Of a stretch of 64,000 bases of DNA, positions 1 to 64,000 are shown piece after piece. Position numbers and translations under genes: made by a program. Position 1 is the first letter of the stretch; the number at the start of each line of letters is the position of its first letter. The notes beneath the pieces were generated by a model that searched no databases, had not been told where the DNA came from, and worked only from the letters and a program-made list of their open reading frames with translations. The stretch spans positions 1 through 64,000 of the forward strand of contig JAOZFH010000047.1 in assembly GCA_027491415.1 (NCBI GenBank), given 5' to 3'. The stretch is from Thermoproteota archaeon. GTDB taxonomy: Archaea; Korarchaeota; Korarchaeia; Korarchaeales; Korarchaeaceae.

Positions 1-906
1 AGGGACTTCGGCCTGGCATATAGCCCTGAGAGGATCTACGTGGGCAGGGCCCTGGCGGACATAGTCGAGAGGTACCCCAAGATCGTGGGAGGGGTCGGCC
101 CAGAGAGCGCCCGGGTCGCCGCTGCCCTCTACCGAGAGGTGGCGAAGAAGGGCGTGATGGTCCTGTCCAGCGACGTCGCGGCGGAGTTTGAGAAGCTCGC
201 GGAGGGGGCCTACAGAGACGTCAACATAGCTCTGGCCAACCAGCTGGCGATCCTAGCCGCAAGGCTGGGGGTCGAGTTCGAGGAGATCAGAGAGGCGGCA
301 AACAGCCAGCCGTTCTGTCATCTCCACCGTCCTGGAACGGGCGTCGGGGGGCCCTGCATTCCCATCTACCCTCACTTCCTCCTCGAGGTGGCGCGTGACG
401 CCGGAGCCGACCTCAAACTCGTAGAGCTAGCCAGGGAGATCAACTCTGAGATGCCGAGACGCGTGGCCCACCTCGCCCTGGAAGGGGCAGAGCGGGCCGG
501 GTTGAACCCGAACTCCGCCAGCGTGTGCGTCCTAGGACTCGCCTTCAGGGGAGGGGTGGCAGACGCCCGCCTCAGCCCGACCTACGATCTCGTGGGGGAA
601 CTCCTGAGGTTGGGGTTCCGCGCCGTGAGGGTGCACGATCCCAGAGTCCGAGCTGGGGGGGGCCTGCCTCGGGGGGTCAGGCTCCTCTCCGACCTTCGCG
701 CCGCGCTCCAGGGGTGTCAGGTGGTCGTGCTCTCGACCGACCACCCCGAGTACGTCGGGATGAGCCTGGCAAGACTCCGCGAGCTATCTCAGGGGGCTCT
801 GCGGGTGGTGGTAGATGGGAGGGATTGCCTGGACGCCAGGCACGTGCCGGAGGGGATGATATACCTGGCTGTCGGGAGGCCGATCAGGGTTGGGGGATCC
901 GGCTGA
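1..906 (+). CDS. Nucleotide-sugar dehydrogenase (WecC/UGD family), 5' end cut off
   Basis: This family oxidises a UDP-sugar (glucose or N-acetylmannosamine) to the uronic acid with two NAD+, for surface polysaccharide or glycan precursors. The reading frame is open from base 1, so the start lies outside the window; 301 codons remain. Visible are the end of the NAD domain (YSPERIYVG), the central helix region (YRDVNIALANQ), the active-site loop GVGGPCIPIYPHFL with the catalytic cysteine at fragment codon 119, and the C-terminal UDP-binding domain (LGLAFRGGVADAR). Odd: the Asp that follows the Cys by four residues in WecC/UGD proteins is Tyr here (codon 123, TAC). The paralog at 36763 keeps Lys-Asp. 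The end overlaps the next gene by 17 bases. Confidence 0.9.
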   Translation, partial: RDFGLAYSPERIYVGRALADIVERYPKIVGGVGPESARVAAALYREVAKKGVMVLSSDVAAEFEKLAEGAYRDVNIALANQLAILAARLGVEFEEIREAANSQPFCHLHRPGTGVGGPCIPIYPHFLLEVARDAGADLKLVELAREINSEMPRRVAHLALEGAERAGLNPNSASVCVLGLAFRGGVADARLSPTYDLVGELLRLGFRAVRVHDPRVRAGGGLPRGVRLLSDLRAALQGCQVVVLSTDHPEYVGMSLARLRELSQGALRVVVDGRDCLDARHVPEGMIYLAVGRPIRVGGSG

Positions 907-1735
907 CATCCTGAGGAGACCGGACCGGCCACCCGACAGGGAATCTTTTCTTCGGCTGCTCGAGGATGCCGAGGAGGAGTTCTCGGGGATCCGCCACCTG
1001 CTGGAGGTTGAGGACCCTGAGTGGCCCGTGCTCTTCGTGGGGGACACCCACGGGGACCTCGAATCGGCCGTCAGGGCCAAGGAGCTGGCGGATGAGAGAG
1101 GGGCCAGCGTCGTCTTCTTGGGCGACTACGTCGACAGGGGGCCGAACCAAGTCGAGACCCTGTCCTTTGTGCTTGCTTGGAGGCTCGTCGAACCGGAGAA
1201 GGTGGTGATCCTGCGGGGGAACCACGAGAGCCCCCTCACCAACCCGTACTACGGCTTCCTGCGGGCTGTGATTGGTCTATATGATAAGCAGGTGTACGAC
1301 CAGGCCACGCGGACGTTCGCACAGCTCCCCTACGCCGCCAGAATGGGGGGTGAGGTGCTCGCTATTCACGGAGGGCTTTCAAGAGGGATCAGCGGTGTGG
1401 AGGAGATAGCTGGCCTGCCCAAGGGGGATTTGAACCCCGATCACCCGGTCGCCATGCAGCTGCTGTGGAACGATCCGGACGAGTCCATTGAAGACTTCGC
1501 CCCCAGCGTGCGTGGCCCCGGAGTTTTCAGGTTCGGGAGGAGGGCCTTCCGCGACTTCATGGATAACTCAAGGCTGAGGTTACTGGTGAGGGCCCACGAG
1601 TTCTTTCCGGAGGGGGTGCGAACGTTCTTCGGGGGGAGGCTCCTCAGCGTCTTCAGCTGCAGGTTCTACGGCGGAACTCCTGCGGCCCTCCTAATGGAGG
1701 AGGGGCTTAGCTGGAGGATAGTCCCCCTCTCATGA
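890..1735 (+). CDS. PPP-family serine/threonine protein phosphatase
   Basis: Metallophosphatase of the PP1/PP2A-like PPP superfamily, probably dephosphorylating Ser/Thr phosphoproteins in the cytoplasm. The three metal-binding signatures are all present: GDTHG (about 51-55), GDYVDRG (78-84) and RGNHE (109-113), followed by a later HGG box and an RAHE box near the C-terminus. Length 281 residues is usual for the family. The TTG start at 890 lies inside the end of the upstream sugar dehydrogenase; an N-terminal stretch of about 45 residues before the catalytic core looks poorly conserved, so the exact start is uncertain. Substrate unknown. Confidence 0.9.
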   Translation: MGDPADILRRPDRPPDRESFLRLLEDAEEEFSGIRHLLEVEDPEWPVLFVGDTHGDLESAVRAKELADERGASVVFLGDYVDRGPNQVETLSFVLAWRLVEPEKVVILRGNHESPLTNPYYGFLRAVIGLYDKQVYDQATRTFAQLPYAARMGGEVLAIHGGLSRGISGVEEIAGLPKGDLNPDHPVAMQLLWNDPDESIEDFAPSVRGPGVFRFGRRAFRDFMDNSRLRLLVRAHEFFPEGVRTFFGGRLLSVFSCRFYGGTPAALLMEEGLSWRIVPLS

Positions 1736-1749
1736 GGCTCTGGCAGTGT

Positions 1750-2442
1750 TCAGTACCACTCCACGTAGTAGTCCCAAAACACCCTCCCAGGCGCCTCCCG
1801 CCTCCTCCTAGCGGCCTCCCTTAGTGGCGATCCGAGGACCAGCCCCGTGATGAAGCCCCCTACGTGAGCCCACCAGGCCACCCCGGAGATGCCGAGAGCC
1901 CCCATGATGAGCTGGTACACGAACCAGAAGCCGATGTAGTAGTAGGCGGGTACCCTGACAACCTGCCAGAAGAAACCGTAGGTTACCACGGTCTGGATTC
2001 TGGCGTGGGGGTAGAAGATCCAGTAAGCGCCGAGGACTCCGCTTATCGCTCCCGAAGCCCCCACCGCGGGGATGTACGCCGCGGGTGGCGTGAGGCTGGC
2101 CAGCACGTGGAGTCCCGTTGCACCGACGCCCGAGGCCAGGTAGAACGCAAAATACTTGGCCTTCCCGAATGCCGCCTCTACGTTGTCCCCAAAGATGTAC
2201 AGGTAAACCATGTTGCCTATCAGGTGGGACCAGCCGCCGTGCAGAAACATGGACGTGAATATTCGGTACGCGTTTCCCAGCGGGTCGGCCAAGAACGCGG
2301 CGGGAATGAAGCCGAAATCGTACACGGCCCGCTCAAGGCCGTACGCCAGCTCCCAGAGGAAGACCACTGTGTTGATGATGATGAGGGCGTAGGTGACGAC
2401 TGGCCTTACCCCGCTTGGGTTCTCATCTCTGATGGGGAACAT
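1750..2442 (-). CDS. Rhomboid intramembrane serine protease
   Basis: Integral membrane protease that cleaves transmembrane substrates. Six or so hydrophobic helices are visible. The catalytic dyad is the Ser of GASG (about residue 130, in AVGASGAISG) and the His of WWAHVGGFITG (about 193). The family's L1-loop region and the GNMVYLYIFGD helix are present. Length 230 residues fits a minimal rhomboid. The ATG start is supported by GGTGA six bases upstream. It is convergent with the phosphatase gene, 14 bases apart. Substrates cannot be told from the sequence. Confidence 0.93.
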   Translation of the reverse strand: MFPIRDENPSGVRPVVTYALIIINTVVFLWELAYGLERAVYDFGFIPAAFLADPLGNAYRIFTSMFLHGGWSHLIGNMVYLYIFGDNVEAAFGKAKYFAFYLASGVGATGLHVLASLTPPAAYIPAVGASGAISGVLGAYWIFYPHARIQTVVTYGFFWQVVRVPAYYYIGFWFVYQLIMGALGISGVAWWAHVGGFITGLVLGSPLREAARRRREAPGRVFWDYYVEWY

Positions 2443-2542
2443 GGGACATCACCTCGGGCTCAGCCGACCCTCTTCCGGGGCACTGGACCCCCTCTTGCCG
2501 AATAGTCATCATCGCCTTAGACCTCACTCCCGGTGCAAGTAT

Positions 2543-2992
2543 TTAGGACTTGAGGACCCTCCCCCGGCGATCTATCTCGCCAGCCCTGATTCTGGTGGAG
2601 CTCAGCCTTCCCCCGTCCTCTGCGGGGATGAGGGGACACGCCACGATGTATAGGGGCCGAAGTCCTCTCTTTCTGCGGGCCTCGTTGACCAGCAGCGCCC
2701 CCGGAATGGTCTCCTCTGAGACCACCAAGGTGTCCGCCCTGCTGTCCTCTCCAGCCGGTCCGACCGGGTCCGTTATGCGTACGACCTCGTGATCAACGCC
2801 GAGACTTCTCAGGAAGTCCTCAACAGCCCTCTTCCTGACATAAAAGGGTTCTATCATATCCCTGTACCTTTTCGACCTGAGGAGAGGTCCGTCGGCGAGG
2901 CCCACGAACACCTCTCGGCCTATGGAGGCCGCTAGCCTCAGCAGGGACTCGTGCCCGGCGTGAAGCCTGTCGAACGTACCCGCCACGATCAC
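2543..2992 (-). CDS. coaD: Archaeal phosphopantetheine adenylyltransferase
   Basis: Transfers AMP from ATP to 4'-phosphopantetheine to give dephospho-CoA, the penultimate step of CoA synthesis. Nucleotidyltransferase fold: GTFDRLHAGH near the N-terminus holds the HxGH-type ATP motif, and SSTRIR near the C-terminus is the second ATP motif. I place the start at GTG 2992, which overlaps the stop of the upstream HAD gene as GTGA and gives 149 residues beginning right before the IVAGTFD strand; a longer frame from TTG 3031 would overlap that gene by 43 bases. Same transcript as the HAD and SIS genes. Confidence 0.92.
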   Translation of the reverse strand: MIVAGTFDRLHAGHESLLRLAASIGREVFVGLADGPLLRSKRYRDMIEPFYVRKRAVEDFLRSLGVDHEVVRITDPVGPAGEDSRADTLVVSEETIPGALLVNEARRKRGLRPLYIVACPLIPAEDGGRLSSTRIRAGEIDRRGRVLKS

Positions 2993-3675
2993 CCTTCCAA
3001 AAGGCTTTCCGCACGACCCGCGATCTCCCAAACAGACACCACCTCTATATCCGGCGCCGTTGCTGAGTCCTTGGATGCGCTCTTGCCTCTCCTGACCCTG
3101 ACCGTCTTCATGCCGAACTCGCTGGCGGAGTCAACCCCCTCAGGCCTGGCAGTCACGTAGATGCAGTTGGCGGGGTTTACTCCCAGCTCTTCGAGGGCAG
3201 ACCTGTGTCTCTCGGGGTCTGGTTGACCTACCCACGCTCTCTCGAAGAAGTGGTGTAGGCCCAACCTGATAACCTTCTCCCACTCCTTCACGGGGCTCCC
3301 GGGCGAAGACAGACCGAGGCCGTAGCCGCGATCTCGAAGCGTGAGGAGGGTCTTGAAGACCTTGGGGAGCGGCCTCAAGAAGGCGCGCTTGGTGTCGTGA
3401 TAGGCTATTACGCCGGCAGCTATGACCCTCGCGTCCACCCTCAGGCCGAGCGCCGATATGGCGTCGTCGAAGTGCCTCGTGTAATCCTCCCCCCTCTCCT
3501 CGACCACCTTGTTCACCTTCCTCAGTAGGACCTCAAAGTCCGCGGGCAGTCCGGCCTCAATCATAGCAACAACCGCGTTCTCCCGGGCCATCCTCTTCAG
3601 CAAGGTTGCGTCATACAAGACGTCGTCCACATCGAACAACCACCAGACTCGAACTCCCTCAGAACCGGAGCTCAT
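2989..3675 (-). CDS. HAD-superfamily hydrolase
   Basis: Haloacid-dehalogenase-like phosphatase of unknown substrate. Motif I (FDVDDVLYD) supplies the nucleophile and acid/base Asp pair close to the N-terminus, motif II is the LSSPG segment, and motif III lies near the KEWEK helix. A helical cap is inserted after motif I. The usual motif IV Asp pair is unclear: the corresponding stretch reads YVTARPEGVDSA. Length 228 residues. The ATG follows the stop of the SIS gene with no gap and its own stop overlaps coaD, so the three genes are translationally coupled. A CoA-pathway role is possible only by neighbourhood. Confidence 0.82.
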   Translation of the reverse strand: MSSGSEGVRVWWLFDVDDVLYDATLLKRMARENAVVAMIEAGLPADFEVLLRKVNKVVEERGEDYTRHFDDAISALGLRVDARVIAAGVIAYHDTKRAFLRPLPKVFKTLLTLRDRGYGLGLSSPGSPVKEWEKVIRLGLHHFFERAWVGQPDPERHRSALEELGVNPANCIYVTARPEGVDSASEFGMKTVRVRRGKSASKDSATAPDIEVVSVWEIAGRAESLLEG

Positions 3676-4674
3676 TCACATCACCCTCACGGACGCATCC
3701 GGGTCTATACCCAGGATGAGCGTGACCTTCAGGGCGAGGAGTAGCAGCGCTGGAGCGTAGACCAGCGGGGCTATCTCCCCCGGCGGATTGACCCCCAGCG
3801 GTACGTGGGGACCAGCCGGGCCCACGCCGATCACTATGGCGCCGTACCTCTCCGCAGCCATTTTGACCTCTGGGTTTCTCTCAGGTTCTAAAACCAACAC
3901 CGGCGTGCCAGCCGAGAGGAGTCGGTGCTTCGTGGCCAAGAACTCTCCCGGCGATGCGACGTCGCACATTATGCCCGACATCATCGTCAGCCGGTAAGAG
4001 AACTCCTGGGCCGCAGGCTTCACGCCGTTGGTGGAGACCACGAAGAGAAGCCGAGAGCGTGCGATCAGCTCGGCCGCCTCATCGGCTACGGATTCAGCTC
4101 TCCCGAGAGCCTCGGCGGCCTGTTCGGGCGCCGCCTCCAGGAGGGAACGGAGGGAGTGAGCCCTGGCAGGCATCCCCGCCAGCCTCGCAACCTCCGCCGC
4201 CAAGAGCAGGCCCGCCACCGACATGGGTGAGAAGAGGCCCATTCTCCCGGGTCCCCTCGTGAACACGAGGCCGTAATCTGATGCCCTGTGCAGGGTGCTC
4301 CCCGGGCTGCCCAGTACGGAGATCACGGGAGCGGCTGGATCCCTCTTCCTTAGTTCCCTGATGGCCAGCAGCGCCTCTCGCTCCTCCCCTGTCTCAGAGA
4401 AAATCACCGCGGCGGGCCTCTTGGGCCTCTCCGCAAGCCAATTCGAGAAGTCCTCAGCGTCCATTTCAATGGCCCCCGGACCGCCCACCTTGCCGAGGAT
4501 TCTGCCGAGGAGGGAGGCTGGGTGCAGGGTGGGGCCCACTCCGATCGAGTAGACGAACTCCCTCGAGGCGAGAGCCTCCGCGGCGTACCTGGCCGGGACT
4601 GAGAGTATGGAGAGGGCCCTCCTCATGAGGGCAGGCTGCTCGAGTATCTCACCCCTCGTCTCCTCGCCCCGCAA
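3676..4674 (-). CDS. Double SIS-domain protein (sugar-phosphate isomerase-like)
   Basis: Two tandem SIS (sugar isomerase) domains, as in the isomerase half of GlmS and related aldose-ketose isomerases or deglycases. The first domain shows SIGVGPT and SETGEE where GlmS has an SxSGxT phosphate loop, so the phosphate-binding serines are partly altered. The second shows FVVSTNGVKPAAQEFSYRL and TPVLVLEPE. Length 332 residues; no glutamine amidotransferase domain. The start is a TTG about 33 bases downstream of a TATA-like CTTAATTT, so a nearly leaderless mRNA is likely. Function unproven; it could be a phosphosugar-binding or isomerising enzyme of glycan metabolism. Confidence 0.75.
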   Translation of the reverse strand: MRGEETRGEILEQPALMRRALSILSVPARYAAEALASREFVYSIGVGPTLHPASLLGRILGKVGGPGAIEMDAEDFSNWLAERPKRPAAVIFSETGEEREALLAIRELRKRDPAAPVISVLGSPGSTLHRASDYGLVFTRGPGRMGLFSPMSVAGLLLAAEVARLAGMPARAHSLRSLLEAAPEQAAEALGRAESVADEAAELIARSRLLFVVSTNGVKPAAQEFSYRLTMMSGIMCDVASPGEFLATKHRLLSAGTPVLVLEPERNPEVKMAAERYGAIVIGVGPAGPHVPLGVNPPGEIAPLVYAPALLLLALKVTLILGIDPDASVRVM

Positions 4675-4704
4675 ATCGTCTCGAGGTGGCCCCCGGGGGC
4701 CTCC

Positions 4705-4712
4705 AAATTAAG
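4705..4712 (-). promoter_or_regulatory. TATA-like box of the SIS-HAD-coaD operon
   Basis: CTTAATTT read on the minus strand, centred about 34 bases before the TTG start of the SIS gene. The predicted transcription start (about 27 bases downstream) falls within ten bases of that start. Confidence 0.5.
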
Positions 4713-4770
4713 TCCTCCCGATTCGAGTCGGTCCACAACCGTTAAGGGAGACCCGCGAACCGGGCGAAGG

Positions 4771-4775
4771 GGTGA
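4771..4775 (+). promoter_or_regulatory. Shine-Dalgarno that defines a CTG start (M42 peptidase)
   Basis: GGTGA, six bases before CTG 4782. An in-frame stop (TGA 4773-4775) lies inside it, so the peptidase cannot begin further upstream, and no ATG, GTG or TTG occurs in frame until 4914. Confidence 0.7.
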
Positions 4776-4781
4776 CTCGAG

Positions 4782-5858
4782 CTGCTCGCAGACAGGGTCG
4801 AATTCTTCAAGAGGCTAAGTGAGGCGTTTGGGCCATCTGGCTTTGAGGTAGAAGTCGCGAGACTCGTTAGAGAAGAATACGGGCAGTACGCCGACCAAAT
4901 CCTCTACGACGGCTTGGGCTCCATCATACTGAGGAAGGGGGGCGGCGTCGAGGACGGGCCTCGCGTCCTCCTCGCGGGACACATGGACGAGGTCGGGTTC
5001 ATCGTGAAGGGCATCACAGAGGGGGGCTACCTAGCCTTCCAGACCCTCGGAGGCTGGGTGACCACGACCCTTCCCGCCCACAGGGTGGTGGTCAGGTCCA
5101 AGAAGGGCGATCACGTCGGTGTTCTCGTCTCGAAGCCCCCTCACCTCCTCCCACCGGAGGAGAGGAAAAAGGCGCCCGACGTGAAGGACCTCTACATCGA
5201 CGTGGGCGCAACTAGTAGGGACGAGGTCAAGGAGATGGGCATCAGGATCGGCGATCCGGTCGCCCCGCTCGCCGACTTCAGGACCCTCAGGGGAGGAGAG
5301 GTCTGGCTCGGGAAGGCGTTCGACGACAGGATCGGTGTGTTCATGGCGATGGAGGTCCTCAGGCAGCTTGGATCAGACCATCCCAACGTCGTCTACGCGG
5401 CCGGAACGGTACAAGAGGAGGTGGGCCTTCGGGGTGCGGAGACAACCGCCGACGTCGTGAACCCTGACGTGGCCATCGTCTGTGAGGTGGACATAGCCGG
5501 AGACGTCCCGGGGGTGACGGAGCGTGAGGCGCCGGCCAAGATGGGGAAGGGGGCCTCGATAATAACCTGGGACAGGACCATGATACCCAATCAGGCCCTC
5601 AAGGAGCTGGCCATCTCGGTGGCGGAGGATCTGGGCCTACCCTACCAGCTGTCGGCGGTCTCCGGAGGGACGGACGGGCACAGGATCCACCTGCACTACC
5701 GAGGGGTTCCCACAATCGTGATATCCGTCCCTACGAGGCACATTCACTCCCACAGCTCCATGCTCATGCCCAAGGACGTCGACGCGGCCATAAGGCTGAT
5801 CTCGGAGGTCGTCAAGAGGTTGGACCGGGAGACAGTCGAGTCGCTGACCCGCATCTGA
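4782..5858 (+). CDS. M42-family metallo-aminopeptidase, CTG start
   Basis: Cobalt/zinc aminopeptidase of the glutamyl-aminopeptidase/TET type, forming large self-compartmentalising peptidase shells in archaea. Metal and catalytic residues are all present: HMDE (His67, Asp69), AFDDR (about 180-183), QEEVGLRGAE (Glu212-213), CEVDIAGD (Asp237) and HSHSS near the C-terminus. The conserved N-terminus (FFKRLSEAFGPSGFE, about residues 8-22) is encoded upstream of the first ordinary start codon (TTG 4914), so translation must begin earlier. CTG 4782 follows GGTGA by six bases and gives 358 residues, the normal M42 length. Confidence 0.88.
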   Translation: MLADRVEFFKRLSEAFGPSGFEVEVARLVREEYGQYADQILYDGLGSIILRKGGGVEDGPRVLLAGHMDEVGFIVKGITEGGYLAFQTLGGWVTTTLPAHRVVVRSKKGDHVGVLVSKPPHLLPPEERKKAPDVKDLYIDVGATSRDEVKEMGIRIGDPVAPLADFRTLRGGEVWLGKAFDDRIGVFMAMEVLRQLGSDHPNVVYAAGTVQEEVGLRGAETTADVVNPDVAIVCEVDIAGDVPGVTEREAPAKMGKGASIITWDRTMIPNQALKELAISVAEDLGLPYQLSAVSGGTDGHRIHLHYRGVPTIVISVPTRHIHSHSSMLMPKDVDAAIRLISEVVKRLDRETVESLTRI

Positions 5859-5932
5859 CCCAGGGTCCGCCACCAGGTCCCACCCCCATTTTATTATCCC
5901 CGCCGAGTTCCAACCTTCGAGGGCTCTCCCCC

Positions 5933-7120
5933 GTGGTGAGGGCGATCAGGCAGAGGACGGTCAGGGACATCCTGCTCGAGATGAAGGATCGATCCGAACT
6001 CGCCGTGAGCCTGGCGTACGCGGCCCTGATGTACAACGACGACGAGATCGCGGATGAGGTGCTGGAGCTGGAGAACGAGCTGGACGACCTCAGGTACGAA
6101 CTCTCCGTCAGGACGATAGTGGCCGGCAGGTCGCTGGAGGAGGCAGAAGAGCTCGCCGCCATACTCGAGGTCGGGGCTGCGGCAGACGAGATCAGCGACG
6201 CGGTGGCCGACCTCGCCAAGATCATTCTGAGGGGCTACCCGCTCCACGAGTCAATCTCGGCCGCGTTCATGGAGTCGGAGGAGATCATCGGCCTGGTGAG
6301 GCTTGGCGAGGGCGCCCCGCTGGCGGGCATGAGGGTGTCTGAGCTGTACGAGCCGGAGAAGCTGGCGGGGTGCGACATCCTCGCCGTGAAGCGGGCTGGC
6401 AGGTGGCTGTTCGACTACCCAGACGACCTGGTCCTGCAGGAGGGTGACATGCTCCTCTTGGAGGGGACCAGAGAGGGGGTGGAGGCCGTGAGGTCCCTCC
6501 TCGGCCTGCCGATCAGGTCCCGCCCCGAGAGGGTTGAGGTCAGCCAGGAGTCCAGGGAGCTGGCCCACTCTCTCCAGGTGCTCAGGGCTCACTCCGAGCT
6601 GATGGTGTACCTGGCATACGCGTCCATGCTCATGAACAGCCAGGCCATAGCCCTCGAGGTCTCGAGGCTGGAGGACGAGATCGATGAGCTACACGAGGAG
6701 TTCGAGGTGAAGGTCCTAAAGGGACTGGCGGGGAAGGCAGACCCCCGGGCCGTGGTCGGGCTCCTTAGGGCCGGTTCTGCGGCAGAGAGGATAGGGGACG
6801 CCGCACATCGGATGGCCAGCGTCGTCGAGAGGGGAGTCGCTATTCACGAAGTCCTCGCCGCAGTGGTGGAGGAGAGCGAGGAGTCCATTGCCTGGGTGCG
6901 CGTGGGAGAGGACTCCCCTGCAGACGGAAGGGAAATTGGCGAACTGGAGTTGGAGGAGTCTACCGGAATGGAGATCCTCGCCGTGAGACGCGGGCTTAGG
7001 TGGGTCTTCGAGCCGAAGGACTCGTTTAGAATCAGAAGCGGGGACATCGTGATACTGCTCGGACCTCCCGACGGTCTGGAGGCCGCCCTCAAGGTGCTGG
7101 GGGCTGAGGAGATTGAGTAA
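5933..7120 (+). CDS. Duplicated PhoU-TrkA_C protein, likely ion-transport regulator
   Basis: The protein consists of two tandem copies of the same module: a helical PhoU-like domain (about residues 10-110 and 205-300) followed by a TrkA C-terminal (RCK_C) ligand-binding domain (about 110-190 and 305-390). The copies align visibly, for example SELAVSLAYAALMYND with SELMVYLAYASMLMNS and EGDMLLLEGTREG with SGDIVILLGPPDG. RCK_C domains bind small ligands and gate K+ or other cation transporters; PhoU domains regulate phosphate uptake. No transporter gene is adjacent. Start uncertain between two consecutive GTG codons; a TATA-like TTTATTAT lies near 5890. The stop overlaps the next gene by eight bases. 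Confidence 0.82.
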   Translation: MVRAIRQRTVRDILLEMKDRSELAVSLAYAALMYNDDEIADEVLELENELDDLRYELSVRTIVAGRSLEEAEELAAILEVGAAADEISDAVADLAKIILRGYPLHESISAAFMESEEIIGLVRLGEGAPLAGMRVSELYEPEKLAGCDILAVKRAGRWLFDYPDDLVLQEGDMLLLEGTREGVEAVRSLLGLPIRSRPERVEVSQESRELAHSLQVLRAHSELMVYLAYASMLMNSQAIALEVSRLEDEIDELHEEFEVKVLKGLAGKADPRAVVGLLRAGSAAERIGDAAHRMASVVERGVAIHEVLAAVVEESEESIAWVRVGEDSPADGREIGELELEESTGMEILAVRRGLRWVFEPKDSFRIRSGDIVILLGPPDGLEAALKVLGAEEIE

Positions 7121-8579
7121 AAGTGAAAGGGACGAGCTGAGACTCACAGCGCCCCTGAGTTGGCTGGACGGCGTGGATCCGGAGACGGGGGTGATAACCC
7201 AGCCCGGGCACCCTCAGGCCGGCCTCAGCGTCGCTGGGAAGCGCGTCGTTATGCCCCACTCGGTCGGATCCACCGTGGGGGCGTACGGCCTGTTCAAGCT
7301 TGCCAGGCACGGGGTCGCTCCGCGCGAGATAGTTCTGAAACACCCTGACAGCGTCACCATAAGCGCGGAGCTCGCTGGCATCCCCGTCAGGGTGCTGGGA
7401 GCCGTTGAGGCCCCGCGCCCAGAGGCCCCGGAGGGCGTCCCCGACGAGTTCGTTAGGTTTCTCCAGAAGGAGGCCTCCCTCGCCGGGGCTCATTCCTACA
7501 TCCCGGTGAGGTCCGTCCACCTCTCCGGGATATCCTACGCCACGATAGGAGACGCGGGGCTCGAGTTCTTGGAGGGCCTAGTCGAAAGGGGAGTCCGCTT
7601 TCGCACCCTCGTCACGACGAACCCGGCCGGGATGGACGTATCCCGCTGGCGAGAGATGGGGGTGCCGGAGAGCTTTGCCGAGAGGCAGATTCGGATCGTG
7701 AAGTCGCTGAACGAGATGGGGGCGACGCCCACGCTGACCTGCACCCCCTACCTAGCGGGAAACCTCCCCAGGCCAGGCGAGCACGTGTGCTGGGGGGAGT
7801 CCAGCGCCGTCGCGTTCGCGAACAGCGTCCTAGGTGCCAGAACAAACAGGGAGGGCTCGGTTAAGGCGATCGCTGCCGCCGTCGTGGGGCTAACGCCAGC
7901 CTACGGGATGCATCTGGATGAGAACCGGGCCCCCAGCGTGATCGTGGAGACCGACGGATCACTCTCCGGGACGACGGACTTCTCTGCAGCGGGCTACTTC
8001 GTGGGTGAGAGCGTCCCCAGGGGAGTCCCCCTCTATCGCGGCATTAAGGAGGCGTCTATCGACGAGCTCAAGGCCATGGGGGCGGGAGGAGCGGCGTCTG
8101 GGAGCATAGAGCTCTTCCACGTTGAGGGGATAACCCCCAACCCGATCGGGTCCCTCCAGGGGGGAGTGGAGGTTCTGAGGCTCGAGAGGCGAGACGTAGA
8201 CGGGACGATTGAGCAACTAAGCACGACCGGCTCGATGCCAGACCTCGTCACGCTCGGCTGCCCGCACCTTTCCCTGAGCGAACTCAGAGAGATTCACGGG
8301 CTCCTGAGGGGGAGGAAGGTCAGCGTCCCCTTCTGGCTGTTCACCGCCAGGGCGACGCTGAGCCAGCTTCCAGAGGGCGTGCTCAGGGACATGGAGGGGA
8401 GCGGGGCGAAGGTCTACGCCGACACGTGCATGGTGGTGGCCCCGCTGAGAGCCATGGGTTATCGCGTAATCGCGACGAACTCTGCCAAGGCCGCCAAGTA
8501 CCTCAGGACCCTCGGCGGGCTTGACGTGATCCTGCTCCCTACGCGCGAACTCGTCGAGAGGTTCTCCAGGCCAGCCTAG
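7113..8579 (+). CDS. Aconitase X, small and large subunits fused; candidate phosphomevalonate dehydratase
   Basis: AcnX proteins are Fe-S dehydratases; the archaeal two-subunit form dehydrates phosphomevalonate in the archaeal mevalonate pathway. Here the swivelling small-subunit domain is N-terminal (GVDPETGVITQPGHP, then GSTVGAYGLFKLA, about 20-90) and runs directly into the large catalytic domain (HLSGISYATIGDAG, LTCTPYLAGNLPRPGEHVCWGES, LGCPHLSLSE with cluster-ligand cysteine candidates). Length 488. The small domain seems to lack the usual first strands. TTG start preceded by GAGGAG, overlapping the previous stop. The mevalonate genes at 50843-54750 support the role; a hydroxyproline dehydratase is the bacterial alternative. 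Confidence 0.82.
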   Translation: MSKSERDELRLTAPLSWLDGVDPETGVITQPGHPQAGLSVAGKRVVMPHSVGSTVGAYGLFKLARHGVAPREIVLKHPDSVTISAELAGIPVRVLGAVEAPRPEAPEGVPDEFVRFLQKEASLAGAHSYIPVRSVHLSGISYATIGDAGLEFLEGLVERGVRFRTLVTTNPAGMDVSRWREMGVPESFAERQIRIVKSLNEMGATPTLTCTPYLAGNLPRPGEHVCWGESSAVAFANSVLGARTNREGSVKAIAAAVVGLTPAYGMHLDENRAPSVIVETDGSLSGTTDFSAAGYFVGESVPRGVPLYRGIKEASIDELKAMGAGGAASGSIELFHVEGITPNPIGSLQGGVEVLRLERRDVDGTIEQLSTTGSMPDLVTLGCPHLSLSELREIHGLLRGRKVSVPFWLFTARATLSQLPEGVLRDMEGSGAKVYADTCMVVAPLRAMGYRVIATNSAKAAKYLRTLGGLDVILLPTRELVERFSRPA

Positions 8580-8591
8580 CGGTGTCCCCCG

Positions 8592-9200
8592 ATGATAGAC
8601 CGCGAGAGGGCGGAGGCGGCGATAGTCGCGCTGCTGGTGGAGGATGTCGACCTGCTCGACCCGGAGGTCAGGGAGTACTTGATCGAGTCGGGAGCCCTCG
8701 TTAACGGTAAGATCAGGCCGATCAGGGCCGCCGTCTCGCTCGTGCTGGCTGGGGTCCCGCCGGAGAAGGCGGCGGCCCTCGTGGACTGGAGGGGGTTCGA
8801 GTCACTCGTACAAGAGTACCTAGAGGAGTTTGGCTATAGGATCGTCGCCAAGAGGTTCAGGTTCGCCCACTCGGGGAGAAGGTGGGAGATAGACCTCCTG
8901 GGCGTGGGGCCGCTGGCCGCGCTGGCGGTGGAGTGCAAGCTGTGGACAAACAGGAGGGCAATTCGGTCCAAGATCGCCGCCGAGGTCAGGACGCACCTTG
9001 AGAGAGTAAAGGCTTTCGTGGAGTCGAATTCGGCGATGAAGCTTGGCCTGAAGGTGAGGGTGATCCCTCTGGTGGTCGGGTGGTTTCCAGAAACGGGGGA
9101 GTTGGTGGAGGGGGTACCCTACGTCCCACTCTTCAAGCTCAACTCATTCTTGATGGAACTCGATCCCCTCGACGGCGACCTCGCCGGATTCGATCTCTGA
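8592..9200 (+). CDS. PD-(D/E)XK nuclease-like protein
   Basis: Probable member of the Mrr/Holliday-resolvase-like restriction endonuclease fold. The core reads WRGFESLVQEYLEEFGY, then RRWEIDLLGVG and LAVECKLW, that is Glu-x(n)-Asp-x(n)-Glu-x-Lys spaced as in PD-(D/E)XK nucleases (about residues 58-115). An N-terminal helical region of about 50 residues precedes it. Length 202. The ATG is preceded by GGTGT at six bases. No methylase or helicase partner sits nearby, so a DNA-repair or RNA-processing role is as likely as restriction. It converges with, and overlaps by 57 bases, the membrane protein on the other strand. Confidence 0.72.
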   Translation: MIDRERAEAAIVALLVEDVDLLDPEVREYLIESGALVNGKIRPIRAAVSLVLAGVPPEKAAALVDWRGFESLVQEYLEEFGYRIVAKRFRFAHSGRRWEIDLLGVGPLAALAVECKLWTNRRAIRSKIAAEVRTHLERVKAFVESNSAMKLGLKVRVIPLVVGWFPETGELVEGVPYVPLFKLNSFLMELDPLDGDLAGFDL

Positions 9201-9641
9201 CGCGCCTTCGTTCCTCAATACCGGCGGAGAAGGTGTTATGATCTCCCCCCTCCACCGCCCTCCTCTGAAGAATAGGGCGGCCTCTCTAGATGAGACCAGG
9301 TATATCGCCAGCAGGGCGAAGACGCCAGCCGCGGGCACGGTCCAGTCCCAGACCCTCCTGACCAAGAGCAGGTACGCTGACAGGGAGAGCAGTGCGGCAG
9401 TTCCAGAGGGCCGCCCCCACCTGGATCCCGAGAGGATTCCATAGGCCACGATGGTCGTTATCAGGGAGGTGGAGATCAGCAGGGCGCCTCCCTTCACAGA
9501 GATGGCTGGTGACCCGGGGATCACCTCCCTAACCATGACCTCAAGGCCGAGCGCCAGGTCTACCCCCAGGAAGAGCATCAGCCCTGAGGCGGCCAGCAGG
9601 GCTACCCCTGCCAGGGCGACCCCCTTGGGGATGCTGGCCAT
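9144..9641 (-). CDS. Small integral membrane protein, function unknown
   Basis: About 165 residues with four hydrophobic segments (near 8-30, 48-72, 82-92 and 100-118) and a charged C-terminal tail of about 45 residues. I do not recognise a family. The ATG is preceded by GAGGTGC at four bases and lies nine bases after the PRPP synthetase stop, so the two are one transcript. The 3' end runs 57 bases into the convergent nuclease gene, so the last part of the tail could be a frame extension of low conservation. Confidence 0.6.
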   Translation of the reverse strand: MASIPKGVALAGVALLAASGLMLFLGVDLALGLEVMVREVIPGSPAISVKGGALLISTSLITTIVAYGILSGSRWGRPSGTAALLSLSAYLLLVRRVWDWTVPAAGVFALLAIYLVSSREAALFFRGGRWRGEIITPSPPVLRNEGASEIESGEVAVEGIEFHQE

Positions 9642-9650
9642 TCGAGCACC

Positions 9651-10562
9651 TCACGCGACGCGCCTTATCTCGGCGGCGAGCTCCGGTATCACCGAGGCCT
9701 TGGAGCCGGCCCACTCAAGTGTGTCGGTGGCAACTATCACGTCCCCGCCAGCGCCCAGTATCCTGTCCAGCGCGCCCTGTGCAAGGACCGGGTGGACGAA
9801 CGCCGAGAAGACCCTCCTGGCCCCCATCCTCCTGGCGGCGGCTATCGCGGCCGCCATGGTCCCGCCGGTGGACACGATGTCGTCGACCACGACTACATCC
9901 CTCCCGGTGAGGTCGAACTCCTTGACGGTCATCTTGATCTCCCCGGTGTCCCTGTCCCTCTCCTTCACAAAAGACGTGTAGTCGCTTGCCTCAACGTGGT
10001 TGGCGAACTCCTCGGCCCAGATTATGGCCTCCTCGTCGGGGCCGACTATGAGGGGATCGCTCAAGTCGAATCTGCCGACCTCTCTGGCGAGCGCCGGGAT
10101 CCCGCTCACGTTGACGCCGGGTATCTCGTCGAAAAGGTCCCCAAATCTCTTGAGCCTGTGGAGGTGAACGGTGACGCTCAGGACGGCGTCGGCCCCTGCG
10201 TGGTAGAGGAGGTCTGCAACGTACTTCGAGCTCAGAGGTTCGCCGGGCCTGAAGATCTCGTCCTGCCTGGCGTACGGGAAGTAAGGAATCACCGCGATCA
10301 GGCGGCCCACCTTGAACTCCCTCTTCAGGTTCCTGAGGGTCAGCAGGACCTCCACTAGGTAATCGTTGGGCCTGCAGGCGGCCGCCTTCATTCGGAGGGC
10401 CAGGACCACCGTCTCTCCCCTGAGGACCTGCTCGGACCCCGCGAGGATTCTGGGCTGAAGCTCTCCATCTGGAAAGGTCCTTCTGGCGAGGAACACCATG
10501 TCAGCGGTCAGTTCAGATGCAAGAGACTTGGTAAACTCGTCTTCCGGTCCGACCACCAGCAT
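9651..10562 (-). CDS. prs: Ribose-phosphate pyrophosphokinase
   Basis: Makes PRPP from ribose 5-phosphate and ATP, the precursor of purines, pyrimidines, His and Trp. Two phosphoribosyltransferase-type domains: the N-terminal half carries FPDGE and PYFPYARQDEIF (ATP/flexible region), and the C-terminal half the PRPP-binding loop VVVVDDIVSTGGTM (about 216-229). Length 303 residues; archaeal class. ATG start at 10562. It is divergent from uridine phosphorylase, the two starts being about 80 bases apart, so both nucleotide-metabolism genes share one regulatory interval. Confidence 0.95.
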   Translation of the reverse strand: MLVVGPEDEFTKSLASELTADMVFLARRTFPDGELQPRILAGSEQVLRGETVVLALRMKAAACRPNDYLVEVLLTLRNLKREFKVGRLIAVIPYFPYARQDEIFRPGEPLSSKYVADLLYHAGADAVLSVTVHLHRLKRFGDLFDEIPGVNVSGIPALAREVGRFDLSDPLIVGPDEEAIIWAEEFANHVEASDYTSFVKERDRDTGEIKMTVKEFDLTGRDVVVVDDIVSTGGTMAAAIAAARRMGARRVFSAFVHPVLAQGALDRILGAGGDVIVATDTLEWAGSKASVIPELAAEIRRVA

Positions 10563-10641
10563 GATGGATCTCGAAGTCTCGCAGCCTCAGGGATTAATGG
10601 TTTCCCGAACAAGATCCCCCATGAAGGGGGTGACCTTTCCG

Positions 10642-11478
10642 TTGAGGGGCGAGTTTGAGAGCGCCGAGGAGCCGCGGACCAGCGAGGGTGAGATGTACCA
10701 TGTCGCACTCGGGCCTGGAGACGTCAGGAGGTACGCGCTTCTCCCGGGAGACGTAGAAAGGGCGGAGAAGATAGCCGCAGAGTGGGAAGAGCGTAGGCTC
10801 GTGGCGAAGCACAGGGAGTACGTCACTTACGTGGGTAGGTATGGGGGCGTGGACCTGATGGTCACGTCTACGGGCATCGGGGGGCCGGCCGCAGCGATCG
10901 CGGTCGACGAACTCTCCAGGCTCGGCGTGGACACCTTCATCAGGGTGGGGAGCACGGGGACCATAAGGCCGGAGGTCGAGCTGGGAGATCTCGTGATCTC
11001 CCTCGGGGCAGTAAGGCTAGACGGCGCCAGCGCGCAATACGTCAGGCCCGAATACCCCGCGGTGGCCCACTACGAGGTTGTGATGGCCCTCGTGGAGGCC
11101 GCCGAGTCGCTCGGATACAGGTACCACCTCGGCATCACGGCATCGACGGACAGCTTCTACACCGGACAGGGGAGACGAGGGTGTTGCGGATACTGGCAGA
11201 GCTGGATGAATAGCATAATTCCCGACCTGCAGTCTGCTGGTGTCGTCAACATCGAGATGGAGGCCGCCACGATCTTCACTCTGGCCTCGCTCTTCGGGCG
11301 GAGGGCCGGAGCGGTCTGCGCGGTCTACGCGCAGAGGGTGAGGGATGAGTTCGCGATAGCTGGGGAGAGAGAGGCCATAAAGACGGCGAACGAGGCGGTG
11401 AGGATTCTAGCGAAGTGGGATGAAGCCAAGAGGTCTGCCGGCAAGAGACACTTCTACCCGAGTCTGCTCAGGAGGTGA
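10642..11478 (+). CDS. Uridine phosphorylase
   Basis: Phosphorolyses uridine to uracil and ribose 1-phosphate. NP-1 family signatures: YALLPGDVERAEKIA, GIGGPAAAIAVDEL, RVGSTGTI, FYTGQGR and NIEMEAATIF. Start choices are ATG 10621 (no Shine-Dalgarno), TTG 10642 (GGTGA eight bases upstream, chosen) and ATG 10693 (GAGG five bases upstream). A short Cys/Trp-rich stretch (GRRGCCGYWQSW) follows the FYTGQGR motif. The stop sits inside the Shine-Dalgarno of the downstream PfkB kinase, so the two are translationally coupled, which suggests that the kinase acts on the released sugar. Confidence 0.9.
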   Translation: MRGEFESAEEPRTSEGEMYHVALGPGDVRRYALLPGDVERAEKIAAEWEERRLVAKHREYVTYVGRYGGVDLMVTSTGIGGPAAAIAVDELSRLGVDTFIRVGSTGTIRPEVELGDLVISLGAVRLDGASAQYVRPEYPAVAHYEVVMALVEAAESLGYRYHLGITASTDSFYTGQGRRGCCGYWQSWMNSIIPDLQSAGVVNIEMEAATIFTLASLFGRRAGAVCAVYAQRVRDEFAIAGEREAIKTANEAVRILAKWDEAKRSAGKRHFYPSLLRR

Positions 11479-11482
11479 GGGC

Positions 11483-12394
11483 TTGACCAAGATAGTAGCC
11501 GTCGGGAACGCCAACATCGACATCACGGTGTTTCTGCAGGAGGTTCCTAGGCCGGACGAGGATGTGGACGCTGATTCCGTGTCGCTGGGAATCGGAGGAA
11601 GCGCGTCCAACTTTGCCTCTACCTGCGCGCTGCTGGGCGAGGAGACCTCGATCGTCGCCGTGGTCGGCGGTGACCCCCTCGGCTCCCTCTACCTGAAGGA
11701 GATAACCCAGAGAGGCGTGGACACCGGGCTCGTCGAGGTGAGGGCCGACTCGCAGACCGGGTTCGTCGTGATTCTCAACGTAGCTGGATCCCAGAGGAGG
11801 ATGATTCGGTACCGCGGCGCGAACCTCCTACTCGCTGGCGACGTGCTCAGGAGGCGCGGCGAGGCTCTGAGGTCGGCCGAAGTCGTACACACATCCAGCG
11901 TAAGGCCCGCGGTAGTGCGGACCCTCATTGAGATGGGCCTCAGGCTCTCGTGGGATCCAGGTTGGACTGCCGTCAGTAGATACAAAGAGGAGGTATCCGA
12001 ACTCATGGAGACAGGTCGAATCCTCCGCGCATTCTTCAACGAGAAGGAACTGAGGGCAATGACGCGGTTGGACGACCTGAAGAGGGGGGCGACTGCCATT
12101 CACGAGATGGGAGTGGAAGAGGTCGTGGTTAAGAGGGGGGAAGCTGGCAGTGCAGCCCTAATCTTGAGAACCTGGTACGAGGCCCCCGCCCTACGGGTGA
12201 GAGCCGTAGACACAACAGGCGCTGGGGACGTGTTCGACGGGGCTTATACAGTCGCTAGGTTGAGGGGGCTTAGTCCCGGAGAGGCCCTGAGGGCAGCGAA
12301 CTTCGCCGCTGGGAAGACCGTAGAAGTCCCGGGAGCAGTCAGGGGTTTGCCTTCATGGAGTGAGATTCAATCATTCCTCAATGGAACCAGCTAG
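11483..12394 (+). CDS. PfkB-family carbohydrate kinase, candidate ribose-1-phosphate or nucleoside kinase
   Basis: Ribokinase-like fold. PfkB signature 1 region is GIGGSASNFAS (about 35-45) and signature 2 is DTTGAGDVFDGAY with the catalytic Asp and anion hole (about 245-257). Length 303. The TTG start is set by a full GGAGGTGA that overlaps the uridine phosphorylase stop. In Thermococcus a PfkB protein phosphorylates ribose 1-phosphate, and the coupling to a phosphorylase that releases that sugar makes this the leading guess. Ribokinase, fructokinase or nucleoside kinase activity remains possible. Confidence 0.85.
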   Translation: MTKIVAVGNANIDITVFLQEVPRPDEDVDADSVSLGIGGSASNFASTCALLGEETSIVAVVGGDPLGSLYLKEITQRGVDTGLVEVRADSQTGFVVILNVAGSQRRMIRYRGANLLLAGDVLRRRGEALRSAEVVHTSSVRPAVVRTLIEMGLRLSWDPGWTAVSRYKEEVSELMETGRILRAFFNEKELRAMTRLDDLKRGATAIHEMGVEEVVVKRGEAGSAALILRTWYEAPALRVRAVDTTGAGDVFDGAYTVARLRGLSPGEALRAANFAAGKTVEVPGAVRGLPSWSEIQSFLNGTS

Positions 12395-12430
12395 GGCGAC
12401 TCCGGGTGGATTCTGCCGATGTGTAAAAGG

Positions 12431-12440
12431 TTTAGAAAAA
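12431..12440 (+). promoter_or_regulatory. TATA-like box, leaderless promoter of the aminotransferase
   Basis: TTTAGAAAAA centred about 26 bases before GTG 12461, which places transcription start at the start codon itself. Confidence 0.5.
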
Positions 12441-12460
12441 TCCACCGAGGTCTCGCGGGG

Positions 12461-13654
12461 GTGTCCGGGTTGCCGGGTTTCGCCGATCGAATGTCTAAGT
12501 TGGGGGTTGAGGGTGCCTTCATAGTCCTCGCCAGGGCTAAGGAGCTCGAGAGGCAGGGGAAGAAGATAATTCACTGTGAGATAGGTCAGCCTGACTTCGA
12601 CACGCCAGCCCACATTAAGGAGGCCGCCAAGAAGGCCCTTGACGAAGGGTTCACGGGATACACACCATCGGCGGGTATAATGGAGCTCAGAGAGGCCATA
12701 GCCGAGTACGTCTCAAAGACCAGGGGGATAGACGTGACCCCCGACCAAGTCGTCGTCACCGTGGGCGCCAAGATTGGGATCTTCTCGGCGCTCATGGCCT
12801 TCGTGAACCCTGGAGAGGAAGTAATCATTCCGATGCCCGCCTACCCGTCGTATGAGAGCGTCACGGAGTTCGTGGGCGGGGTTGTGAAGCCTGTCGTGCT
12901 AAAGGAGGAGAGGGAGTTCTCGCCCAGCGGCGAGGAGATAGCCAAGGCCGTCACGGACAGGACTAAGGTCATCGTGATCAACACGCCATCCAACCCGACA
13001 GGTGGGGTCTACAAGAGAAAGGACCTTGAGGCCATAGTGGAGGTCGCCAAGGAGCACGATCTCTGGATAATCTCCGACGAGATCTACGAAGACATCATAT
13101 TCGACGGAAAGAAGCACGAGAGCATCCTTTCGATACCCGGCGCAGAGGAGAGGGCCGTCATGCTCAGCGGGTTCTCCAAGACCTACGCAATGACCGGTTG
13201 GAGGCTCGGCTACGTGGTAGCCCCCAAGGAGGTCGCCGACAAGATCACCAAGATCCAGCTCAACACGGTCTCCTGCCCCGTCTCCTTCGTCCAGAAGGCT
13301 GGCATCGCCGCGCTCAAGGGGCCCAGAGATGAGATCGAGGCGATGGTCCGGGAGTACGAGGAGAGGAGGGACCTCCTCTACAGGGAGATCAACAGGATAC
13401 CTGGCTTCAGCATGATCAAGCCCGCCGCCACGTTCTACGCCTTCCCGAACGTCAAGGAGCTCGGCGTGAAGTCAAAGGAGCTCGCCAACATGCTCCTAGA
13501 GGAGGCCGGCGTGGCGCTGCTCCCTGGAACCGACTTCGGCGCTCCGGGAGAGGGCTACCTGAGGCTCTCATTCGCCACCTCGAAGGAGAACCTGATGGAG
13601 GCCATGGAGAGGATCAGGGCGTTCGTTGAGGAGAAGTTCCCAAACGTTTCCTGA
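12461..13654 (+). CDS. Class I/II aminotransferase (aspartate aminotransferase type)
   Basis: PLP enzyme moving amino groups between amino and 2-oxo acids; the fold type I 'aspartate/aromatic' archaeal group. Seen: HCEIGQPDFDTP, the tyrosine/glycine region FTGYTPSAG, NTPSNPTGG, DEIYED and the PLP lysine in SGFSKTYAMTGWRLG (about 230). Length 397 from GTG 12461, which is also the expected transcription start; a longer frame from GTG 12419 would begin upstream of the TATA box. Substrate not certain from sequence; Asp or aromatic amino acids are likely. Confidence 0.92.
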   Translation: MSGLPGFADRMSKLGVEGAFIVLARAKELERQGKKIIHCEIGQPDFDTPAHIKEAAKKALDEGFTGYTPSAGIMELREAIAEYVSKTRGIDVTPDQVVVTVGAKIGIFSALMAFVNPGEEVIIPMPAYPSYESVTEFVGGVVKPVVLKEEREFSPSGEEIAKAVTDRTKVIVINTPSNPTGGVYKRKDLEAIVEVAKEHDLWIISDEIYEDIIFDGKKHESILSIPGAEERAVMLSGFSKTYAMTGWRLGYVVAPKEVADKITKIQLNTVSCPVSFVQKAGIAALKGPRDEIEAMVREYEERRDLLYREINRIPGFSMIKPAATFYAFPNVKELGVKSKELANMLLEEAGVALLPGTDFGAPGEGYLRLSFATSKENLMEAMERIRAFVEEKFPNVS

Positions 13655-13752
13655 TCCCCTCCTCCCCCTCTTTATCCCGCGTGAATGCCGGCGGGGAGCT
13701 CCTCGGGTGGGGCCCTACGTCTCTGAAGGAGTCGCCTGCTTCAGACTGATAC

Positions 13753-14262
13753 CTATATGCGCAGGATCTCAGCTGAGGGGTCCTCCGTGTCCAGGATGGC
13801 GATTGTTCTGTCCCCCGTAAGGCACCCGCAGGCCTCTCCCGGATTGAGCACAAGCGCAGAGCCGATCCGCGTGACTTCTGGCTCGTGAGTGTGACCATAG
13901 AGGACGATCTCGTAGTCTCCTGAACCCGCCAACAGGCGGGCCACGGTCTTCGTCAGCTTAAGCGAACCGAAGCCATGAAATAAGATTGCCCTTCTGTCTC
14001 CGAGCCACGTCTCAACGGGAGACGGGTGGAACGTCACATCCCCCTCGAGCGCGTCGAGGACCAGCTTGAACTCGGCCTCGTTGTTTCCCCTCAGAAGCAG
14101 CGTGGGGATCCCACTGTTGATTATGGGTTTAAGCGAGAAGGGGGAGACCAGATCCCCCAGGTGAACTACCTTGTCTACTGCCCTGGCCGCAAACATCTGG
14201 TAGGCGACCTCTATCGCCTCGAGGTCGTCGTGCGTGTCCGAGATGACTCCCACGAGCAACAT
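13753..14262 (-). CDS. YfcE/MJ0936-like metallophosphoesterase
   Basis: Small calcineurin-like phosphodiesterase. Metal-binding motifs in order: SDTHDD, HLGDLV, RGNNE, HGFGS and YGHTHEPE. Length 169 residues, the normal size of this group, whose members hydrolyse phosphodiester model substrates and whose physiological substrate is generally unknown. ATG directly preceded by GGTGA. Downstream of the NifX-like gene on the same strand with a 37-base gap, so probably co-transcribed. Confidence 0.92.
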   Translation of the reverse strand: MLLVGVISDTHDDLEAIEVAYQMFAARAVDKVVHLGDLVSPFSLKPIINSGIPTLLLRGNNEAEFKLVLDALEGDVTFHPSPVETWLGDRRAILFHGFGSLKLTKTVARLLAGSGDYEIVLYGHTHEPEVTRIGSALVLNPGEACGCLTGDRTIAILDTEDPSAEILRI

Positions 14263-14299
14263 TCACCCCCCCACGGAGAACTCTCGGGGAAGAGCCGCG

Positions 14300-14626
14300 C
14301 TACCTAGTGAGTCGGGAGAGCCCCTCGGCTATCTCCATCACGGCCGACTCCACTGACTTCTTAGAGGTCTCATGCGCTATTATGCCCCTCGACTCGATTA
14401 TGTCCCTGCTCTCAGGGTCCATCTCACCTGAGATTATGGCTCCGCAGTCCTTGAGCACATCCAGCGCTGAGGTCGCCCCCTGCCCCCTCCTGGTGTTCAC
14501 CCTGAGTTCAACCCTGGTGGGGCTCTTGCCCGTCAGGTCGTATATCGCAAAATACCGGGCCTGGTAAAAAGGCCCCTCCTTAACCTCAGACCCGTCATCG
14601 GTAGCTACTGCAACTCTGATGGGCAA
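14300..14626 (-). CDS. NifX/NifB-like (dinitrogenase FeMo-cofactor) domain protein
   Basis: Single small domain of the NifX/NafY/IssA family, which binds iron-sulfur or Fe-Mo clusters. The family start VAVATDDG and the end region GAIISGEMDPESRDIIESRG are recognisable. Length 108 residues. No nitrogenase gene is present in the window, so a general Fe-S or thioferrate storage or carrier role is more likely than nitrogen fixation. TTG start with GGAGGT eight bases upstream; a TATA-like TTTATTT lies about 60 bases before it. Confidence 0.82.
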   Translation of the reverse strand: MPIRVAVATDDGSEVKEGPFYQARYFAIYDLTGKSPTRVELRVNTRRGQGATSALDVLKDCGAIISGEMDPESRDIIESRGIIAHETSKKSVESAVMEIAEGLSRLTR

Positions 14627-14680
14627 AACCCTGAACCTCCCTCGGGTGTATCTACTGGGACCGCGCGGGCGTGGTCACCC

Positions 14681-14688
14681 AAATAAAT
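14681..14688 (-). promoter_or_regulatory. TATA-like box upstream of the NifX-like gene
   Basis: AATTTATT-type AT-rich element on the minus strand in the gap after the DHH-like gene. It would start a transcript near 14660, giving a leader of about 35 bases. Confidence 0.4.
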
Positions 14689-14703
14689 TGATGTGGTTCA
14701 GGC

Positions 14704-15741
14704 TCAGGACTCCAGCAACTCCGAAATCCGCCTAAGGAGGGTCTCTAGTTGCTGGGCCCTCACGGCGGCCTCCACAAATCCTCCAGATCCGAAGTAGCCC
14801 CCCTCCAAGTCCAACATCGAGAGGTGAACTAAGGAGGGCAGGTCCTTGCGCTGGGCGCGGGATCTCAGGGAAACGACGGCCATGACGTCGTCCGAGTACA
14901 CTGCTCCAGCCACATCTCTGCCCGATGAGAGACTATCTGCCGCGACGTGCCGTATCCTCGGATCTTCTACCGAAATTACGAGAAGGCTCTGAGAACTAAT
15001 CAGTGGCTTCACTTGGACCAGGGAGCCTAAAATCGCCTTCCCTCGATCTGCCAGACCAAGTAGGGCCTTAGACAACGGGTATCTGCCCCCTAGGAGGCAG
15101 GTGGGGTCCTCAAAGCATTCCTCCAGGGCTGCAACCCCGAGCACCACTCCCGACTCGGGATCCCCGGCCACCGCCTCCAGCAGAGTTTCATACACCCGGG
15201 AAACGACACCCTCGCTCTCTCTCGACGCCTCAGCATGGGGGCTGATCTCACATCTCGCGCCAGGTTCCAGGCAGCCTATTCTGCCCACCCACAGGTCGGG
15301 CGGCAAATCAGGGCAGAGGTACTGAGCCACGGTCAGCGCCACCCGCGACGCGGGCAGCGGAGGAAGTCCCGACCCCAAGGGATTCAGCCTGAGAACTCTG
15401 GCTGGGATTCGGGGTCGATCAATCTCGTAGTGATCTATCACGAGAACCTGACCCCACAGCTGCTCGGCAACCTCGATTGGACCGGGCCCGGCGGGAATAA
15501 GATCGACGAGGACGAGTGCAGAATCCTCTGCGAAGGCCTCCTCGACGACTGAGAGCAGCTCTTCTGGAAGTGCCGGTCTCAAGGAGACTCCGACTCCCTG
15601 CTCCGAGATGGCCCTTCGAAGCAGAGCCGTTGCCGCCATCGAATCGGGCCAAGGACCGTGGACTAGGAAGGCGCTGTCGACCTCGTCCAGCACCTCTGCA
15701 AACATCCTGGCCCAGGAGGCAATGGGGCTACTACTCGCCAA
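14704..15741 (-). CDS. Degenerate DHH-family (RecJ/Cdc45-like) protein
   Basis: DHH phosphoesterase fold, but with the active site eroded. The position of motif I (HxDxDG) reads HGPWPDSMAA, motif II is LVDLIPAG, the eponymous DHH box is VIDHYEID, and the DHHA1 GGGH box near the C-terminus is GGYFGSGGF. Archaeal RecJ-like proteins that lost catalysis serve as Cdc45 counterparts bound to GINS and MCM at replication forks. That is a reasonable inference here, not shown. Length 345. The TTG start overlaps the stop of the upstream secreted-protein gene by 11 bases, preceded by GGGAGAGGG. Confidence 0.68.
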   Translation of the reverse strand: MASSSPIASWARMFAEVLDEVDSAFLVHGPWPDSMAATALLRRAISEQGVGVSLRPALPEELLSVVEEAFAEDSALVLVDLIPAGPGPIEVAEQLWGQVLVIDHYEIDRPRIPARVLRLNPLGSGLPPLPASRVALTVAQYLCPDLPPDLWVGRIGCLEPGARCEISPHAEASRESEGVVSRVYETLLEAVAGDPESGVVLGVAALEECFEDPTCLLGGRYPLSKALLGLADRGKAILGSLVQVKPLISSQSLLVISVEDPRIRHVAADSLSSGRDVAGAVYSDDVMAVVSLRSRAQRKDLPSLVHLSMLDLEGGYFGSGGFVEAAVRAQQLETLLRRISELLES

Positions 15742-18205
15742 CCCTCTCCCACCTCAAGGCGGCCCAGAGCAGGAGGACCGAGGAGGTTAGCAGTGTGATC
15801 GTCAGAGGGACTATCGGATCTAGCTCTCTGCGGGGAGCCGCCTCCAGCTGGCTCAACTCATCCTCGACCTCCGAGAGGGTGTTGGCAGCGGATTGATAGT
15901 CTCCCGCCTCGATCTGGCTCTCTGCGCGGTTCAGCGCGTCCTCCAACTCACCTAACCCGGCCGGCGAGGTGGCCCAGGGCAGGAGAGATCGCTCGCGAAG
16001 GGTTTTAACTCTCCTCCTGAGTTCCGTGAGCTGGCCTATGAGCTCCTCTCGGGTCACGCCAGCCCTCTCGACGATCCTTATCCTGAGGGGGTCTCCCGCG
16101 ATTATCGTGTTGTTCACGGTGACTACCACGGGCAGCAGATATGATCCGGGTTCATCACCGGCCCTCAGGGTAATCCAGACCGTTCCAGGAACGGGAAACT
16201 CGAGGGTAAGATTGTCTTGAAGGGTTCCGTTCGATGCGACCACCGTGAATCCATCGGGGAACCTCGCGACGGCCACACCTGCCGGGCCGCTCACCCGCAG
16301 GGACACGTTCACCACGCTACCTGTGAAAGCCCTCAATGGGCCCATGGCGGCGTAAGAGTGAGGAATCGCTCCCACGGTGACGTTCACCGTCCCTCTTTCT
16401 ATGACCCTCCCCCAGGGAAACGTGCCCTCTACAGCTATGTGAACAGGAAACTTGCCCGGCCTGTCCGACGTCATTTGAAGACTAACGTTAAGGGTCTCGT
16501 TGGGTGATACCCTATCTACGTGGTGCGTCAACGAGCCGGAGACCGATAAGTTCCTTGGAACTGTGACGTTTAGATCCACGTTTTGGGCCGGGGCACCGAA
16601 TCTAACCGTGAGAGTCAGGTTAAACGGTATCAGGGGTAGGGCCTCCTCTGGGAGGTCCACTCGTAGGGTCAGAGGGGTTTTCAGAATGTGGACCTCAATC
16701 GGACCCACAGTCGGTTCAAGGCTGAGACCAAACGCCTCATCGCACACTTTGGAACTCGCCACAACTCTGTATAGGCCTGGGGACAGATTCAGCTCGACTG
16801 GCGTTATCCCCGCAGAATCCGGACCGAGCACCGAGAGGGACGGGGGGTATGTGAGGTTAGCCCCATCCACCGCGACTAGGGTGGAGTTAACTGTCATACT
16901 CCTGTCGCCCCTGTTAAGGAGTTCGAAGATCAACCTGACCGCGTCCCCTGCTCGGGCGTAGACATCAGACCCGTTGAGGCAGATCAGCTGCACAGAAGGC
17001 AGGATGCCTATCCTTCTCTCAATCGAGAGGATTGTGGTATCGTTTAGAGATATGTGGGCGCCTATGGACCCGGAGGTGCCGTGGTCAAGGTGGGGCAGGG
17101 CTATGTTGATTGGCAGCTCTCCTGGCCCAGCTTCTGGGAGCGCCAGAGACACCGACAGAGGTGGATCCGTGAGGTACATGGTAACGTTTAGGCTACCGTG
17201 TCCCGACAATTGGAGTGTTGCTTTGATTTCTGAGCCAGCGACGGCTGGGGCTTCTGGGAGTTGGAGGCTCGCGGCCCCTTCGCTTGGAAGGGTCAGCTTC
17301 AGTCTATAGACCACCCTTCCGTCGACTACGACCCTGTACGTTTTCACGCTAGCGTTTGCGGGGACGGAGATTAGGGCTGCCCACTTCCTTTGAAGTTCGG
17401 GCGACAGTATCCTGACTACCTCCTCTGATGGCAACCTCACTGCGATGAACTCGAAGCTCGGGTTGAAGGATATCTCACCGGTTATGGGGATCGCTCGGTT
17501 TAGCACGTAGGTACCGGCGGTCCCTGCGATGCCCGTGCTTATGAGAACGTAAGATCCTTCGTCGGAAGCGTACCAAACCTCGGCTCCAGCCCTAGAGATG
17601 GAAAGAACGCTGTAGCGCCCGAGGGCTTCACTCCTCAGTCTGTACAGATAACCCGTGTCCACGTCCAAGAACAACCAAGCACCCGTCTCATTATCGAGGG
17701 CGCCGCGGAGGGTTACCTCTTCGTCCCCTTCTGCCAAGACCAGCGTACCATTAGCTTCTGTGAATGTGAAGTTCTCCACTCTGGATTCGAATTTCGCCAC
17801 CATGGGGTCCTCAGCTAAAATACCGGGCGGGATCACCAGCAGGTCTCCCACGCGGAGAGACCCGTTAAGCTCGTATTTCTCTCCATACATCACCTTCGGT
17901 TGTTCAAAGGCCATGAGAACTGCCCAAAAGCCCCTAAAGATCTCGACAGGTCTCCATGCCTCTGTAATCTCTCCGCGCTCCCTTAACTCAATGTGGTACA
18001 TCTCCAAGACCTCAACCTTGGCCCCGGGGACGTCCGTCTCGATCGATCTGGCCGGACCGGAGAGCGGGATCATGACGAGAGAGCCAGGAAATGCCACCAA
18101 GTCGGCTGGCTCAGGCTGGCTTTGGGCAAGAGTCGGTGCGGGAGAGAGGAGGATCGCGAGAACAGTCAGAAGTGCTGCGAACGCAAATCTCCTTGTGGAC
18201 CCCAC
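15731..18205 (-). CDS. Large secreted, membrane-anchored beta-rich protein, function unknown
   Basis: An N-terminal signal peptide (about residues 2-27, FAFAALLTVLAILLS then AQS) is followed by roughly 650 residues of beta-sandwich-type sequence rich in N-x-S/T sites. Repeats of the NEW/CARDB-like kind seem present in the second half (for example SPNETLNVSLQMTS and GPDSAGITPVELNLSP). A predicted coiled coil (about 725-790) and one C-terminal transmembrane helix ending in basic residues complete it. That layout suits an S-layer-associated or adhesion protein standing on the cell surface. I chose GTG 18205 because a TATA box at 18231-18238 predicts transcription start there. 824 residues. Confidence 0.7.
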   Translation of the reverse strand: MGSTRRFAFAALLTVLAILLSPAPTLAQSQPEPADLVAFPGSLVMIPLSGPARSIETDVPGAKVEVLEMYHIELRERGEITEAWRPVEIFRGFWAVLMAFEQPKVMYGEKYELNGSLRVGDLLVIPPGILAEDPMVAKFESRVENFTFTEANGTLVLAEGDEEVTLRGALDNETGAWLFLDVDTGYLYRLRSEALGRYSVLSISRAGAEVWYASDEGSYVLISTGIAGTAGTYVLNRAIPITGEISFNPSFEFIAVRLPSEEVVRILSPELQRKWAALISVPANASVKTYRVVVDGRVVYRLKLTLPSEGAASLQLPEAPAVAGSEIKATLQLSGHGSLNVTMYLTDPPLSVSLALPEAGPGELPINIALPHLDHGTSGSIGAHISLNDTTILSIERRIGILPSVQLICLNGSDVYARAGDAVRLIFELLNRGDRSMTVNSTLVAVDGANLTYPPSLSVLGPDSAGITPVELNLSPGLYRVVASSKVCDEAFGLSLEPTVGPIEVHILKTPLTLRVDLPEEALPLIPFNLTLTVRFGAPAQNVDLNVTVPRNLSVSGSLTHHVDRVSPNETLNVSLQMTSDRPGKFPVHIAVEGTFPWGRVIERGTVNVTVGAIPHSYAAMGPLRAFTGSVVNVSLRVSGPAGVAVARFPDGFTVVASNGTLQDNLTLEFPVPGTVWITLRAGDEPGSYLLPVVVTVNNTIIAGDPLRIRIVERAGVTREELIGQLTELRRRVKTLRERSLLPWATSPAGLGELEDALNRAESQIEAGDYQSAANTLSEVEDELSQLEAAPRRELDPIVPLTITLLTSSVLLLWAALRWERVGE

Positions 18206-18230
18206 GGCGCACCACCGGCGCCACACAGAA

Positions 18231-18238
18231 ATTTAAAG
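18231..18238. promoter_or_regulatory. Shared bidirectional TATA box
   Basis: Palindromic ATTTAAA(G) placed about 26 bases from both the predicted GTG start of the secreted protein (minus strand) and just ahead of ATG 18265 of AMP phosphorylase (plus strand). Both mRNAs would be almost leaderless. Confidence 0.55.
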
Positions 18239-18264
18239 CGGAGGAGTAGGCACCTTAGGTTTCC

Positions 18265-19824
18265 ATGGTTTCGCTGAAGGTTAGAAGACTCCCGGTAGAG
18301 ATTGGGGAACTCCGAGTCGTTCTAAATAGGGCTGACGCCGAGAAGGTAGGCATCTCTCCCCATGACAGAGTCAGAATTGTGAGGGCAGATGGGAGCCAGG
18401 TAGTTGCGCTGGCCAGCGTGTCCTCATCAGAGGACGTGTCTCCGCCCGGCCAGGTTGGCGTGTTTGCCGATGTCGTGAAGAAGCTCCCCCTCAACGAGGG
18501 GGAAGTCGTCTCAGTCGAAGTCGTTCCTACCCCCCAATCAGCCGGGCTCGTCAGGAAGAAGGTCTTAGAAGGAAAACTCACACCTCAGGAGGTTTCTCTA
18601 CTCATCAAGGACGTCTATGAAGGGGTCCTGAGCGACGTCGAGCTGGCGGCGTTCGTGACCGCCCTGCAGCTTCACGGGGCTGACATGGACGAAGTTGAGG
18701 CCCTGACGCGCTCCATGGCCGAGGTCGGGACTATGCTGGACTTCGGCGACACCCTTACCGTGGACAAGCACAGCGTGGGCGGCGTCCCAGGTAACAGCAA
18801 GGATGCGCTGCTGATAGTCCCTATAGTCGCCGCAGCAGGTCTGGTGATACCTAAGACGAGCACCAGAGCCATCATGAGCCCCGCCGGTACGGTCGACACG
18901 ATGGAGGTCCTGGCGCCGGTGGACCTGAAGCCCGAGGAGATCGTTGAACTCTCCAAGAAGGTCGGAGGGGTAATCGCCTGGGCGGCCAGCGCCAACCTGT
19001 CGCCGGTAGACGGGATACTCATCGAGAAGGTGGAGTACCCCCTCTCGCTGGACCCAGAATGCCTCATCTACGCCTCTATAATGTCGAAGAAGCTCGCGGC
19101 CGGCGTCAAGAGAATGGTCCTAGACATCCCAGTCGGTCCAGAGGCTAAGGTGGAATCCCTCAAGGACGCAAGAAGGATGGGGAGGAACTTCGTCGAGCTG
19201 GGGGAGAGGCTCAACATACTGACGCAGGTGGCGATATCCTACGGCGGTCAGCCCATCGGGAGGTACGTTGGGCCTGCCCTAGAGGCCAAGGAGGCTCTAG
19301 AGATCTTGATGAGTAAGGGGAAGGGATCTAGGAGCATAATTGAGAAGTCCCTCACGCTCGCCGGCATACTCCTGGAGATGGGAGGGGCCGCCCCTGTGGG
19401 CTACGGGGAGAGGATGGCGAGAGAGATCTTAGAGAGCGGCCGGGCCTACGAGAAGATGAGGGAGATAATTGAAGCTCAGGGCGGAGACCCCGACGTGAAA
19501 CCCGAGGACCTCCCGATAGGTGAGCACAAGGCCGTCCTGACGGCCAAGATGAGTGGGTACGTCGTTGCGGTATCTAACAGGGCCATCGTGAGGATCGCCC
19601 GAGCGGCAGGAGCCCCCCGAGACAAGGGCGCGGGAGTCAGGATCTACGCCAAGAGGGGCGACAGGGTAGAGGCCGGAGAGGCTGTTATTGAGATCTTCGC
19701 GGAGAGCGAAAGCAAGCTGCAGGCCGCCGTCGAGGTCGCCAAGAGCATGGAACCCATCAGAGTAGAGGGGATGGTCTTAGAGGTGTTCAGAGACAGGACG
19801 ATAGGAAAAGAGATCGTGGAGTGA
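18265..19824 (+). CDS. AMP phosphorylase (archaeal thymidine-phosphorylase family)
   Basis: Phosphorolyses AMP (also CMP, UMP) to the base and ribose 1,5-bisphosphate, the first step of the archaeal AMP pathway to type III RubisCO. N-terminal archaeal extension of about 85 residues, then the family core: LTVDKHSVGGVPGN, KTSTRAIMSPAGTVDTMEV and a C-terminal PYNP-like domain (IGEHKAVLTAKMSGYV). Length 519 is that of the archaeal AMP-specific group rather than bacterial DeoA (about 440). Single gene with its own near-leaderless promoter. Isomerase and RubisCO genes are not in this window. Confidence 0.93.
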   Translation: MVSLKVRRLPVEIGELRVVLNRADAEKVGISPHDRVRIVRADGSQVVALASVSSSEDVSPPGQVGVFADVVKKLPLNEGEVVSVEVVPTPQSAGLVRKKVLEGKLTPQEVSLLIKDVYEGVLSDVELAAFVTALQLHGADMDEVEALTRSMAEVGTMLDFGDTLTVDKHSVGGVPGNSKDALLIVPIVAAAGLVIPKTSTRAIMSPAGTVDTMEVLAPVDLKPEEIVELSKKVGGVIAWAASANLSPVDGILIEKVEYPLSLDPECLIYASIMSKKLAAGVKRMVLDIPVGPEAKVESLKDARRMGRNFVELGERLNILTQVAISYGGQPIGRYVGPALEAKEALEILMSKGKGSRSIIEKSLTLAGILLEMGGAAPVGYGERMAREILESGRAYEKMREIIEAQGGDPDVKPEDLPIGEHKAVLTAKMSGYVVAVSNRAIVRIARAAGAPRDKGAGVRIYAKRGDRVEAGEAVIEIFAESESKLQAAVEVAKSMEPIRVEGMVLEVFRDRTIGKEIVE

Positions 19825-19851
19825 GCCAAGAGCCCGCTACTCACCCCTAGC

Positions 19852-21114
19852 TCAGGGCAGGACCCTCTCGGGATCCCTCGGGAACAGCGAGGCTTCCCTG
19901 ATGTTCTTGAGATCCAGCATCTGCTTCACGAGCCGCTCTATCCCTATCGCGAATCCGCCGTGCGGCGGGGCTCCGTAGCGGAAGAACTTGGTGAACCACT
20001 CCATCGACTCCTCCTTCAAACCTTTCTCCCTGATCTGCTCAAGGAGAACCTCGTACCTGTGCTCCCTCTGACCACCGGAGCTGAGTTCGAGGCCCTTGTA
20101 GAGGAGGTCGACGCTTCTCGCCCACGGAGGCTCCGCCTTCATGACGTAAAACGGCTTGGCCTCGAACGGGAACCTGTTCACGAAGAAGAAGTCGCTGCCG
20201 TACTTCTCCCTCACGTACCGCCACAGCAGACCCTCTGATTCGGTATCGTAGTCGCTCCCGTAGGGGATCTCCTTCCCGAACTCAGCCAAGATGTCGTAGA
20301 TCTGTGGGAACCTGAGCTCGGGGAAGGGGGTCTGCGGGACCTCCAGTTCCACCCCCAGCAGCTCGAGGTCCCTCGACCTCTCCTCCAAGACTCTCTTTAT
20401 CCCTGAGACGACCACCTGCTCCTCGACCCTCATCACATCCGTCTCGTCTGAGATGAAGGCCATCTCCACGGCTAGAGACCTGAACTCCGTTATGTGACGC
20501 GTTGTGTGGCTCGGTTCGGCCCTCCAGTTTGGTCCAAGGTCGTATATCCTCTCAAACCCTCCCAGTATGGTCAGCTGCCTGTGGAGCTGTGGATCCTGCC
20601 TCAGAAAGGCCTCCTTCCCGAAGTAGTCGACCCTGAACACCTCGGCGCCACTCTCGCTCGCGCCACCTATGATGGCGGGAGTGAAGACCATCAGGAAGCC
20701 GTGTTCGTCGAGCCAGTCAATCATCCCCCTAATGAGGGATGCTGTGATCTTGAATATCGCCTGAACCTCCGGTCTTCGGAGGTCTAGTGGTCTGTTGTCG
20801 AGCCTCGTCGGAAGCAAGGCTGGGACCTTCCAGTTCGGGTCCAGCGGAAGCTTGGGCTCAGCCCTGCTCACTACCTCTATCCTCTCAGGGATTATCTCCA
20901 GGTCCACGGCCCTCGCCTTCTTCTCCGGTGCCGGCTCCCCATACGCAACCAGGACGGTCTCCTGAGTCAGGTTGTCGGTCACGTCAAAAAGCTCGTCTGG
21001 GGCGACTCCCCTCTTCAGGGTCAGCTGGATCTTCTTGTCCCACGTCCGGAGCACTATGAACCTGAGGTGTCTGCCGACGTCCCTTACCTCGCTAACCCAT
21101 CCGCCCACCTTCAA
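19852..21114 (-). CDS. aspS: Archaeal-type aspartyl-tRNA synthetase
   Basis: Class II synthetase charging tRNA(Asp), and in organisms that use GatCAB possibly tRNA(Asn) too. OB-fold anticodon domain first (GGWVSEVRDVG), then catalytic core with motif 1 region, motif 2 (FLRQDPQLHRQL, FRAEPSHTTRHITEF-like) and motif 3 (GFAIGIERLVKQML). 420 residues. The N-terminus is about a dozen residues shorter than typical archaeal AspRS, but in-frame stops just upstream and GGTGA six bases before TTG 21114 support this start. It overlaps the IleRS 3' end by 23 bases in a two-synthetase operon. Confidence 0.95.
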   Translation of the reverse strand: MKVGGWVSEVRDVGRHLRFIVLRTWDKKIQLTLKRGVAPDELFDVTDNLTQETVLVAYGEPAPEKKARAVDLEIIPERIEVVSRAEPKLPLDPNWKVPALLPTRLDNRPLDLRRPEVQAIFKITASLIRGMIDWLDEHGFLMVFTPAIIGGASESGAEVFRVDYFGKEAFLRQDPQLHRQLTILGGFERIYDLGPNWRAEPSHTTRHITEFRSLAVEMAFISDETDVMRVEEQVVVSGIKRVLEERSRDLELLGVELEVPQTPFPELRFPQIYDILAEFGKEIPYGSDYDTESEGLLWRYVREKYGSDFFFVNRFPFEAKPFYVMKAEPPWARSVDLLYKGLELSSGGQREHRYEVLLEQIREKGLKEESMEWFTKFFRYGAPPHGGFAIGIERLVKQMLDLKNIREASLFPRDPERVLP

Positions 21115-24070
21115 CCTTCATCACCCAGATCCCGACCTCCATTCCGTCCACGTCCCATATCCGCCCGTGAGCCTCGGCCGGCGCCTCATCCTTGTCTGTC
21201 AGTTTGACGAACTCTAAGGCGCCGCTCTCCCTCTTCAGATTCTCAGCATAGGTCTCCGTGGCCCTGAGGACGAGTTCGCTGTCGCTCCACAGGAACACCC
21301 TTACCACCTCCTTCCCCACAGTTAGCCCCATCTCCTTCCTTGTCTGCTGGACCCTCCTTAGCACCTCGCGGTAGATCCACTCGAGCATGTCCTCCTCGGT
21401 GAGCTTAGCGGGGAGGTACACCTGGCCGCCCTCGAACTCTACGGAGGTCCACTCCCCATCTGACGGCGGCTCCGCGGAGACCTGCACGCCCTTCACGTTG
21501 AGCTCCAGCTGAAGGACCTCGGCGAAGTCTCGCGCCGCCCTTCGAATCTCACCGTCAGCGGTAACTACTACGAGTTCCCGCAGAGGGGCTCTCCTCTTCA
21601 GCCCAGCGTTGGCCCTCGCCTGCAGGCCAGCCTTGATGATCGCCCTAACTGCCTCCATCTCGCTCTCCAGGTCGGGATCCTTCCAGTCCAACCTCTCCGG
21701 CGGGAACGGGAGCATGTTAACGCTTACCGGCTCGCCTTCCTGCTTCAGGGACTCTTGGTAGATCTCCTCCGCAATGAACGGCGCAAACAGTCCCAGTATT
21801 GGGAGCATGTAGCGGAGCACTGTGAAGAGTACGTTAGCCTTCGCGCGACCGTCCTCGCCCCCGCTCCTGAGCGCGGCCCTCACCGCGTGGAGGTAGAGGT
21901 GACTGAGGTCCTCCACGTAGAACTCAAGCACCGCAGAGGCCGCCTCGTGGGGCGACAGGTTGTCCATGGCCCGAGAGACGGTGTCCCTAACTGACGCGGC
22001 CCGAGAGAGGATCCACCGATCGACGGCCGGCAGCTCCGAGAGGTGGTCCTGCACGTAGCCCTCGTCGAGTTCCATGTCGGCCATGTAGGTGGAGGCGAAC
22101 GTGTGGATGTTCCATATCGTGTTAAGGGTCCTGACCATGTTCTTTAGGTCCTTCCACACGAACTTTATGTCGCTCCACTGAGTTCGCATCATGACGAACA
22201 GCCTGAACGCGTCCCTACCTGCCTCCGCCACTATCTTGTCGGGCGGCTCGAAGTTGCCAAGGGACTTGTGCATCTCCTGGCCCTTCTCGTCGAGCATGAA
22301 GCCGTGCATCAGGACGGACTGATAGGGCGCCCTGCCGAAGAGGAGCACTCCCAGCCTGAGCAGTGAGAAGAACCACCCCCTGGTCTGGTCGTGGCCCTCC
22401 GTGATGAAGTCCGCCGGAAACAGTCTCTCAAATTCCTCCGAGTTCTTTGGATATCCGAGGCTGGCGAAGAAGGACACCCCCGAGTCATACCACACGTCCA
22501 CGATGTCTGGGACCCTCCGCATGGTCCCGCCGCAATTAGGGCAGGAGAAGGTGATCTCGTCCACCCAGGGCCTGTGCAGCTCCTCCGGCCTCCTCCCAGC
22601 CAGCTCCTCCAGCTCGTCAGCCGAGCCGACGACGATGGTGTGCCCACAGCTCTCACACTGCCAGATGGGCAGCGGAGTTCCCCAGAACCTCTGACGGCTG
22701 ATGACCCAGTCCCTCAACTCCTCAAGCCAGTTCCTGAACCTGTCCCTGGCCCAGCCGGGGGCCCACCTAACCTTTTCCATCTCCTCGATGAGGCGATCTT
22801 TCAGGTCGGACAGGTGAACGAACCACTGCTCCGTGGCCCTGATGATGAGAGGGGTCTTGCACCTCCAGCACACCGGGTACCTGTGGACGATGTATCCAGC
22901 CCCGGCCAGGGCACCAAGATCCTCCAAGTCCTCAATTATCCTCGGATTCGCATCCCGAACGGGAATGCCCGCGTAGGGACCGGCCTCCTCGGTGAACCTG
23001 CCCGAGTCATCCACCGGAGACAGGATCGGGAGTCCCCTGTTCAGGTGGACCTCCTCGTAGTCCTCCTGGCCGTGGCCGGGGGCGGCGTGGACGCACCCAG
23101 TCCCCTCCTCCGTCGAGACGTACTTCGAGCTGAGAATGACCACATGTCCCCTCTCTAGGTTCTTCAGAGCAGGAACCGCCTCCCTGAGGGGGTGATCGTA
23201 GGACAGGCCCTCCAGCCTGGAGCCTGGAAACCTCTCTATCACCTCATAGTCCTCCCACCCCAGCTCCGAGGCCACCGCCTCCAGCCTGGCCTCCATGAGT
23301 ATGAGTACCTCGCCTTCAACCCTGACCCGGACGTAGGTCTCCTCTGGGTGTACCATGACTGCCACATTAGCCGGGAGGGTCCAGGGGGTCGTCGTCCAGA
23401 TGAGGAGGCTCTCCCCGGGCCTGTCCTTAAGTGGGAACTTCACGAATATCGAGGGGTCTCGGAGGTCCTTGTACTCGCTCACTTCGTAGTCCGCAAGCAC
23501 GGTCTCACACCTGGGGCACCAGTGAACCACCTGAACGCCCTTCTTCAGCCTGCCCTCCTCCCAGATCCTCTTGATGCCCCACCATGCGCTCTCGATGTAG
23601 TAATCGTCCATGGTGCGGTAGGCGCCCTTCCAGTCCAGCGAGGCCCCGAAGTTCTTGAAGTGGCGGGTCATCTCCTCAATGTTCCTCTCGGCAAACGACC
23701 GGCACCTGTGAACGAAGTTTCCTATACCAAAGCTCTCGACGTCTCTCTTTGTCTTGAATCCGAGCTCTTGCTCCGTCTTCACCTCAATGGGGAGTCCGTG
23801 GCAGTCCCAACCTGCCCGATCGTTGACATCGTGCCCCTTGGACCTGGCGTACCGGATGAAAGTATCCTTGAGAACCTTGTTCCAGACGGTGCCAGGGTGG
23901 GGCTCTCCGGAGGACGGGTAGGGTGGGCCGTCGAGGAAGTAGAACTTCGGCCCTCCCTTCAAGCGGCGTCTGAGTTCCGCATAGACATCCTTCTCATCCC
24001 ACAGCCTCAGGACCCTCTCCTCGACGTCTTTGGGGCTGTAGCTTTTGCTGAGCTTACCTATCCTGCCCAA
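21092..24070 (-). CDS. ileS: Isoleucyl-tRNA synthetase
   Basis: Class I synthetase with editing domain. The HIGH signature is PPYPSSGEPHPG (PHPG variant), the KMSKS loop is EMHKSLGN (both usual in archaeal IleRS), the editing domain holds the GTGCVHAAPGHG box, and zinc-type pairs CWRCKTPL, CESCGH and CPNCGG are present. Length 992. TTG 24070 is preferred: GAGGTG lies six bases upstream, and the GTG at 24079 is part of that Shine-Dalgarno. Upstream of aspS on the same transcript; divergent from the 5S rRNA gene. Confidence 0.96.
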   Translation of the reverse strand: MGRIGKLSKSYSPKDVEERVLRLWDEKDVYAELRRRLKGGPKFYFLDGPPYPSSGEPHPGTVWNKVLKDTFIRYARSKGHDVNDRAGWDCHGLPIEVKTEQELGFKTKRDVESFGIGNFVHRCRSFAERNIEEMTRHFKNFGASLDWKGAYRTMDDYYIESAWWGIKRIWEEGRLKKGVQVVHWCPRCETVLADYEVSEYKDLRDPSIFVKFPLKDRPGESLLIWTTTPWTLPANVAVMVHPEETYVRVRVEGEVLILMEARLEAVASELGWEDYEVIERFPGSRLEGLSYDHPLREAVPALKNLERGHVVILSSKYVSTEEGTGCVHAAPGHGQEDYEEVHLNRGLPILSPVDDSGRFTEEAGPYAGIPVRDANPRIIEDLEDLGALAGAGYIVHRYPVCWRCKTPLIIRATEQWFVHLSDLKDRLIEEMEKVRWAPGWARDRFRNWLEELRDWVISRQRFWGTPLPIWQCESCGHTIVVGSADELEELAGRRPEELHRPWVDEITFSCPNCGGTMRRVPDIVDVWYDSGVSFFASLGYPKNSEEFERLFPADFITEGHDQTRGWFFSLLRLGVLLFGRAPYQSVLMHGFMLDEKGQEMHKSLGNFEPPDKIVAEAGRDAFRLFVMMRTQWSDIKFVWKDLKNMVRTLNTIWNIHTFASTYMADMELDEGYVQDHLSELPAVDRWILSRAASVRDTVSRAMDNLSPHEAASAVLEFYVEDLSHLYLHAVRAALRSGGEDGRAKANVLFTVLRYMLPILGLFAPFIAEEIYQESLKQEGEPVSVNMLPFPPERLDWKDPDLESEMEAVRAIIKAGLQARANAGLKRRAPLRELVVVTADGEIRRAARDFAEVLQLELNVKGVQVSAEPPSDGEWTSVEFEGGQVYLPAKLTEEDMLEWIYREVLRRVQQTRKEMGLTVGKEVVRVFLWSDSELVLRATETYAENLKRESGALEFVKLTDKDEAPAEAHGRIWDVDGMEVGIWVMKVEGGRMG

Positions 24071-24119
24071 ATTGGACACCTCTCGGTGAGACCCGGGCCG
24101 GGCGGAGGTGCTCGGAAGA

Positions 24120-24126
24120 TTTAAAA
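24120..24126 (+). promoter_or_regulatory. TATA box of the 5S rRNA gene
   Basis: TTTAAAA, centred about 25 bases before the first base-paired residue of the 5S RNA at 24148. Confidence 0.6.
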
Positions 24127-24147
24127 TTCAGGAAGGGAAGGGCAATT

Positions 24148-24274
24148 GGGGCGAGCGGCCATAGTGGCCGGGGACACACCCGGACTCGTTCCGAACCCGG
24201 AAGTTAAGCCCGGCCACGTCCTGCGGAGTACTGGGCTCCGTAAGGGCCCGGGAAACGCAGGAGCTGCTAACCCC
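24148..24274 (+). rRNA. rrf: 5S ribosomal RNA
   Basis: The universally conserved loop B/helix III core CCGAACCCGGAAGTTAAGCC is at 24191-24210, preceded by the archaeal GCGGCCATAGTGGCCGGGG start. Helix I forms between 24154-24159 and 24263-24268 (AGCGGC with GCTGCT) and extends, after two mismatches, by four G-C pairs (24148-24151 with 24271-24274). Ends are therefore approximate by a few bases. It stands alone, without 16S or 23S genes nearby, as is common outside the Euryarchaeota. Confidence 0.95.
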
Positions 24275-24350
24275 CTTCCTAACAATCCCGATCACTAGAT
24301 CATGCTGACTTTTTACGGAATCTACTGACCGCCTGTCGCGGGTCTGTTCC

Positions 24351-25589
24351 ATGCCAGCGGGCATTTCTGAGACTGCTAGATACGCCATTGAGAATCCCAG
24401 CTCGATTAGAGAGATAATGAGCCTTGTTGCAGACTATGAGAGAAACCCAGAGAAGTACCCCCGCCCACTGGTCTATTTGGGCGGCGGGTGGCCCCAGGAT
24501 CCCCCGCCGAAACCGCTCGTAGACGCGATGAAGGAGCTCTGGGAGGATGAGAGAGAGATACGGCTCAGCGCAAGATATCCCCCCACTAAGGGAGACCCAG
24601 ACTTCCTAGACGCGGTGGTGGAGTACGAAGAAGTCATCTTTGGTAGGAGAATGCCCAGAGACGAGATAATCTCGGGTCTAGGTAGCACGGACCTAGCAGG
24701 CGGTCTTTTCCTGGCCACTCTGGACAGGGGAAGCGAGGTCATAATGGCGAGACCGTGCTACCTCAACTACCAGCGACAGCTCCTCGTCGAGACGATGCTG
24801 GGGGTGAAGATGAAGTACTGGGACGTGATCAAGGACGGGAGGTTCGAGCCGAACGTCGACGAGCTCCAGGAGCTAATCACCCCAGACACTAGGATGCTGA
24901 TCCTGGTGACTCCTGGAAATCCAGACGGACAGGTCTTCTCAGACGAAGTAATCTCGGCGGTGTCAGATCTCGCCGAGGAGAAGGGGATCTGGGTCCTGTT
25001 GGACGTGGCCTACCGCATGTTCCACTACTCCGGCGTGCCGAGCTACTATTCGCGCCCCAGGAGGGAGAGGGAGATCTGGCTGGCGTCCATGTCGAAGGAG
25101 CTAAGGGCGCCTGGGTGGAGGCTCGCTTATCTCTACGCCGATCCGGAACTCATCAGGGCCGTTGAGACCGTTCAGCAGGCCAGGACGCTTGCCACGACGA
25201 GGATCCCGCAGAGGGCGTTCGTGAGGATGATGTCCAAGGAGGGCGTGAGGGACTGGCTGAGGAGGTACATGCTGGAGGAGACGCCACGGATCTACGGAGA
25301 GATCGCGAGGATGACGACGGACCTCATGTCTCAGATAGAGGGGATTCGGGTGCTCCCGCCTCAGGGTGGGTTCTACGTGTTCTTCAACGTGGAGTTCGTC
25401 GAGCCCAGCTCCAGGAGATTCGTCCAAGGACTTCTGAACGAGTGGCAGGTCGCCCTCGCTCCGGGAGTCGATTTCGGCATGGAGGGCTGGGTCAGGCTCT
25501 CGTTCGCGCCCGCCGTGGAGGAGCCGGAGAAGATAAGGGAAGGGGTGGAGCGGATCTCGCAGTACGTGGCGGGGCTCAGGACGTCGTAG
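24351..25589 (+). CDS. Class I/II aminotransferase-like PLP enzyme
   Basis: Fold type I PLP enzyme, 412 residues, related to the archaeal KAT/2-aminoadipate aminotransferase group. Seen: GLGSTDLAGGLFLA, VTPGNPDGQV, LLDVAYRMF and the PLP lysine in SMSKELRAPGWRLAY (about 250). The PLP-stacking and phosphate-cup regions fit, though the normally Asn-Pro-Thr-Gly box reads NPDG. Substrate not predictable. Preceded by 75 bases after the 5S gene with a short T5 run (24309-24314) that may end or pause the 5S transcript; no clear Shine-Dalgarno before the ATG. Confidence 0.88.
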   Translation: MPAGISETARYAIENPSSIREIMSLVADYERNPEKYPRPLVYLGGGWPQDPPPKPLVDAMKELWEDEREIRLSARYPPTKGDPDFLDAVVEYEEVIFGRRMPRDEIISGLGSTDLAGGLFLATLDRGSEVIMARPCYLNYQRQLLVETMLGVKMKYWDVIKDGRFEPNVDELQELITPDTRMLILVTPGNPDGQVFSDEVISAVSDLAEEKGIWVLLDVAYRMFHYSGVPSYYSRPRREREIWLASMSKELRAPGWRLAYLYADPELIRAVETVQQARTLATTRIPQRAFVRMMSKEGVRDWLRRYMLEETPRIYGEIARMTTDLMSQIEGIRVLPPQGGFYVFFNVEFVEPSSRRFVQGLLNEWQVALAPGVDFGMEGWVRLSFAPAVEEPEKIREGVERISQYVAGLRTS

Positions 25590-25650
25590 GTCGCCCCTTG
25601 GCCTGAATCCGGAAACGGTTAACAGGAAGTGGGGCATCTATGGCTGGGAC

Positions 25651-27879
25651 ATGTCGGAGGAGGGGGTGTTCTACCACATAGAGGGAACCCCTAGGGGTGT
25701 CTCGCTGTGGCTCGGGGGAGGTAAGAGCGTCGAGGTTGAGTTCCGCCCGTACTTCTTCGTCCCGAAGGACTCCTTAGACAGGGAGACGGAGATTAAGCTG
25801 AGATCAAAGGCCCTCCGGGTGGAGGAAACCGTCGGCTACGATCCCTGGTTTGAGAGGAAGTTCCTGAAGGTGGTGGGAAGGGACGAGGAGGACCTCAGGA
25901 GGTTGGCGAGGCTGGTTCCCGATCCGTGGGAGTACTCCATCCCCACGTGGCAGAAGTTCCTCCTCGATTCCAACCTGAGGCCTTTCTCCATAGTCGTCCT
26001 CGAGGACGGCTCTCCGGGCCAGGTAGGCGAGGGGTACCTCGACGATCTCAAGGTCCTCTACTTCTCGGCGCTGATATACAGTGAGGATGGCTTCCCTGTT
26101 CCCGGGAGGAGTCCAGTCCTCGCGGTGGGTCACTCCACCGACGAGGGTCCCGTTGAGGTGATATCCTCGGAGGACGACTCTCAGGTGATAAGGGAGTTCC
26201 TCAACGTCGTCCGGAGGGAAGATCCAGATGTGATAGTTGGGTACGGCCAAGACGCCGACGAGCTTCAACACATGAAGGCCAGGGCGAAGCTGCACGGTAT
26301 GAAGCTCACCCTGGGGAGGGGAGGAGGAGAAACGGAGGAGACGGGCAGGTTCTTCCGCGGGATAATACTCGTGGAGCAGAGGATTTCCGGCAGGGCCAAC
26401 GTTGACATGTTCTCAATAGCTTGGCGGGACTTCCCCGGGCTCCCCACCAAGTCTTGGTACGAGCTGGCCGACGAGCTCGGCGTGCCCAAGCCCAGGCCGG
26501 TTCCCAAGTTCAGGATAGCCGAGAAGTGGAAGTCCGACAGGGACGGTCTCCTCGCGTATCTCAAGGCGAAGGTAGTCGCCATAAGGAACCTAGCAGAAAA
26601 GCTTCTCCCGCACCAGGCAGAGCTTGCTAAGCTCACCTACAGGCCCCTGCAGGAGGTCACGAGGACTCCTGTGGGCGGCCTCGTGGAGTCCCTCGTCGCG
26701 ATTCACGGGAAGAGGAGGGGGTGGGTGATCCCTCCCCAGAGGAAGGAGGAGAGGGGGTTCATTGGCGGATACGTGTGGCTAAAGTCCCCCGGCATCTACC
26801 AGAACATCTGCTACCTGGACTTCAAGAGCATGTATCCCAGCATCATGATACTTCACAACATCAGCCCGGAGACCGTGGAGCCCAAGGAGGGCTTCTGCTC
26901 CGTAGAGGAGGTCTCGGCGGAGGGTATAACCAAGAGGGTGTGCTCGGACAGGCGCGGGCTGTTTGCCGAGATCGCCTCGGACCTTCTGAGGAGAAGGGCA
27001 GAGATCAGGAGGGAGATGGAGAGCCTACCCCCGGACGCCGTCGAGCGGAGGAGGCTGGATGCGATTCAGAAGGCCATCAAGGTCGTCACGAACGCGATGT
27101 ACGGCTACATGGGGTGGGAGGGCGCGTCCTTGCGGAACGTGCACGCGGCGGCTCTCACGGCCGCCTTGGGGAGGCACTACATCAAGAAGGTCGTGGAGAT
27201 ACTGCAGGATAGAGGGCTTGAGGTCATCTACGTCGACACTGACGGCATTCAAGTCGTCGGGGGGTCCCCGGACGAGTACTCCGCTCTGCCCGAGTGGCTG
27301 AACGAGCGGGTTCCCCTGACCATCGACCTGCAGTACGTGGCCGAGCGCGGCCTGTATCTCACGAAGAAGAAGTACGCCCACCTCGTCAACGGCAGGGTGG
27401 TGGCCAAGGGCTTCGAGTTCCTCAGGAGAGACTACCCGCCGATCGTCAAGAGGGCCCAGGAGGAGGCCGTGAAGATGGCCCTTCAGGGAAGGCCCCTCCC
27501 CGAGATTGAGAAGAGGGTCGCAGAGTACAGGCGACTCCTGGAGGGGGGTAGAGTTCAGAAGGAGGACCTGATCTTCATCGAGACTCTGGGAAAGAGGCTG
27601 GAGGACTTTGAGAGGAAGACGAAGGGCTACGTCGCCGGGCGGTGGCTCGAGGAGAACAAGGGCATTGAGGTCCACAGGGGGCAAGTCCTGAGGATAGTGA
27701 TCGTGAAGGGTCACGGGAGCGTAAACGAGAGGGCTCGTCCGGCCGAGTTCTTTGACGTGGAAGACTGCGACCTGGACTACTATCTCAAGCTGCTCGATCA
27801 GGTCATGGAGAGAACTCTGAAGGCCCTCAAAGGAGTGGGCGTCGAGGAGGGCAGGAGGGGGCTAGAAGAGTTCTTCTGA
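25651..27879 (+). CDS. Family-B DNA polymerase with disrupted 3'-5' exonuclease site
   Basis: Polymerase motifs are intact: motif A DFKSMYPSI (Asp at about 390), motif B KVVTNAMYGYMG (Lys at 477) and motif C YVDTDG (Asp at 529 and 531), of the PolB3/euryarchaeal type (DTDG, ILHNISPET). The exonuclease motifs are not. Exo I (expected FDIE) reads YFSALIY, Exo II (expected YNxxxFD) reads YGQDADE, and Exo III (expected YxxxD) reads YLKAK. All acidic residues that bind the exonuclease metals are gone, so proofreading should be absent. Length 742. A lesion-bypass or repair polymerase is likely; PolB1 at 44996 would be the replicative enzyme. Confidence 0.9.
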   Translation: MSEEGVFYHIEGTPRGVSLWLGGGKSVEVEFRPYFFVPKDSLDRETEIKLRSKALRVEETVGYDPWFERKFLKVVGRDEEDLRRLARLVPDPWEYSIPTWQKFLLDSNLRPFSIVVLEDGSPGQVGEGYLDDLKVLYFSALIYSEDGFPVPGRSPVLAVGHSTDEGPVEVISSEDDSQVIREFLNVVRREDPDVIVGYGQDADELQHMKARAKLHGMKLTLGRGGGETEETGRFFRGIILVEQRISGRANVDMFSIAWRDFPGLPTKSWYELADELGVPKPRPVPKFRIAEKWKSDRDGLLAYLKAKVVAIRNLAEKLLPHQAELAKLTYRPLQEVTRTPVGGLVESLVAIHGKRRGWVIPPQRKEERGFIGGYVWLKSPGIYQNICYLDFKSMYPSIMILHNISPETVEPKEGFCSVEEVSAEGITKRVCSDRRGLFAEIASDLLRRRAEIRREMESLPPDAVERRRLDAIQKAIKVVTNAMYGYMGWEGASLRNVHAAALTAALGRHYIKKVVEILQDRGLEVIYVDTDGIQVVGGSPDEYSALPEWLNERVPLTIDLQYVAERGLYLTKKKYAHLVNGRVVAKGFEFLRRDYPPIVKRAQEEAVKMALQGRPLPEIEKRVAEYRRLLEGGRVQKEDLIFIETLGKRLEDFERKTKGYVAGRWLEENKGIEVHRGQVLRIVIVKGHGSVNERARPAEFFDVEDCDLDYYLKLLDQVMERTLKALKGVGVEEGRRGLEEFF

Positions 27880-27899
27880 GCCCCGGCGCGGTGAATCAC

Positions 27900-28238
27900 T
27901 CACAGCTTCAGGAACTTCAGGGGGAGCTTGCCCGTCTGCCTGCTCCTCCTGGCCTGCAGCGGCCTCCTGATCTTCCTATCTTCCTCAGCCCTGGGCCTGA
28001 CGAGACCCATGTGAACGGCGCAGCTGATACAGTAGTACCTGGTCTCGAGCCTCTTGGAGATGTAGGCTCCCTGCTTCTCCAGCTCTCTCGCCAGGGGTCC
28101 ACCGATGGGCGAGACCCACCTGGTGATCCTCACCGCCTTGTCCGCTGGGACGAGCCTCCCGCAGGCGTGGCACTGCACAGGCTTCTCGTGTCCTGAGTCA
28201 GATAGCTTCCTACCCCTGCTCTTCCTCTTCTTCGGCAT
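27900..28238 (-). CDS. rps26e: Ribosomal protein eS26
   Basis: Small-subunit protein near the mRNA exit site. MPKKRKSRGRK start, then two zinc-ribbon halves CHACGR and CISCAVH. 112 residues. eS26 occurs in TACK and Asgard archaea but not in Euryarchaeota, which helps place the organism. ATG start; TATA-like CTTTTATAG lies about 37 bases upstream (28272-28279). Confidence 0.95.
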   Translation of the reverse strand: MPKKRKSRGRKLSDSGHEKPVQCHACGRLVPADKAVRITRWVSPIGGPLARELEKQGAYISKRLETRYYCISCAVHMGLVRPRAEEDRKIRRPLQARRSRQTGKLPLKFLKL

Positions 28239-28271
28239 ACGCGTTTCCCCAGGGGACTGGGCCCGCCCACC

Positions 28272-28279
28272 TATAAAAG
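28272..28279 (-). promoter_or_regulatory. TATA box of rps26e
   Basis: CTTTTATA on the minus strand between proS and rps26e, predicting a leader of about 11 bases before the ATG at 28238. Confidence 0.5.
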
Positions 28280-28292
28280 GTAGTTGGGGGGA

Positions 28293-29738
28293 TCAGTAGC
28301 TGCGTCCGATCCACGCCCTGTGCGGGGAAGGAGAGCCGCATACTATGCAGGGCCGCTCTTTTCCGCTCAGGGCTCCCTCCTCGTACCCCAGGATTCCGTA
28401 GCCTATCTCCTCCTCAACGGTGTGAGCGCACTCCTCCCGCCCGCACCAAGCGAAGCTAGCGAGCTTGCCCGCCGAGATGGCCTCTCGGATTTCGTCAAAG
28501 TTCTCCGCGTGCGTCAGCCTGCTCTCGAAGTACCTCTTAGCCTCTTCCCTGAGGGCGCTCTCGTACTCCTCGAGCATCCGGCGGATGCCCTCAACCAGCT
28601 CCCGCTCTGGGATCTTGACGCGCTCGACTCTGTCCCTCCTAGCCACCGAGACGTAGCCTCCCTTGACCTCCTGGGGCCCCACATCGATCTTCAGCGGGAC
28701 TCCCCTGATGTCCCACTTGTAGTACTTGTAGCCCGGCCGCTCGTCCGACTCGTCTATCTCGACCCGGAGCCCAGCCTCCTTAAGCCTCCGATAGATTTCC
28801 CTGGCCTTCGCGATGACGGGCTCCTTCTCTTCTGCCTTGGGAATCGGTATTACCACCATCTGCACCGGCGCTATCTTGGGGGGGAGCCTCAGCCCCCTGT
28901 CGTCGCCGTGGATCGCAATTACTGCTGCCAGACTTCTCTCCGAGATCCCGAAGGAGGTGGTGTTCACGTACCTCCTCTCCCCTTTCTCGTCCATGTAGGT
29001 CAGATCGTACGCCCTAGAGAAGAGATCTCCGAAGTTGATGACGCTACCCAGCTCTAGGGCCTTCCCGTCCGGCATTATGGTGATGAGGTCTATGTTGTAC
29101 TTCGCGCCCGGGAAGGTGTCCCACGGGAGGGTTTTCACCACCAAGTACGGGACCATCAGCTCGTCGTAGAACTGGCGGTAGATCTTGACGCCCAGCTCGA
29201 CCTGCTCGATCGCCTCCTCGAGGGTGGCGTGGAAGGTGTGACCCTCCTTGAAGAATGCTATCTCCCGGACCCTTATCAATGGGCGGGTGGCCTTGGTCTC
29301 GAACCTGTACACGGGGACTATCTGGTATATCCTGAGCGGGAGGTCCGCGTAGCTCTGTATCCATCGTGATAGGACCTCATACATTATGGCCTCGCTCGTG
29401 GGTCTCAGAGCCAAGGGCTCTGGGGCGGGGCCGGTGCCCAACCGGGTGATCCAGTAAACCGAGTCCTGAAATCCCTTTATGAACTCGAACTCCCTCCCAA
29501 GGACGCTCTGTGGTACGACTCCCGGGAAGTAAACCCTCCTGTGGCCGGTCTCCCTCAGAAGTCGCTCCATTATGCCCATTACCGCCTCCATGATGGCGTA
29601 GCCGAAGGGCAGCCAGACGTACATTCCCTTAACTGGGTACCTCTCGTCCAGGATGCCCGACTTGAAGATGACCTCGTCGAACCACCTGGAGAAGTCCTCC
29701 TCCTTGGGGGTCAGCTCGAACGCCTTCCTCTCGGACAT
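28293..29738 (-). CDS. proS: Prolyl-tRNA synthetase (archaeal/eukaryotic type)
   Basis: Class II synthetase charging tRNA(Pro). Motif 2 (ALRPTSEAIMYEVLSRW, RFETKATRPLIRVREI), motif 3 region (TTSFGISERSLAAVI), anticodon domain, and the C-terminal zinc-type domain of the archaeal form (CGREECAHTVEEE, CIVCG, ending in a C-terminal Tyr) are all visible. No bacterial editing insert. Length 481, standard for archaea. A TATA-like element overlaps the stop codon of the upstream Ncs6-like gene. Confidence 0.96.
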   Translation of the reverse strand: MSERKAFELTPKEEDFSRWFDEVIFKSGILDERYPVKGMYVWLPFGYAIMEAVMGIMERLLRETGHRRVYFPGVVPQSVLGREFEFIKGFQDSVYWITRLGTGPAPEPLALRPTSEAIMYEVLSRWIQSYADLPLRIYQIVPVYRFETKATRPLIRVREIAFFKEGHTFHATLEEAIEQVELGVKIYRQFYDELMVPYLVVKTLPWDTFPGAKYNIDLITIMPDGKALELGSVINFGDLFSRAYDLTYMDEKGERRYVNTTSFGISERSLAAVIAIHGDDRGLRLPPKIAPVQMVVIPIPKAEEKEPVIAKAREIYRRLKEAGLRVEIDESDERPGYKYYKWDIRGVPLKIDVGPQEVKGGYVSVARRDRVERVKIPERELVEGIRRMLEEYESALREEAKRYFESRLTHAENFDEIREAISAGKLASFAWCGREECAHTVEEEIGYGILGYEEGALSGKERPCIVCGSPSPHRAWIGRSY

Positions 29739-29785
29739 GTGAGACCAACCCCGCCCTGCGCGACCCGCCCGGGATCTGCCCCAAA

Positions 29786-30424
29786 TTAAAGGATGCCACC
29801 CCTGGCATCAGCCAGTCTCTCCATAGACCTCAGCATGTTGTAGGTGGACCCGGGGAACTCGTCCTCCAGGGAGAAAACCAGGTCTAGCATGGGAGACGAT
29901 CTCGTAGTCTCCTGCTGGAAGGCAGCGGCCAGCTCCCAGCCCAGCACGTCGTAGAGGGGGAGAACCACGTCCAACCCGTCAGGCGGATCTGGATACAGGA
30001 GACGGCCTCTCAGGAACAGACACCCGCCCCTTCGAGAGATCCAGAGCAGGTTGTTGGCGACTGTCTCCTCCGCGGTCAGCGGGAGGACCACCTTCCCTAT
30101 ACCCCGCCGAGTGGCCTCCAAGAGGGCGGTCTTGAGGTACAGGCAGTTGACGGGCCTCTCATCATCCACGATCGTGAGGAACGATATCTTGACCTTCGGA
30201 AAGTCCCGCTCGACCTCGAGGAGCAAGCTCATCCCGAGCTCGTCGACCGTGACACCGCTCCTGACGACCGCTAGGACGTTGGACTCCGGAGTCAGCAGCT
30301 GATACCTTGCTATTGCCCTCCTGACCTTATGATGGAGCGACTCTAGCAGGCATTGGAGGCAGAGCCTCTCTCCTGAGTACTTCCTGTGGTAGACCGCCTG
30401 CCTCCGCCCACAGGCCGTGCACAT
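29786..30424 (-). CDS. Ncs6/TtuA-related protein lacking the PP-loop
   Basis: The frame resembles tRNA 2-thiolation enzymes Ncs6/TtuA: an N-terminal Cys pair (CTACGRR), then the second pair CLQC in the ERLCLQC segment, a following helix with RRAIARYQLL, and a C-terminus with EDEFPGSTYNMLRSMERL, which matches the PGT...RSxE end of Ncs6. But the ATP pyrophosphatase loop SGGKDS is replaced by VVRSGVTVDELG, and the C-terminal Cys motif is missing. Length 212 against about 300. Likely a non-catalytic paralog that might bind tRNA or partner a real Ncs6. Divergent from the nucleotidyltransferase gene. Confidence 0.6.
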   Translation of the reverse strand: MCTACGRRQAVYHRKYSGERLCLQCLLESLHHKVRRAIARYQLLTPESNVLAVVRSGVTVDELGMSLLLEVERDFPKVKISFLTIVDDERPVNCLYLKTALLEATRRGIGKVVLPLTAEETVANNLLWISRRGGCLFLRGRLLYPDPPDGLDVVLPLYDVLGWELAAAFQQETTRSSPMLDLVFSLEDEFPGSTYNMLRSMERLADARGGIL

Positions 30425-30477
30425 TGGGGTGCTCGACCGCGCGTTAAAGGGTGATCCCCGGGAGCGGCTCGGGGTTG

Positions 30478-31176
30478 ATGGGGCTAAAACCTGAGCGGCG
30501 AGTGGTGTACGGTCCGGACAGGTGGAGGCTGCTGGATGAACTCAGGGACAAGGCCGAGGATGTCATGAGCCGCCTAGCCAGCGCGGGCCAGCCGTCCCTG
30601 GTCTACGGGAGCGTGGCCAGGGGCGATGTGGACGAGGGGAGCGACGTCGATGTGGTGGTCCTGAGGCCCAGGCTCCCAGCGTCCACTATCGAGATGATCC
30701 TCAGGGAGGAGTTAGGCGACCCGGTGAGGAGGGAGATAACGCAGGCTACGCCCTCCAGCGCCGTCAAGGGATACATCTACTTCGATGGAAACGTGGTCGT
30801 CTCGCTTCCCTTAACTGGCCTGGGAGAGAGGGAGGAGGAATTCTACCGGTTTGGCGGTTGCCTGGACCTGGAGGGGCTTAGAAATCATGAGCGCATTCCC
30901 GGGGTAAACAAAGAACTCATGCTGATAATACCGACCCCTGAGGGACACGCAGAAGTTTCGGTGAGGGGCAGGGAGGAGGTCGTCGCAAGGGTTCTGGGCA
31001 TTTCGGTGGGTACCGTTGAGGAGAGAGTTCGGGTGCTGACTGAGAGGAGAATTCGAGGGAAGACCGGGCTTTACGTTCACTACACCCTCGGGCTCAACGA
31101 GAGCTTCGAAGGCGCGCTGAAGAGGCTGGCCAGCGTGAAGAAGGGGCTTAGGAGGAGGCTCGGAGAATTGTTTTGA
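30478..31176 (+). CDS. Nucleotidyltransferase-domain protein (archaeal)
   Basis: Pol-beta-like minimal nucleotidyltransferase fold: YGSVARGDVDEGSDVDVVVL carries the G-S and D-x-D metal residues, with a third acid farther on. After about 130 residues comes an unrecognised helical C-terminal part with a possible winged helix (GISVGTVEERVRVLTERR) that could bind nucleic acid. 232 residues. ATG 30478 taken as start: a TATA-like GTTAAAGG about 30 bases before it predicts a near-leaderless mRNA. Substrate unknown; members of this fold modify tRNA, proteins or small molecules. Confidence 0.72.
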   Translation: MGLKPERRVVYGPDRWRLLDELRDKAEDVMSRLASAGQPSLVYGSVARGDVDEGSDVDVVVLRPRLPASTIEMILREELGDPVRREITQATPSSAVKGYIYFDGNVVVSLPLTGLGEREEEFYRFGGCLDLEGLRNHERIPGVNKELMLIIPTPEGHAEVSVRGREEVVARVLGISVGTVEERVRVLTERRIRGKTGLYVHYTLGLNESFEGALKRLASVKKGLRRRLGELF

Positions 31177-31225
31177 GCGGCGGCAGCGAGATAGCTCAGA
31201 TGCGGGCCTCTTCTGGCGAGGAGCC

Positions 31226-31522
31226 ATGAGGGGAGTCTTTGCGGCAGCGCTGTCGGTCCTGTTGATCTTGCCCACCATCAGCGTAGTCGCCTGCGCCAGT
31301 CCCGGAATATCTCGCTCTCGGGTCTTCGAGGGGTTCAAGGCGGAGCTGATTGAGATACTGTCCTTCCTGAAGGAGACGGCGCTTGAGATAGGGAGAATTC
31401 TCTCAGGCACCCTGATAGCGTTGGGAGTCGTGCTTTGGGCATCTGACGTCTTCTCCTACAAGGGGAGGAAGCTCATCACGTCGGGCGTGATACTCTACTT
31501 CATCCTCGAGCTCTTGGGCTAG
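31226..31522 (+). CDS. Small membrane protein, function unknown
   Basis: 98 residues. A signal-peptide-like N-terminal hydrophobic stretch (about 4-24) is followed by an amphipathic middle and two more hydrophobic segments (about 58-74 and 82-97). ATG preceded by GAGGAG. I recognise no family; the layout is that of a small secreted or membrane-embedded subunit. It sits 50 bases after the nucleotidyltransferase gene and converges with pelota. Confidence 0.55.
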   Translation: MRGVFAAALSVLLILPTISVVACASPGISRSRVFEGFKAELIEILSFLKETALEIGRILSGTLIALGVVLWASDVFSYKGRKLITSGVILYFILELLG

Positions 31523-31537
31523 GCAAGACCCGGCGCC

Positions 31538-32617
31538 CTACTCGGAAACCGGGAAGCGGAGAAAGGCTACAATCCCCCCGAGGGAGTCAAGCATCTGCCC
31601 AGGCTCTGAGTCCGAGTCCAATATGCGGAAGTTGGCCCTGGTTCGCCTGCACATCTCCAACATACGCATCGCCTCGTCCCTTGTGGATGGGTCGAACAGC
31701 AACTTGCTGGACAGCAGCAGGATCTCCACGGCGCCAAGTGACAGGGCTTTAGAGACCTGCTTGAGTCCGTAGGTGACGAGTCCGGATCCCTTGGACAGCT
31801 CGCGGAGGAAGTCCTGGAGGAGACCCGCGTCCCTCGAGATGGATAGCTCTCTGGCCACTCTGTCAATCTCTCCCCTGCGAAGAACCTCGTAGATTCCGCT
31901 GAGCGTTGCGGACGACGAGTCGACCACCCTGATCAGGTTCGCCAGCTCGGGAGACCTCTCCTCCATGAACCTCGCAAGCTCCTCCTTGAAGAAGCCCGGT
32001 CCCGTCAGCACTATGGCCTCCGGGGAGTACCTCTCTGCGAGTCTCTCAAGTAGCTCAGCAAGCTCCCGCTGAAACTCCCTATTCAGCGCGCTCTGAATCC
32101 TCTTTGAGCGGAGGTTCGCTGTTCTGGACGCTCTCAGCGACGCCTCGGGTGCGACCCGAAAGTCTGAGATCACGGCGACAACCGCGTCCCTGTCGTCCAA
32201 GGCGACGGCCAGGACCTTGGGCGATAGGGTCGACCTCTCTGCCCTGTCCAGGAATTCCAAGAGCGTGTCGCTCCAGGACTCCTTCTGGATCGTGAGCTGC
32301 GACCCCGGAGAGATGTCCAGAGAGTGGTGCTTCCCCTGAATCCCCAACCACTCCGGGGCCCTCCTGACCACGCCGAGGACTCGAAGCGAGGCCCCCCTGG
32401 GGCCGACCTCAACCTTCTCCACCTCGATCGTCAGCGTAACCGGAACGCGCTCTCCGCTGTCCGCCCTCTGCTGACCCTCAGGCTTATACCTCCGCGTCGT
32501 CCGGGCAGTTATCAGGTCGCCGGGTTTGATTATGAGGGACAGCCAGTAGAGGTCCTCCTGGCCGTCAACCTTCACAGTCACTGTGCCCCTTCTTTCGTCC
32601 CTCTTCAGTACCCTCAT
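31538..32617 (-). CDS. pelA: Pelota (Dom34) ribosome-rescue factor
   Basis: Binds stalled ribosomes with an EF-1A-type GTPase and ABCE1 to release them (no-go decay). Three domains: N-terminal Sm-like (MRVLKRDERRGTV, VDGQEDLYWLSLIIKPGD), central eRF1-domain-2-like (TGPGFFKEELARF) and C-terminal eRF1-domain-3-like (YGLKQVSKALSLGAVEILLLS). As expected, no GGQ motif. 359 residues from ATG 32617 with GTGAT five bases before; the GTG at 32626 overlaps that signal. Directly downstream of dnaG. Confidence 0.95.
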   Translation of the reverse strand: MRVLKRDERRGTVTVKVDGQEDLYWLSLIIKPGDLITARTTRRYKPEGQQRADSGERVPVTLTIEVEKVEVGPRGASLRVLGVVRRAPEWLGIQGKHHSLDISPGSQLTIQKESWSDTLLEFLDRAERSTLSPKVLAVALDDRDAVVAVISDFRVAPEASLRASRTANLRSKRIQSALNREFQRELAELLERLAERYSPEAIVLTGPGFFKEELARFMEERSPELANLIRVVDSSSATLSGIYEVLRRGEIDRVARELSISRDAGLLQDFLRELSKGSGLVTYGLKQVSKALSLGAVEILLLSSKLLFDPSTRDEAMRMLEMCRRTRANFRILDSDSEPGQMLDSLGGIVAFLRFPVSE

Positions 32618-32635
32618 GCGGATCACGCGTTGGAT

Positions 32636-33928
32636 CTACTCCAGCGTGTAGACCTTCAACCCAACGGGTATCCTGCTCAGCTCGTAGGTCCTCCTACCGA
32701 CTATCACCCTAATCCCAGAGAGGTGCGCCTTGTCCACAATTCGCTGAGTAACGTTCCCATCGTACACGAGGTACTTCGCTCCGTCAACCGAGTCCAGCTG
32801 CTCGTGCAGGTCGCTCACCCTTACCTCCTTCACCTTTTTCATGTCCTCGGACAGGAGGATCGCCTTTCCGCTGGAGATTGCCTCTTTAACCCAGTCTCTG
32901 AACTCCTTGGGGATCCGCTTCTCCCACAGCTCCTCAACCGGAGGAGGTCCGGCGTGCTTCGTCACGGCAGATCCTGCCTGGGGTTGTTGGATCTCCGCGG
33001 GAGCCTGAGGCGGGGGTGGTCTACTCACGGGCTTTGGGATCCCCATCCTCTCCCGCTCTTCGGACGCTGAAACTGCAGACTCAAGCGCCTTCCTGATCTC
33101 CTTGGCCGTGAGGTCTTGCACGCCCTTGCCAGGGGGGGCCCTAGCAACGTAGTCCACATCCGTCTGCTCCAAGAGGGCCCTGAGAACCATCTCCCCTCCG
33201 CGATCCCCGTCAACGAAGGCTATGGCATCCTTCTGGGCTATCAGCTTCACCACCGTGTCGGGGACCCTCTCGACGGCCCCGCCAACCGATATGACGTTGG
33301 TCCAGCCGTACCTCAGCATGTTTACGACATCCGCCCGGCCCTCCACGACTATCAGCTCCTCGGACTCGTCCACCCCAGGGCCGGCTGGGAGCCTTTCTGG
33401 GCCGTAAAAGACCACCTCTTCGCGGGAGGCCTCTCTCAGGATCTTGTCAAGCAGGTCCTTGGACGACTCCGCTGCCTGGCTCCTCCACTCCTTGAGTATC
33501 TCCACGGCCCTCTTAGCAATAAATCTCCTCTTCTCCTCACGTTCATCTGTAATTTTTCTCAATTTGACCTTTGCAGTGTAAGGTCCAACACGATCAACGC
33601 TCTCCATGGCGGCGGCGATAATGGCCGTCCGGGCCTTGTCTAGGCTGCAGCCGACCTGAATGACGCCCCTCGTCTTCGCGCCCTCGTTCTTGAGGTGAAC
33701 CTTTATCCTGCCTATCTTTCCGGTCCTCTGGAGCTCTCTCAGCTCTAGCTCGGGCCCTATGAGACCCTCAAGCTGACCGAACAGCGCCCCTATAACGTCG
33801 CTGTCGTCCACATGACCGTTAACGACTATGTCGAGGTGGATCAGGTACTTGGGGTGGTGCTCTGCATCCCTGTTCCTGTTCCCAAGAGGCCTCGACTCGA
33901 ACCCAGGGGAATTCCTCAAGTCAAACAT
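32636..33928 (-). CDS. dnaG: Archaeal DnaG-type primase (Toprim), exosome-associated
   Basis: Archaeal DnaG has a Toprim catalytic core; it is reported both to make primers and to be a subunit of the RNA exosome. Seen: N-terminal HLDIVVNGHVDDSDVIGALFGQ with ELQRTGKIGRI, Toprim motifs VVEGRADVVNMLRYG and AFVDGDRGGEMVL, a Pro-rich linker (RPPPPQAPAEIQQP) and a C-terminal domain. No zinc-binding domain, as usual in archaea. About 430 residues. Start ATG 33928 or TTG 33919 (GGTGA eight bases before). The 238-base upstream gap is the second-longest untranslated stretch in the window (see 34059). Confidence 0.94.
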   Translation of the reverse strand: MFDLRNSPGFESRPLGNRNRDAEHHPKYLIHLDIVVNGHVDDSDVIGALFGQLEGLIGPELELRELQRTGKIGRIKVHLKNEGAKTRGVIQVGCSLDKARTAIIAAAMESVDRVGPYTAKVKLRKITDEREEKRRFIAKRAVEILKEWRSQAAESSKDLLDKILREASREEVVFYGPERLPAGPGVDESEELIVVEGRADVVNMLRYGWTNVISVGGAVERVPDTVVKLIAQKDAIAFVDGDRGGEMVLRALLEQTDVDYVARAPPGKGVQDLTAKEIRKALESAVSASEERERMGIPKPVSRPPPPQAPAEIQQPQAGSAVTKHAGPPPVEELWEKRIPKEFRDWVKEAISSGKAILLSEDMKKVKEVRVSDLHEQLDSVDGAKYLVYDGNVTQRIVDKAHLSGIRVIVGRRTYELSRIPVGLKVYTLE

Positions 33929-34058
33929 CACCTCTCCTCAAGCGGGTATTGAGCCTGGAACGGCGCCCCAGACTCCTCTAACCACCCAATCAATTGCGAT
34001 TGATCGTCAAACTCGACCGATAACACTCCCTTCAACACCCGGTCTGAGAGGGGGTTGA

Positions 34059-34140
34059 GCGCCTGCCAACTAATCCCGCGGGCTCACCGGTCGGCCCACG
34101 CCGTCCTCCCTCGCCCGGGGTCATGCAGTGGCAGGCGCCA
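34059..34140 (-). ncRNA. Candidate structured RNA or long dnaG leader
   Basis: A perfect 10-base inverted repeat (GCGCCTGCCA at 34059-34068, TGGCAGGCGC at 34129-34138) encloses about 60 bases with a further stem (CGTGGGC with GCCCGCG). A TATA-like element at 34163-34170 predicts minus-strand transcription starting at about 34140, the outer edge of this hairpin. Two more hairpins follow toward dnaG (ATCAAT-TGCG-ATTGAT at 33989-34004, and an imperfect one at about 34030-34060). Not a tRNA: no GGTTCAA arm. It could be a free small RNA or a 210-base 5' leader. Identity unknown. Confidence 0.45.
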
Positions 34141-34162
34141 TGTCTATTCTCTCAGGGACCCC

Positions 34163-34170
34163 AAATTTAA
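34163..34170 (-). promoter_or_regulatory. TATA-like box at the idsA stop codon
   Basis: TTAAATTT on the minus strand, overlapping the end of the prenyl synthase gene. Expected start of transcription is the base of the large hairpin at 34059-34140. Confidence 0.5.
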
Positions 34171-35237
34171 CGGTTCCTGAACACGAGCGCGTCGGCAAGC
34201 TCTGAGAGGAGCTGTAAGAACTCTGGGTCTGCAGCTCCCTCAAGGGATTTCAAGGCAGCCTTAGACTCCTCCAAGAGTTCTATTGCCTTGGAGCGTGCGT
34301 AGTCGAGCGAGCCAGTCTCTCTCACCACGTTCCTGACGAAGTCTACATCTTCGTCGCCTGCAGACGGGTTGCCCAAGATGCTCAGCATCCTGCCCCTCTC
34401 CTGAGGAGAGCAGCGCTCTAAAGCCCGTATTATTAGGATGGTACGCTTTCCCTCCTTCACATCCGAGTCCGCTGGCTTGCCCGTAACCCTTGGGTCTCCG
34501 AACAGCCCCAGAATGTCGTCCACTATCTGGAACGCCACCCCCACCTTGCGCCCGTAATCGTCGAGGTGTCTGAGGAGCGAGTCCGGCGCGCCAGCTAGAA
34601 TGGCTCCCATCTTAAGGGAGGCCGCGAAGAGGGCGCCTGTCTTGAGAGAGAGCATCCTGAGCACCGCCTGCTCATCTGGCGCCTCCTCGCTGCAGCTCAG
34701 GTAGAGGTCCAGCAGCTGACCCTCAATCAGCCTCCTGTAGGCCTCGACATACTCGACGGCCGCGGCGTTGGCCCTATCAAATGGAAATCCGGACTTGAGG
34801 AGGGTCTCAATCCCCAGCCCAAGCAGGCTGTCGCCTCCGAGGATACCAATCGAGATCCCAATGTTGGATGGGGCTCTCTCCACCCCCAGCGATGCGAACC
34901 AGTCGCGCCCAAGGACGTGAAAGGCCGGCCCACCCCTCCTCGTCAGGCTCTCATCCATGATGTCGTCGTGGATCAGAGAAGACGCGTGGAGGAGCTCGAC
35001 GGATATGGCCGCCCGGTAGATGCCCTCGTGGTCCCCTCCGAACCCCCTGTACGCCGCCACCACCGACAGGGGCCTTAACCTCTTTCCTCCCCTCAAGAGG
35101 TACTCTGTGAGCTTTTCGTAGTAGTCTGAGGTCTCACGGGACGGAGATTCAGCGCTAATCTCCTGCATGAACCTTGAAATCTCCTCGTCAATGCGGCCCT
35201 TGTTCTCCGAGATGAAAGCCTCGAGTATTCCGGTCAT
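34167..35237 (-). CDS. idsA: Short-chain isoprenyl diphosphate synthase (GGPP/FPP synthase)
   Basis: Condenses IPP with allylic diphosphates to make geranylgeranyl or farnesyl diphosphate for archaeal lipids. First Asp-rich motif LIHDDIMDESLTRRG, second FQIVDDILGLFGD with following KPADSDVKEGKRT; conserved GGKRLRP near the N-terminus. 356 residues from ATG 35237, preceded by GGTGAG; GTG 35246 is an alternative. Product length cannot be fixed from sequence alone, though a Ser-Ser rather than bulky residues before the first motif (LLHASSLIHDD) allows chains beyond C15. Completes the isoprenoid theme with the mevalonate cluster. Confidence 0.93.
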   Translation of the reverse strand: MTGILEAFISENKGRIDEEISRFMQEISAESPSRETSDYYEKLTEYLLRGGKRLRPLSVVAAYRGFGGDHEGIYRAAISVELLHASSLIHDDIMDESLTRRGGPAFHVLGRDWFASLGVERAPSNIGISIGILGGDSLLGLGIETLLKSGFPFDRANAAAVEYVEAYRRLIEGQLLDLYLSCSEEAPDEQAVLRMLSLKTGALFAASLKMGAILAGAPDSLLRHLDDYGRKVGVAFQIVDDILGLFGDPRVTGKPADSDVKEGKRTILIIRALERCSPQERGRMLSILGNPSAGDEDVDFVRNVVRETGSLDYARSKAIELLEESKAALKSLEGAADPEFLQLLSELADALVFRNR

Positions 35238-35302
35238 CTCACCCACACCGTCTCGCCAACGCCTATCGAAAACCAGTTTTTAAAACGCAACCGACGGGCT
35301 CG

Positions 35303-35310
35303 GGAGGTGA
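35303..35310 (+). promoter_or_regulatory. Full Shine-Dalgarno that defines a CTG start (trpS)
   Basis: GGAGGTGA, the complete anti-16S match, six bases before CTG 35317. The nearest ordinary start codon, TTG 35332, is 21 bases away. Confidence 0.75.
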
Positions 35311-35316
35311 CCCCGC

Positions 35317-36453
35317 CTGCCGCCAAATGAATTGGATCCTTGGTCTAGCGACCTCATTCAAGACTACAAAAGACTAGTGGAGCAATTCGGTCTATCCGAG
35401 ATTAGAGACGATCACTTAGAACTCTTCGGGGACGCACCCTTCTTCCGCCGCAGGATAATCTTCGCACACCGCGACCTGGATGTGATAGCCGAAGCCATCA
35501 GGACCGGGAAGGAGTATGCGGTCCTGACCGGGATAAAGCCCACGGGGGAGTACCACCTTGGAACGTTTCAGACCGTGAAGGAGTTCGTGTACTTCCAGAG
35601 GAAGTCGATGAGCGCCGTAGCCTTGTTCTCGATAGCCGACATAGAGGCGTGGGAGGACAACGGGCAGGACTTTGACATCAGCAGGAAGGTGGCCGTCAGC
35701 AACGTGGCCGACCTCCTGGCGGCGGGCCTGGACCCCGAGAGGTCCTACATCTACTTTCAGAGCAAGGAGATCAGGGTACACGAGATAGCGGCCCTGGCCG
35801 CGAGGGGGATCACCCTGGCGACGATGAAGGCGGTGTACGGCGAGAGGCACATGGGGCTATATCTGTCGGCCCTGGTCCAGATAGGGGACATCCTTCTCCC
35901 CCAGCACCCCGACTTGGGTGGGCCTAAGCCCACAATAGTGCCCGTCGGCGTGGACCAGGACCCCCACCTCCGCCTGACGAGGGATGTCACCGCCAAGCTG
36001 AGGTCAAAGTGGGGTTTCATGGAGCCCTCCTCCACGTACCACCTGATCATCAGGAGCCTGCTGGGCGACAAGAAGATGTCCAAGCGTGATCCCATGAGCT
36101 ACATAAGCCTGAGAGACGACGAGGACCTGGTTCGAAAGAAGATTCTGAACGCGTTCACGGGAGGTCGGGAGACGGCGAAGCTCCAGCGGGAACTCGGCGG
36201 AGAGCCTTGGCGGTGCGTGGTGTATGAGATAGCGAAGTTCCACCTCTTCCCCGAGGGAGACTCTGAGCTTGAGAAGATCTACAGAGAGTGTGTTAACGGA
36301 GAGCGGCTCTGCGGCGAGTGTAAGGCACAGATAACTGAGGAACTGCTCAGAGAAATGCGTGAGCACGAGAAGAGAAGGGCGGAGGTTCTCCCACTCGCCA
36401 AAAAGATCGTTGAGGGGGCGTCCAGGCGCCAACCTTTATATAGCCTGGCCTGA
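35317..36453 (+). CDS. trpS: Tryptophanyl-tRNA synthetase, probable CTG start
   Basis: Class I synthetase charging tRNA(Trp). Seen: N-terminal LDPWSSDLIQDYKRLVEQFG of the archaeal/eukaryotic form, HIGH as TGIKPTGEYHLGT, KMSKS as GDKKMSKRDP, and the C-terminal GERLCGECK segment typical of archaeal TrpRS. 378 residues from CTG 35317, six bases after a complete GGAGGTGA; the first canonical in-frame start, TTG 35332, lies too far from it. The 3' end overlaps the promoter of the eS17 gene. Confidence 0.93.
   Translation: MPPNELDPWSSDLIQDYKRLVEQFGLSEIRDDHLELFGDAPFFRRRIIFAHRDLDVIAEAIRTGKEYAVLTGIKPTGEYHLGTFQTVKEFVYFQRKSMSAVALFSIADIEAWEDNGQDFDISRKVAVSNVADLLAAGLDPERSYIYFQSKEIRVHEIAALAARGITLATMKAVYGERHMGLYLSALVQIGDILLPQHPDLGGPKPTIVPVGVDQDPHLRLTRDVTAKLRSKWGFMEPSSTYHLIIRSLLGDKKMSKRDPMSYISLRDDEDLVRKKILNAFTGGRETAKLQRELGGEPWRCVVYEIAKFHLFPEGDSELEKIYRECVNGERLCGECKAQITEELLREMREHEKRRAEVLPLAKKIVEGASRRQPLYSLA
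36435..36442 (+). promoter_or_regulatory. TATA box of rps17e
   Basis: TTTATATA inside the last codons of trpS, about 36 bases before ATG 36474; predicted mRNA leader about 10 bases. Confidence 0.6.
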
Positions 36454-36473
36454 CGGGCTTGCGGAGAGGGCCC

Positions 36474-36677
36474 ATGGGAACAGTCAGGGAGAAGGCCATA
36501 AAGAGAATGGCCTACAAGCTCGTCAAGCAGTATCCCGAACTCTGGACCACGGACTTTGAGCATAACAAGAGGATCCTTCAGAGGATAGCTGACGTGCGGT
36601 CCAAGGTGTACAGAAACCGGGTGGCCGGCTACATAACCAGACTCAAGAAGAGGGAACTTCAGGGAACCCTAGTCTGA
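36474..36677 (+). CDS. rps17e: Ribosomal protein eS17
   Basis: Small-subunit ribosomal protein of archaea and eukaryotes. MGTVREKAIKRMAYKLV start, FEHNKRILQRIADVRSK middle and NRVAGYITRLKKR end are diagnostic. 67 residues, the usual archaeal length. ATG follows GGAGAGGGCCC, and a strong TATA box sits 36 bases upstream, within trpS. Confidence 0.95.
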   Translation: MGTVREKAIKRMAYKLVKQYPELWTTDFEHNKRILQRIADVRSKVYRNRVAGYITRLKKRELQGTLV

Positions 36678-36762
36678 TTTCACTCCTCTCCCGGCTGGAT
36701 TCCCTCCCTTTCAACCGTTTCGCTTGTCAGGGTTATTATCCGACTTCACCCGGCTTCTCGGG

Positions 36763-38175
36763 ATGGGTTTGGAGGAGTTCGGCGGATCGCCCTTTGATAG
36801 CCTGCTGACGAAGATCCAACGAAGAGCAGCCAGGGTCTCCGTGCTGGGGCAGGGATACATCGGGCTGCCAATATCCCTGTTGTTGGCCATATCGGGCTTT
36901 GAGGTGGTCGGCTACGACGTAAACGAGAGGCTCGTGGAGGGCCTGAACTCGGGGACCACCCCCTACCCCGGCGAGCCCGACCTCCCCGAACTCCTCCGAC
37001 AGGGACTCAGTTCTGGGAATTACAGGCCCACGGCCGACCCTGACGATATATCCGGGGCTGATGCCTTCATAATCGCCGTTCCGACCCCCAGAATTAACGG
37101 GGGGGAGCCAAACCTCGCGTACCTGCTCGATGCCATCGAGACCGTAAAGAGGTCAATCAAGGGAGACGCCGTTGTGATCGTGGAGAGCACGGTCCCCCCG
37201 GGTACCACGTCGGGTATCGTGGCCACGTCCCTTCTCAGAGAAATTCCCCACCGAGTGTTCATAGCCCACTGCCCGGAGAGGGCCATGCCCGGCCAGCTAA
37301 TCAGAGAACTCACAGAGGCGAGCAGGATTGTCGGGGGAATCGATGAGGAGTCTGCGCTGCTGGCCAAGGAACTTTACAGCTCATTCAGCCGGGGCGAGAT
37401 AATCACCACCGACGCGACAACGTCCGAGGTTGTGAAGCTCGTGGAGAACACGTACAGGGACGTGAACATCGCCCTGGCGAATGAAGTCGCCAGGATATGC
37501 TCGGTGTTGGGGGTCAGCGCTAGAGAGGTCATAGAACTCGCTAATCTCCATCCGAGAGTCAACCTGTTGAAGCCCGGGATAGGGGTCGGCGGGAGCTGCC
37601 TCACGAAGGACCCCCTCTTCCTGGCCAACGCCTCGACCGAGAGGGGATACCCTCCGGAACTCGTCATCTGTGCGAGGAAGTTGAATGAAGATATGCCGAG
37701 GGTCGCGGCCAGGCAGATAATATCCTTCTTGGAAGAGACGGGTGGCGTTGAGGGGGCCGTCGTGGCCATCTTGGGCACGGCATATAAGGGCGGGGTGGGG
37801 GACGCAAGAGAAAGTCCTGTAAAGGATCTAGTCTCCGTTCTTAAGTCAGCAGGAGTCCGTGTCCGAGCCTACGACCCCAGATGTGAGGAGTATTTCGGGG
37901 CTGAGGTTGCCGGAAGCCCTTATGAGGCTGCAGAGGGCGCCAGGTGCATCGTTCTGGCCACGGACCACCCCGAGTTCAAGTCTCTAGATCTCGCCAGACT
38001 GAGGGCGGCTTGCGCAGAAGGGGGACCAGTACTTCTGTACGACGGGAGGCTCATGTTCGAGAGAAAGAGGGTAGAAGAGGTCGGATTCGTCTACTCCGGG
38101 GTCGGGGAACCCCTGCTCAGGCCTTCCGAGCTACTTGAAGTAAGAGTTGGAACGCGTCGAGGATCTTTGGCCTGA
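36763..38175 (+). CDS. UDP-sugar dehydrogenase (UGD/WecC family), second copy
   Basis: NAD-dependent oxidation of a UDP-hexose to the uronate. Rossmann start VSVLGQGYIGLPIS, central YRDVNIALANEVA, catalytic loop GVGGSCLTKDPLFL with Cys, Lys and Asp intact, and C-terminal UDP domain (LGTAYKGGVGDARESP). Paralog of the truncated gene at 1-906, which has lost the catalytic Asp. ATG 36763 lies about 27 bases after a TTATTAT element, suggesting a leaderless mRNA; TTG 36724 is the alternative. Converges with, and overlaps by 59 bases, the Fe-S protein gene; the C-terminal tail encoded there is poorly conserved. Confidence 0.9.
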   Translation: MGLEEFGGSPFDSLLTKIQRRAARVSVLGQGYIGLPISLLLAISGFEVVGYDVNERLVEGLNSGTTPYPGEPDLPELLRQGLSSGNYRPTADPDDISGADAFIIAVPTPRINGGEPNLAYLLDAIETVKRSIKGDAVVIVESTVPPGTTSGIVATSLLREIPHRVFIAHCPERAMPGQLIRELTEASRIVGGIDEESALLAKELYSSFSRGEIITTDATTSEVVKLVENTYRDVNIALANEVARICSVLGVSAREVIELANLHPRVNLLKPGIGVGGSCLTKDPLFLANASTERGYPPELVICARKLNEDMPRVAARQIISFLEETGGVEGAVVAILGTAYKGGVGDARESPVKDLVSVLKSAGVRVRAYDPRCEEYFGAEVAGSPYEAAEGARCIVLATDHPEFKSLDLARLRAACAEGGPVLLYDGRLMFERKRVEEVGFVYSGVGEPLLRPSELLEVRVGTRRGSLA

Positions 38176-39205
38176 CCTTAGCCCCCCTCAATGCGGCCTT
38201 GACGGCTGAGTACGCGGCCGGGTGGACGAAAGCAACGTAGGTCAGGCCCTCCCCCTCCGCCTGGGATGCTATTTCCCTTCCAAGACGCTCGATAACGTCC
38301 GGTCTCGCGTTGTAAGTCACCAAATATCCGCAGGAGGCGCAGATTTTCGAGTAGACCACGGGGACGTTGGCCTCCGATAGGATCTGGAACATGGCCTCGT
38401 TGGCACCTTCGTGCCAGCAGTCTGGCACTAGAAGCACCCCTCTCGAGAATTTCTTTGAGGCCATCTTCTCATCCACGACATTCGCATCGGAAAGGGATTC
38501 GTGAAGGGTCTTTGCAGTTAAGCCGGCCTCAGAGAGTCTAGAAGCCGCTTCAGGGCAGGCTGTAACGATTCTTTCGACTCCCCGCTCCCTGAGAATTTCC
38601 GACAGAGACTCCAGCTCCTCTCTAGCCTCATCGAAGTATCCCGCCAGCCTTAGAACCTCCCCGCAGGATGGGCGAGAGTCGGCCAGTGAGGGTACGCTCA
38701 GCCATCTCATCGCCAGTTCGGATGCGGCAACGGCCGCTTCGGGAGAATTCAGGACCCAGCGGCCCAAGTAAAGGATCGATGATCCGCCCTCCTCTGGTGG
38801 ACTCCACGCCCCCTCTTGTGCTGCAGGTTCAAATAGGGGCAGGTTCGTCCTAATTTTTCTGGGCAGGGCGGCGACTTCCAGTGGAGGAACATATCCTAGG
38901 TCTATCAGCTCCTTCCTGGTCCTAAGTATGAGTTCAGAGGGCCTGACGTCGTAGGGGCAGGGTGGATCGCATCTCCCGCAGAGAACAGATATGTACATGT
39001 GCTCGATCTTGTCGATGAAGACGGGGATGTCTCTGAGGGCCAACATTGAGGCCAGGTTGACCCAGCCCCTCGGTGAGTACGCCTCGTTGAACTGTAGGGT
39101 TCTGTGAACTGGACAGTGGAGGTTGCATTCGCCACACCTAAGGCAGAATTGGAGCCCCCTAGTGAGGTCCTCGCTGAATAGTGGCTCCTTTTCCTCTGAC
39201 GACAT
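38117..39205 (-). CDS. Fe-S subunit of a GlcDF-type 2-hydroxyacid dehydrogenase
   Basis: Two [4Fe-4S] ferredoxin-type clusters near the N-terminus (CLRCGECNLHCPV, about 21-33, and CGRCDPPCPY, about 76-85). The C-terminal part holds cysteine-rich CCG-domain remnants (DCWHE, CASCGY) as in GlcF and HdrB/D. It passes electrons from the FAD subunit just upstream (39211) to a membrane acceptor. 362 residues. The downstream end overlaps the UDP-sugar dehydrogenase gene on the other strand. Glycolate, D-lactate or D-2-hydroxyglutarate oxidation are all possible. Confidence 0.82.
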   Translation of the reverse strand: MSSEEKEPLFSEDLTRGLQFCLRCGECNLHCPVHRTLQFNEAYSPRGWVNLASMLALRDIPVFIDKIEHMYISVLCGRCDPPCPYDVRPSELILRTRKELIDLGYVPPLEVAALPRKIRTNLPLFEPAAQEGAWSPPEEGGSSILYLGRWVLNSPEAAVAASELAMRWLSVPSLADSRPSCGEVLRLAGYFDEAREELESLSEILRERGVERIVTACPEAASRLSEAGLTAKTLHESLSDANVVDEKMASKKFSRGVLLVPDCWHEGANEAMFQILSEANVPVVYSKICASCGYLVTYNARPDVIERLGREIASQAEGEGLTYVAFVHPAAYSAVKAALRGAKVRPKILDAFQLLLQVARKA

Positions 39206-39210
39206 GCCCC

Positions 39211-40548
39211 TTATCCCCCTCTAGTTGGCACGATCTTACCCGGATTCAAGATCCACGCTGGATCAAAGACCTTCTTGAGCAGAGCGAAGGCAGCCGCCGC
39301 CTCCGGCCTGTGCTTGGCGAAGGCATGGGCCATGGTGCGACCTATCCCGGTCCCAAATCCCAGAACTCCCCCGTTACCGGCAAACAGCTCGGCCGCGCTC
39401 TGAGAAGCTGATACCGCCCTCCCTAAGAGTTTGTCGTCTAGGGGATCGAAGAGGAATCCCACAGTCACCCATCCGAGAGGCACTGAGGATACGGTCAGCG
39501 TAGAGACCCTGTACCTTGAGGCGGTTCTGTCTATCTCGGGGATGATGTCGCGGAGCGTGGATCTGGGGAGCGCCGCGCTCACGAATATCGCAGCCTGCTT
39601 GGCTTGCTTTATCGCCCTTATGATCGGCTCGTTTCTGTCCGGCAGCTGCCCATCAAGCACATCGTGGCTCAGCGGTTTGAACTCCTCAAGCACCTCTCGC
39701 AGGATCTTTGAGTTGGATTCTATGCACTCGGAGGTCCCCGTGAAGGTGATCAGGGCTCTAGCGCCCGCCTCCTGCTCTCCCTCCGCGACCTCCAAGACAT
39801 CCCTATGAAACACGTCCATGGCGGCTGGCCTCGCTCCTCTCTCAGCTAACTCCGAGAGTAGAGCCAGGGCGTCAAGTGAATCGAGTAGATCGAGCGAGTG
39901 CGTCACCACCTGAGGCCGCCTCGCCAACCTGATGGTCACCCGGGTTATGACGGCCAGGGTGCCCTCCGAACCCAAAATGGAGTCCATCAAGAACCTGGGT
40001 CCTCCGGCCTGGTAGCCCCTGAGGTCGATCCACCGGCCAGCAGGCGTCACCGCCCTTAAGCCTACGACGAAATTCCTCATGGTCCCGTAGCTCACAGACA
40101 GGCTCGATGCGGCGTCCGTGGCCGCGAGTCCCCCTATCGTCGCGCTGCCACCACCAGCTAGTCCAATAGGGAGAAAGAAATCGCCCCCGAGCTTTTCCTC
40201 AAGCTCCTTAACCCTGAGGCCTGGGCCAGCCTCGACCGTCCCCTCCTCTTCGTCTAGTTCGAACACCTCATCCAAGCCCGTGAGATCCAGAACCACGCCA
40301 CCCTCAACCGGAATGGGTCCCCCAACCAGGGAAGTGGCCGCCCCTCGTGGGGTCACGAAGAACTCATGCTCCGTCGCCGCCTGCAGAACCTCTCCGACCT
40401 CCTCCTCCGACGTGGGACGGACGACGGCATCCGGCATCTGCCTGACGTTAGAAGCGTCGAAGGAGAAGGTGGCAAGCGAGATCTCGTCTGACAGTATTCT
40501 ATCGTCACCCAGAATCTTACCCAGTATCTTCACGAGGTCTTCTGGCAT
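39211..40548 (-). CDS. FAD-linked oxidase, GlcD/D-lactate dehydrogenase type
   Basis: PCMH/VAO-family flavoprotein oxidising a 2-hydroxyacid. FAD-binding segment VTPRGAATSLVGG and PIGLAGGGSATIGGLAATDA, then ILGSEGTLAVITRVTIRL, and a C-terminal cap ending in GTGIGRTMAHAFAKH and DPAWILNPGKI. About 445 residues; start ATG 40548 preferred to TTG 40563 because of the TATA position. Pairs with the Fe-S subunit six bases downstream, forming one enzyme. It shares a promoter with the glycine-cleavage gene gcvT, which hints at glyoxylate/glycine metabolism. Confidence 0.87.
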   Translation of the reverse strand: MPEDLVKILGKILGDDRILSDEISLATFSFDASNVRQMPDAVVRPTSEEEVGEVLQAATEHEFFVTPRGAATSLVGGPIPVEGGVVLDLTGLDEVFELDEEEGTVEAGPGLRVKELEEKLGGDFFLPIGLAGGGSATIGGLAATDAASSLSVSYGTMRNFVVGLRAVTPAGRWIDLRGYQAGGPRFLMDSILGSEGTLAVITRVTIRLARRPQVVTHSLDLLDSLDALALLSELAERGARPAAMDVFHRDVLEVAEGEQEAGARALITFTGTSECIESNSKILREVLEEFKPLSHDVLDGQLPDRNEPIIRAIKQAKQAAIFVSAALPRSTLRDIIPEIDRTASRYRVSTLTVSSVPLGWVTVGFLFDPLDDKLLGRAVSASQSAAELFAGNGGVLGFGTGIGRTMAHAFAKHRPEAAAAFALLKKVFDPAWILNPGKIVPTRGG

Positions 40549-40580
40549 CTTGCAGTCTGCCAAAGTCTCCGGAGAAATGG

Positions 40581-40587
40581 TTTAAGA
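40581..40587. promoter_or_regulatory. Shared TATA box for glcD-like operon and gcvT
   Basis: TTTAAGA, nearly palindromic, centred 27 bases before ATG 40610 of gcvT (leaderless) and about 35 bases before ATG 40548 of the oxidase on the other strand. Confidence 0.55.
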
Positions 40588-40609
40588 TTTCGCGCTCAAC
40601 ACCAACGCG

Positions 40610-41713
40610 ATGCCATACGAGAGTCCTCTACTGGAAGCGCATGAGCAATTGGGGGCTGATTTTACGTTATTTGCCGGGTGGAAAATGCCCCTGAGATACA
40701 CAAGCGCCATCAAGGAAACCCTCGCTGTTAGAAACTCCGCTGGGATTTTCGACGTCTCCCACATGGGACGACTGAGGATCAGAGGACCGGATGCGGCGAG
40801 GTTCCTGAACTACACCACGTCAAATCAGGTCGACGCGGAAGTCGGCAGGAGCAGGTATACCCTGACGCTCAACCCGCGGGGTGGGATCAAGGACGACGAC
40901 ATGACCTTCCGTCTGGGGCCTGAGGAGTACATCGTCGTGGTGAATGCAGCCAGTAGAGAAAAGATTGTCTCCTGGTTTGAGACGATAGCCTCAGAGCGGG
41001 AGTTTAATGTGAGCATAACCGATGAGACGTTTGAATCCGCGATGCTGGCGGTCCAAGGCCCGCTGGCCAGGGAGCGAGTTCACGAAGTGATTGGAAGGCC
41101 CGTCAAGATGAAGAAGTTCAGGAACGCGCTAATCCAGGCGTACGGGAACCAAGTGCTCATCAGCCGGACGGGATATACCGGCGAAGACGGGTACGAGGTG
41201 ATATTTTGGGACGCCTCAGCCGCATCTCGATTCCTGAGGGACCTCGTCGAGGCCGGGGTAACTCCCTGCGGCTTGGGCGCCAGGGACATACTCAGGCTTG
41301 AGGCCGGCCTCCCACTCTACGGAACCGATATGACCGAGGACACCACGCCCGTGGAGGCAGACCTAATGTTCGCGGTGAGCATGGAGAAGGGAGAGTTCAT
41401 CGGGAAGCAGGCTGTGGATGAGATCCTTCAGACGGGACCCGCGGAAAGGAGAGTTGGACTGAAGAGCTCCTCGCGAAGGGCGCCGAGGCATGGAGACAGT
41501 CTCGTCAAAGACGGTGAGGTCGTGGGCCGGGTCACGAGCGGCGTGTACAGCCCCACCGTGGGAGTCGGCGTGGCAATGGGATACGTGAGATCGGATCTAG
41601 CGAGCCCCGGCGTTGATCTATTGGCGGAGGGCGTTGGAAAAATAGAGGTGCAGGTTGTGGACATGCCTTTCTACGACACGACGAGATATGGGTGGAGGAG
41701 GAAAAGAGAGTAG
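40610..41713 (+). CDS. gcvT: Aminomethyltransferase, glycine cleavage T protein
   Basis: Transfers the methylene of the aminomethyl-lipoyl group to a pterin/folate with release of ammonia. Seen: ESPLLEAHEQLGADFTLFAGWKMPLRY start, DVSHMGRLRI, SRTGYTGEDGYEV and the C-terminal VTSGVYSPTVGVGVAMGYV barrel. 367 residues. No gcvH, gcvP or lipoate genes are present in the window. Leaderless promoter shared with the 2-hydroxyacid oxidase. Convergent with the ribosomal S17 gene, six bases apart. Confidence 0.95.
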   Translation: MPYESPLLEAHEQLGADFTLFAGWKMPLRYTSAIKETLAVRNSAGIFDVSHMGRLRIRGPDAARFLNYTTSNQVDAEVGRSRYTLTLNPRGGIKDDDMTFRLGPEEYIVVVNAASREKIVSWFETIASEREFNVSITDETFESAMLAVQGPLARERVHEVIGRPVKMKKFRNALIQAYGNQVLISRTGYTGEDGYEVIFWDASAASRFLRDLVEAGVTPCGLGARDILRLEAGLPLYGTDMTEDTTPVEADLMFAVSMEKGEFIGKQAVDEILQTGPAERRVGLKSSSRRAPRHGDSLVKDGEVVGRVTSGVYSPTVGVGVAMGYVRSDLASPGVDLLAEGVGKIEVQVVDMPFYDTTRYGWRRKRE

Positions 41714-41719
41714 GAGGGG

Positions 41720-42079
41720 CTACTCTTCCCTCTCCCCGCCCCTGACTACACCCAGTACCACATGGCTCACAGTCTTGGCCAGTCTCCTCGTCTCAGCGAT
41801 CTTTACGACATCCCCCTCCTTGACATCGATGCACGGTGGCAGGTGCGCGTGGATCTTGCTCCTCCTTCTCTCGTACCTCTTGAACTTCGGCACGTAATGG
41901 AGGTAGCTTATTTGAACAGTGACCGTCCGAGTCATCTTCGTCGAAACGACCTCTCCGACTAGGGTCTTTCCCCTGACTGATATCGTGCCGTGCCAGGGGC
42001 ACTTGTCGTCGTCGCACTCCCTTTCGGGCGGTATCACATCTGAGACCAGATAGTCAGGAAGGGACCTAACCCTGCTCAT
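41720..42079 (-). CDS. rpsQ: Ribosomal protein uS17
   Basis: Small-subunit protein binding 16S rRNA helices 7 and 11. Archaeal N-terminal extension (about 28 residues) with CPWHGTISVRGK, then the OB core MTRTVTVQISYLHYVPKFKRYERRR. 119 residues. ATG overlaps the rpp29 stop as ATGA. It is the last gene of this block; in most archaea L14 follows immediately, but here L14 is 19 kb away at 60945. Confidence 0.96.
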   Translation of the reverse strand: MSRVRSLPDYLVSDVIPPERECDDDKCPWHGTISVRGKTLVGEVVSTKMTRTVTVQISYLHYVPKFKRYERRRSKIHAHLPPCIDVKEGDVVKIAETRRLAKTVSHVVLGVVRGGEREE

Positions 42080-42384
42080 ATCCTCTTCACCCTCTCCTCC
42101 GGTCTTCCTACAATCTTATCGCCAAGAACCCTGACGCGCCTGCCGGATGGCAGGGTAAACAAAAACACTCTGTGAGACTTAGGTATCAGGCGGCGTCCTC
42201 TGCGGGTCTCCAGCACGAGTAGGTGGTGGGTTTCATCTACCACGACTCCCGAGAGCCCGACCTGATCCGGATCCGGGGAGGACTCCACCTCAACTTTTAG
42301 CCCAATCAGCTCGTGGTATATCAGGTCAGATGGCTTCCTCGGAATTTTGACACGACGATAGAACTCCTCAAAGGCGTTTATCAA
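42076..42384 (-). CDS. rnp1: Ribonuclease P protein component 1 (Rpp29/POP4)
   Basis: Protein subunit of archaeal RNase P, which matures tRNA 5' ends. HELIGLKVEVESSPDPDQVGLSGVVVDETHHLL is the Sm-like barrel start, followed by KSHRVFLFTLPSGRRVRVLGDKIVGRPEER. 102 residues. Usual archaeal place between L29 and S17. TTG start overlaps the L29 stop as TTGA. Confidence 0.94.
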   Translation of the reverse strand: MINAFEEFYRRVKIPRKPSDLIYHELIGLKVEVESSPDPDQVGLSGVVVDETHHLLVLETRRGRRLIPKSHRVFLFTLPSGRRVRVLGDKIVGRPEERVKRI

Positions 42385-42593
42385 GCCATGAACCCCCTCT
42401 CTCGCATTACGGTGAGCACTCGGGCGATCTGCCTGCGCACCAGCTTGAACTTGTGCACCTGCTCAGGAGGCGCGCCTGCGGCCAGCTTGGCCTGCAGATC
42501 GAAGTACTCCCGCCGCAGTTCACTGAGCCTATTCCTCAGCTCCTTCTCCGACAGCGTCCTCAGCTCCTCCAGAGTCTCGTTCCTCAACGGCAG
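42381..42593 (-). CDS. rpmC: Ribosomal protein uL29, possible CTG start
   Basis: Two-helix large-subunit protein near the exit tunnel: LRTLSEKELRNRLSELRREYFDLQAKLA and VRRQIARVLTVMRERG. Start candidates are GTG 42599, which touches the Shine-Dalgarno, and CTG 42593, six bases after GGTGA; the latter fits the spacing seen throughout the window and gives 70 residues. The first 65 bases overlap the coding end of S3 in another frame. Confidence 0.93.
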   Translation of the reverse strand: MPLRNETLEELRTLSEKELRNRLSELRREYFDLQAKLAAGAPPEQVHKFKLVRRQIARVLTVMRERGFMA

Positions 42594-43377
42594 ATTCACT
42601 CACCCCCTCAACCACACTCTCTTCGGCTTCGAGAGACCCTTCTTCGGCCTCCTCACCCGGGGTGTCGGAAGTCCCTTCCAGGAGTTCGGGCGGGATCTCC
42701 TCGCCCTCCCCGCCCTCGCCAGGTGCCTCACCTGAGAACTCCGCGAGGACTTCCTCCACCCTCTCAGGAATCACGATTATCTGATCTGGCATTGTGGACT
42801 CGTCAACCGGCTTGACAATTCTGACGCGGATCCCCAGCATGCCTTGAGGGAGCATAACGTGCCTGACCGCGTAATCCACGTAGCTCGTCGGCTCCTCACC
42901 GCAGCGGTAGATGACGCCCGCCCTAAATCTCTCCTCTCGGGCCCTCTGGCCGGTGAACTTCCCGGCTATCCTTATCTCAACGCCCTTGGCTCCCGAGGCC
43001 ATCACCCTTCGGAGGGCGGCGAAGGCAGCCCTCTTGTGCCGCTCTCCCCTCATTATTCTCCTTGCAATGTAGTTCGCGACTATGCTGGCACTTAGGAAGG
43101 GCTGCTCAACCTTCTCCACCCTCAAGTACGGGTTCTGGAACCCAAACTCTCTCTTGAGGATCTCAGTGAGCCTCTTGGCTATCCTGCCGCCCCTCCCGAT
43201 GACAAGCCCCGGCCTCTCCACGTAAAGCGTCACCACATCCCTGACCGGCGTCGTGACCACCTTGGCTCCGTGGAACCCCGCCCTATCGAGTTCTCCCTGA
43301 AGGAACTCGTAGACTCTGGCCTTGATCAGGCCCTCTTCAATTATCTTCTTGTAAGTTGGGCTTGCCTTGGCGCTCAA
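42529..43377 (-). CDS. rpsC: Ribosomal protein uS3 with long acidic C-terminal tail
   Basis: mRNA-entry protein of the small subunit. KH domain with PGLVIGRGGRIAKRL, then the S3 C-terminal domain (GVEIRIAGKFTGQRARE, GMLGIRVRIVKP, DQIIVIPERVEE) ending near residue 213. About 70 further residues are almost entirely Glu/Gly/Ser/Ala, and the last 22 or so are encoded over the start of L29. 282 residues against about 205-230 in many archaea. TTG start with GGTGA seven bases upstream. Confidence 0.94.
   Translation of the reverse strand: MSAKASPTYKKIIEEGLIKARVYEFLQGELDRAGFHGAKVVTTPVRDVVTLYVERPGLVIGRGGRIAKRLTEILKREFGFQNPYLRVEKVEQPFLSASIVANYIARRIMRGERHKRAAFAALRRVMASGAKGVEIRIAGKFTGQRAREERFRAGVIYRCGEEPTSYVDYAVRHVMLPQGMLGIRVRIVKPVDESTMPDQIIVIPERVEEVLAEFSGEAPGEGGEGEEIPPELLEGTSDTPGEEAEEGSLEAEESVVEGVSESAVEERDSGGAEDAVGEGAEE
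42600..42604 (-). promoter_or_regulatory. Shine-Dalgarno of rpl29 inside S3
   Basis: GGTGA on the minus strand, six bases before CTG 42593 and directly abutting GTG 42599. Lies within the coding sequence of S3. Confidence 0.55.
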
Positions 43378-43384
43378 GCCACGA

Positions 43385-43849
43385 TCACCCCCGCTCCTCC
43401 AGGACCACCTCTACGTGGACCAGCTGCTCTACCTTGGGAGTGGCCCTCCCGAAGGCCCTCGGGAAGAACCTCCTTAGCTTCGGTCCCTGCTGGGCTGCTA
43501 TGTGCCTAATGAACAGCCTCTCCGTGTCGAGCCCCTTCTGCTCGGCGTTGGCCTCAGCGCTCTTGAGAAGCTTCATCACCAGCTTGGCGGCCTTCACCGG
43601 ATACCTGCCAGCCTTCCAGCCCTGGAGCTGCCGCCGGTGGCCCACGCCCTTCTTGTACCTCTTGAAGGGAACGGGCCTCCTGAGGGAGATCACGTCCTCT
43701 AGTATCCTGCGAGCGTCTTCGAGAGATTTACCCCTGAGCTCACGAACGAGCTCAACCATCTCCTTGAAAGAGACTCTGAGGTCCCTGGCAGAGGCCTTCA
43801 CTTGGTTTTCAGCGAGTTCCTCCGCGTAAGAGTATCCAAAGTTCGGCAC
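43385..43849 (-). CDS. rplV: Ribosomal protein uL22
   Basis: Large-subunit exit-tunnel protein. ASARDLRVSFKEMVELVRELRG start, KGVGHRRQLQGWKAGRYPVKAA and the C-terminal beta hairpin (PKLRRFFPRAFGRATP) are clear. 154 residues. First gene of its transcript: S19, L2, L23, L4 and L3, which precede L22 in most archaea, are absent here. GTG start, GGTGG seven bases before, TATA box at 43893. Confidence 0.96.
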   Translation of the reverse strand: MPNFGYSYAEELAENQVKASARDLRVSFKEMVELVRELRGKSLEDARRILEDVISLRRPVPFKRYKKGVGHRRQLQGWKAGRYPVKAAKLVMKLLKSAEANAEQKGLDTERLFIRHIAAQQGPKLRRFFPRAFGRATPKVEQLVHVEVVLEERG

Positions 43850-43892
43850 TGAGCCACCACCTCTAGCTTTCGCCCAGACCGAGTTGGTGAGG

Positions 43893-43902
43893 TTATTTAA
43901 AC
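43893..43902 (-). promoter_or_regulatory. TATA box of the L22-S3-L29-Rpp29-S17 operon
   Basis: GTTTAAATAA on the minus strand; transcription predicted to start near 43872, leader about 23 bases. The surrounding GAACCATG-TTTAAATAACC is nearly repeated at 44983-45002. Confidence 0.6.
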
Positions 43903-43917
43903 ATGGTTCGGAGAGTC

Positions 43918-44943
43918 CTACTGAGGTCTTCTCTTCTCCCTCTTCAACAGCGCGTACACCAGGACGACCGCCCCGGCTAGGGGAGGGACGAGCGGGAGTA
44001 TCACGGCGCCGGCGCCTGTTAAACCAGTTCCACTGATCTTCAGCTTACCGAGATCTACTCTAATTCCCTCTGGATCGTCGACGGCGCTGAGTTCCCAAAC
44101 GACCAAGTTCGTGTCCAGCTTAAAGGGGTTTGGATCGGCGCTGACTATAGATTGGTCGGGAACTTCCTCCCTGAAAATCAGGGTGTAGGCTGCTCCCTTC
44201 GGGAGAGCCGTTGTGATGGGGTCCAAGTACACCGAGGTGACGTCTCCCTCCCTCTTGAGGGGGTAGGGCGATTCGAAAGACACCGTCTTCCCGCTGATCT
44301 CGTAGGCCAGGTCTCCAACCCAGTCAGGCTTCACTGGGGGTTGGGGAGACTGTAGAACGAAGTGGATCCTGTACTCCTCCAAAAATGGCGTCTCGCTCCT
44401 CACCGGGGCCTCTACCGTGAATCCCCTGCCGGTCAGGTTCTTGCCCGTCACGGGGTTCGTGAAGTTGACTATTAGGTCGGTTCTCACGGTGGGCCTTGGG
44501 ATCATGAGAAAGCCCTCCCCGAACAGCGTCTTCATCAGCTCCTGGAGCGCGAGGTACGGAGACCCCATGGACTGAAGAGAGTTCCATAGCCTGATCGCCA
44601 AGTCCGGGTTGGCACCCTCGGGTAGGTTCGGAGTTATGTAGAGTCGATAGGTCCCCGCGAGCGCGTCTCCTGACCTCTTCAGCTCAACGTACCCCTCATA
44701 CCTTATGCCCATCGCCAGAGGGATCCCTCTCCTGGTGTAGTAGCTGAATTCTATCGTCGAGAAGGGTCTGTGAATGTACCCCGAGAAGTTAGCGCTGAAG
44801 TCCGGGTTGAGCGTGATCGTCACGACGGACTCGTCTGGGAACGGGGTTTCCATCCCCACCGGCGGAATTGAGTTGGCAATGGGAGCCGATACCATCATCA
44901 GGGATGCCAGTGACGTGACCACGATCTTAATGAGTCTGTTCAT
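43918..44943 (-). CDS. Secreted or surface-anchored protein, function unknown
   Basis: Signal peptide (about 1-25, VVTSLASLMMVSAPIANS), an extracytoplasmic beta-rich body of about 285 residues, and a C-terminal transmembrane helix (about 312-333, GAVILPLVPPLAGAVVLVYALL) followed by a basic stop-transfer tail. 341 residues. I recognise no domain. Shine-Dalgarno GGAGGT eight bases before the ATG. Its promoter nearly repeats that of the ribosomal operon just downstream, suggesting strong constitutive expression. Confidence 0.65.
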   Translation of the reverse strand: MNRLIKIVVTSLASLMMVSAPIANSIPPVGMETPFPDESVVTITLNPDFSANFSGYIHRPFSTIEFSYYTRRGIPLAMGIRYEGYVELKRSGDALAGTYRLYITPNLPEGANPDLAIRLWNSLQSMGSPYLALQELMKTLFGEGFLMIPRPTVRTDLIVNFTNPVTGKNLTGRGFTVEAPVRSETPFLEEYRIHFVLQSPQPPVKPDWVGDLAYEISGKTVSFESPYPLKREGDVTSVYLDPITTALPKGAAYTLIFREEVPDQSIVSADPNPFKLDTNLVVWELSAVDDPEGIRVDLGKLKISGTGLTGAGAVILPLVPPLAGAVVLVYALLKREKRRPQ

Positions 44944-44984
44944 TCTCCTTGACCTCCTTCAGGATCGGGGCTCCCGACGGCAGG

Positions 44985-44994
44985 TTATTTAAAT
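44985..44994 (-). promoter_or_regulatory. TATA box of the secreted-protein gene
   Basis: ATTTAAATAA on the minus strand, about 47 bases before ATG 44943, giving a leader of about 21 bases with a Shine-Dalgarno. It lies too close to ATG 44996 to serve PolB1 if that codon is its start. Confidence 0.6.
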
Positions 44995-44995
44995 C

Positions 44996-47548
44996 ATGGT
45001 TCTCCTTGTGGCGTCGGAGATTTCGCGTAGAGAGGCGTCTCAATTGGTGCCCGCCGCCGGGAGAGTGGGCTACCTCCTCTCAGTATACTATGAGGGGTCT
45101 GAGAGGAGGGCCGTCGCCAAGTTGTATGACCCGGAGAGCGGAGAGATCTTTCACGTCCCGGACTGGACGGGTCACAGGCCCTACCTCCTCACCGACGCGA
45201 GCCCAGAGAAGATCCAGGAGCTGGCTGGAAGGTTAGCCGCCAGGATTGCAGGGTACACTCCCACAGAGAAGTGGGACGTAGTCAGGCTCAAGATGGCTCA
45301 GCTGACTAGGGTGGAGACGAAGGACCCGCTGGCGGTCGGGGGCGAGAGAGGGGGTGGGCTGAGAGACCTCCTTGAGAAGGCCGGTCATCAGGTGTGGGAG
45401 GCTCGGATAAAGTACTATGAGAGTTACATCTACGACGTCGGGCTGATCCCCGGCCTACCTTACAAGGTTAGAGAGGATGGAGGGCTTGAGCCACTGGTCC
45501 CCGAGGACGTTCAAGTTCCACGCATCACTCACACCCTTTCAGATGAGGCAAGCCGGCGCCTCGTGGAGGATCTCGCGAGGATATTGGAGATCAGGGCTCC
45601 AAAGATGCGAAGCGTGGCCTTGGACATAGAGGTGGCCGCCGCCGAGAATCAGATCCCCTCCGCAAAAGAAGTGAAACATCCGATCATAGCCGCGGCCCTA
45701 GCCGGAGACGACGAGAACGAGGTGCATCTGCTGAGAAGGGGGACATCCGAAGTCCCAGCAGAGATCGACGGCGCCAGTGTAGTGGTGCACGAGAGCGAGG
45801 CCGAGCTGATCAGAACCATCTTGGACAAGATCTCAAGGTATCCAGTCGTGTTCACCTTCAACGGCGACGGGTTCGACATGCCTTACCTCGCTAGGAGGGC
45901 ACAGGAGCTGGGGGTGAGCCCAAAGCCAATAAGGCTCGAGCGGGATCGGGCCCTCTTGGACACCGGCGTCCACATAGACCTCTATCAGCTGTACAGCAAC
46001 AGGTCCGTGCAGGTCTACATCTTTGGGGGGAAGTACCTCGGGACCACCCTCGACGAGATAGCCCAGGCGATAGTTGGCGTGGGGAAGCTGGAGGTCGGCA
46101 GGGACTTCACCTCAATCGAGACCGCGAGACTGGCCAGCTACTGTTACAGAGACGCTAAGATCACCCACATGCTGGGAAACGTCCTGGACGGGAGGCTCAT
46201 CGACCTGCTCATGCTGTTCGCCCGTCTGAGCAAGCTCCCGCTGGAGGACGTGTCGAGGCTGGGCATCTCCCAGTGGATCAAGAACATGATCTACTTCGAG
46301 TACAGGAAGAGAGACTGGCTGATCCCCAACAAGGAGGAGATCATCCTCGTCAGGGGTGCGGAGACCTATAGCCGCGCACTGATCAAGGGAAAGAAGTACA
46401 TGGGGGCGATAGTGCTTGAGCCGGTCCCGGGCGTGCACTTCGACGTTCACGTCATGGACTTCGCGAGCCTGTACCCCAGCATAATTGCCCGGTGGGGGGT
46501 GAGCTTTGAGACCGTGAACTGCCCGCACACGGAGTGCCGTTCCAACAGGCCTGTTGAAGGGCTCCCACACTGGATATGCACCCACGATGAGGTCGGCCTC
46601 ATCCCCAAGCTAATCGGGATACTCAGGGACCTCAGGGTGGGGTGGTACAAGAGGCTAGCCAAGGACAGGAGCCTGCCGGAGGAGCAGAGGCGCTGGTATG
46701 ACGTGGTCCAGAGTGGGCTCAAGGTTCTCCTCAACGCATCTTATGGGGTCTTCGGATATGAGAACTTCCCGCTGTACTCCCCTCCGGCGGCCGAGATGAT
46801 AACCGCCCTCGCGAGGAAGGCCATGACGACCGCGCTGAGGATTGCTCGAGAACTCGGGTTGAACGTGGTGTACGGCGACACGGACTCATTGTTCATCAAG
46901 GGAGCCTCGGAGGGTGACCTGATGGCACTGGAGAGGCGGGTTGAGGAGGAGCTGGGGATCGACATAGAGCTGGAGAAGCACTACAGATACGTGATCCTCT
47001 CGAGGCTAAAGAAGAACTACTTGGGCGTGAGAGACGACGGCACCGTTGACATCAAGGGCCTGCTTGGGAAGAAGCGTAACGTCCCGGATCTTATCAGGCG
47101 GGCCTTCGCCGAGGTGATCGACATACTCAGGTCGGTTCATGACCCGGCCGACTTTGAAGGCGCCAGGAGGGAGATCAAGGAGAAGATCAGAGAGTACGTG
47201 AACCGACTCAGGAACAGGGAGTTCAGCCTCGAGGAGGTCTCGTTCAGGATGGTACTGACCAAGCCTCTAAAGTCCTACGTGAAGACGACCCCTCAACACG
47301 TAAAGGCGGCCAAGATGCTCGAGGCTAGAGGCACCCGGGTTTACCCAGGGACCGTGATTGAGTTCGTGAAGACAACGGGTCGCCAGGGCGTGAAGCCGGT
47401 TTCTCTGGCCAAGAAGGAGGAGGTGGACATCCAGAAGTACATGGAGATCATGAAGACCACTTTCGAGCAGATACTCGACGTGCTGGGCATCGACTTCGAC
47501 GAGGTAGCCGGAGGCGTCTCTGAGGAGGGGCTGGCGGCCTACTTCTGA
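44996..47548 (+). CDS. Family-B DNA polymerase, crenarchaeal PolB1 type
   Basis: Replicative polymerase homologous along its length to Sulfolobus Dpo1. Exonuclease intact: Exo I ALDIEVAA (Asp210, Glu212), Exo II FTFNGDGFD, Exo III YCYRDA. Polymerase intact: motif A DFASLYPSI (Asp488), motif B KVLLNASYGVFG, motif C YGDTDSLF (Asp628, Asp630). C-terminal KPLKSYVKTTPQHVKAA and KPVSLAKKEEVD fit. 850 residues. Start uncertain: ATG 44996 abuts a TATA box, so TTG 45044 (GAGAGG eight bases before) is possible; the first 16 residues show little conservation. The stop overlaps gatE by ten bases. Confidence 0.94.
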   Translation: MVLLVASEISRREASQLVPAAGRVGYLLSVYYEGSERRAVAKLYDPESGEIFHVPDWTGHRPYLLTDASPEKIQELAGRLAARIAGYTPTEKWDVVRLKMAQLTRVETKDPLAVGGERGGGLRDLLEKAGHQVWEARIKYYESYIYDVGLIPGLPYKVREDGGLEPLVPEDVQVPRITHTLSDEASRRLVEDLARILEIRAPKMRSVALDIEVAAAENQIPSAKEVKHPIIAAALAGDDENEVHLLRRGTSEVPAEIDGASVVVHESEAELIRTILDKISRYPVVFTFNGDGFDMPYLARRAQELGVSPKPIRLERDRALLDTGVHIDLYQLYSNRSVQVYIFGGKYLGTTLDEIAQAIVGVGKLEVGRDFTSIETARLASYCYRDAKITHMLGNVLDGRLIDLLMLFARLSKLPLEDVSRLGISQWIKNMIYFEYRKRDWLIPNKEEIILVRGAETYSRALIKGKKYMGAIVLEPVPGVHFDVHVMDFASLYPSIIARWGVSFETVNCPHTECRSNRPVEGLPHWICTHDEVGLIPKLIGILRDLRVGWYKRLAKDRSLPEEQRRWYDVVQSGLKVLLNASYGVFGYENFPLYSPPAAEMITALARKAMTTALRIARELGLNVVYGDTDSLFIKGASEGDLMALERRVEEELGIDIELEKHYRYVILSRLKKNYLGVRDDGTVDIKGLLGKKRNVPDLIRRAFAEVIDILRSVHDPADFEGARREIKEKIREYVNRLRNREFSLEEVSFRMVLTKPLKSYVKTTPQHVKAAKMLEARGTRVYPGTVIEFVKTTGRQGVKPVSLAKKEEVDIQKYMEIMKTTFEQILDVLGIDFDEVAGGVSEEGLAAYF

Positions 47549-49458
47549 CTGCCCATCATCTCCTCCATGGCAGCCCTTAGCTTCCTGCTGACCACGGAAC
47601 CGTCTACTCTGCCGCGGACGACAGACATCACCCTGCCCATGAGCCTGCCGAACGCCCGCATCCCGACCCTCTGTACTACCTCACGCTCCTCGTACAGCAC
47701 CCTCCTGATTATCTCGTCAAGCTCCTCTTCGCTCATAGTGAGGCTCGCGGCCAGGTCAGAGGGGTCTAATTCGGGGTTCTCTGCGAGCTTCCTGAACACA
47801 TTGGGGATGGCCTCCTTGGCTAGGCGACCCTCCGCCACCAGCCTGAGAGTGGTCTCCAGCGCCGAGTCAGGGATCCTGTGCACAGCAACCCCCTCCCCAG
47901 CCAGCCCTCGCAGCGTCGACGTGAGAGTAGATGCTATGAACCGGGGGGACAGGCCTGAGATCTCTGAGGCGACCCTCTCAAACTGCGCAATGCGCCCATC
48001 GTCCAGCAACATGTTGGCCAGGTCCTCGGTGAGGCCGTAGTGGGTCACGAGCCTTGAGATAACCCTGTCCGGCATCTCTGGGAGACCTCTGGCAAGTATC
48101 TTCCTCACGAGAGGGCCAGTCACCACAGGTAGCACGTCCGTTTCAGGGTACATCCTGGCGGAGCCCGGGAGAGGTCTCATGAATGCCGTGTTTCCGTCCG
48201 GTAGGGCTCTTCTGGTCTCCTCAGGTACTCCGAGCGCGGCCTGCATCACCCTCCTCCTGACCGCGTCCAGCGCCAGCTTGGCCTTTTCGCCGGAGGCGAG
48301 CACCAGCACGAACGCGTCGGACCTGTCAAGTCCGGCCTCCCTGTAGAGGTAGGACAGCTCTTGCTCCGTGATCCCGTATCCCGGCAGCTCGTCTGAGTGC
48401 AGGATTCCGGCGACGCCCCCGAAGACCTTGGCATAGTCCGAGAGTTCCGTACCGAACCTCCTGTTTGGCTGAACCTCCCTCCCGAGCAGGCCGCCCATTC
48501 CAGGCAGCTTGAGGAGCAGGGCCTTGGATCCCCTGGACAGGGACCGGCGCACTAGCTTAGACTTCGATCCACTCAGATGCTCGGTCACGTCCAACGTCTC
48601 GGCCGATTCGAACGAGGAGGGGGACAGCCCCCTGGACCTCATCTCGTCACGGATTCTGAGCAGGTTCACCTGCCTGAGGGCTTCTCTCCTGACGACCTCG
48701 CTTATCAGATCGAGCTCCTGAACCCCCTTGATCTCCTGCCTGGCGCCCCCCTCCACGCTCACGTTGAGATCCTGCCTTATGCTCCCAATCCCCCTCTGGA
48801 CCCTGCCCGTGGCTCTCAGTATGCGGCCAAGCTTCAGCGCGGCCTCCCTCGCCTGGTCCGGGGACCTGATGTCGGCCCCAGTGGCCAGCTCTATCAGGGG
48901 AATGCCGAGCCTGTCCAGCCTGTATCGGGCCCCCTGTGGCGTGGTCTCCACGATATAGGCAGATTCCTCCTCCAAGCACAGGGTAGAGAGCCTGACATCC
49001 CCCTCCGAAGTCTCGATCGCGCTCTTCTCCCCACCGAGGGCCACCAGGGCCGTGCGCTGGAACCCCGTGGTGTTGCTCCCATCAACCACTATCTTCCTCA
49101 TGACATGGACCTCGTCCACGACATCCATGTTCAGCATCAGGGCGACCTCTATGGAGACCTCTAGGGCCTCCAAGTTTAGGGGGAGGGGCGGCGCCTCATC
49201 GAGCTCGACCTCGCAGGTGCTGTCGGAGTAGGCGCCGTACTCAAACACCCTGGCCCTGAGCGTCTCAAACCTGGCAGCCGGATCTATGGACCCCAGCTCG
49301 CTGTAGGAGACGCGGAGCCTCCTCCTGACCCAAAGGTGGGGTTCATCGTGCCTCATGAGGGGAGGGCAGTGACAGAACAGCTTCTCCCTCGTGGCCAGCC
49401 TCTGGTGAATCTCTATTCCGACCCTGAGCCCCAGCTCGCGGTAGTCGAGGTCAGCCAA
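47539..49458 (-). CDS. gatE: Glu-tRNA(Gln) amidotransferase subunit E
   Basis: With GatD converts Glu-tRNA(Gln) to Gln-tRNA(Gln), the archaeal route because GlnRS is lacking. DYRELGLRVGIEIHQRLAT start, KIVVDGSNTTGFQRT, GSIRQDLNVSVEGGARQEIKG, the AspRS-like insert, and a C-terminal YqeY/tail domain ending AMEEMMG. 639 residues from TTG 49458, placed six bases after GGAGGTG; GTG 49467 is part of the signal. Its start overlaps the gatD stop by eight bases. Confidence 0.95.
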   Translation of the reverse strand: MADLDYRELGLRVGIEIHQRLATREKLFCHCPPLMRHDEPHLWVRRRLRVSYSELGSIDPAARFETLRARVFEYGAYSDSTCEVELDEAPPLPLNLEALEVSIEVALMLNMDVVDEVHVMRKIVVDGSNTTGFQRTALVALGGEKSAIETSEGDVRLSTLCLEEESAYIVETTPQGARYRLDRLGIPLIELATGADIRSPDQAREAALKLGRILRATGRVQRGIGSIRQDLNVSVEGGARQEIKGVQELDLISEVVRREALRQVNLLRIRDEMRSRGLSPSSFESAETLDVTEHLSGSKSKLVRRSLSRGSKALLLKLPGMGGLLGREVQPNRRFGTELSDYAKVFGGVAGILHSDELPGYGITEQELSYLYREAGLDRSDAFVLVLASGEKAKLALDAVRRRVMQAALGVPEETRRALPDGNTAFMRPLPGSARMYPETDVLPVVTGPLVRKILARGLPEMPDRVISRLVTHYGLTEDLANMLLDDGRIAQFERVASEISGLSPRFIASTLTSTLRGLAGEGVAVHRIPDSALETTLRLVAEGRLAKEAIPNVFRKLAENPELDPSDLAASLTMSEEELDEIIRRVLYEEREVVQRVGMRAFGRLMGRVMSVVRGRVDGSVVSRKLRAAMEEMMGSQK

Positions 49459-50803
49459 CTCGGGCACCTCCCGAGAAGCAGGGCGGATAAGCCGAAGGGC
49501 TGATGGTCTCCGTCAGCTCGCCCACTTGGCTGGTGGTCATGAACCTCCTGAGGTCCTCGCCCTCCATGCCCCTGCCCAAGGCTACCATGAGCTTCACCGT
49601 GGCCACCTCAGGGAGCGTGTCGGCCGCCGGTATCACGCCGGCCTGGAGCATCCTCCTGCCCGTGGCGTAGACCTTCAGATCCACTCTCCCAAACAGGCAC
49701 TGGGAAGTCACCACCACGGGGATTCCGGAGTCCACTATCGCCCCTATCTCGTCGACGATTCTATTTGGGACGTGTCCAAGCCCAGTCCCGGCCATGACTA
49801 TCCCTCTGTAGCCCGACGAGACTACTGCTTCCAAGAAGCCCCGTTCAATTCCTGGCCAGGCGTGGACCAGCGCGACGCGCGGCTCGATCTCGACCCTGGC
49901 CACCACCTCGGTGGGTTCGCTCGGCCTCCTCCTGAACCTGGGGTTCAGTATCTCTATACTCTTCTCGGTCACCCTTGCTAGGGGGGCCTCGTTCACCGAC
50001 ATGAAGGCGTCTCTCCTGGAGGTGTGCATCTTCCTCGCCCTGACTCCCCTGATCACCCAGGCGAAGTCGTCCGAGGTGCTGCCGTGCATGACTATAACGG
50101 ACTCCGCCATTGGCCCCTCGGCCGCTACCCTGACGGCCGCGGTGACATTCAGGACCGCGTCCGTGCTAGGTCGATCTATCGACCTCTGCGAGCCGACCAG
50201 CACCACGGGTCCAGTCAGGCCCTCCAGCATGAGGGCCAGCGCGGACGCCGTGTAGTGCATTGTGTCTGTTCCGTGGGCCACCACGACCCCGCTCGCTCCG
50301 GAGTTCAACTCCTCAGCCACCTTATTCGCTATCCTGCCCCACTCCTCTGGTCTGATGTCCTCGCTGAGCTTCGCCATCAGTGGGACGTAGGAGACGTTCG
50401 CCAGCTCGGCGATCTCAGGAACGAGGTCGATGAGTTCTTCGGGAGTCTCGGTGGGCTTAACCGCGCCTGTGGAGTAGTCGACTCTGGAGGCTATGGTGCC
50501 ACCCGTCACCACGATAGGGACTGATGGGAGACCCTCTCTGGGGGACACTCTCGGGGGAGAGGGCCTCTCGGGCGGTCTCGCTCTGCCCAGCACCTCGACG
50601 GAGGAGATCTTCTCTACGTCGATTCCCACGTTGTACCCGTTGGACATCTTCAGGACGACGTGGAGGTCGTCCAGAATCTCGGGCCTGGGCATTAGGATGC
50701 CCTCATAGATCCTCCTTCCCGCGGTAACCCTCAGCAGGTCGTAGTCCTTGGCTCCGGCTGACTCCAACAGCTCTCTGGCTCTTCCAGAGTAAGAGAGGTT
50801 CAT
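49451..50803 (-). CDS. gatD: Glu-tRNA(Gln) amidotransferase subunit D
   Basis: Asparaginase-like subunit that releases ammonia from glutamine for GatE. N-terminal beta-barrel domain (about 1-85), then the amidohydrolase: IVVTGGTIASRVD with the catalytic Thr, VVAHGTDTMHYTA with the second Thr-Asp pair, and SQRSIDRPSTDA. About 450 residues from ATG 50803; the frame runs up to TTG 50830 but no Shine-Dalgarno supports it. Follows hmgA on the same strand. Confidence 0.95.
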   Translation of the reverse strand: MNLSYSGRARELLESAGAKDYDLLRVTAGRRIYEGILMPRPEILDDLHVVLKMSNGYNVGIDVEKISSVEVLGRARPPERPSPPRVSPREGLPSVPIVVTGGTIASRVDYSTGAVKPTETPEELIDLVPEIAELANVSYVPLMAKLSEDIRPEEWGRIANKVAEELNSGASGVVVAHGTDTMHYTASALALMLEGLTGPVVLVGSQRSIDRPSTDAVLNVTAAVRVAAEGPMAESVIVMHGSTSDDFAWVIRGVRARKMHTSRRDAFMSVNEAPLARVTEKSIEILNPRFRRRPSEPTEVVARVEIEPRVALVHAWPGIERGFLEAVVSSGYRGIVMAGTGLGHVPNRIVDEIGAIVDSGIPVVVTSQCLFGRVDLKVYATGRRMLQAGVIPAADTLPEVATVKLMVALGRGMEGEDLRRFMTTSQVGELTETISPSAYPPCFSGGARVG

Positions 50804-50842
50804 CCCGTAGGGTCGCCCCTTGGTCAACAAAAACGGTGTCGG

Positions 50843-52081
50843 TCACCGATCGCTCCGCGACGCTCCACCTCGCCCAAGCTTCGCGTGACTGCGGGCGAGC
50901 GAACCCTCGGCCAGAGAAGCTAGCAGGGAGAGTTCTCCTGCGAGCGCCGTCGCGGCCACGATCTCCGCGAACTTCCGTGCGTTGGAGCCGGGGGGGTCCC
51001 CCCCTCCTGCGCAACCCAGCGACTCAAGCGCGGCCCTCGCGTAGGGCAGCCTAGTGCCACCCCCCACGGTGCCGACCTCTAGAGATGGGAGGGTCAAGGA
51101 CACGTACACTCCGTCCTCCCACCGCTCGACCGTGGTGATCCCCGTGCTCGACTCCACCACCTGAGCTGGATCTTGGCCATACGCTATGAACATGGCGGCT
51201 ACGACATTCGCGACGTTGGCGTTGAAGCCGCCCAGGGTCCCTGCCACCGACGACCCGAGCTGGTTCTTCCTCCAGCTGACCTCTACGAGCCTCTCTGGCG
51301 TGGTCTTCAGCCTCTTGTGCAGGAGTTCCGATGGGATGAAGGCCTCCGCCACGACGGTCTTTCCGCGGCCGGTGATCCAGTTCACGGCTGCCGCCTTCTT
51401 GTCGGAGCACACGTTCCCGCTGAGCGCCACTGGATCTATGTCCGGGAACAGCTCTGATATCCCCCTGACTATTCTGTCGGCCGACAGGGTGACCATGTTC
51501 ATGCCCATGGCGTCCCCCGTCTCGAACACGAGCCTGAGGAAGACCGTCCGGCCGGCCTGGAGAGGCTGAACCTGCTTTAGCCTCCCGTGCCTAGTGACCT
51601 CCCTAACCCATTCGGCGAGTTGATCGCTGTTCTGAACTGCCCACTCCGCAAGTTCGGCCGCTCTGGTCGCGTTAGGTGCGACAAAGGCCGGAGCTCGGGC
51701 CATACCGTCTCGGAGCACCTTAGTCTTTGCTCCTCCAGCCATGGTTATCGTCGTGGCCCCCCTGTTCACTGATGCAACCAGCGCCCCCTCGGTCGTCGCC
51801 AGCAGCGGGTAGAACGTCCCCCTCGCGTAGTCCCCCTCGACTGTCAGCGGCCCTACGACGCCCACCGGCACGCTGACCTCCCCGATCGGGTTCTCGATGT
51901 TCCAGCCGACGAGCTTGTTGAAGTCGAGCCTCGCCCGGCGGAGCGGTCCCAAGTCGACCCCTGTGAGCCGCTCCAAGAAGGCCAGCCTCACATCCGCGGC
52001 GGCGTTAGAGTCGCCCAGCTCAGAGTCCAGGTTCCTTAGCCTGATCTCGCCCGAGAGCAGCCTCCTCAGTAGGTCTTCCAA
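50843..52081 (-). CDS. hmgA: HMG-CoA reductase, class I
   Basis: Reduces HMG-CoA to mevalonate with NADPH, the committed step of isoprenoid lipid synthesis. ENPIGEVSVPVGVVGPL, TTEGALVASVNRG (catalytic Glu), GDAMGMNMVT, DKKAAAVNWITGRGKTVVAEA (catalytic Lys and the Asp downstream), GGTLGGFNANVAN and GGGTRLP. 412 residues. TTG start with GGTGA six bases before. Directly downstream of the DUF35, thiolase and HMG-CoA synthase genes. Confidence 0.97.
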   Translation of the reverse strand: MEDLLRRLLSGEIRLRNLDSELGDSNAAADVRLAFLERLTGVDLGPLRRARLDFNKLVGWNIENPIGEVSVPVGVVGPLTVEGDYARGTFYPLLATTEGALVASVNRGATTITMAGGAKTKVLRDGMARAPAFVAPNATRAAELAEWAVQNSDQLAEWVREVTRHGRLKQVQPLQAGRTVFLRLVFETGDAMGMNMVTLSADRIVRGISELFPDIDPVALSGNVCSDKKAAAVNWITGRGKTVVAEAFIPSELLHKRLKTTPERLVEVSWRKNQLGSSVAGTLGGFNANVANVVAAMFIAYGQDPAQVVESSTGITTVERWEDGVYVSLTLPSLEVGTVGGGTRLPYARAALESLGCAGGGDPPGSNARKFAEIVAATALAGELSLLASLAEGSLARSHAKLGRGGASRSDR

Positions 52082-52087
52082 TCGACC

Positions 52088-52501
52088 TCACCGCTCGAGC
52101 ACTGGCCTGAACTTCAGGCCGTAGGCCACTGGGCCCCCGTGGCCTCCGACCCTAACCTTCCTCAGCACCGCCTCGACCTCCATGCCCTGGGTGACCTCCT
52201 CGGGGTCGACGTCGGTTAGCTGTGAGAAGATCCTAGTTCCGTCCTCCAGCTCGATCAGCGCAAGTACGTAGGGCGTGTAGAACTCGTACCCCCGGGGGGC
52301 AGAGTGGACCACTGCGTGCTGGAGGACCCTCCCTCGCCTCGGCAGCCTAACCCTGCTCACGTTCCTTGACCCGCACCTCGGACAGACCTGCCTCGGCGGC
52401 AGGGAGCGGAACCCGCAGTCGTGACACTCAAAGCCCTCGAGCCTGTAGCGGGAGGGCATCTCACGCTTGATTGGCGGTATGCTCGGATTGAACGCCCACA
52501 T
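52088..52501 (-). CDS. DUF35 zinc-ribbon/OB-fold protein of the thiolase-HMG-CoA synthase complex
   Basis: Rubredoxin-like zinc ribbon (CHDCGFRSLPPRQVCPRCG) followed by an OB fold that binds acyl-CoA. In methanogens the DUF35 protein bridges thiolase and HMG-CoA synthase so that acetoacetyl-CoA is channelled; the same gene order here argues for the same role. 137 residues. ATG six bases after GGTGA, one base beyond the thiolase stop. Confidence 0.9.
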   Translation of the reverse strand: MWAFNPSIPPIKREMPSRYRLEGFECHDCGFRSLPPRQVCPRCGSRNVSRVRLPRRGRVLQHAVVHSAPRGYEFYTPYVLALIELEDGTRIFSQLTDVDPEEVTQGMEVEAVLRKVRVGGHGGPVAYGLKFRPVLER

Positions 52502-52502
52502 C

Positions 52503-53660
52503 TTAGCTCACCCTCCTAAGGATCGTCACCACGACGTTGGACCCGGTGCCCCCGACATTCATGGCGGCGCCCAGCTCCGGGCTCCCCGCCTGGGCCGGGC
52601 CCGCCCTGCCAGACAGCTGCCTATAGAGTTCCACGAACTGATACACCCCAGTGGCCCCAACGGGGTGCCCTCTGGCCTTGAGGCCCCCCTCTGGATTGAC
52701 CGGAAGGCTCCCCGACCTATCGGCGTCGCCTGACTCTATGAGCCTGCTGGCCTTGCCCGGCTCCACGACGCCCAGCGCCTCTAGGTTCAGGTAGCCCATC
52801 ACGCTGAACGCGTCGTGCACTTCCAAGACCTGCAGATCTCTCGGGGTCACCTCGGCCATCTCCATGGCCCTCTTTGCGGCCAACTTTGCTCCCTTGAGCT
52901 CCACAAGGTCCTCCCGGGTGTACAGCGCCATGGCGTCGGTCGCGGATCCGAAGCCCACGAGAGCCACGGAAATCCCCTCTCCGTCCCTTCTCTCGCTGGC
53001 GGAGAGGACGGCGGCCGCGGACCCGTCTCCCATCGGGGCGGAGTCCAGCAGCTTGATCGGGTCGGCGATCTTCGGGGAGGAGAGGTAGGCCTCCATCGTT
53101 ATCGGAAACCTCAGCTGGGCATATGGAACGTCCGATGCGTTCTTGTGCATCAGAATTGGCATCCATCCAAAGTCCTCCTCCTTCAGCCCGTACCTCTGGG
53201 CGTAGGCCCTCATGATCAGCGCGTTCAGAGACACGAAGGAGGCCCCCCAGAACAGCTCGTAGTCGGCCTCTGAGGCCGTGGCCAGGGCAGAGGTCACGTC
53301 CTCCGTGGCCGTCATGTCAGACATCTTCTCCACTCCGACCACGAGCACGCGGTCGAAGAGGCCAGACTTGATCGCCATGGCCGCGCTGACCACTGCGGCG
53401 CCGCCGGAGGCGCAGGCCGCCTCGACCTTGAATGCGGGGACTCCCGACAGGCCGAGGTAGTCCGCCACGTATGAGCCGAGATTCTCCTGTGCATTCAGGA
53501 TGCCTGACATCATGTTTCCGACGAACACCGCATCCACGCTCTCGACGCCAGCTTCCTCCATGGCGGCCAGGCCGGCCTCGACCGCCAGATCCCTCAGCCC
53601 CTTGTCCCACAGGTTTCCTATCTTCGTGAGACCAGACCCGATCACGTAGACCTCCCGCAT
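52503..53660 (-). CDS. Acetyl-CoA C-acetyltransferase (thiolase) of the mevalonate pathway
   Basis: Condenses two acetyl-CoA to acetoacetyl-CoA. Archaeal SCP-x-like thiolase group: catalytic Cys in VEAACASGGAAVVSAA (about 86), EVHDAFSVMGYLNLEALG, and the C-terminal NPEGGLKARGHPVGATG and VGGTGSNVVV. 385 residues from ATG 53660; the GTG at 53669 belongs to the Shine-Dalgarno. Lies between HMG-CoA synthase and DUF35. Confidence 0.95.
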   Translation of the reverse strand: MREVYVIGSGLTKIGNLWDKGLRDLAVEAGLAAMEEAGVESVDAVFVGNMMSGILNAQENLGSYVADYLGLSGVPAFKVEAACASGGAAVVSAAMAIKSGLFDRVLVVGVEKMSDMTATEDVTSALATASEADYELFWGASFVSLNALIMRAYAQRYGLKEEDFGWMPILMHKNASDVPYAQLRFPITMEAYLSSPKIADPIKLLDSAPMGDGSAAAVLSASERRDGEGISVALVGFGSATDAMALYTREDLVELKGAKLAAKRAMEMAEVTPRDLQVLEVHDAFSVMGYLNLEALGVVEPGKASRLIESGDADRSGSLPVNPEGGLKARGHPVGATGVYQFVELYRQLSGRAGPAQAGSPELGAAMNVGGTGSNVVVTILRRVS

Positions 53661-53673
53661 CATCAGCACCCCC

Positions 53674-54750
53674 TCAGTAGGCTCCCACGTCTGAGGGCAT
53701 CACGTACATCCTCATGCTCCTGGCGTAGTAGGGATAGTCCACGTACACCTTCCTCCTGAGGTAAACCTCCAGCCTCGGAGCGCGGTCTCTGGCCTCGACT
53801 ATCCTATCCCTCACCTCGATGTGGAAGGCGTCGCTGCCGGCTCCAGAGCCGAAAGACACCACGAGAATCTTGGCGCCGGGCTCCGCAACGTCGAGGACCG
53901 CGGAGAGCCCCACCAGGGAGGAGCCGCTGTAGGTGTTCCCGATGATAGGGGTTATCAGGCCCGGCTCTATTTGCTCCTTGGTGAAGCCAAGCTTCTTGCC
54001 GACCCTCTTCGGGAACTTTCCGTTGGGCTGGTGAAACACAACGAAGTCGTAGTCCTGTGGAGTGGTTCCCATCTCCTCCATCAGGGCCTTGGCCGCCGAC
54101 ATGATGTGGTGGAAGTAGGCCGGCTCTCCGGTGAAGGCCCTGGCGTGGGACGGATACTTCATGTGCGCCCTCCTCCAGAAGTCCGGGGTATCCGTGACGT
54201 ATGAGTAGGAGGCGACGATCTCCGCGACGGACTCCTCCGCCGGCCCGAGCACGAACGCGGCCCCTCCTGCCGAGGCCGTGTACTCCAGGGGATCACCCGG
54301 CGCCCCCTGAGACGTGTCGGCTCCTACAGCCAGCCCGTACTTGATCATACCAGATCCGACCAACCCCGTGACCGCCTGGATGGCCTCCGTCCCTGCCTTG
54401 CATGCGAACTCGAAGTCCGCTCCCGTCGTCGCCCCGCTCGCCCCTATGGCCTCCGCCAGTATGGTTGAGGTGGGCTTCACGGCGTAGGGCTTAGACTCGG
54501 TGCCGACGTAGACCGCTCCAAGCTCTGACGGGTCTATTCCCGCCCTGGCGATCGCGTTTTGAGCTGCCTCATACGCTATGGTGAGGGTGTCCTCGTCCAG
54601 GCCAGGGACGCTCTTCTCCGTGACCATCAGACCAGAGGCGTACCTCTTGTAGTCGCGCCCCCAGGCCTGAGCCAGGTCCTCCTCCTTAATACGGTACCGG
54701 GGGACGTACGCTCCCCAGCCCACGATGCCCACGGGCCTCTGAGGCTTCAA
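53674..54750 (-). CDS. Hydroxymethylglutaryl-CoA synthase, archaeal
   Basis: Joins acetyl-CoA and acetoacetyl-CoA. [15 protein letters not shown] start, catalytic Glu region in the [10 protein letters not shown] helix, catalytic Cys in [13 protein letters not shown] (about 115), [11 protein letters not shown] with the His, and [12 protein letters not shown]. 358 residues. TTG start six bases after GGTGA; its first codons overlap the iorB stop as TTGA. 13 bases before thiolase. Confidence 0.96.
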
Positions 54751-55376
54751 GTCGTCTCACCTCTGGAAACCTCGTTGTACCCCATCCAGAAGGCCCTCTC
54801 GTTCTCCTCGAGGGCAAACTTGGGGACTCTCGCCTTGACGGCCTCGACCAACTCGTCTGGACCGATCGGGATGACGCCCGTGGCCGACAGGGCGCCCAGC
54901 ATCACCACGTTGACCGTTCGGGGGTTGCCCGCCCTTATGGCCAAGGAGGCGGCGTCTATCACGTAGATCCTTTCGGGCTCCAGCCTGCTCTCCAAGACTT
55001 CGAGCAGGTCCTCCCTCCCAGGATACCTCACGTGCCCCGTGAAGTGCGCGAGCGGGTACATGAGAGCGTTGTTCACTACGAGTATTCCGTCGTCTGGCTT
55101 GAGCAGGCGCAGGTGCCTAGCCGCCTCCGACATCTCGAACCCAACGACTGCATTGGCCCGGCCCGGGGGGATCTTCGGGCTGTAGACCGCGCTCCCCATC
55201 CTCACGTGGCTGTAGACCGAGCCCTCCCTCTGGGCAAGGCCGTGAACGTTGGCTATCCTCACGTTGAGGCCAGCCTTCATTGCGGCTAGGCCGAGCGCGT
55301 CGGACGCCACGACGACTCCCTGCCCTCCCACCCCGGCGAGGACCACATTCACTTCGTCTACCTTGGCGGATGCCAT
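54747..55376 (-). CDS. iorB: Indolepyruvate:ferredoxin oxidoreductase, beta subunit
   Basis: Gamma-type domain of 2-oxoacid ferredoxin oxidoreductases: [21 protein letters not shown] at the N-terminus, then [14 protein letters not shown]. With IorA it oxidatively decarboxylates aryl pyruvates to aryl acetyl-CoA. 209 residues from ATG 55376, just after the iorA stop; a longer frame to 55481 would overlap iorA by 100 bases. The stop overlaps the HMG-CoA synthase start. Confidence 0.94.
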
Positions 55377-55380
55377 GGGC

Positions 55381-57270
55381 TCATCCCTCCCTGACGATGG
55401 CCCCGGTCGGGCACACTTGGGCGCATATGGTGCAGCCTGTGCACTTGCCCCCGTAGATGAACGCCTTGTTGAGTTCTTCATCGAAACCGAGGGCCGGGCA
55501 GCCCGTCTTGATGCACTCCTTGCACCCCACGCAGGCGGACGGGTTGACGGTCATCGGCCTGGGACGGAGCCCCTTCTTACGGAGCCGCCTCAGTACCTGC
55601 AGGGTGCACTCCGCCCGGAACACGAGGACTGCCGGCAGTCCAGATGATTCGGCTGACCTGATGGCCTCTACCACGGCCTCCTCCGCCGCCTTGAGGTTGT
55701 AAGGACTCAGAACCCGCACGAAAGGTATCTGGAAGGCCTTGGCCACGTCCTCCGGCTTGAGGACCGGCGCCTGATCCCCGATCGCGTTGACTCCGGACGT
55801 GGGGCTAGGCTGGTGTCCAGTCATGCAGGTCCACCTGTTGTCGAAGACCGCCACGACTATGGGGGCCCTGTTGACGACCGCATTCACCAGCGCCGGGAGC
55901 CCACCGTGGAAGAATGTGGAGTCCCCTATCACGGCCACCACCGGCCTAGTCTCGCCCGCCTTCTTCGCGGCGGCGGCCATGGCGATGCTGGACCCCATCG
56001 CTATGCAGGTATCGATTGCGTCTAGAGGAGGATTCGAGCCCTGGTTGTAGCACCCCCTATCCCCGAAGACGAGCCCATCGACGCCCAGCCGTGCGAACGC
56101 GGCCTTAATCGAGAGGTAAGACCCCCTATGAGGACATCCGGCGCACATCTGGGGGATCCTCCTCCCCACGGAGGAGGAAACCTCATCCAAGGTGGTAAGC
56201 GTCAGGGCGGGGTAGTTCACATCAAATAGATCGCTCAGAACCCTACCGACGAGTTCGGGGCTGTACTCTCCATACCTCGGGAGGTGGCCCGTGTTCTTGC
56301 CGTAAACCTCCACCCCCACCCCGTTGAGCTCGGCTATCCTGATTACCTGATCCTCCAAAAAGGGCTCGAGTTCCTCCAAAACAACAACCTTGTCGACGGA
56401 GCGGAGGAAGTCCAGAACAGGCTCCTCAGGGATGGGATACTGGCCGATCAGCTTCAAGACCGGCACCTTCTCCAGTAGACCCTCCGCGGCCAGGACGTCC
56501 ATTGCGTAGTTGTGTGGAACCCCTGTGGTGATTAGCCCCCAGACGCCGCTGTCCGGCCCGAACCTCTGAACGAAGGGCTCGTCCTCAAACACCTTTTCTA
56601 CCCTCTCTAGTCTCTCGAAGAGCTTCGGAATATTGGCCCTCGCGTGAGGGGCTATGCTGACGAGCCGGGGGTGATCTTTGGGGAAGTTGGGCTTCCTCTT
56701 CTCCAGCCTGAGCGGTCCCAGCCGGACTGGGGCCTTGGAGTGAGCCACCGCCGCCGTGTATCTGAACAGCACAGGCGTCTTCATATCTTCGGAGAGGTCC
56801 ATGGCCCAGACGATGAGATCCTTGGCCTCTGCAGGATCTGACGGTTCCACCACCGGAATGTTTACTATCCTCCCGTGAAACCTCGTGTCCACGGAGCTCT
56901 GAGAGCTGTGCGGGTGTGGATCGTCGGCCGAGACTATGACGAGGCCCGCGTCCACCCCAGTTATTGCCGCCACCGCGAGCGGATCCAGGATCCAGTGCGC
57001 ACCCAGGTGCTTCATCACGGTCATGGACCTCAGTCCTGCGAGGGCCGCCGAGTAGGCGGCCTCGAAGGCGACCTTCTCGTTCGTCGACCACTCGACGTAG
57101 ATTCCCGCCTTGCTGGCAACTCTCGAAAGGTTCGCGAGCACCTCGCTGCTGGGGGTTCCCGGGTACGCCGTGACGAACTGAGCTCCGGCCTCTAGGGCGC
57201 CCCGAGCAATGGCCTCATTGCCCATCATTAGGGCGACCTTCTCTCCCTCCTCCAGCAGGATTGCGGCCAT
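55381..57270 (-). CDS. iorA: Indolepyruvate:ferredoxin oxidoreductase, alpha subunit
   Basis: Thiamine-diphosphate subunit. Pyrimidine-binding domain first (AYPGTPSSEVL, STNEKVAFEAAYSAALAG), pyrophosphate-binding domain later (AVIGDSTFFHGGLPALVNAV, VFDNRWTCMTGHQPSPTSG), and two C-terminal ferredoxin clusters (CVGCKECIKTGCPAL and CTGCTICAQVCPTGA, the last about 600-615). Typical of peptide-fermenting archaea. 629 residues from ATG 57270, five bases after GGTGA; TATA TTTAATAAA at 57319 gives a short leader. First gene of an eight-gene minus-strand array through gatE. Confidence 0.96.
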   Translation of the reverse strand: MAAILLEEGEKVALMMGNEAIARGALEAGAQFVTAYPGTPSSEVLANLSRVASKAGIYVEWSTNEKVAFEAAYSAALAGLRSMTVMKHLGAHWILDPLAVAAITGVDAGLVIVSADDPHPHSSQSSVDTRFHGRIVNIPVVEPSDPAEAKDLIVWAMDLSEDMKTPVLFRYTAAVAHSKAPVRLGPLRLEKRKPNFPKDHPRLVSIAPHARANIPKLFERLERVEKVFEDEPFVQRFGPDSGVWGLITTGVPHNYAMDVLAAEGLLEKVPVLKLIGQYPIPEEPVLDFLRSVDKVVVLEELEPFLEDQVIRIAELNGVGVEVYGKNTGHLPRYGEYSPELVGRVLSDLFDVNYPALTLTTLDEVSSSVGRRIPQMCAGCPHRGSYLSIKAAFARLGVDGLVFGDRGCYNQGSNPPLDAIDTCIAMGSSIAMAAAAKKAGETRPVVAVIGDSTFFHGGLPALVNAVVNRAPIVVAVFDNRWTCMTGHQPSPTSGVNAIGDQAPVLKPEDVAKAFQIPFVRVLSPYNLKAAEEAVVEAIRSAESSGLPAVLVFRAECTLQVLRRLRKKGLRPRPMTVNPSACVGCKECIKTGCPALGFDEELNKAFIYGGKCTGCTICAQVCPTGAIVREG

Positions 57271-57318
57271 TGCCATCACCTTAGCGCAATTTTTTAGGCG
57301 ATTGCCAAACATCGTTGG

Positions 57319-57327
57319 TTTATTAAA
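57319..57327 (-). promoter_or_regulatory. TATA box of iorA
   Basis: TTTAATAAA on the minus strand; start of transcription predicted near 57297, leader of about 27 bases carrying GGTGA. Possible promoter of the whole iorAB-mevalonate-gatDE array. Confidence 0.6.
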
Positions 57328-57451
57328 CTTTACGGTCCTAGAATCAGTGTAAGAGTGACGGGATATAGGTCCAATAGCTCGGCGATTTATCCGGCTAGCC
57401 CCAGATCAAATAAATGTTGACTATCGAGCGTTTACTATCCAGAGGGCGCGC

Positions 57452-58207
57452 CTACAAGGACGCTCTCAGCCGCTCGACCAGTTCACCGATCTCTGGGAGC
57501 TTGGATACCACTAACCCGACGTTGGAAAGTTTCGCAAGCCTCACCGCAAGCGGGTCGACCGAGTCGGGCTTTAGACCGTGGAGGACTACGAGAGCTGGCC
57601 TCACGTCGAACACCCTTATCGCCACCATCGGCGACCTGCCTGTGGAAACTTTGGTGAATATGAGGGCCCTCTCGGTGGACGAGCCGAAGAGCCTCATGAA
57701 GTCCGCCCCGGAGAGAGTTTCTATGGCCTTCACGCTGTCTATCACCGTATAGCCGTAGATGTACTTGGATCCCTCAGGCTCCACTAGGGCCTCGCCCTCT
57801 ATGACCTCCACGAACTTTCCCGTCTCCACCGGGGCGGCGAGCTCCCTTATGTCGACTACGCTCACCAGCATGTCCGAGATGCCCAGGGTCCTCGCCAGAG
57901 TCTTAATCGTCGCTCCTCCCCTTCTCTCGTCAAGTTCCAGCAGGGCCTCAACGAACCTTCGCAGGACGAGAGAGCCGGGGCTTCTCCTCCTCCCCGACTC
58001 ATAGTCAGATATAACGGAGGCAGACACCTCCAGCGCCCTGGCGAGCTCGCTCTGCTTGATTCCAAAGTACTGCCTCCACTTCCTCATTGCGAGCCCGATG
58101 TCGCTTGAGAACAGTATATCTCCCGCTATCTTCTTGGCGATAGTCTCCCTCAGTATGCGCCTGTGATAAGATGCGACGACCTCCTCTGAGGAGCCACCCT
58201 CGGACAA
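57452..58207 (-). CDS. Archaeal HTH (Xre-type) transcriptional regulator
   Basis: Residues about 50-105 hold a lambda-repressor-like helix-turn-helix (IKQSELARALEVSASVISDYE, GRRRSPG). The C-terminal half (about 130-250) resembles a CBS- or ligand-sensing fold seen in the archaeal 'putative HTH regulator' family. I set the start at TTG 58207: the TATA box TTTATAAA (58252-58259) overlaps the first ATG (58252), and GGTG lies six bases before the TTG, giving a leader of about 22 bases. 251 residues. Target unknown; divergent neighbours do not reveal it. Confidence 0.8.
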   Translation of the reverse strand: MSEGGSSEEVVASYHRRILRETIAKKIAGDILFSSDIGLAMRKWRQYFGIKQSELARALEVSASVISDYESGRRRSPGSLVLRRFVEALLELDERRGGATIKTLARTLGISDMLVSVVDIRELAAPVETGKFVEVIEGEALVEPEGSKYIYGYTVIDSVKAIETLSGADFMRLFGSSTERALIFTKVSTGRSPMVAIRVFDVRPALVVLHGLKPDSVDPLAVRLAKLSNVGLVVSKLPEIGELVERLRASL

Positions 58208-58251
58208 AAGCACCACCTTTCCAATAGCTCGATGGCAGATCTCTCCGATCA

Positions 58252-58259
58252 TTTATAAA
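58252..58259 (-). promoter_or_regulatory. TATA box of the HTH regulator gene
   Basis: Perfect palindrome TTTATAAA between the SWIM gene stop and the regulator. It overlaps ATG 58252, so that codon cannot be in the mRNA if this box is used. Confidence 0.6.
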
Positions 58260-58263
58260 GCGT

Positions 58264-58668
58264 TCATCGACATCGACCGTCGTCGTTGCCCTCAGGGGCA
58301 TGTCGGGGATCGTTTCGGAAATCCGTTAGCCTCATCAGAAGTCGAGTGAGCTCTCCCCGATTCATTACCCTCTCACGGACTTTCCCCTCCGCCTCCGCAA
58401 TCTCTTTGGCTATCAGGTGGTAACAGTAGGGCCGGCCCCTTCGGAGGAGGGCCTCAATGTAGAAGTCGGTGCACGTGCAGAAGTAGTCCCCCAACACCAA
58501 GTAGGCGCCCCGCTCCCCCTCCACAACCCACGCCTTGAAGCCCTCGGTCGAGGATATCCTTATCACGCGGCCCTCTTCGACGGCCCTGATGGCCTTAACC
58601 GCGCTCTCGGGAGGGAGAAGCCGCAGGAGCTCTCTAGATCCATCCTGTCTACGGGGGGCGCGCCTCAG
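58264..58668 (-). CDS. Small SWIM zinc-finger protein, CTG start
   Basis: The SWIM motif CxCx(n)CxH is complete: CTCTDF then PYCYHL. It is preceded by the usual beta hairpin (GRVIRISS, AWVVEGERGAYLVLGDYF). The conserved lead-in SAVKAIRAVEEGRV lies upstream of the only canonical start (GTG 58566), so the protein must begin earlier. No other ATG, GTG or TTG occurs before the in-frame TAG at 58686; CTG 58668 follows GGTGA by seven bases and gives 134 residues. Similar small archaeal SWIM proteins pair with Rad55-like or Sws1-type factors. Divergent from the phosphoesterase at 58681. Confidence 0.78.
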   Translation of the reverse strand: MRRAPRRQDGSRELLRLLPPESAVKAIRAVEEGRVIRISSTEGFKAWVVEGERGAYLVLGDYFCTCTDFYIEALLRRGRPYCYHLIAKEIAEAEGKVRERVMNRGELTRLLMRLTDFRNDPRHAPEGNDDGRCR

Positions 58669-58675
58669 TTGAGGA

Positions 58676-58680
58676 TCACC
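58676..58680 (-). promoter_or_regulatory. Shine-Dalgarno that defines a CTG start (SWIM protein)
   Basis: GGTGA on the minus strand, seven bases before CTG 58668, directly next to the ATG (58681) of the divergent gene. Confidence 0.6.
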
Positions 58681-59442
58681 ATGCTAAAGGAGGGGCCGGC
58701 GTTGGTTTTTACTGTTGGAGACCGAAGGCTGCTGGTAGCCGCGGACCTTCACCTTGGACTTGAGGACGAACTCGCGGCGAAGGGGGTGAGCATCCCCGGA
58801 CTGTCGGCGAGAATATCTAGGCGGTTGGTAAACTTGGTGGATCGAGTGGGTCCCGAGGAATTGGTGATCCTCGGGGATTTGAAACACGGAGTGGGTCCGC
58901 CAAGCAAGTCGACTCAGCTGGTCATAGAGGAACTCGTGTCAGACCTGCTTAAGCGGGGGGTGGCGCTCACACTGGTCAAGGGGAACCACGACGGAGGGAT
59001 CGAGAACTACCTCCCCACGCGTGTGAAGATCGTCGGGCCGCGTGGATTCAGGGTGGGGGAGGTTGGGCTCTTTCACGGGCATTCTTGGCCGGCGGAGGAG
59101 GTTCTCGCGGCCGAACTGATCCTGGCCGGTCACGTTCACCCGGCAGCCAGGGTTAGAGATCCGAACACGGGCAGAAGGAGGGTCGTCAGGGTCTGGGTCA
59201 TCTCCTCCCCCGAGGAAGCCGAATCGGCCGGGACGCGAGATGCTGTCGGGGCCCGGCTGGTGCTGATGCCTGCCTATAACCAGTTTGTAGGCTTTGGACT
59301 GATTGGGTTCCAAGGCTCGAAGAGGACCCTTGGCCCTCTGTCAAGACTCATCTCGGATCGAGGGGTCGCTCACGTACTGGCACTCGACGGCACGTACTTG
59401 GGAACTCTTAGAGATCTGAGAGGGGGCCGGGAAAAAGGTTAA
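58681..59442 (+). CDS. Archaeal calcineurin-like phosphoesterase (TIGR00024 type)
   Basis: Metallophosphoesterase with VAADLHLGLED, ILGDLKHGVG, LVKGNHDGGI, HGHSWP and AGHVHPAARV, the five metal-binding blocks in order. 253 residues. This archaeal group often sits beside Lhr/ski2-like helicases and may act in DNA or RNA repair; no helicase is seen here. ATG preceded by GAGG at six bases. About 35 bases ahead of the FAD gene. Confidence 0.9.
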   Translation: MLKEGPALVFTVGDRRLLVAADLHLGLEDELAAKGVSIPGLSARISRRLVNLVDRVGPEELVILGDLKHGVGPPSKSTQLVIEELVSDLLKRGVALTLVKGNHDGGIENYLPTRVKIVGPRGFRVGEVGLFHGHSWPAEEVLAAELILAGHVHPAARVRDPNTGRRRVVRVWVISSPEEAESAGTRDAVGARLVLMPAYNQFVGFGLIGFQGSKRTLGPLSRLISDRGVAHVLALDGTYLGTLRDLRGGREKG

Positions 59443-59464
59443 TATCGCAGCGTCCAGTCGGGGC

Positions 59465-59470
59465 GGAAGG
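59465..59470 (+). promoter_or_regulatory. Shine-Dalgarno-like GGAAGG before CTG 59478
   Basis: GGAAGG seven bases before CTG 59478. A TATA-like TTAATATC lies at 59439-59446, predicting transcription from about 59468. Confidence 0.4.
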
Positions 59471-59477
59471 GATAGGG

Positions 59478-60872
59478 CTGGCCCCGGAGTACGACGTCGT
59501 CATCGTGGGAGCTGGTCCCACTGGACTCTTTGCGGCTCACGAGATCAAAAGGAGGGCGCCAGAGTCCAGAGTGCTGGTGGTTGAGATGGGCCCAGACCTC
59601 GCCGGACGCCGCTGCCCCGCCCAGTCCACAGGCAAGTGCGTGCTCTGCCCAACCTGCGCCGTGGTGTCCGGCTTCGGAGGGGCCGGCGCCTTCAGCGACG
59701 GTAAGCTCAACCTGACTGAGCGAGTTGGCGGAGAACTCGCGGACTACCTCGACGGAGGTCAGGTGCGTGAACTCATCTCCTACGTGGACTCGGTCTACCT
59801 AGAACTCGGGGCTCCTGACCGGGTCTACGGAACGGACGATAAAGCCATAGCGGAACTCAAGAGGAAGGCCTACAGGCAGGGGTTCCTCCTCATCCCGTTC
59901 AGGATAAGGCATATGGGAAGCGACGGCGGATACAGGGTGCTTCAGAACTTCAGGAGGCTGCTGGAGGAGCTGGGCGTTGAGTTTAGGTTTGGAACCCCCG
60001 TAGAGAGAGTGGAGGTCGAGGACGGGAGGGTGAGGGGGGTCTCCCTGGCCGGGGGGGAGTTCCTCCCAAGCAGATACGTGGTTGTCGCCCCAGGAAGGGT
60101 GGGCGCGAACTGGCTCGTCTCGGAGGCCAGGAGATTGGGCATGAGGGTGGAGTCCGGGAGGGTCGACATAGGCGTCAGGGTCGAGGTCCTGGCTGAGGTT
60201 ATGAGGGAGTTCACCGACATCCTCTACGAGCCCAAGCTAGTCTACTACACCAAGACCTTCGACGACAAGGTCCGCGTGTTCTGCGTCAACCCAGGGGGGT
60301 TCGTCGTCACGGAGTCCTACTGGGGGATCGTAACGGTCAACGGGGCGGCCAGGGAGGACTCAAAGACAGACAACACGAACTTCGCGCTGCTGGTCTCGGT
60401 GAAGTTCACCGAGCCCTACAAGGACTCGATCTCCTACGCGCTCGACATAGCTAAGCTGGCCAACAACATCGCCGACAACCAGCCAATCATCCAGAGGCTG
60501 GGAGACCTCCTCAGGGGCAGGAGGTCCACCCCGGCACGGATCTCCAGGAGCGTGGTGGAGCCCACCTTGGGAGGAGCGGTCCCGGGAGACCTGAGCTTCG
60601 TGTACCCCTATCGGTACCTAATGGACATTCTAGAGACCCTACAGGCCCTCAACAACGTGATGCCTGGGATATACTCGGACCACACGCTCCTGTACGGCGT
60701 CGAGATCAAGCTCCACACCGCCAAGCTGGACCTGAAGAGGAACCTGGAGAGCAAGACCATTCAGGGGCTCTACGCCGGGGGAGACGCCGCTGGAGTCTCT
60801 CGCGGCCTCATTCAGGCGTCCGCGTCCGGTGTGGTGATCGGAAGGGACGTGGCCCGACGCCTGGCGGGCTGA
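59478..60872 (+). CDS. FAD-dependent oxidoreductase, CTG start probable
   Basis: Rossmann dinucleotide-binding start EYDVVIVGAGPTGLFAAHE, then a Cys-rich stretch AGRRCPAQSTGKCVLCPTC shared with the archaeal/bacterial FAD-dependent protein family of Rv-type oxidoreductases (HI0933/GG-reductase relatives), VVVAPGRVGANWL and C-terminal GLYAGGDAAGVSRGLIQASASG. The essential GAGPTG strand is encoded partly upstream of the first canonical start (GTG 59505), so translation starts at CTG 59478 or ATA 59472; no ATG, GTG or TTG is available. 464 residues. Function unknown; a dehydrogenase or sulfur-related role is possible. Confidence 0.82.
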   Translation: MAPEYDVVIVGAGPTGLFAAHEIKRRAPESRVLVVEMGPDLAGRRCPAQSTGKCVLCPTCAVVSGFGGAGAFSDGKLNLTERVGGELADYLDGGQVRELISYVDSVYLELGAPDRVYGTDDKAIAELKRKAYRQGFLLIPFRIRHMGSDGGYRVLQNFRRLLEELGVEFRFGTPVERVEVEDGRVRGVSLAGGEFLPSRYVVVAPGRVGANWLVSEARRLGMRVESGRVDIGVRVEVLAEVMREFTDILYEPKLVYYTKTFDDKVRVFCVNPGGFVVTESYWGIVTVNGAAREDSKTDNTNFALLVSVKFTEPYKDSISYALDIAKLANNIADNQPIIQRLGDLLRGRRSTPARISRSVVEPTLGGAVPGDLSFVYPYRYLMDILETLQALNNVMPGIYSDHTLLYGVEIKLHTAKLDLKRNLESKTIQGLYAGGDAAGVSRGLIQASASGVVIGRDVARRLAG

Positions 60873-60890
60873 CCGGAGGCTCGTTGAACC

Positions 60891-60899
60891 TTTTTATAG
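60891..60899 (+). promoter_or_regulatory. TATA box of the L14 ribosomal operon
   Basis: TTTTTATAG just after the FAD gene; predicted start near 60922, leader about 23 bases with GGAGGGGTG. Confidence 0.6.
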
Positions 60900-60944
60900 C
60901 CGACCCGGGCAGGGGCCCCGAGTTGACACTCTGGAGGGGTGTAA

Positions 60945-61373
60945 ATGGCCCGTAGAGCCGTGAGAAGGCGGAAGCTAAAGGGCGTAAAGCCGAAGGTATC
61001 TCGGGGCCTGCCCGTGATGGCTAAGCTCAAGTGCGCCGACAACACGGGCGCCAGGGTCCTTCAGATAATAGGCGTGATTGGCTACAAGGGGAGGAAGGGC
61101 AGGCTCCCCTCCGCGAGCGTCGGAGATATGGTTGTGGTGGTGGTCAAGCAGGGCAAGCACGACCTCCTCCACAAGCCGTTCAAGGCGGTCGTGGTCAGGC
61201 AGAGGAAGCCCTTCAGGAGGAAGAGCGGGCAGTGGGTCGTGTTCGAGGACAACGCCGCCATACTGGTGAACGACGACGGGACGCCAAAGGGAAGCGAGGT
61301 CAAGGGGCCAGTCGCCAAGGAGGCCCTCGAGAAGTGGCCAACCCTTAGCGCAGTCTCGATGACGGTGGTGTAA
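60945..61373 (+). CDS. rplN: Ribosomal protein uL14
   Basis: Large-subunit interface protein. [24 protein letters not shown] is the signature start; [16 protein letters not shown] and the [13 protein letters not shown] loop follow. 142 residues with the archaeal N-terminal extension. ATG preceded by GGAGGGGTG. Leads the second ribosomal block; in most archaea it directly follows S17. Confidence 0.96.
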
Positions 61374-61376
61374 GAG

Positions 61377-61757
61377 ATGGCACAGACCAAGGTTACCTCG
61401 TCCAAGCCTTCCAAGCAGCGGAAGTTCCTCTACACGGCCCCGCTGCACGTCAGGGCCAAGATGATGGCTGCCACGCTCTCTCCCGAACTCAGGGCGAGAT
61501 ATGGGAGGAGATCCTTCCCCGTCAGGAAGGGAGACAAGGTCAGGGTCATGAGGGGGGACTACGCCGGGCGAGAGGGGAAGATAATCGGCGTTGACAGGGA
61601 GAAGTATAGGATACACATAGAGGGCCTGACCAGGAAGAAGGCCGACGGGACCGAGGTCCCCATCCCCATACACCCCTCCAAGGTCATGATAATCGAACTT
61701 GACCTCAGCGACGAGCGGCGGAAGGCCGCGCTCGAGAGGGGAAAGGAGGCTGAGTGA
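61377..61757 (+). CDS. rplX: Ribosomal protein uL24
   Basis: KOW-domain assembly-initiator protein. Archaeal N-terminus ([27 protein letters not shown]), KOW motif [20 protein letters not shown] and [10 protein letters not shown]. 126 residues. Three bases after L14. Confidence 0.96.
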
Positions 61758-61759
61758 TC

Positions 61760-62479
61760 ATGACGAAGAAGGGCGGAGGAAGGCACCTCAAGAGGATGAA
61801 GGCTCCGGGCTACTGGCCCATCGCCAAGAGGGAGTCCAAGTGGACCGTTAAGCCCAGGCCTGGCCCGCACCCCATTGACAGGGGCATCCCGCTCCTGATC
61901 ATAGTCAGGGACATACTCAAGCTCGCCACGACGGCGAGGGAGGCCAAGAGGATAATCCACCAGAAGGAGATCCTCGTGGACGGCAGGCCGGTCTACGACC
62001 ACAAGTTCCAGGTTGGGCTCTTGGACACGATAGCAATCCCCAAGGCCGAGATGTACCTCCGCATGACCTCCGACCCCACCAAGTTCCTCAGGCTGATCGA
62101 GATACCGGAGGAGGAGGTGGAACTCAAGGTTGTGAGGATAAAGAGGAAGACTGCTGTCAAGGGTGGGGGGATCCAGCTCACGGGCCACGACGGCAGGAAC
62201 TTCCTCACCGAGCCGGGCGCGGACCTGGCCAAGGTGAGGGTCGGCGACTCCCTCCTCGTCAAGGTGCCCAGCCAAGAGGTCGTCGAGGTACTGCCCCTCC
62301 GAGAGGACGCGATCGCTTTGGTCATAAGTGGAAGGCGTGCGGGCCGAATCGGGAAGATAGAGCGCATCGCTGAGTTCGTGGAGGTGAGGGACCTCGAGGA
62401 CCCGAACCTGACGTACAGGGCGCTGAAGGAGAGCCTGATCGTGGTGGGCAGGGAGGCCCCCGCCATTAAGGTGAGGTGA
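61760..62479 (+). CDS. rps4e: Ribosomal protein eS4
   Basis: Archaeal/eukaryotic S4e with S4-like RNA domain and KOW domain: MTKKGGGRHLKRMKAPGYWPI start, ILKLATTAREAKRIIHQ, ILVDGRPVYDHKFQVGLLD and GRIGKIERI. 239 residues. ATG 61760 matches the family N-terminus; the GTG at 61754 overlaps the L24 stop and would add two residues. Confidence 0.96.
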   Translation: MTKKGGGRHLKRMKAPGYWPIAKRESKWTVKPRPGPHPIDRGIPLLIIVRDILKLATTAREAKRIIHQKEILVDGRPVYDHKFQVGLLDTIAIPKAEMYLRMTSDPTKFLRLIEIPEEEVELKVVRIKRKTAVKGGGIQLTGHDGRNFLTEPGADLAKVRVGDSLLVKVPSQEVVEVLPLREDAIALVISGRRAGRIGKIERIAEFVEVRDLEDPNLTYRALKESLIVVGREAPAIKVR

Positions 62480-62486
62480 CCAGCCC

Positions 62487-63053
62487 ATGGAGTCCAGCGC
62501 GGAGAGGGTCGAGGGGAGCTACGAGGAGAAGTGGAAGAGCAACCCGATGCTTGAGCCGAGGCTCCTAGCGGTCACACTCAACATAGCGGTTGGGAGGAGT
62601 GGTGAAGTACTGGAGAGGGCGGCCTCCGTGCTCGAGGAGCTCACGGGTCAGAAGCCGGTACAGAGGAGGGCCAAGAGAACCATCAAGGAGTTCGGGATCA
62701 GGAAGAAGGAGCCCATCGCCGTGTCTGTGACGGTCAGGGGCAAGAAGGCCTATGACCTGCTGGACAGGGTCGTGGAGGCAGTCGGCAGGAGAGTCAAGGC
62801 CTCGGCCTTCGACGAGTTCGGTAACTTCGCCTTCGGCATCAGGGAGCACATAGACATCCCGGGCATGAAGTACAAGGCGGAGGTGGGAGTGTTCGGTATG
62901 GACGTCATCGTCACCATGGGCAGGGCTGGCTACAGGGTCGCGAGGAGGAGGCTCAAGAGGAGGAGGATCCCGAAGAGGCACAGGCTCACCAAGGAGGAGG
63001 CCATCGAGTACGTCAGGAAGCGCTTAAAGATCGAGGTGGTCGAGGAGGAGTGA
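62487..63053 (+). CDS. rplE: Ribosomal protein uL5
   Basis: 5S rRNA-binding large-subunit protein. LEPRLLAVTLNIAVGRSGE, LTGQKPVQRRAKRTIKEFGIRK, FGIREHIDIPGMKY and the basic tail RRRLKRRRIPKRHRLTKEEA are diagnostic. 188 residues. ATG seven bases after GGTGA. Confidence 0.97.
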   Translation: MESSAERVEGSYEEKWKSNPMLEPRLLAVTLNIAVGRSGEVLERAASVLEELTGQKPVQRRAKRTIKEFGIRKKEPIAVSVTVRGKKAYDLLDRVVEAVGRRVKASAFDEFGNFAFGIREHIDIPGMKYKAEVGVFGMDVIVTMGRAGYRVARRRLKRRRIPKRHRLTKEEAIEYVRKRLKIEVVEEE

Positions 63054-63065
63054 GAGGTGTTGAGA

Positions 63066-63230
63066 TTGGCCAAGCCGAAGAAGAGGGTCAGGACGAGGGG
63101 AAAGGGCGCTTACGTGTGTAGGAGGTGCGGGAGGGTAGGCTACGGCATCATCAGGAAGTACGGGCTGTACCTCTGCCGGTCTTGCTTCAGGGAGGTCGCC
63201 CCCCTGATGGGGTGGAGGAAGTACGAGTAG
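63066..63230 (+). CDS. rpsN: Ribosomal protein uS14 (zinc form)
   Basis: Short archaeal S14: [26 protein letters not shown] with the CxxC pair, then LYLCRSC and [10 protein letters not shown]. 54 residues, normal for the zinc-binding form. TTG 63066 is six bases after GAGGTG; GTG 63057 and TTG 63060 lie within that signal. Confidence 0.95.
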
Positions 63231-63244
63231 TCGGGGGTGTTGCC

Positions 63245-63637
63245 GTGACTCGGCTGGATCCACTGGCGGACGCCCTGAGCGCCCTCACAAACGCCTCCAG
63301 GCTGGGGAAGCGTGAGGTCGTAATCCCAATAGCCTCGAAGCTCATCGGGCAGGTGCTGAGGGTCATGCAGGAGGAAGGCTACATAGGCGAGTTCGAGTAC
63401 ATCGACGACGGCAGGGCCGGCAAGTACCGGGTTAAGCTCGTCGGTCGGCTCAACAAGGCGGCCGCTATCAAGCCAAGGTTCTCGGTCAAGAAGGACAAGT
63501 TCGAGGACTTCGAGCGGAGGTTCCTGCCTGCATATAACGTCGGCGCCATCGTAGTGTCCACCCCCAAGGGCGTCATGACCCACCGGAGGGCCAAGGAGCT
63601 GGGCATCGGGGGAGTGCTCCTGGCGTACTTCTACTGA
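63245..63637 (+). CDS. rpsH: Ribosomal protein uS8
   Basis: Small-subunit 16S-binding protein. [21 protein letters not shown] start, [20 protein letters not shown] and the end [26 protein letters not shown]. 130 residues, the standard archaeal length, from GTG 63245 preceded by GGGGGTG. Confidence 0.97.
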
Positions 63638-63653
63638 TGGAGGGTGGTGCTCA

Positions 63654-64000
63654 ATGCCTCATCCAAAGGTCGCCGTGGAAGTGCTCGTCGAGGAGGTCCC
63701 GATAGTGGAGGGGGTGGAGGTCTCCGTAGAGGGAGACGTCATTAGGGTTAAGGGCCCCCTCGGAGAGCTGAGCAGGAAGTACGACTCCCGGATGGTGGAT
63801 GTGGAGGCAGACCAAGAGGAGAAGAAGGTTATTCTCAGGACCTACAACCCGAGGAAGTTTCAGAGGGCGTACATCGGGACCGTGGCGGCCCACATCAAGA
63901 ACATGATGAAGGGCGTCACGGAGGGCTTCAGGAAGGAGATGATCGTGGTCTACGCCCACTTCCCCATCAAGGTGGAGGTGGACGAGGAGAGGAGGCTCGT
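63654..64000 (+). CDS. rplF: Ribosomal protein uL6, 3' end outside the window
   Basis: First about 115 residues of L6: VPIVEGVEVSVEGDVIRVKGPLGELSR and RAYIGTVAAHIKNMMKGVTEGF, then the sequence stops at the window edge in frame. Next gene of the usual archaeal spc order would be eL32. ATG with GGTGC three bases before. Confidence 0.95.
   Translation, partial: MPHPKVAVEVLVEEVPIVEGVEVSVEGDVIRVKGPLGELSRKYDSRMVDVEADQEEKKVILRTYNPRKFQRAYIGTVAAHIKNMMKGVTEGFRKEMIVVYAHFPIKVEVDEERRL

Follow-up and report, generated by a model that had tools for sequence, protein, structure and literature searches.

A probable H/ACA-type small RNA directly upstream of dnaG in the Korarchaeia

The dnaG locus and the structured element

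The window, i.e., the whole 64,000-nucleotide stretch of korarchaeal DNA analyzed here, encodes on its minus strand a polyprenyl diphosphate synthase of the idsA type (positions 34167 to 35246; family matches all below the curated cut-offs), followed downstream by dnaG, encoding the archaeal DnaG, an exosome subunit (32636 to 33931; NF003108, 412.5 bits, over the cut-off), and then by pelota (pelA; 31538 to 32626; TIGR00111, 214.1 bits, over the cut-off). Between the prenyl synthase gene and dnaG lies an intergenic gap of 235 bases (33932 to 34166). An earlier, sequence-only reading had pointed to this gap as an unexplained structured stretch; the gap is real, but the span then given (33929 to 34166) takes in the first three bases of dnaG. 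The structured element sits on the minus strand, i.e., the dnaG strand, as do all of the features described below. It is preceded by a TATA-like box (TTAAATTT; 34163 to 34170), which shares bases with the stop codon of the prenyl synthase gene, has similar counterparts upstream of the element in relatives, and stands about 25 nt before the base of the stem, much as had been proposed.

The core hairpin together with its box position spans 83 nt (34056 to 34138) and is supported by a covariance-model match, the z-score of the fold, and covariation. Its lower stem pairs a 5' strand (GCGCCUGCCA; 34129 to 34138) with a 3' strand (UGGCAGGCGC; 34059 to 34068), and 6 of the 10 pairs of this helix show covariation; this is the perfect 10-bp stem recognized earlier, which closes 80 nt, or 82 nt when the next G.U pair is counted. 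The internal loop above it comprises a 5' side (CUGCAUGA; 34121 to 34128), conserved at 98% in its inner 4 positions and at 73% in its outer part, and a 3' side (AUUAGU; 34069 to 34074), conserved at 92% over alignment columns 72 to 78, and both sides are candidate guide strands. The two strands of the upper stem (34113 to 34120 on the 5' side and 34075 to 34083 on the 3' side), placed by alignment, fold, and covariation, lead into a pair of kink-turn-like strands: GAGGGA followed by GG (34105 to 34112), with a conserved GA before the GG and opposite UGA, and CC followed by GGUGA (34084 to 34090), whose UGA is invariant in 22 of the 22 aligned sequences. The structure is topped by a capped hairpin, CGGC-GUGG-GCCG (34092 to 34103), in a region that is 92% conserved.

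The spacer that separates the RNA from dnaG in the window (33932 to 34055) is 124 nt long and thus exceeds that of other genera. As for the two further hairpins noted in the gap by the sequence-only reading, the part that corresponds to the upper stem and the capped hairpin belongs to the same RNA, but the hairpins predicted in the spacer find no support from relatives, in which the spacers are shorter and unrelated. A short reading frame in the same spacer was rejected as a conserved gene, the sister species (G001) carrying a 1-base deletion in the frame.

Fold stability, covariation, and distribution

Our search detected dnaG in 59 of 61 genomes. When the gap was compared by BLASTN with 30 retained dnaG loci, a stretch of roughly 80 bases ahead of dnaG matched in 22 loci (L001 to L022), all from the family of the window, and these were aligned as the basis of a covariance model. 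A further locus, L024 (genome G025), carries the element and was excluded from the alignment as too divergent, and the element was not found in L023 or in L025 to L030. The copy in the window, itself part of the alignment, matches the whole model with 93.8 bits (E = 4.3e-26). When run on 121 genomes, the model gave 29 matches at E <= 1, of which 25 had E <= 7.5e-9. Of the 26 genomes nearest to the window (G000 to G025; family, order, and class relatives within the Korarchaeia), only one is missing from these 25. The matches include two families beyond that of the window, and in every carrier (25 of 25) the element is present as a single copy directly upstream of dnaG. The sole noncarrier (G010) is 72% complete and likewise lacks a dnaG match. 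None of the three genomes from the same phylum outside the class (G026 to G028) carries the element, and matches in G031, G042, G051, and G079 (E = 0.015 to 0.87, all outside the class) were not counted; some of these resemble H/ACA hairpins distinct from the present one, with different loops. A search of named genomes with a degenerate pattern recovered 18 stretches, and 17 of them score at least 67.7 bits against the model. Candidatus Methanodesulfokora washburnensis, of class Korarchaeia, is among the pattern-matched carriers; a gammaproteobacterial match (L145) contains the capped hairpin only (19.4 bits) and was taken as chance. Separately, the dnaG loci of two related genomes from another phylum (L030, 3975 to 4071, and L029, 3965 to 4061, both on the minus strand) contain a different H/ACA-like hairpin with an ACA box, some 1.3 kb upstream of dnaG and ahead of a dehydrogenase-like frame; G051 (L085) has a hairpin whose loop is similar.

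The fold of an 85-nt core is considerably more stable than expected from its composition (z = -4.4; 0 of 200 shuffles equally good), and the corresponding values are -6.5, -3.8, and -4.9 in three further genera, -2.2 for the whole gap (2 of 200 shuffles equally good), and just -1.8 for the most distant member, L024 (9 of 200). We then assessed covariation over 22 pairs in the 22 aligned sequences, 21 of them distinct, against 500 shuffles. Two-sided changes are seen in 12 of the 22 pairs, amounting to 43 cells, with 15 of the 22 sequences coming from one genus and the covariation events being fewer than the cells. Overall, 98.7% of the alignment cells are paired (99.5 to 100% in the lower stem), a level matched by 0 of 500 shuffles, and a control in which partners were slid along the alignment gave at most 52.3% pairing. 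None of the 500 shuffles attained the number of covarying pairs, the number of cells, or the covariation score; for the number of pair types, 23 of 500 did. The compensatory changes that the sequence-only reading had said should be looked for in relatives are thus present, and they are distributed across five genera. G-U cells (10 of 21 at the pair formed by columns 41 and 56, and 6 at another pair) are compatible with the dnaG strand but not with the opposite one, which places the RNA on the dnaG strand.

Relationship to the H/ACA class and search for targets

We conclude that the element is very probably an H/ACA-type RNA. The single-hairpin H/ACA guides of Pyrococcus abyssi (RF00058, RF00060, RF00064, and RF00065) have in common a lower stem of about 9 bp, an internal loop, kink-turn strands in the upper stem, and an ANA box 14 to 16 nt from the upper stem (PMC4652768). 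For archaeal H/ACA RNAs, the same source gives a lower stem of 7 to 9 bp and a distance from box to upper stem of 14 to 16 nt (14 to 15 nt for Pyrococcus folds that are productive), and it places the kink-turn some 10 layers above the loop (PMC4652768). The korarchaeal element likewise forms a single hairpin with a lower stem, an internal loop, and an upper stem; its lower stem has 9 bp, or 10 with a conserved A-U pair, and its upper stem has 7 to 9 bp before the GA and UGA strands. At the level of sequence only, these strands are kink-turn-like (a conserved GA and then GG on one strand; CC, three bases, and GA on the facing one). The 5' strand has some four additional bases beside the upper stem, a departure from the textbook kink-turn.

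In the ortholog set, an ACA box lies directly 3' of the lower stem and 15 to 16 nt from the upper stem in 24 of the 25 genomes, i.e., in the sister species G001 and the other 23 (21 of the 22 aligned sequences, plus G022, G024, and G025), and the flank beyond the box is just 41% conserved. The copy in the window reads UCA at this position (34056 to 34058), and the first box base (34058) is the sole difference in hairpin and box from G001; it may reflect decay, a tolerated variant, or a base error in the assembly. PMC4652768 records boxes of the form NCA and, for one canonical Pyrobaculum RNA, a CCA box.

The expected protein partners are encoded in the genome of the window, where Cbf5 (360 bits), L7Ae (162 bits), and Nop10 (33.5 bits) are all over the cut-off; a Gar1-like protein is below the cut-off in the genome of the window (G000; 23.6 bits) and in G001, and neither the Nop10 nor the Gar1 model has a match in G007. 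By analogy with the family, the kink-turn would be recognized by L7Ae and the stems and box by Cbf5-Nop10-Gar1, with a target uridine presented for pseudouridylation in the internal loop. A guide function is what the architecture leads us to infer, and the suggestion of a free small RNA of the guide type, one of those offered by the sequence-only reading, gains support from the H/ACA architecture, the covariation, the conserved ACA box, and the upstream TATA-like box. As an observation in its own right, the cbf5 genes of G000 (L161; G000:C43:72911-73876, minus strand) and G001 (L162; G001:C9:225462-226430, plus strand) each carry an insertion of 21 nt that keeps the frame, includes a TGA stop, and splits the codon of the catalytic Asp between its first and second letters, the known site of the crenarchaeal cbf5 pre-mRNA intron. 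The insertion is likely to be a very short spliced intron; G007 cbf5 lacks it, and Korarchaeum cryptofilum is listed without a cbf5 intron in PMC2738675.

In Rfam (release 15), no model reaches its threshold for the element, and none matches at E up to 5 in ten relatives. The nearest similarity is to Pyrobac-1 (RF01722, from Pyrobaculum), which presumably belongs with the H/ACA-like RNAs: it aligns weakly over its full length to the upper part of the element in the window (16.0 bits, E = 3.4, far below its gathering score of 40), with similar GA and UGA strands, and ten related loci gave no match to it up to E = 5. The Pyrobaculum RNAs sR203 to sR210 have degenerate NCA boxes comparable to the UCA of the window, but they are described without a lower stem (PMC4652768), whereas the korarchaeal RNA has a full one. 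It differs from the Pyrococcus abyssi set in its linkage to dnaG, in the UCA box of the window, and in that neither an Rfam relation nor a conserved rRNA target was found for it. A literature search that combined korarchaea with H/ACA or pseudouridine, largely covering work outside subscription journals, returned no description of this RNA in the text accessible. With this element, korarchaea gain a clearly supported, class-wide H/ACA RNA that had gone undetected by Rfam release 15.

To look for targets, we aligned eight 23S and seven 16S rRNAs and scored uridine columns present in at least 75% of the sequences against the loops of each genome. No conserved target in 23S or 16S rRNA stood out: the best real mean was 7.64, compared with a median of 7.78 for shuffled guides, of which 36 of 60 scored at least as high, and when the divergent genus was left out the values were 8.97 and 8.84 (27 of 60). 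The 45 tRNAs of G007 offered no convincing site in a scan without a shuffle control, 5S rRNA gave low scores in a scan without a control, and in RNase P RNA and the dnaG region the real guides mostly did not outscore the shuffled ones, of which 9 to 82 of 100 and 32 of 60 did at least as well. As a limited check on the scan, three other H/ACA-like hairpins (from G037, G059, and G051) share one 23S site, which ranked 4th, 3rd, and 3rd by score; hence, the power of the scan is modest and real sites can be missed. Two 23S candidates were rejected. For the helix AACUAUAAC, visual comparison pairs UAGUU of the 3' loop strand with AACUA, yet the 5' strand is mismatched, the divergent genus breaks the pairing, and the site is absent from those listed by the joint scans; at GAACUAAGUACCGUGAGG, changes in the guide and in the rRNA do not track each other. 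A side observation concerns the 23S rRNA gene of G007 (G007:C1:1328189-1331736), which at about 3548 bases, versus about 3050 in relatives, suggests an insertion or an intron.

Linkage to dnaG and alternative readings

By a simple score applied without a control to 23 loci, 15 of which belong to one genus, TATA-like boxes lie 23 to 29 nt upstream of the start of the element in 22 loci and 41 nt upstream in L024. The gene upstream of the element is variable: an idsA-type gene adjoins the RNA on the same strand in L001 to L004, L021, and L022, lies about 740 nt away on the opposite strand in L016, and is absent within the flank in 15 loci of genus g3 (13 with full 1.5-kb flanks). The dnaG side is constant. 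In g3 loci with a placeable frame, candidate dnaG starts occur mostly 15 to 27 nt past the box (with outliers at 0 and 37) and most stand just behind a GGAGG-like stretch; in other genera they occur 12 to 54 nt past the box where they could be placed, and in the window the distance is 124 nt. The short distance from box to start in most genera leaves little room for a separate dnaG promoter and points to cotranscription; hence, the RNA and the dnaG mRNA probably share one promoter. As we picture it, the RNA would have its own promoter and form the first part of a dnaG-pelota transcript, and RNA and dnaG mRNA would form one primary transcript that is cut or trimmed after the box. A fixed link between an H/ACA RNA and the gene for an exosome subunit is unusual, and if the layout does mean cotranscription and processing, a direct connection between a guide-type RNA and the RNA decay machine becomes testable.

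The cotranscription implied by this layout leaves room for a regulatory leader of dnaG, which the sequence-only reading had also raised. On this account, which we regard as rather unlikely, the element would act mainly in cis: an H/ACA-like kink-turn hairpin to which L7Ae binds, alone or together with Cbf5, would adjust the translation or processing of the dnaG mRNA instead of serving as a free guide. The constant position directly upstream of dnaG even next to different upstream genes, the candidate starts close behind the box and the GGAGG-like stretch in most g3 loci, and the lack of a target found for the loops all speak for it, as does the repression of mRNAs by Sulfolobus L7Ae through leader kink-turns (PMC5539422). 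There, the l7ae and nop5 mRNAs offer the parallel of an L7Ae-bound kink-turn in an mRNA for RNA metabolism, located in the leader for l7ae. Yet the Sulfolobus kink-turns are described as simple ones, without a lower stem and ACA box (PMC5539422), and the korarchaeal RNA has both; a bare kink-turn would need neither the lower stem nor an ACA box at Cbf5 distance, and these are kept in 24 of 25 genomes, and in the genus of the window 124 nt separate the box from dnaG. A further and still less probable proposal is that the H/ACA RNA is the leader of the dnaG mRNA throughout the Korarchaeia, with L7Ae/Cbf5 assembly and 3' trimming by the DnaG-bearing exosome controlling the amount of dnaG mRNA released for translation. 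The supply of exosome would then be tied to that of H/ACA particles, and the internal loop need not modify rRNA.

The capped hairpin is more conserved (92%) than the outer part of the 5' loop (73%), which is unexpected for a pure guide. This, with an internal loop that is an orphan, would be in keeping with a nonmodifying H/ACA RNA that uses its conserved loops in RNA processing, in the manner of eukaryotic snR30/U17; no RNA of this kind is known to us from archaea, and we consider the reading very unlikely. That the gap holds an RNase P RNA, SRP RNA, tRNA, or 5S gene, an idea favored only by position and compact fold, is next to impossible: RF00373 has no match in the window and exceeds its cut-off elsewhere in 6 of the 6 genomes tested, including that of the window (on another contig), which disposes of the RNase P suggestion made earlier, and, in line with the exclusions already made from sequence, ARAGORN finds no tRNA in the window, the only gathering-level Rfam match there is 5S at 24151 to 24272, and SRP has none. 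Equally negligible is a spurious hairpin in a GC-rich spacer, which the modest z-score of the whole gap might suggest, against compensatory changes in five genera and model matches in two further families.

In several species of genus g3, a block of 31 bases around the TATA box is identical (e.g., G013:C11:53119-53149 and G016:C4:377672-377702) and occurs nowhere else in the searched genomes. We rejected it as a general promoter: allowing up to 3 mismatches, it appears once each in 4 of 10 genomes, always right before the H/ACA-type RNA. By eye, the block holds a dyad, CGnCAnnTGnCG, between TATA and start, which is operator-like.
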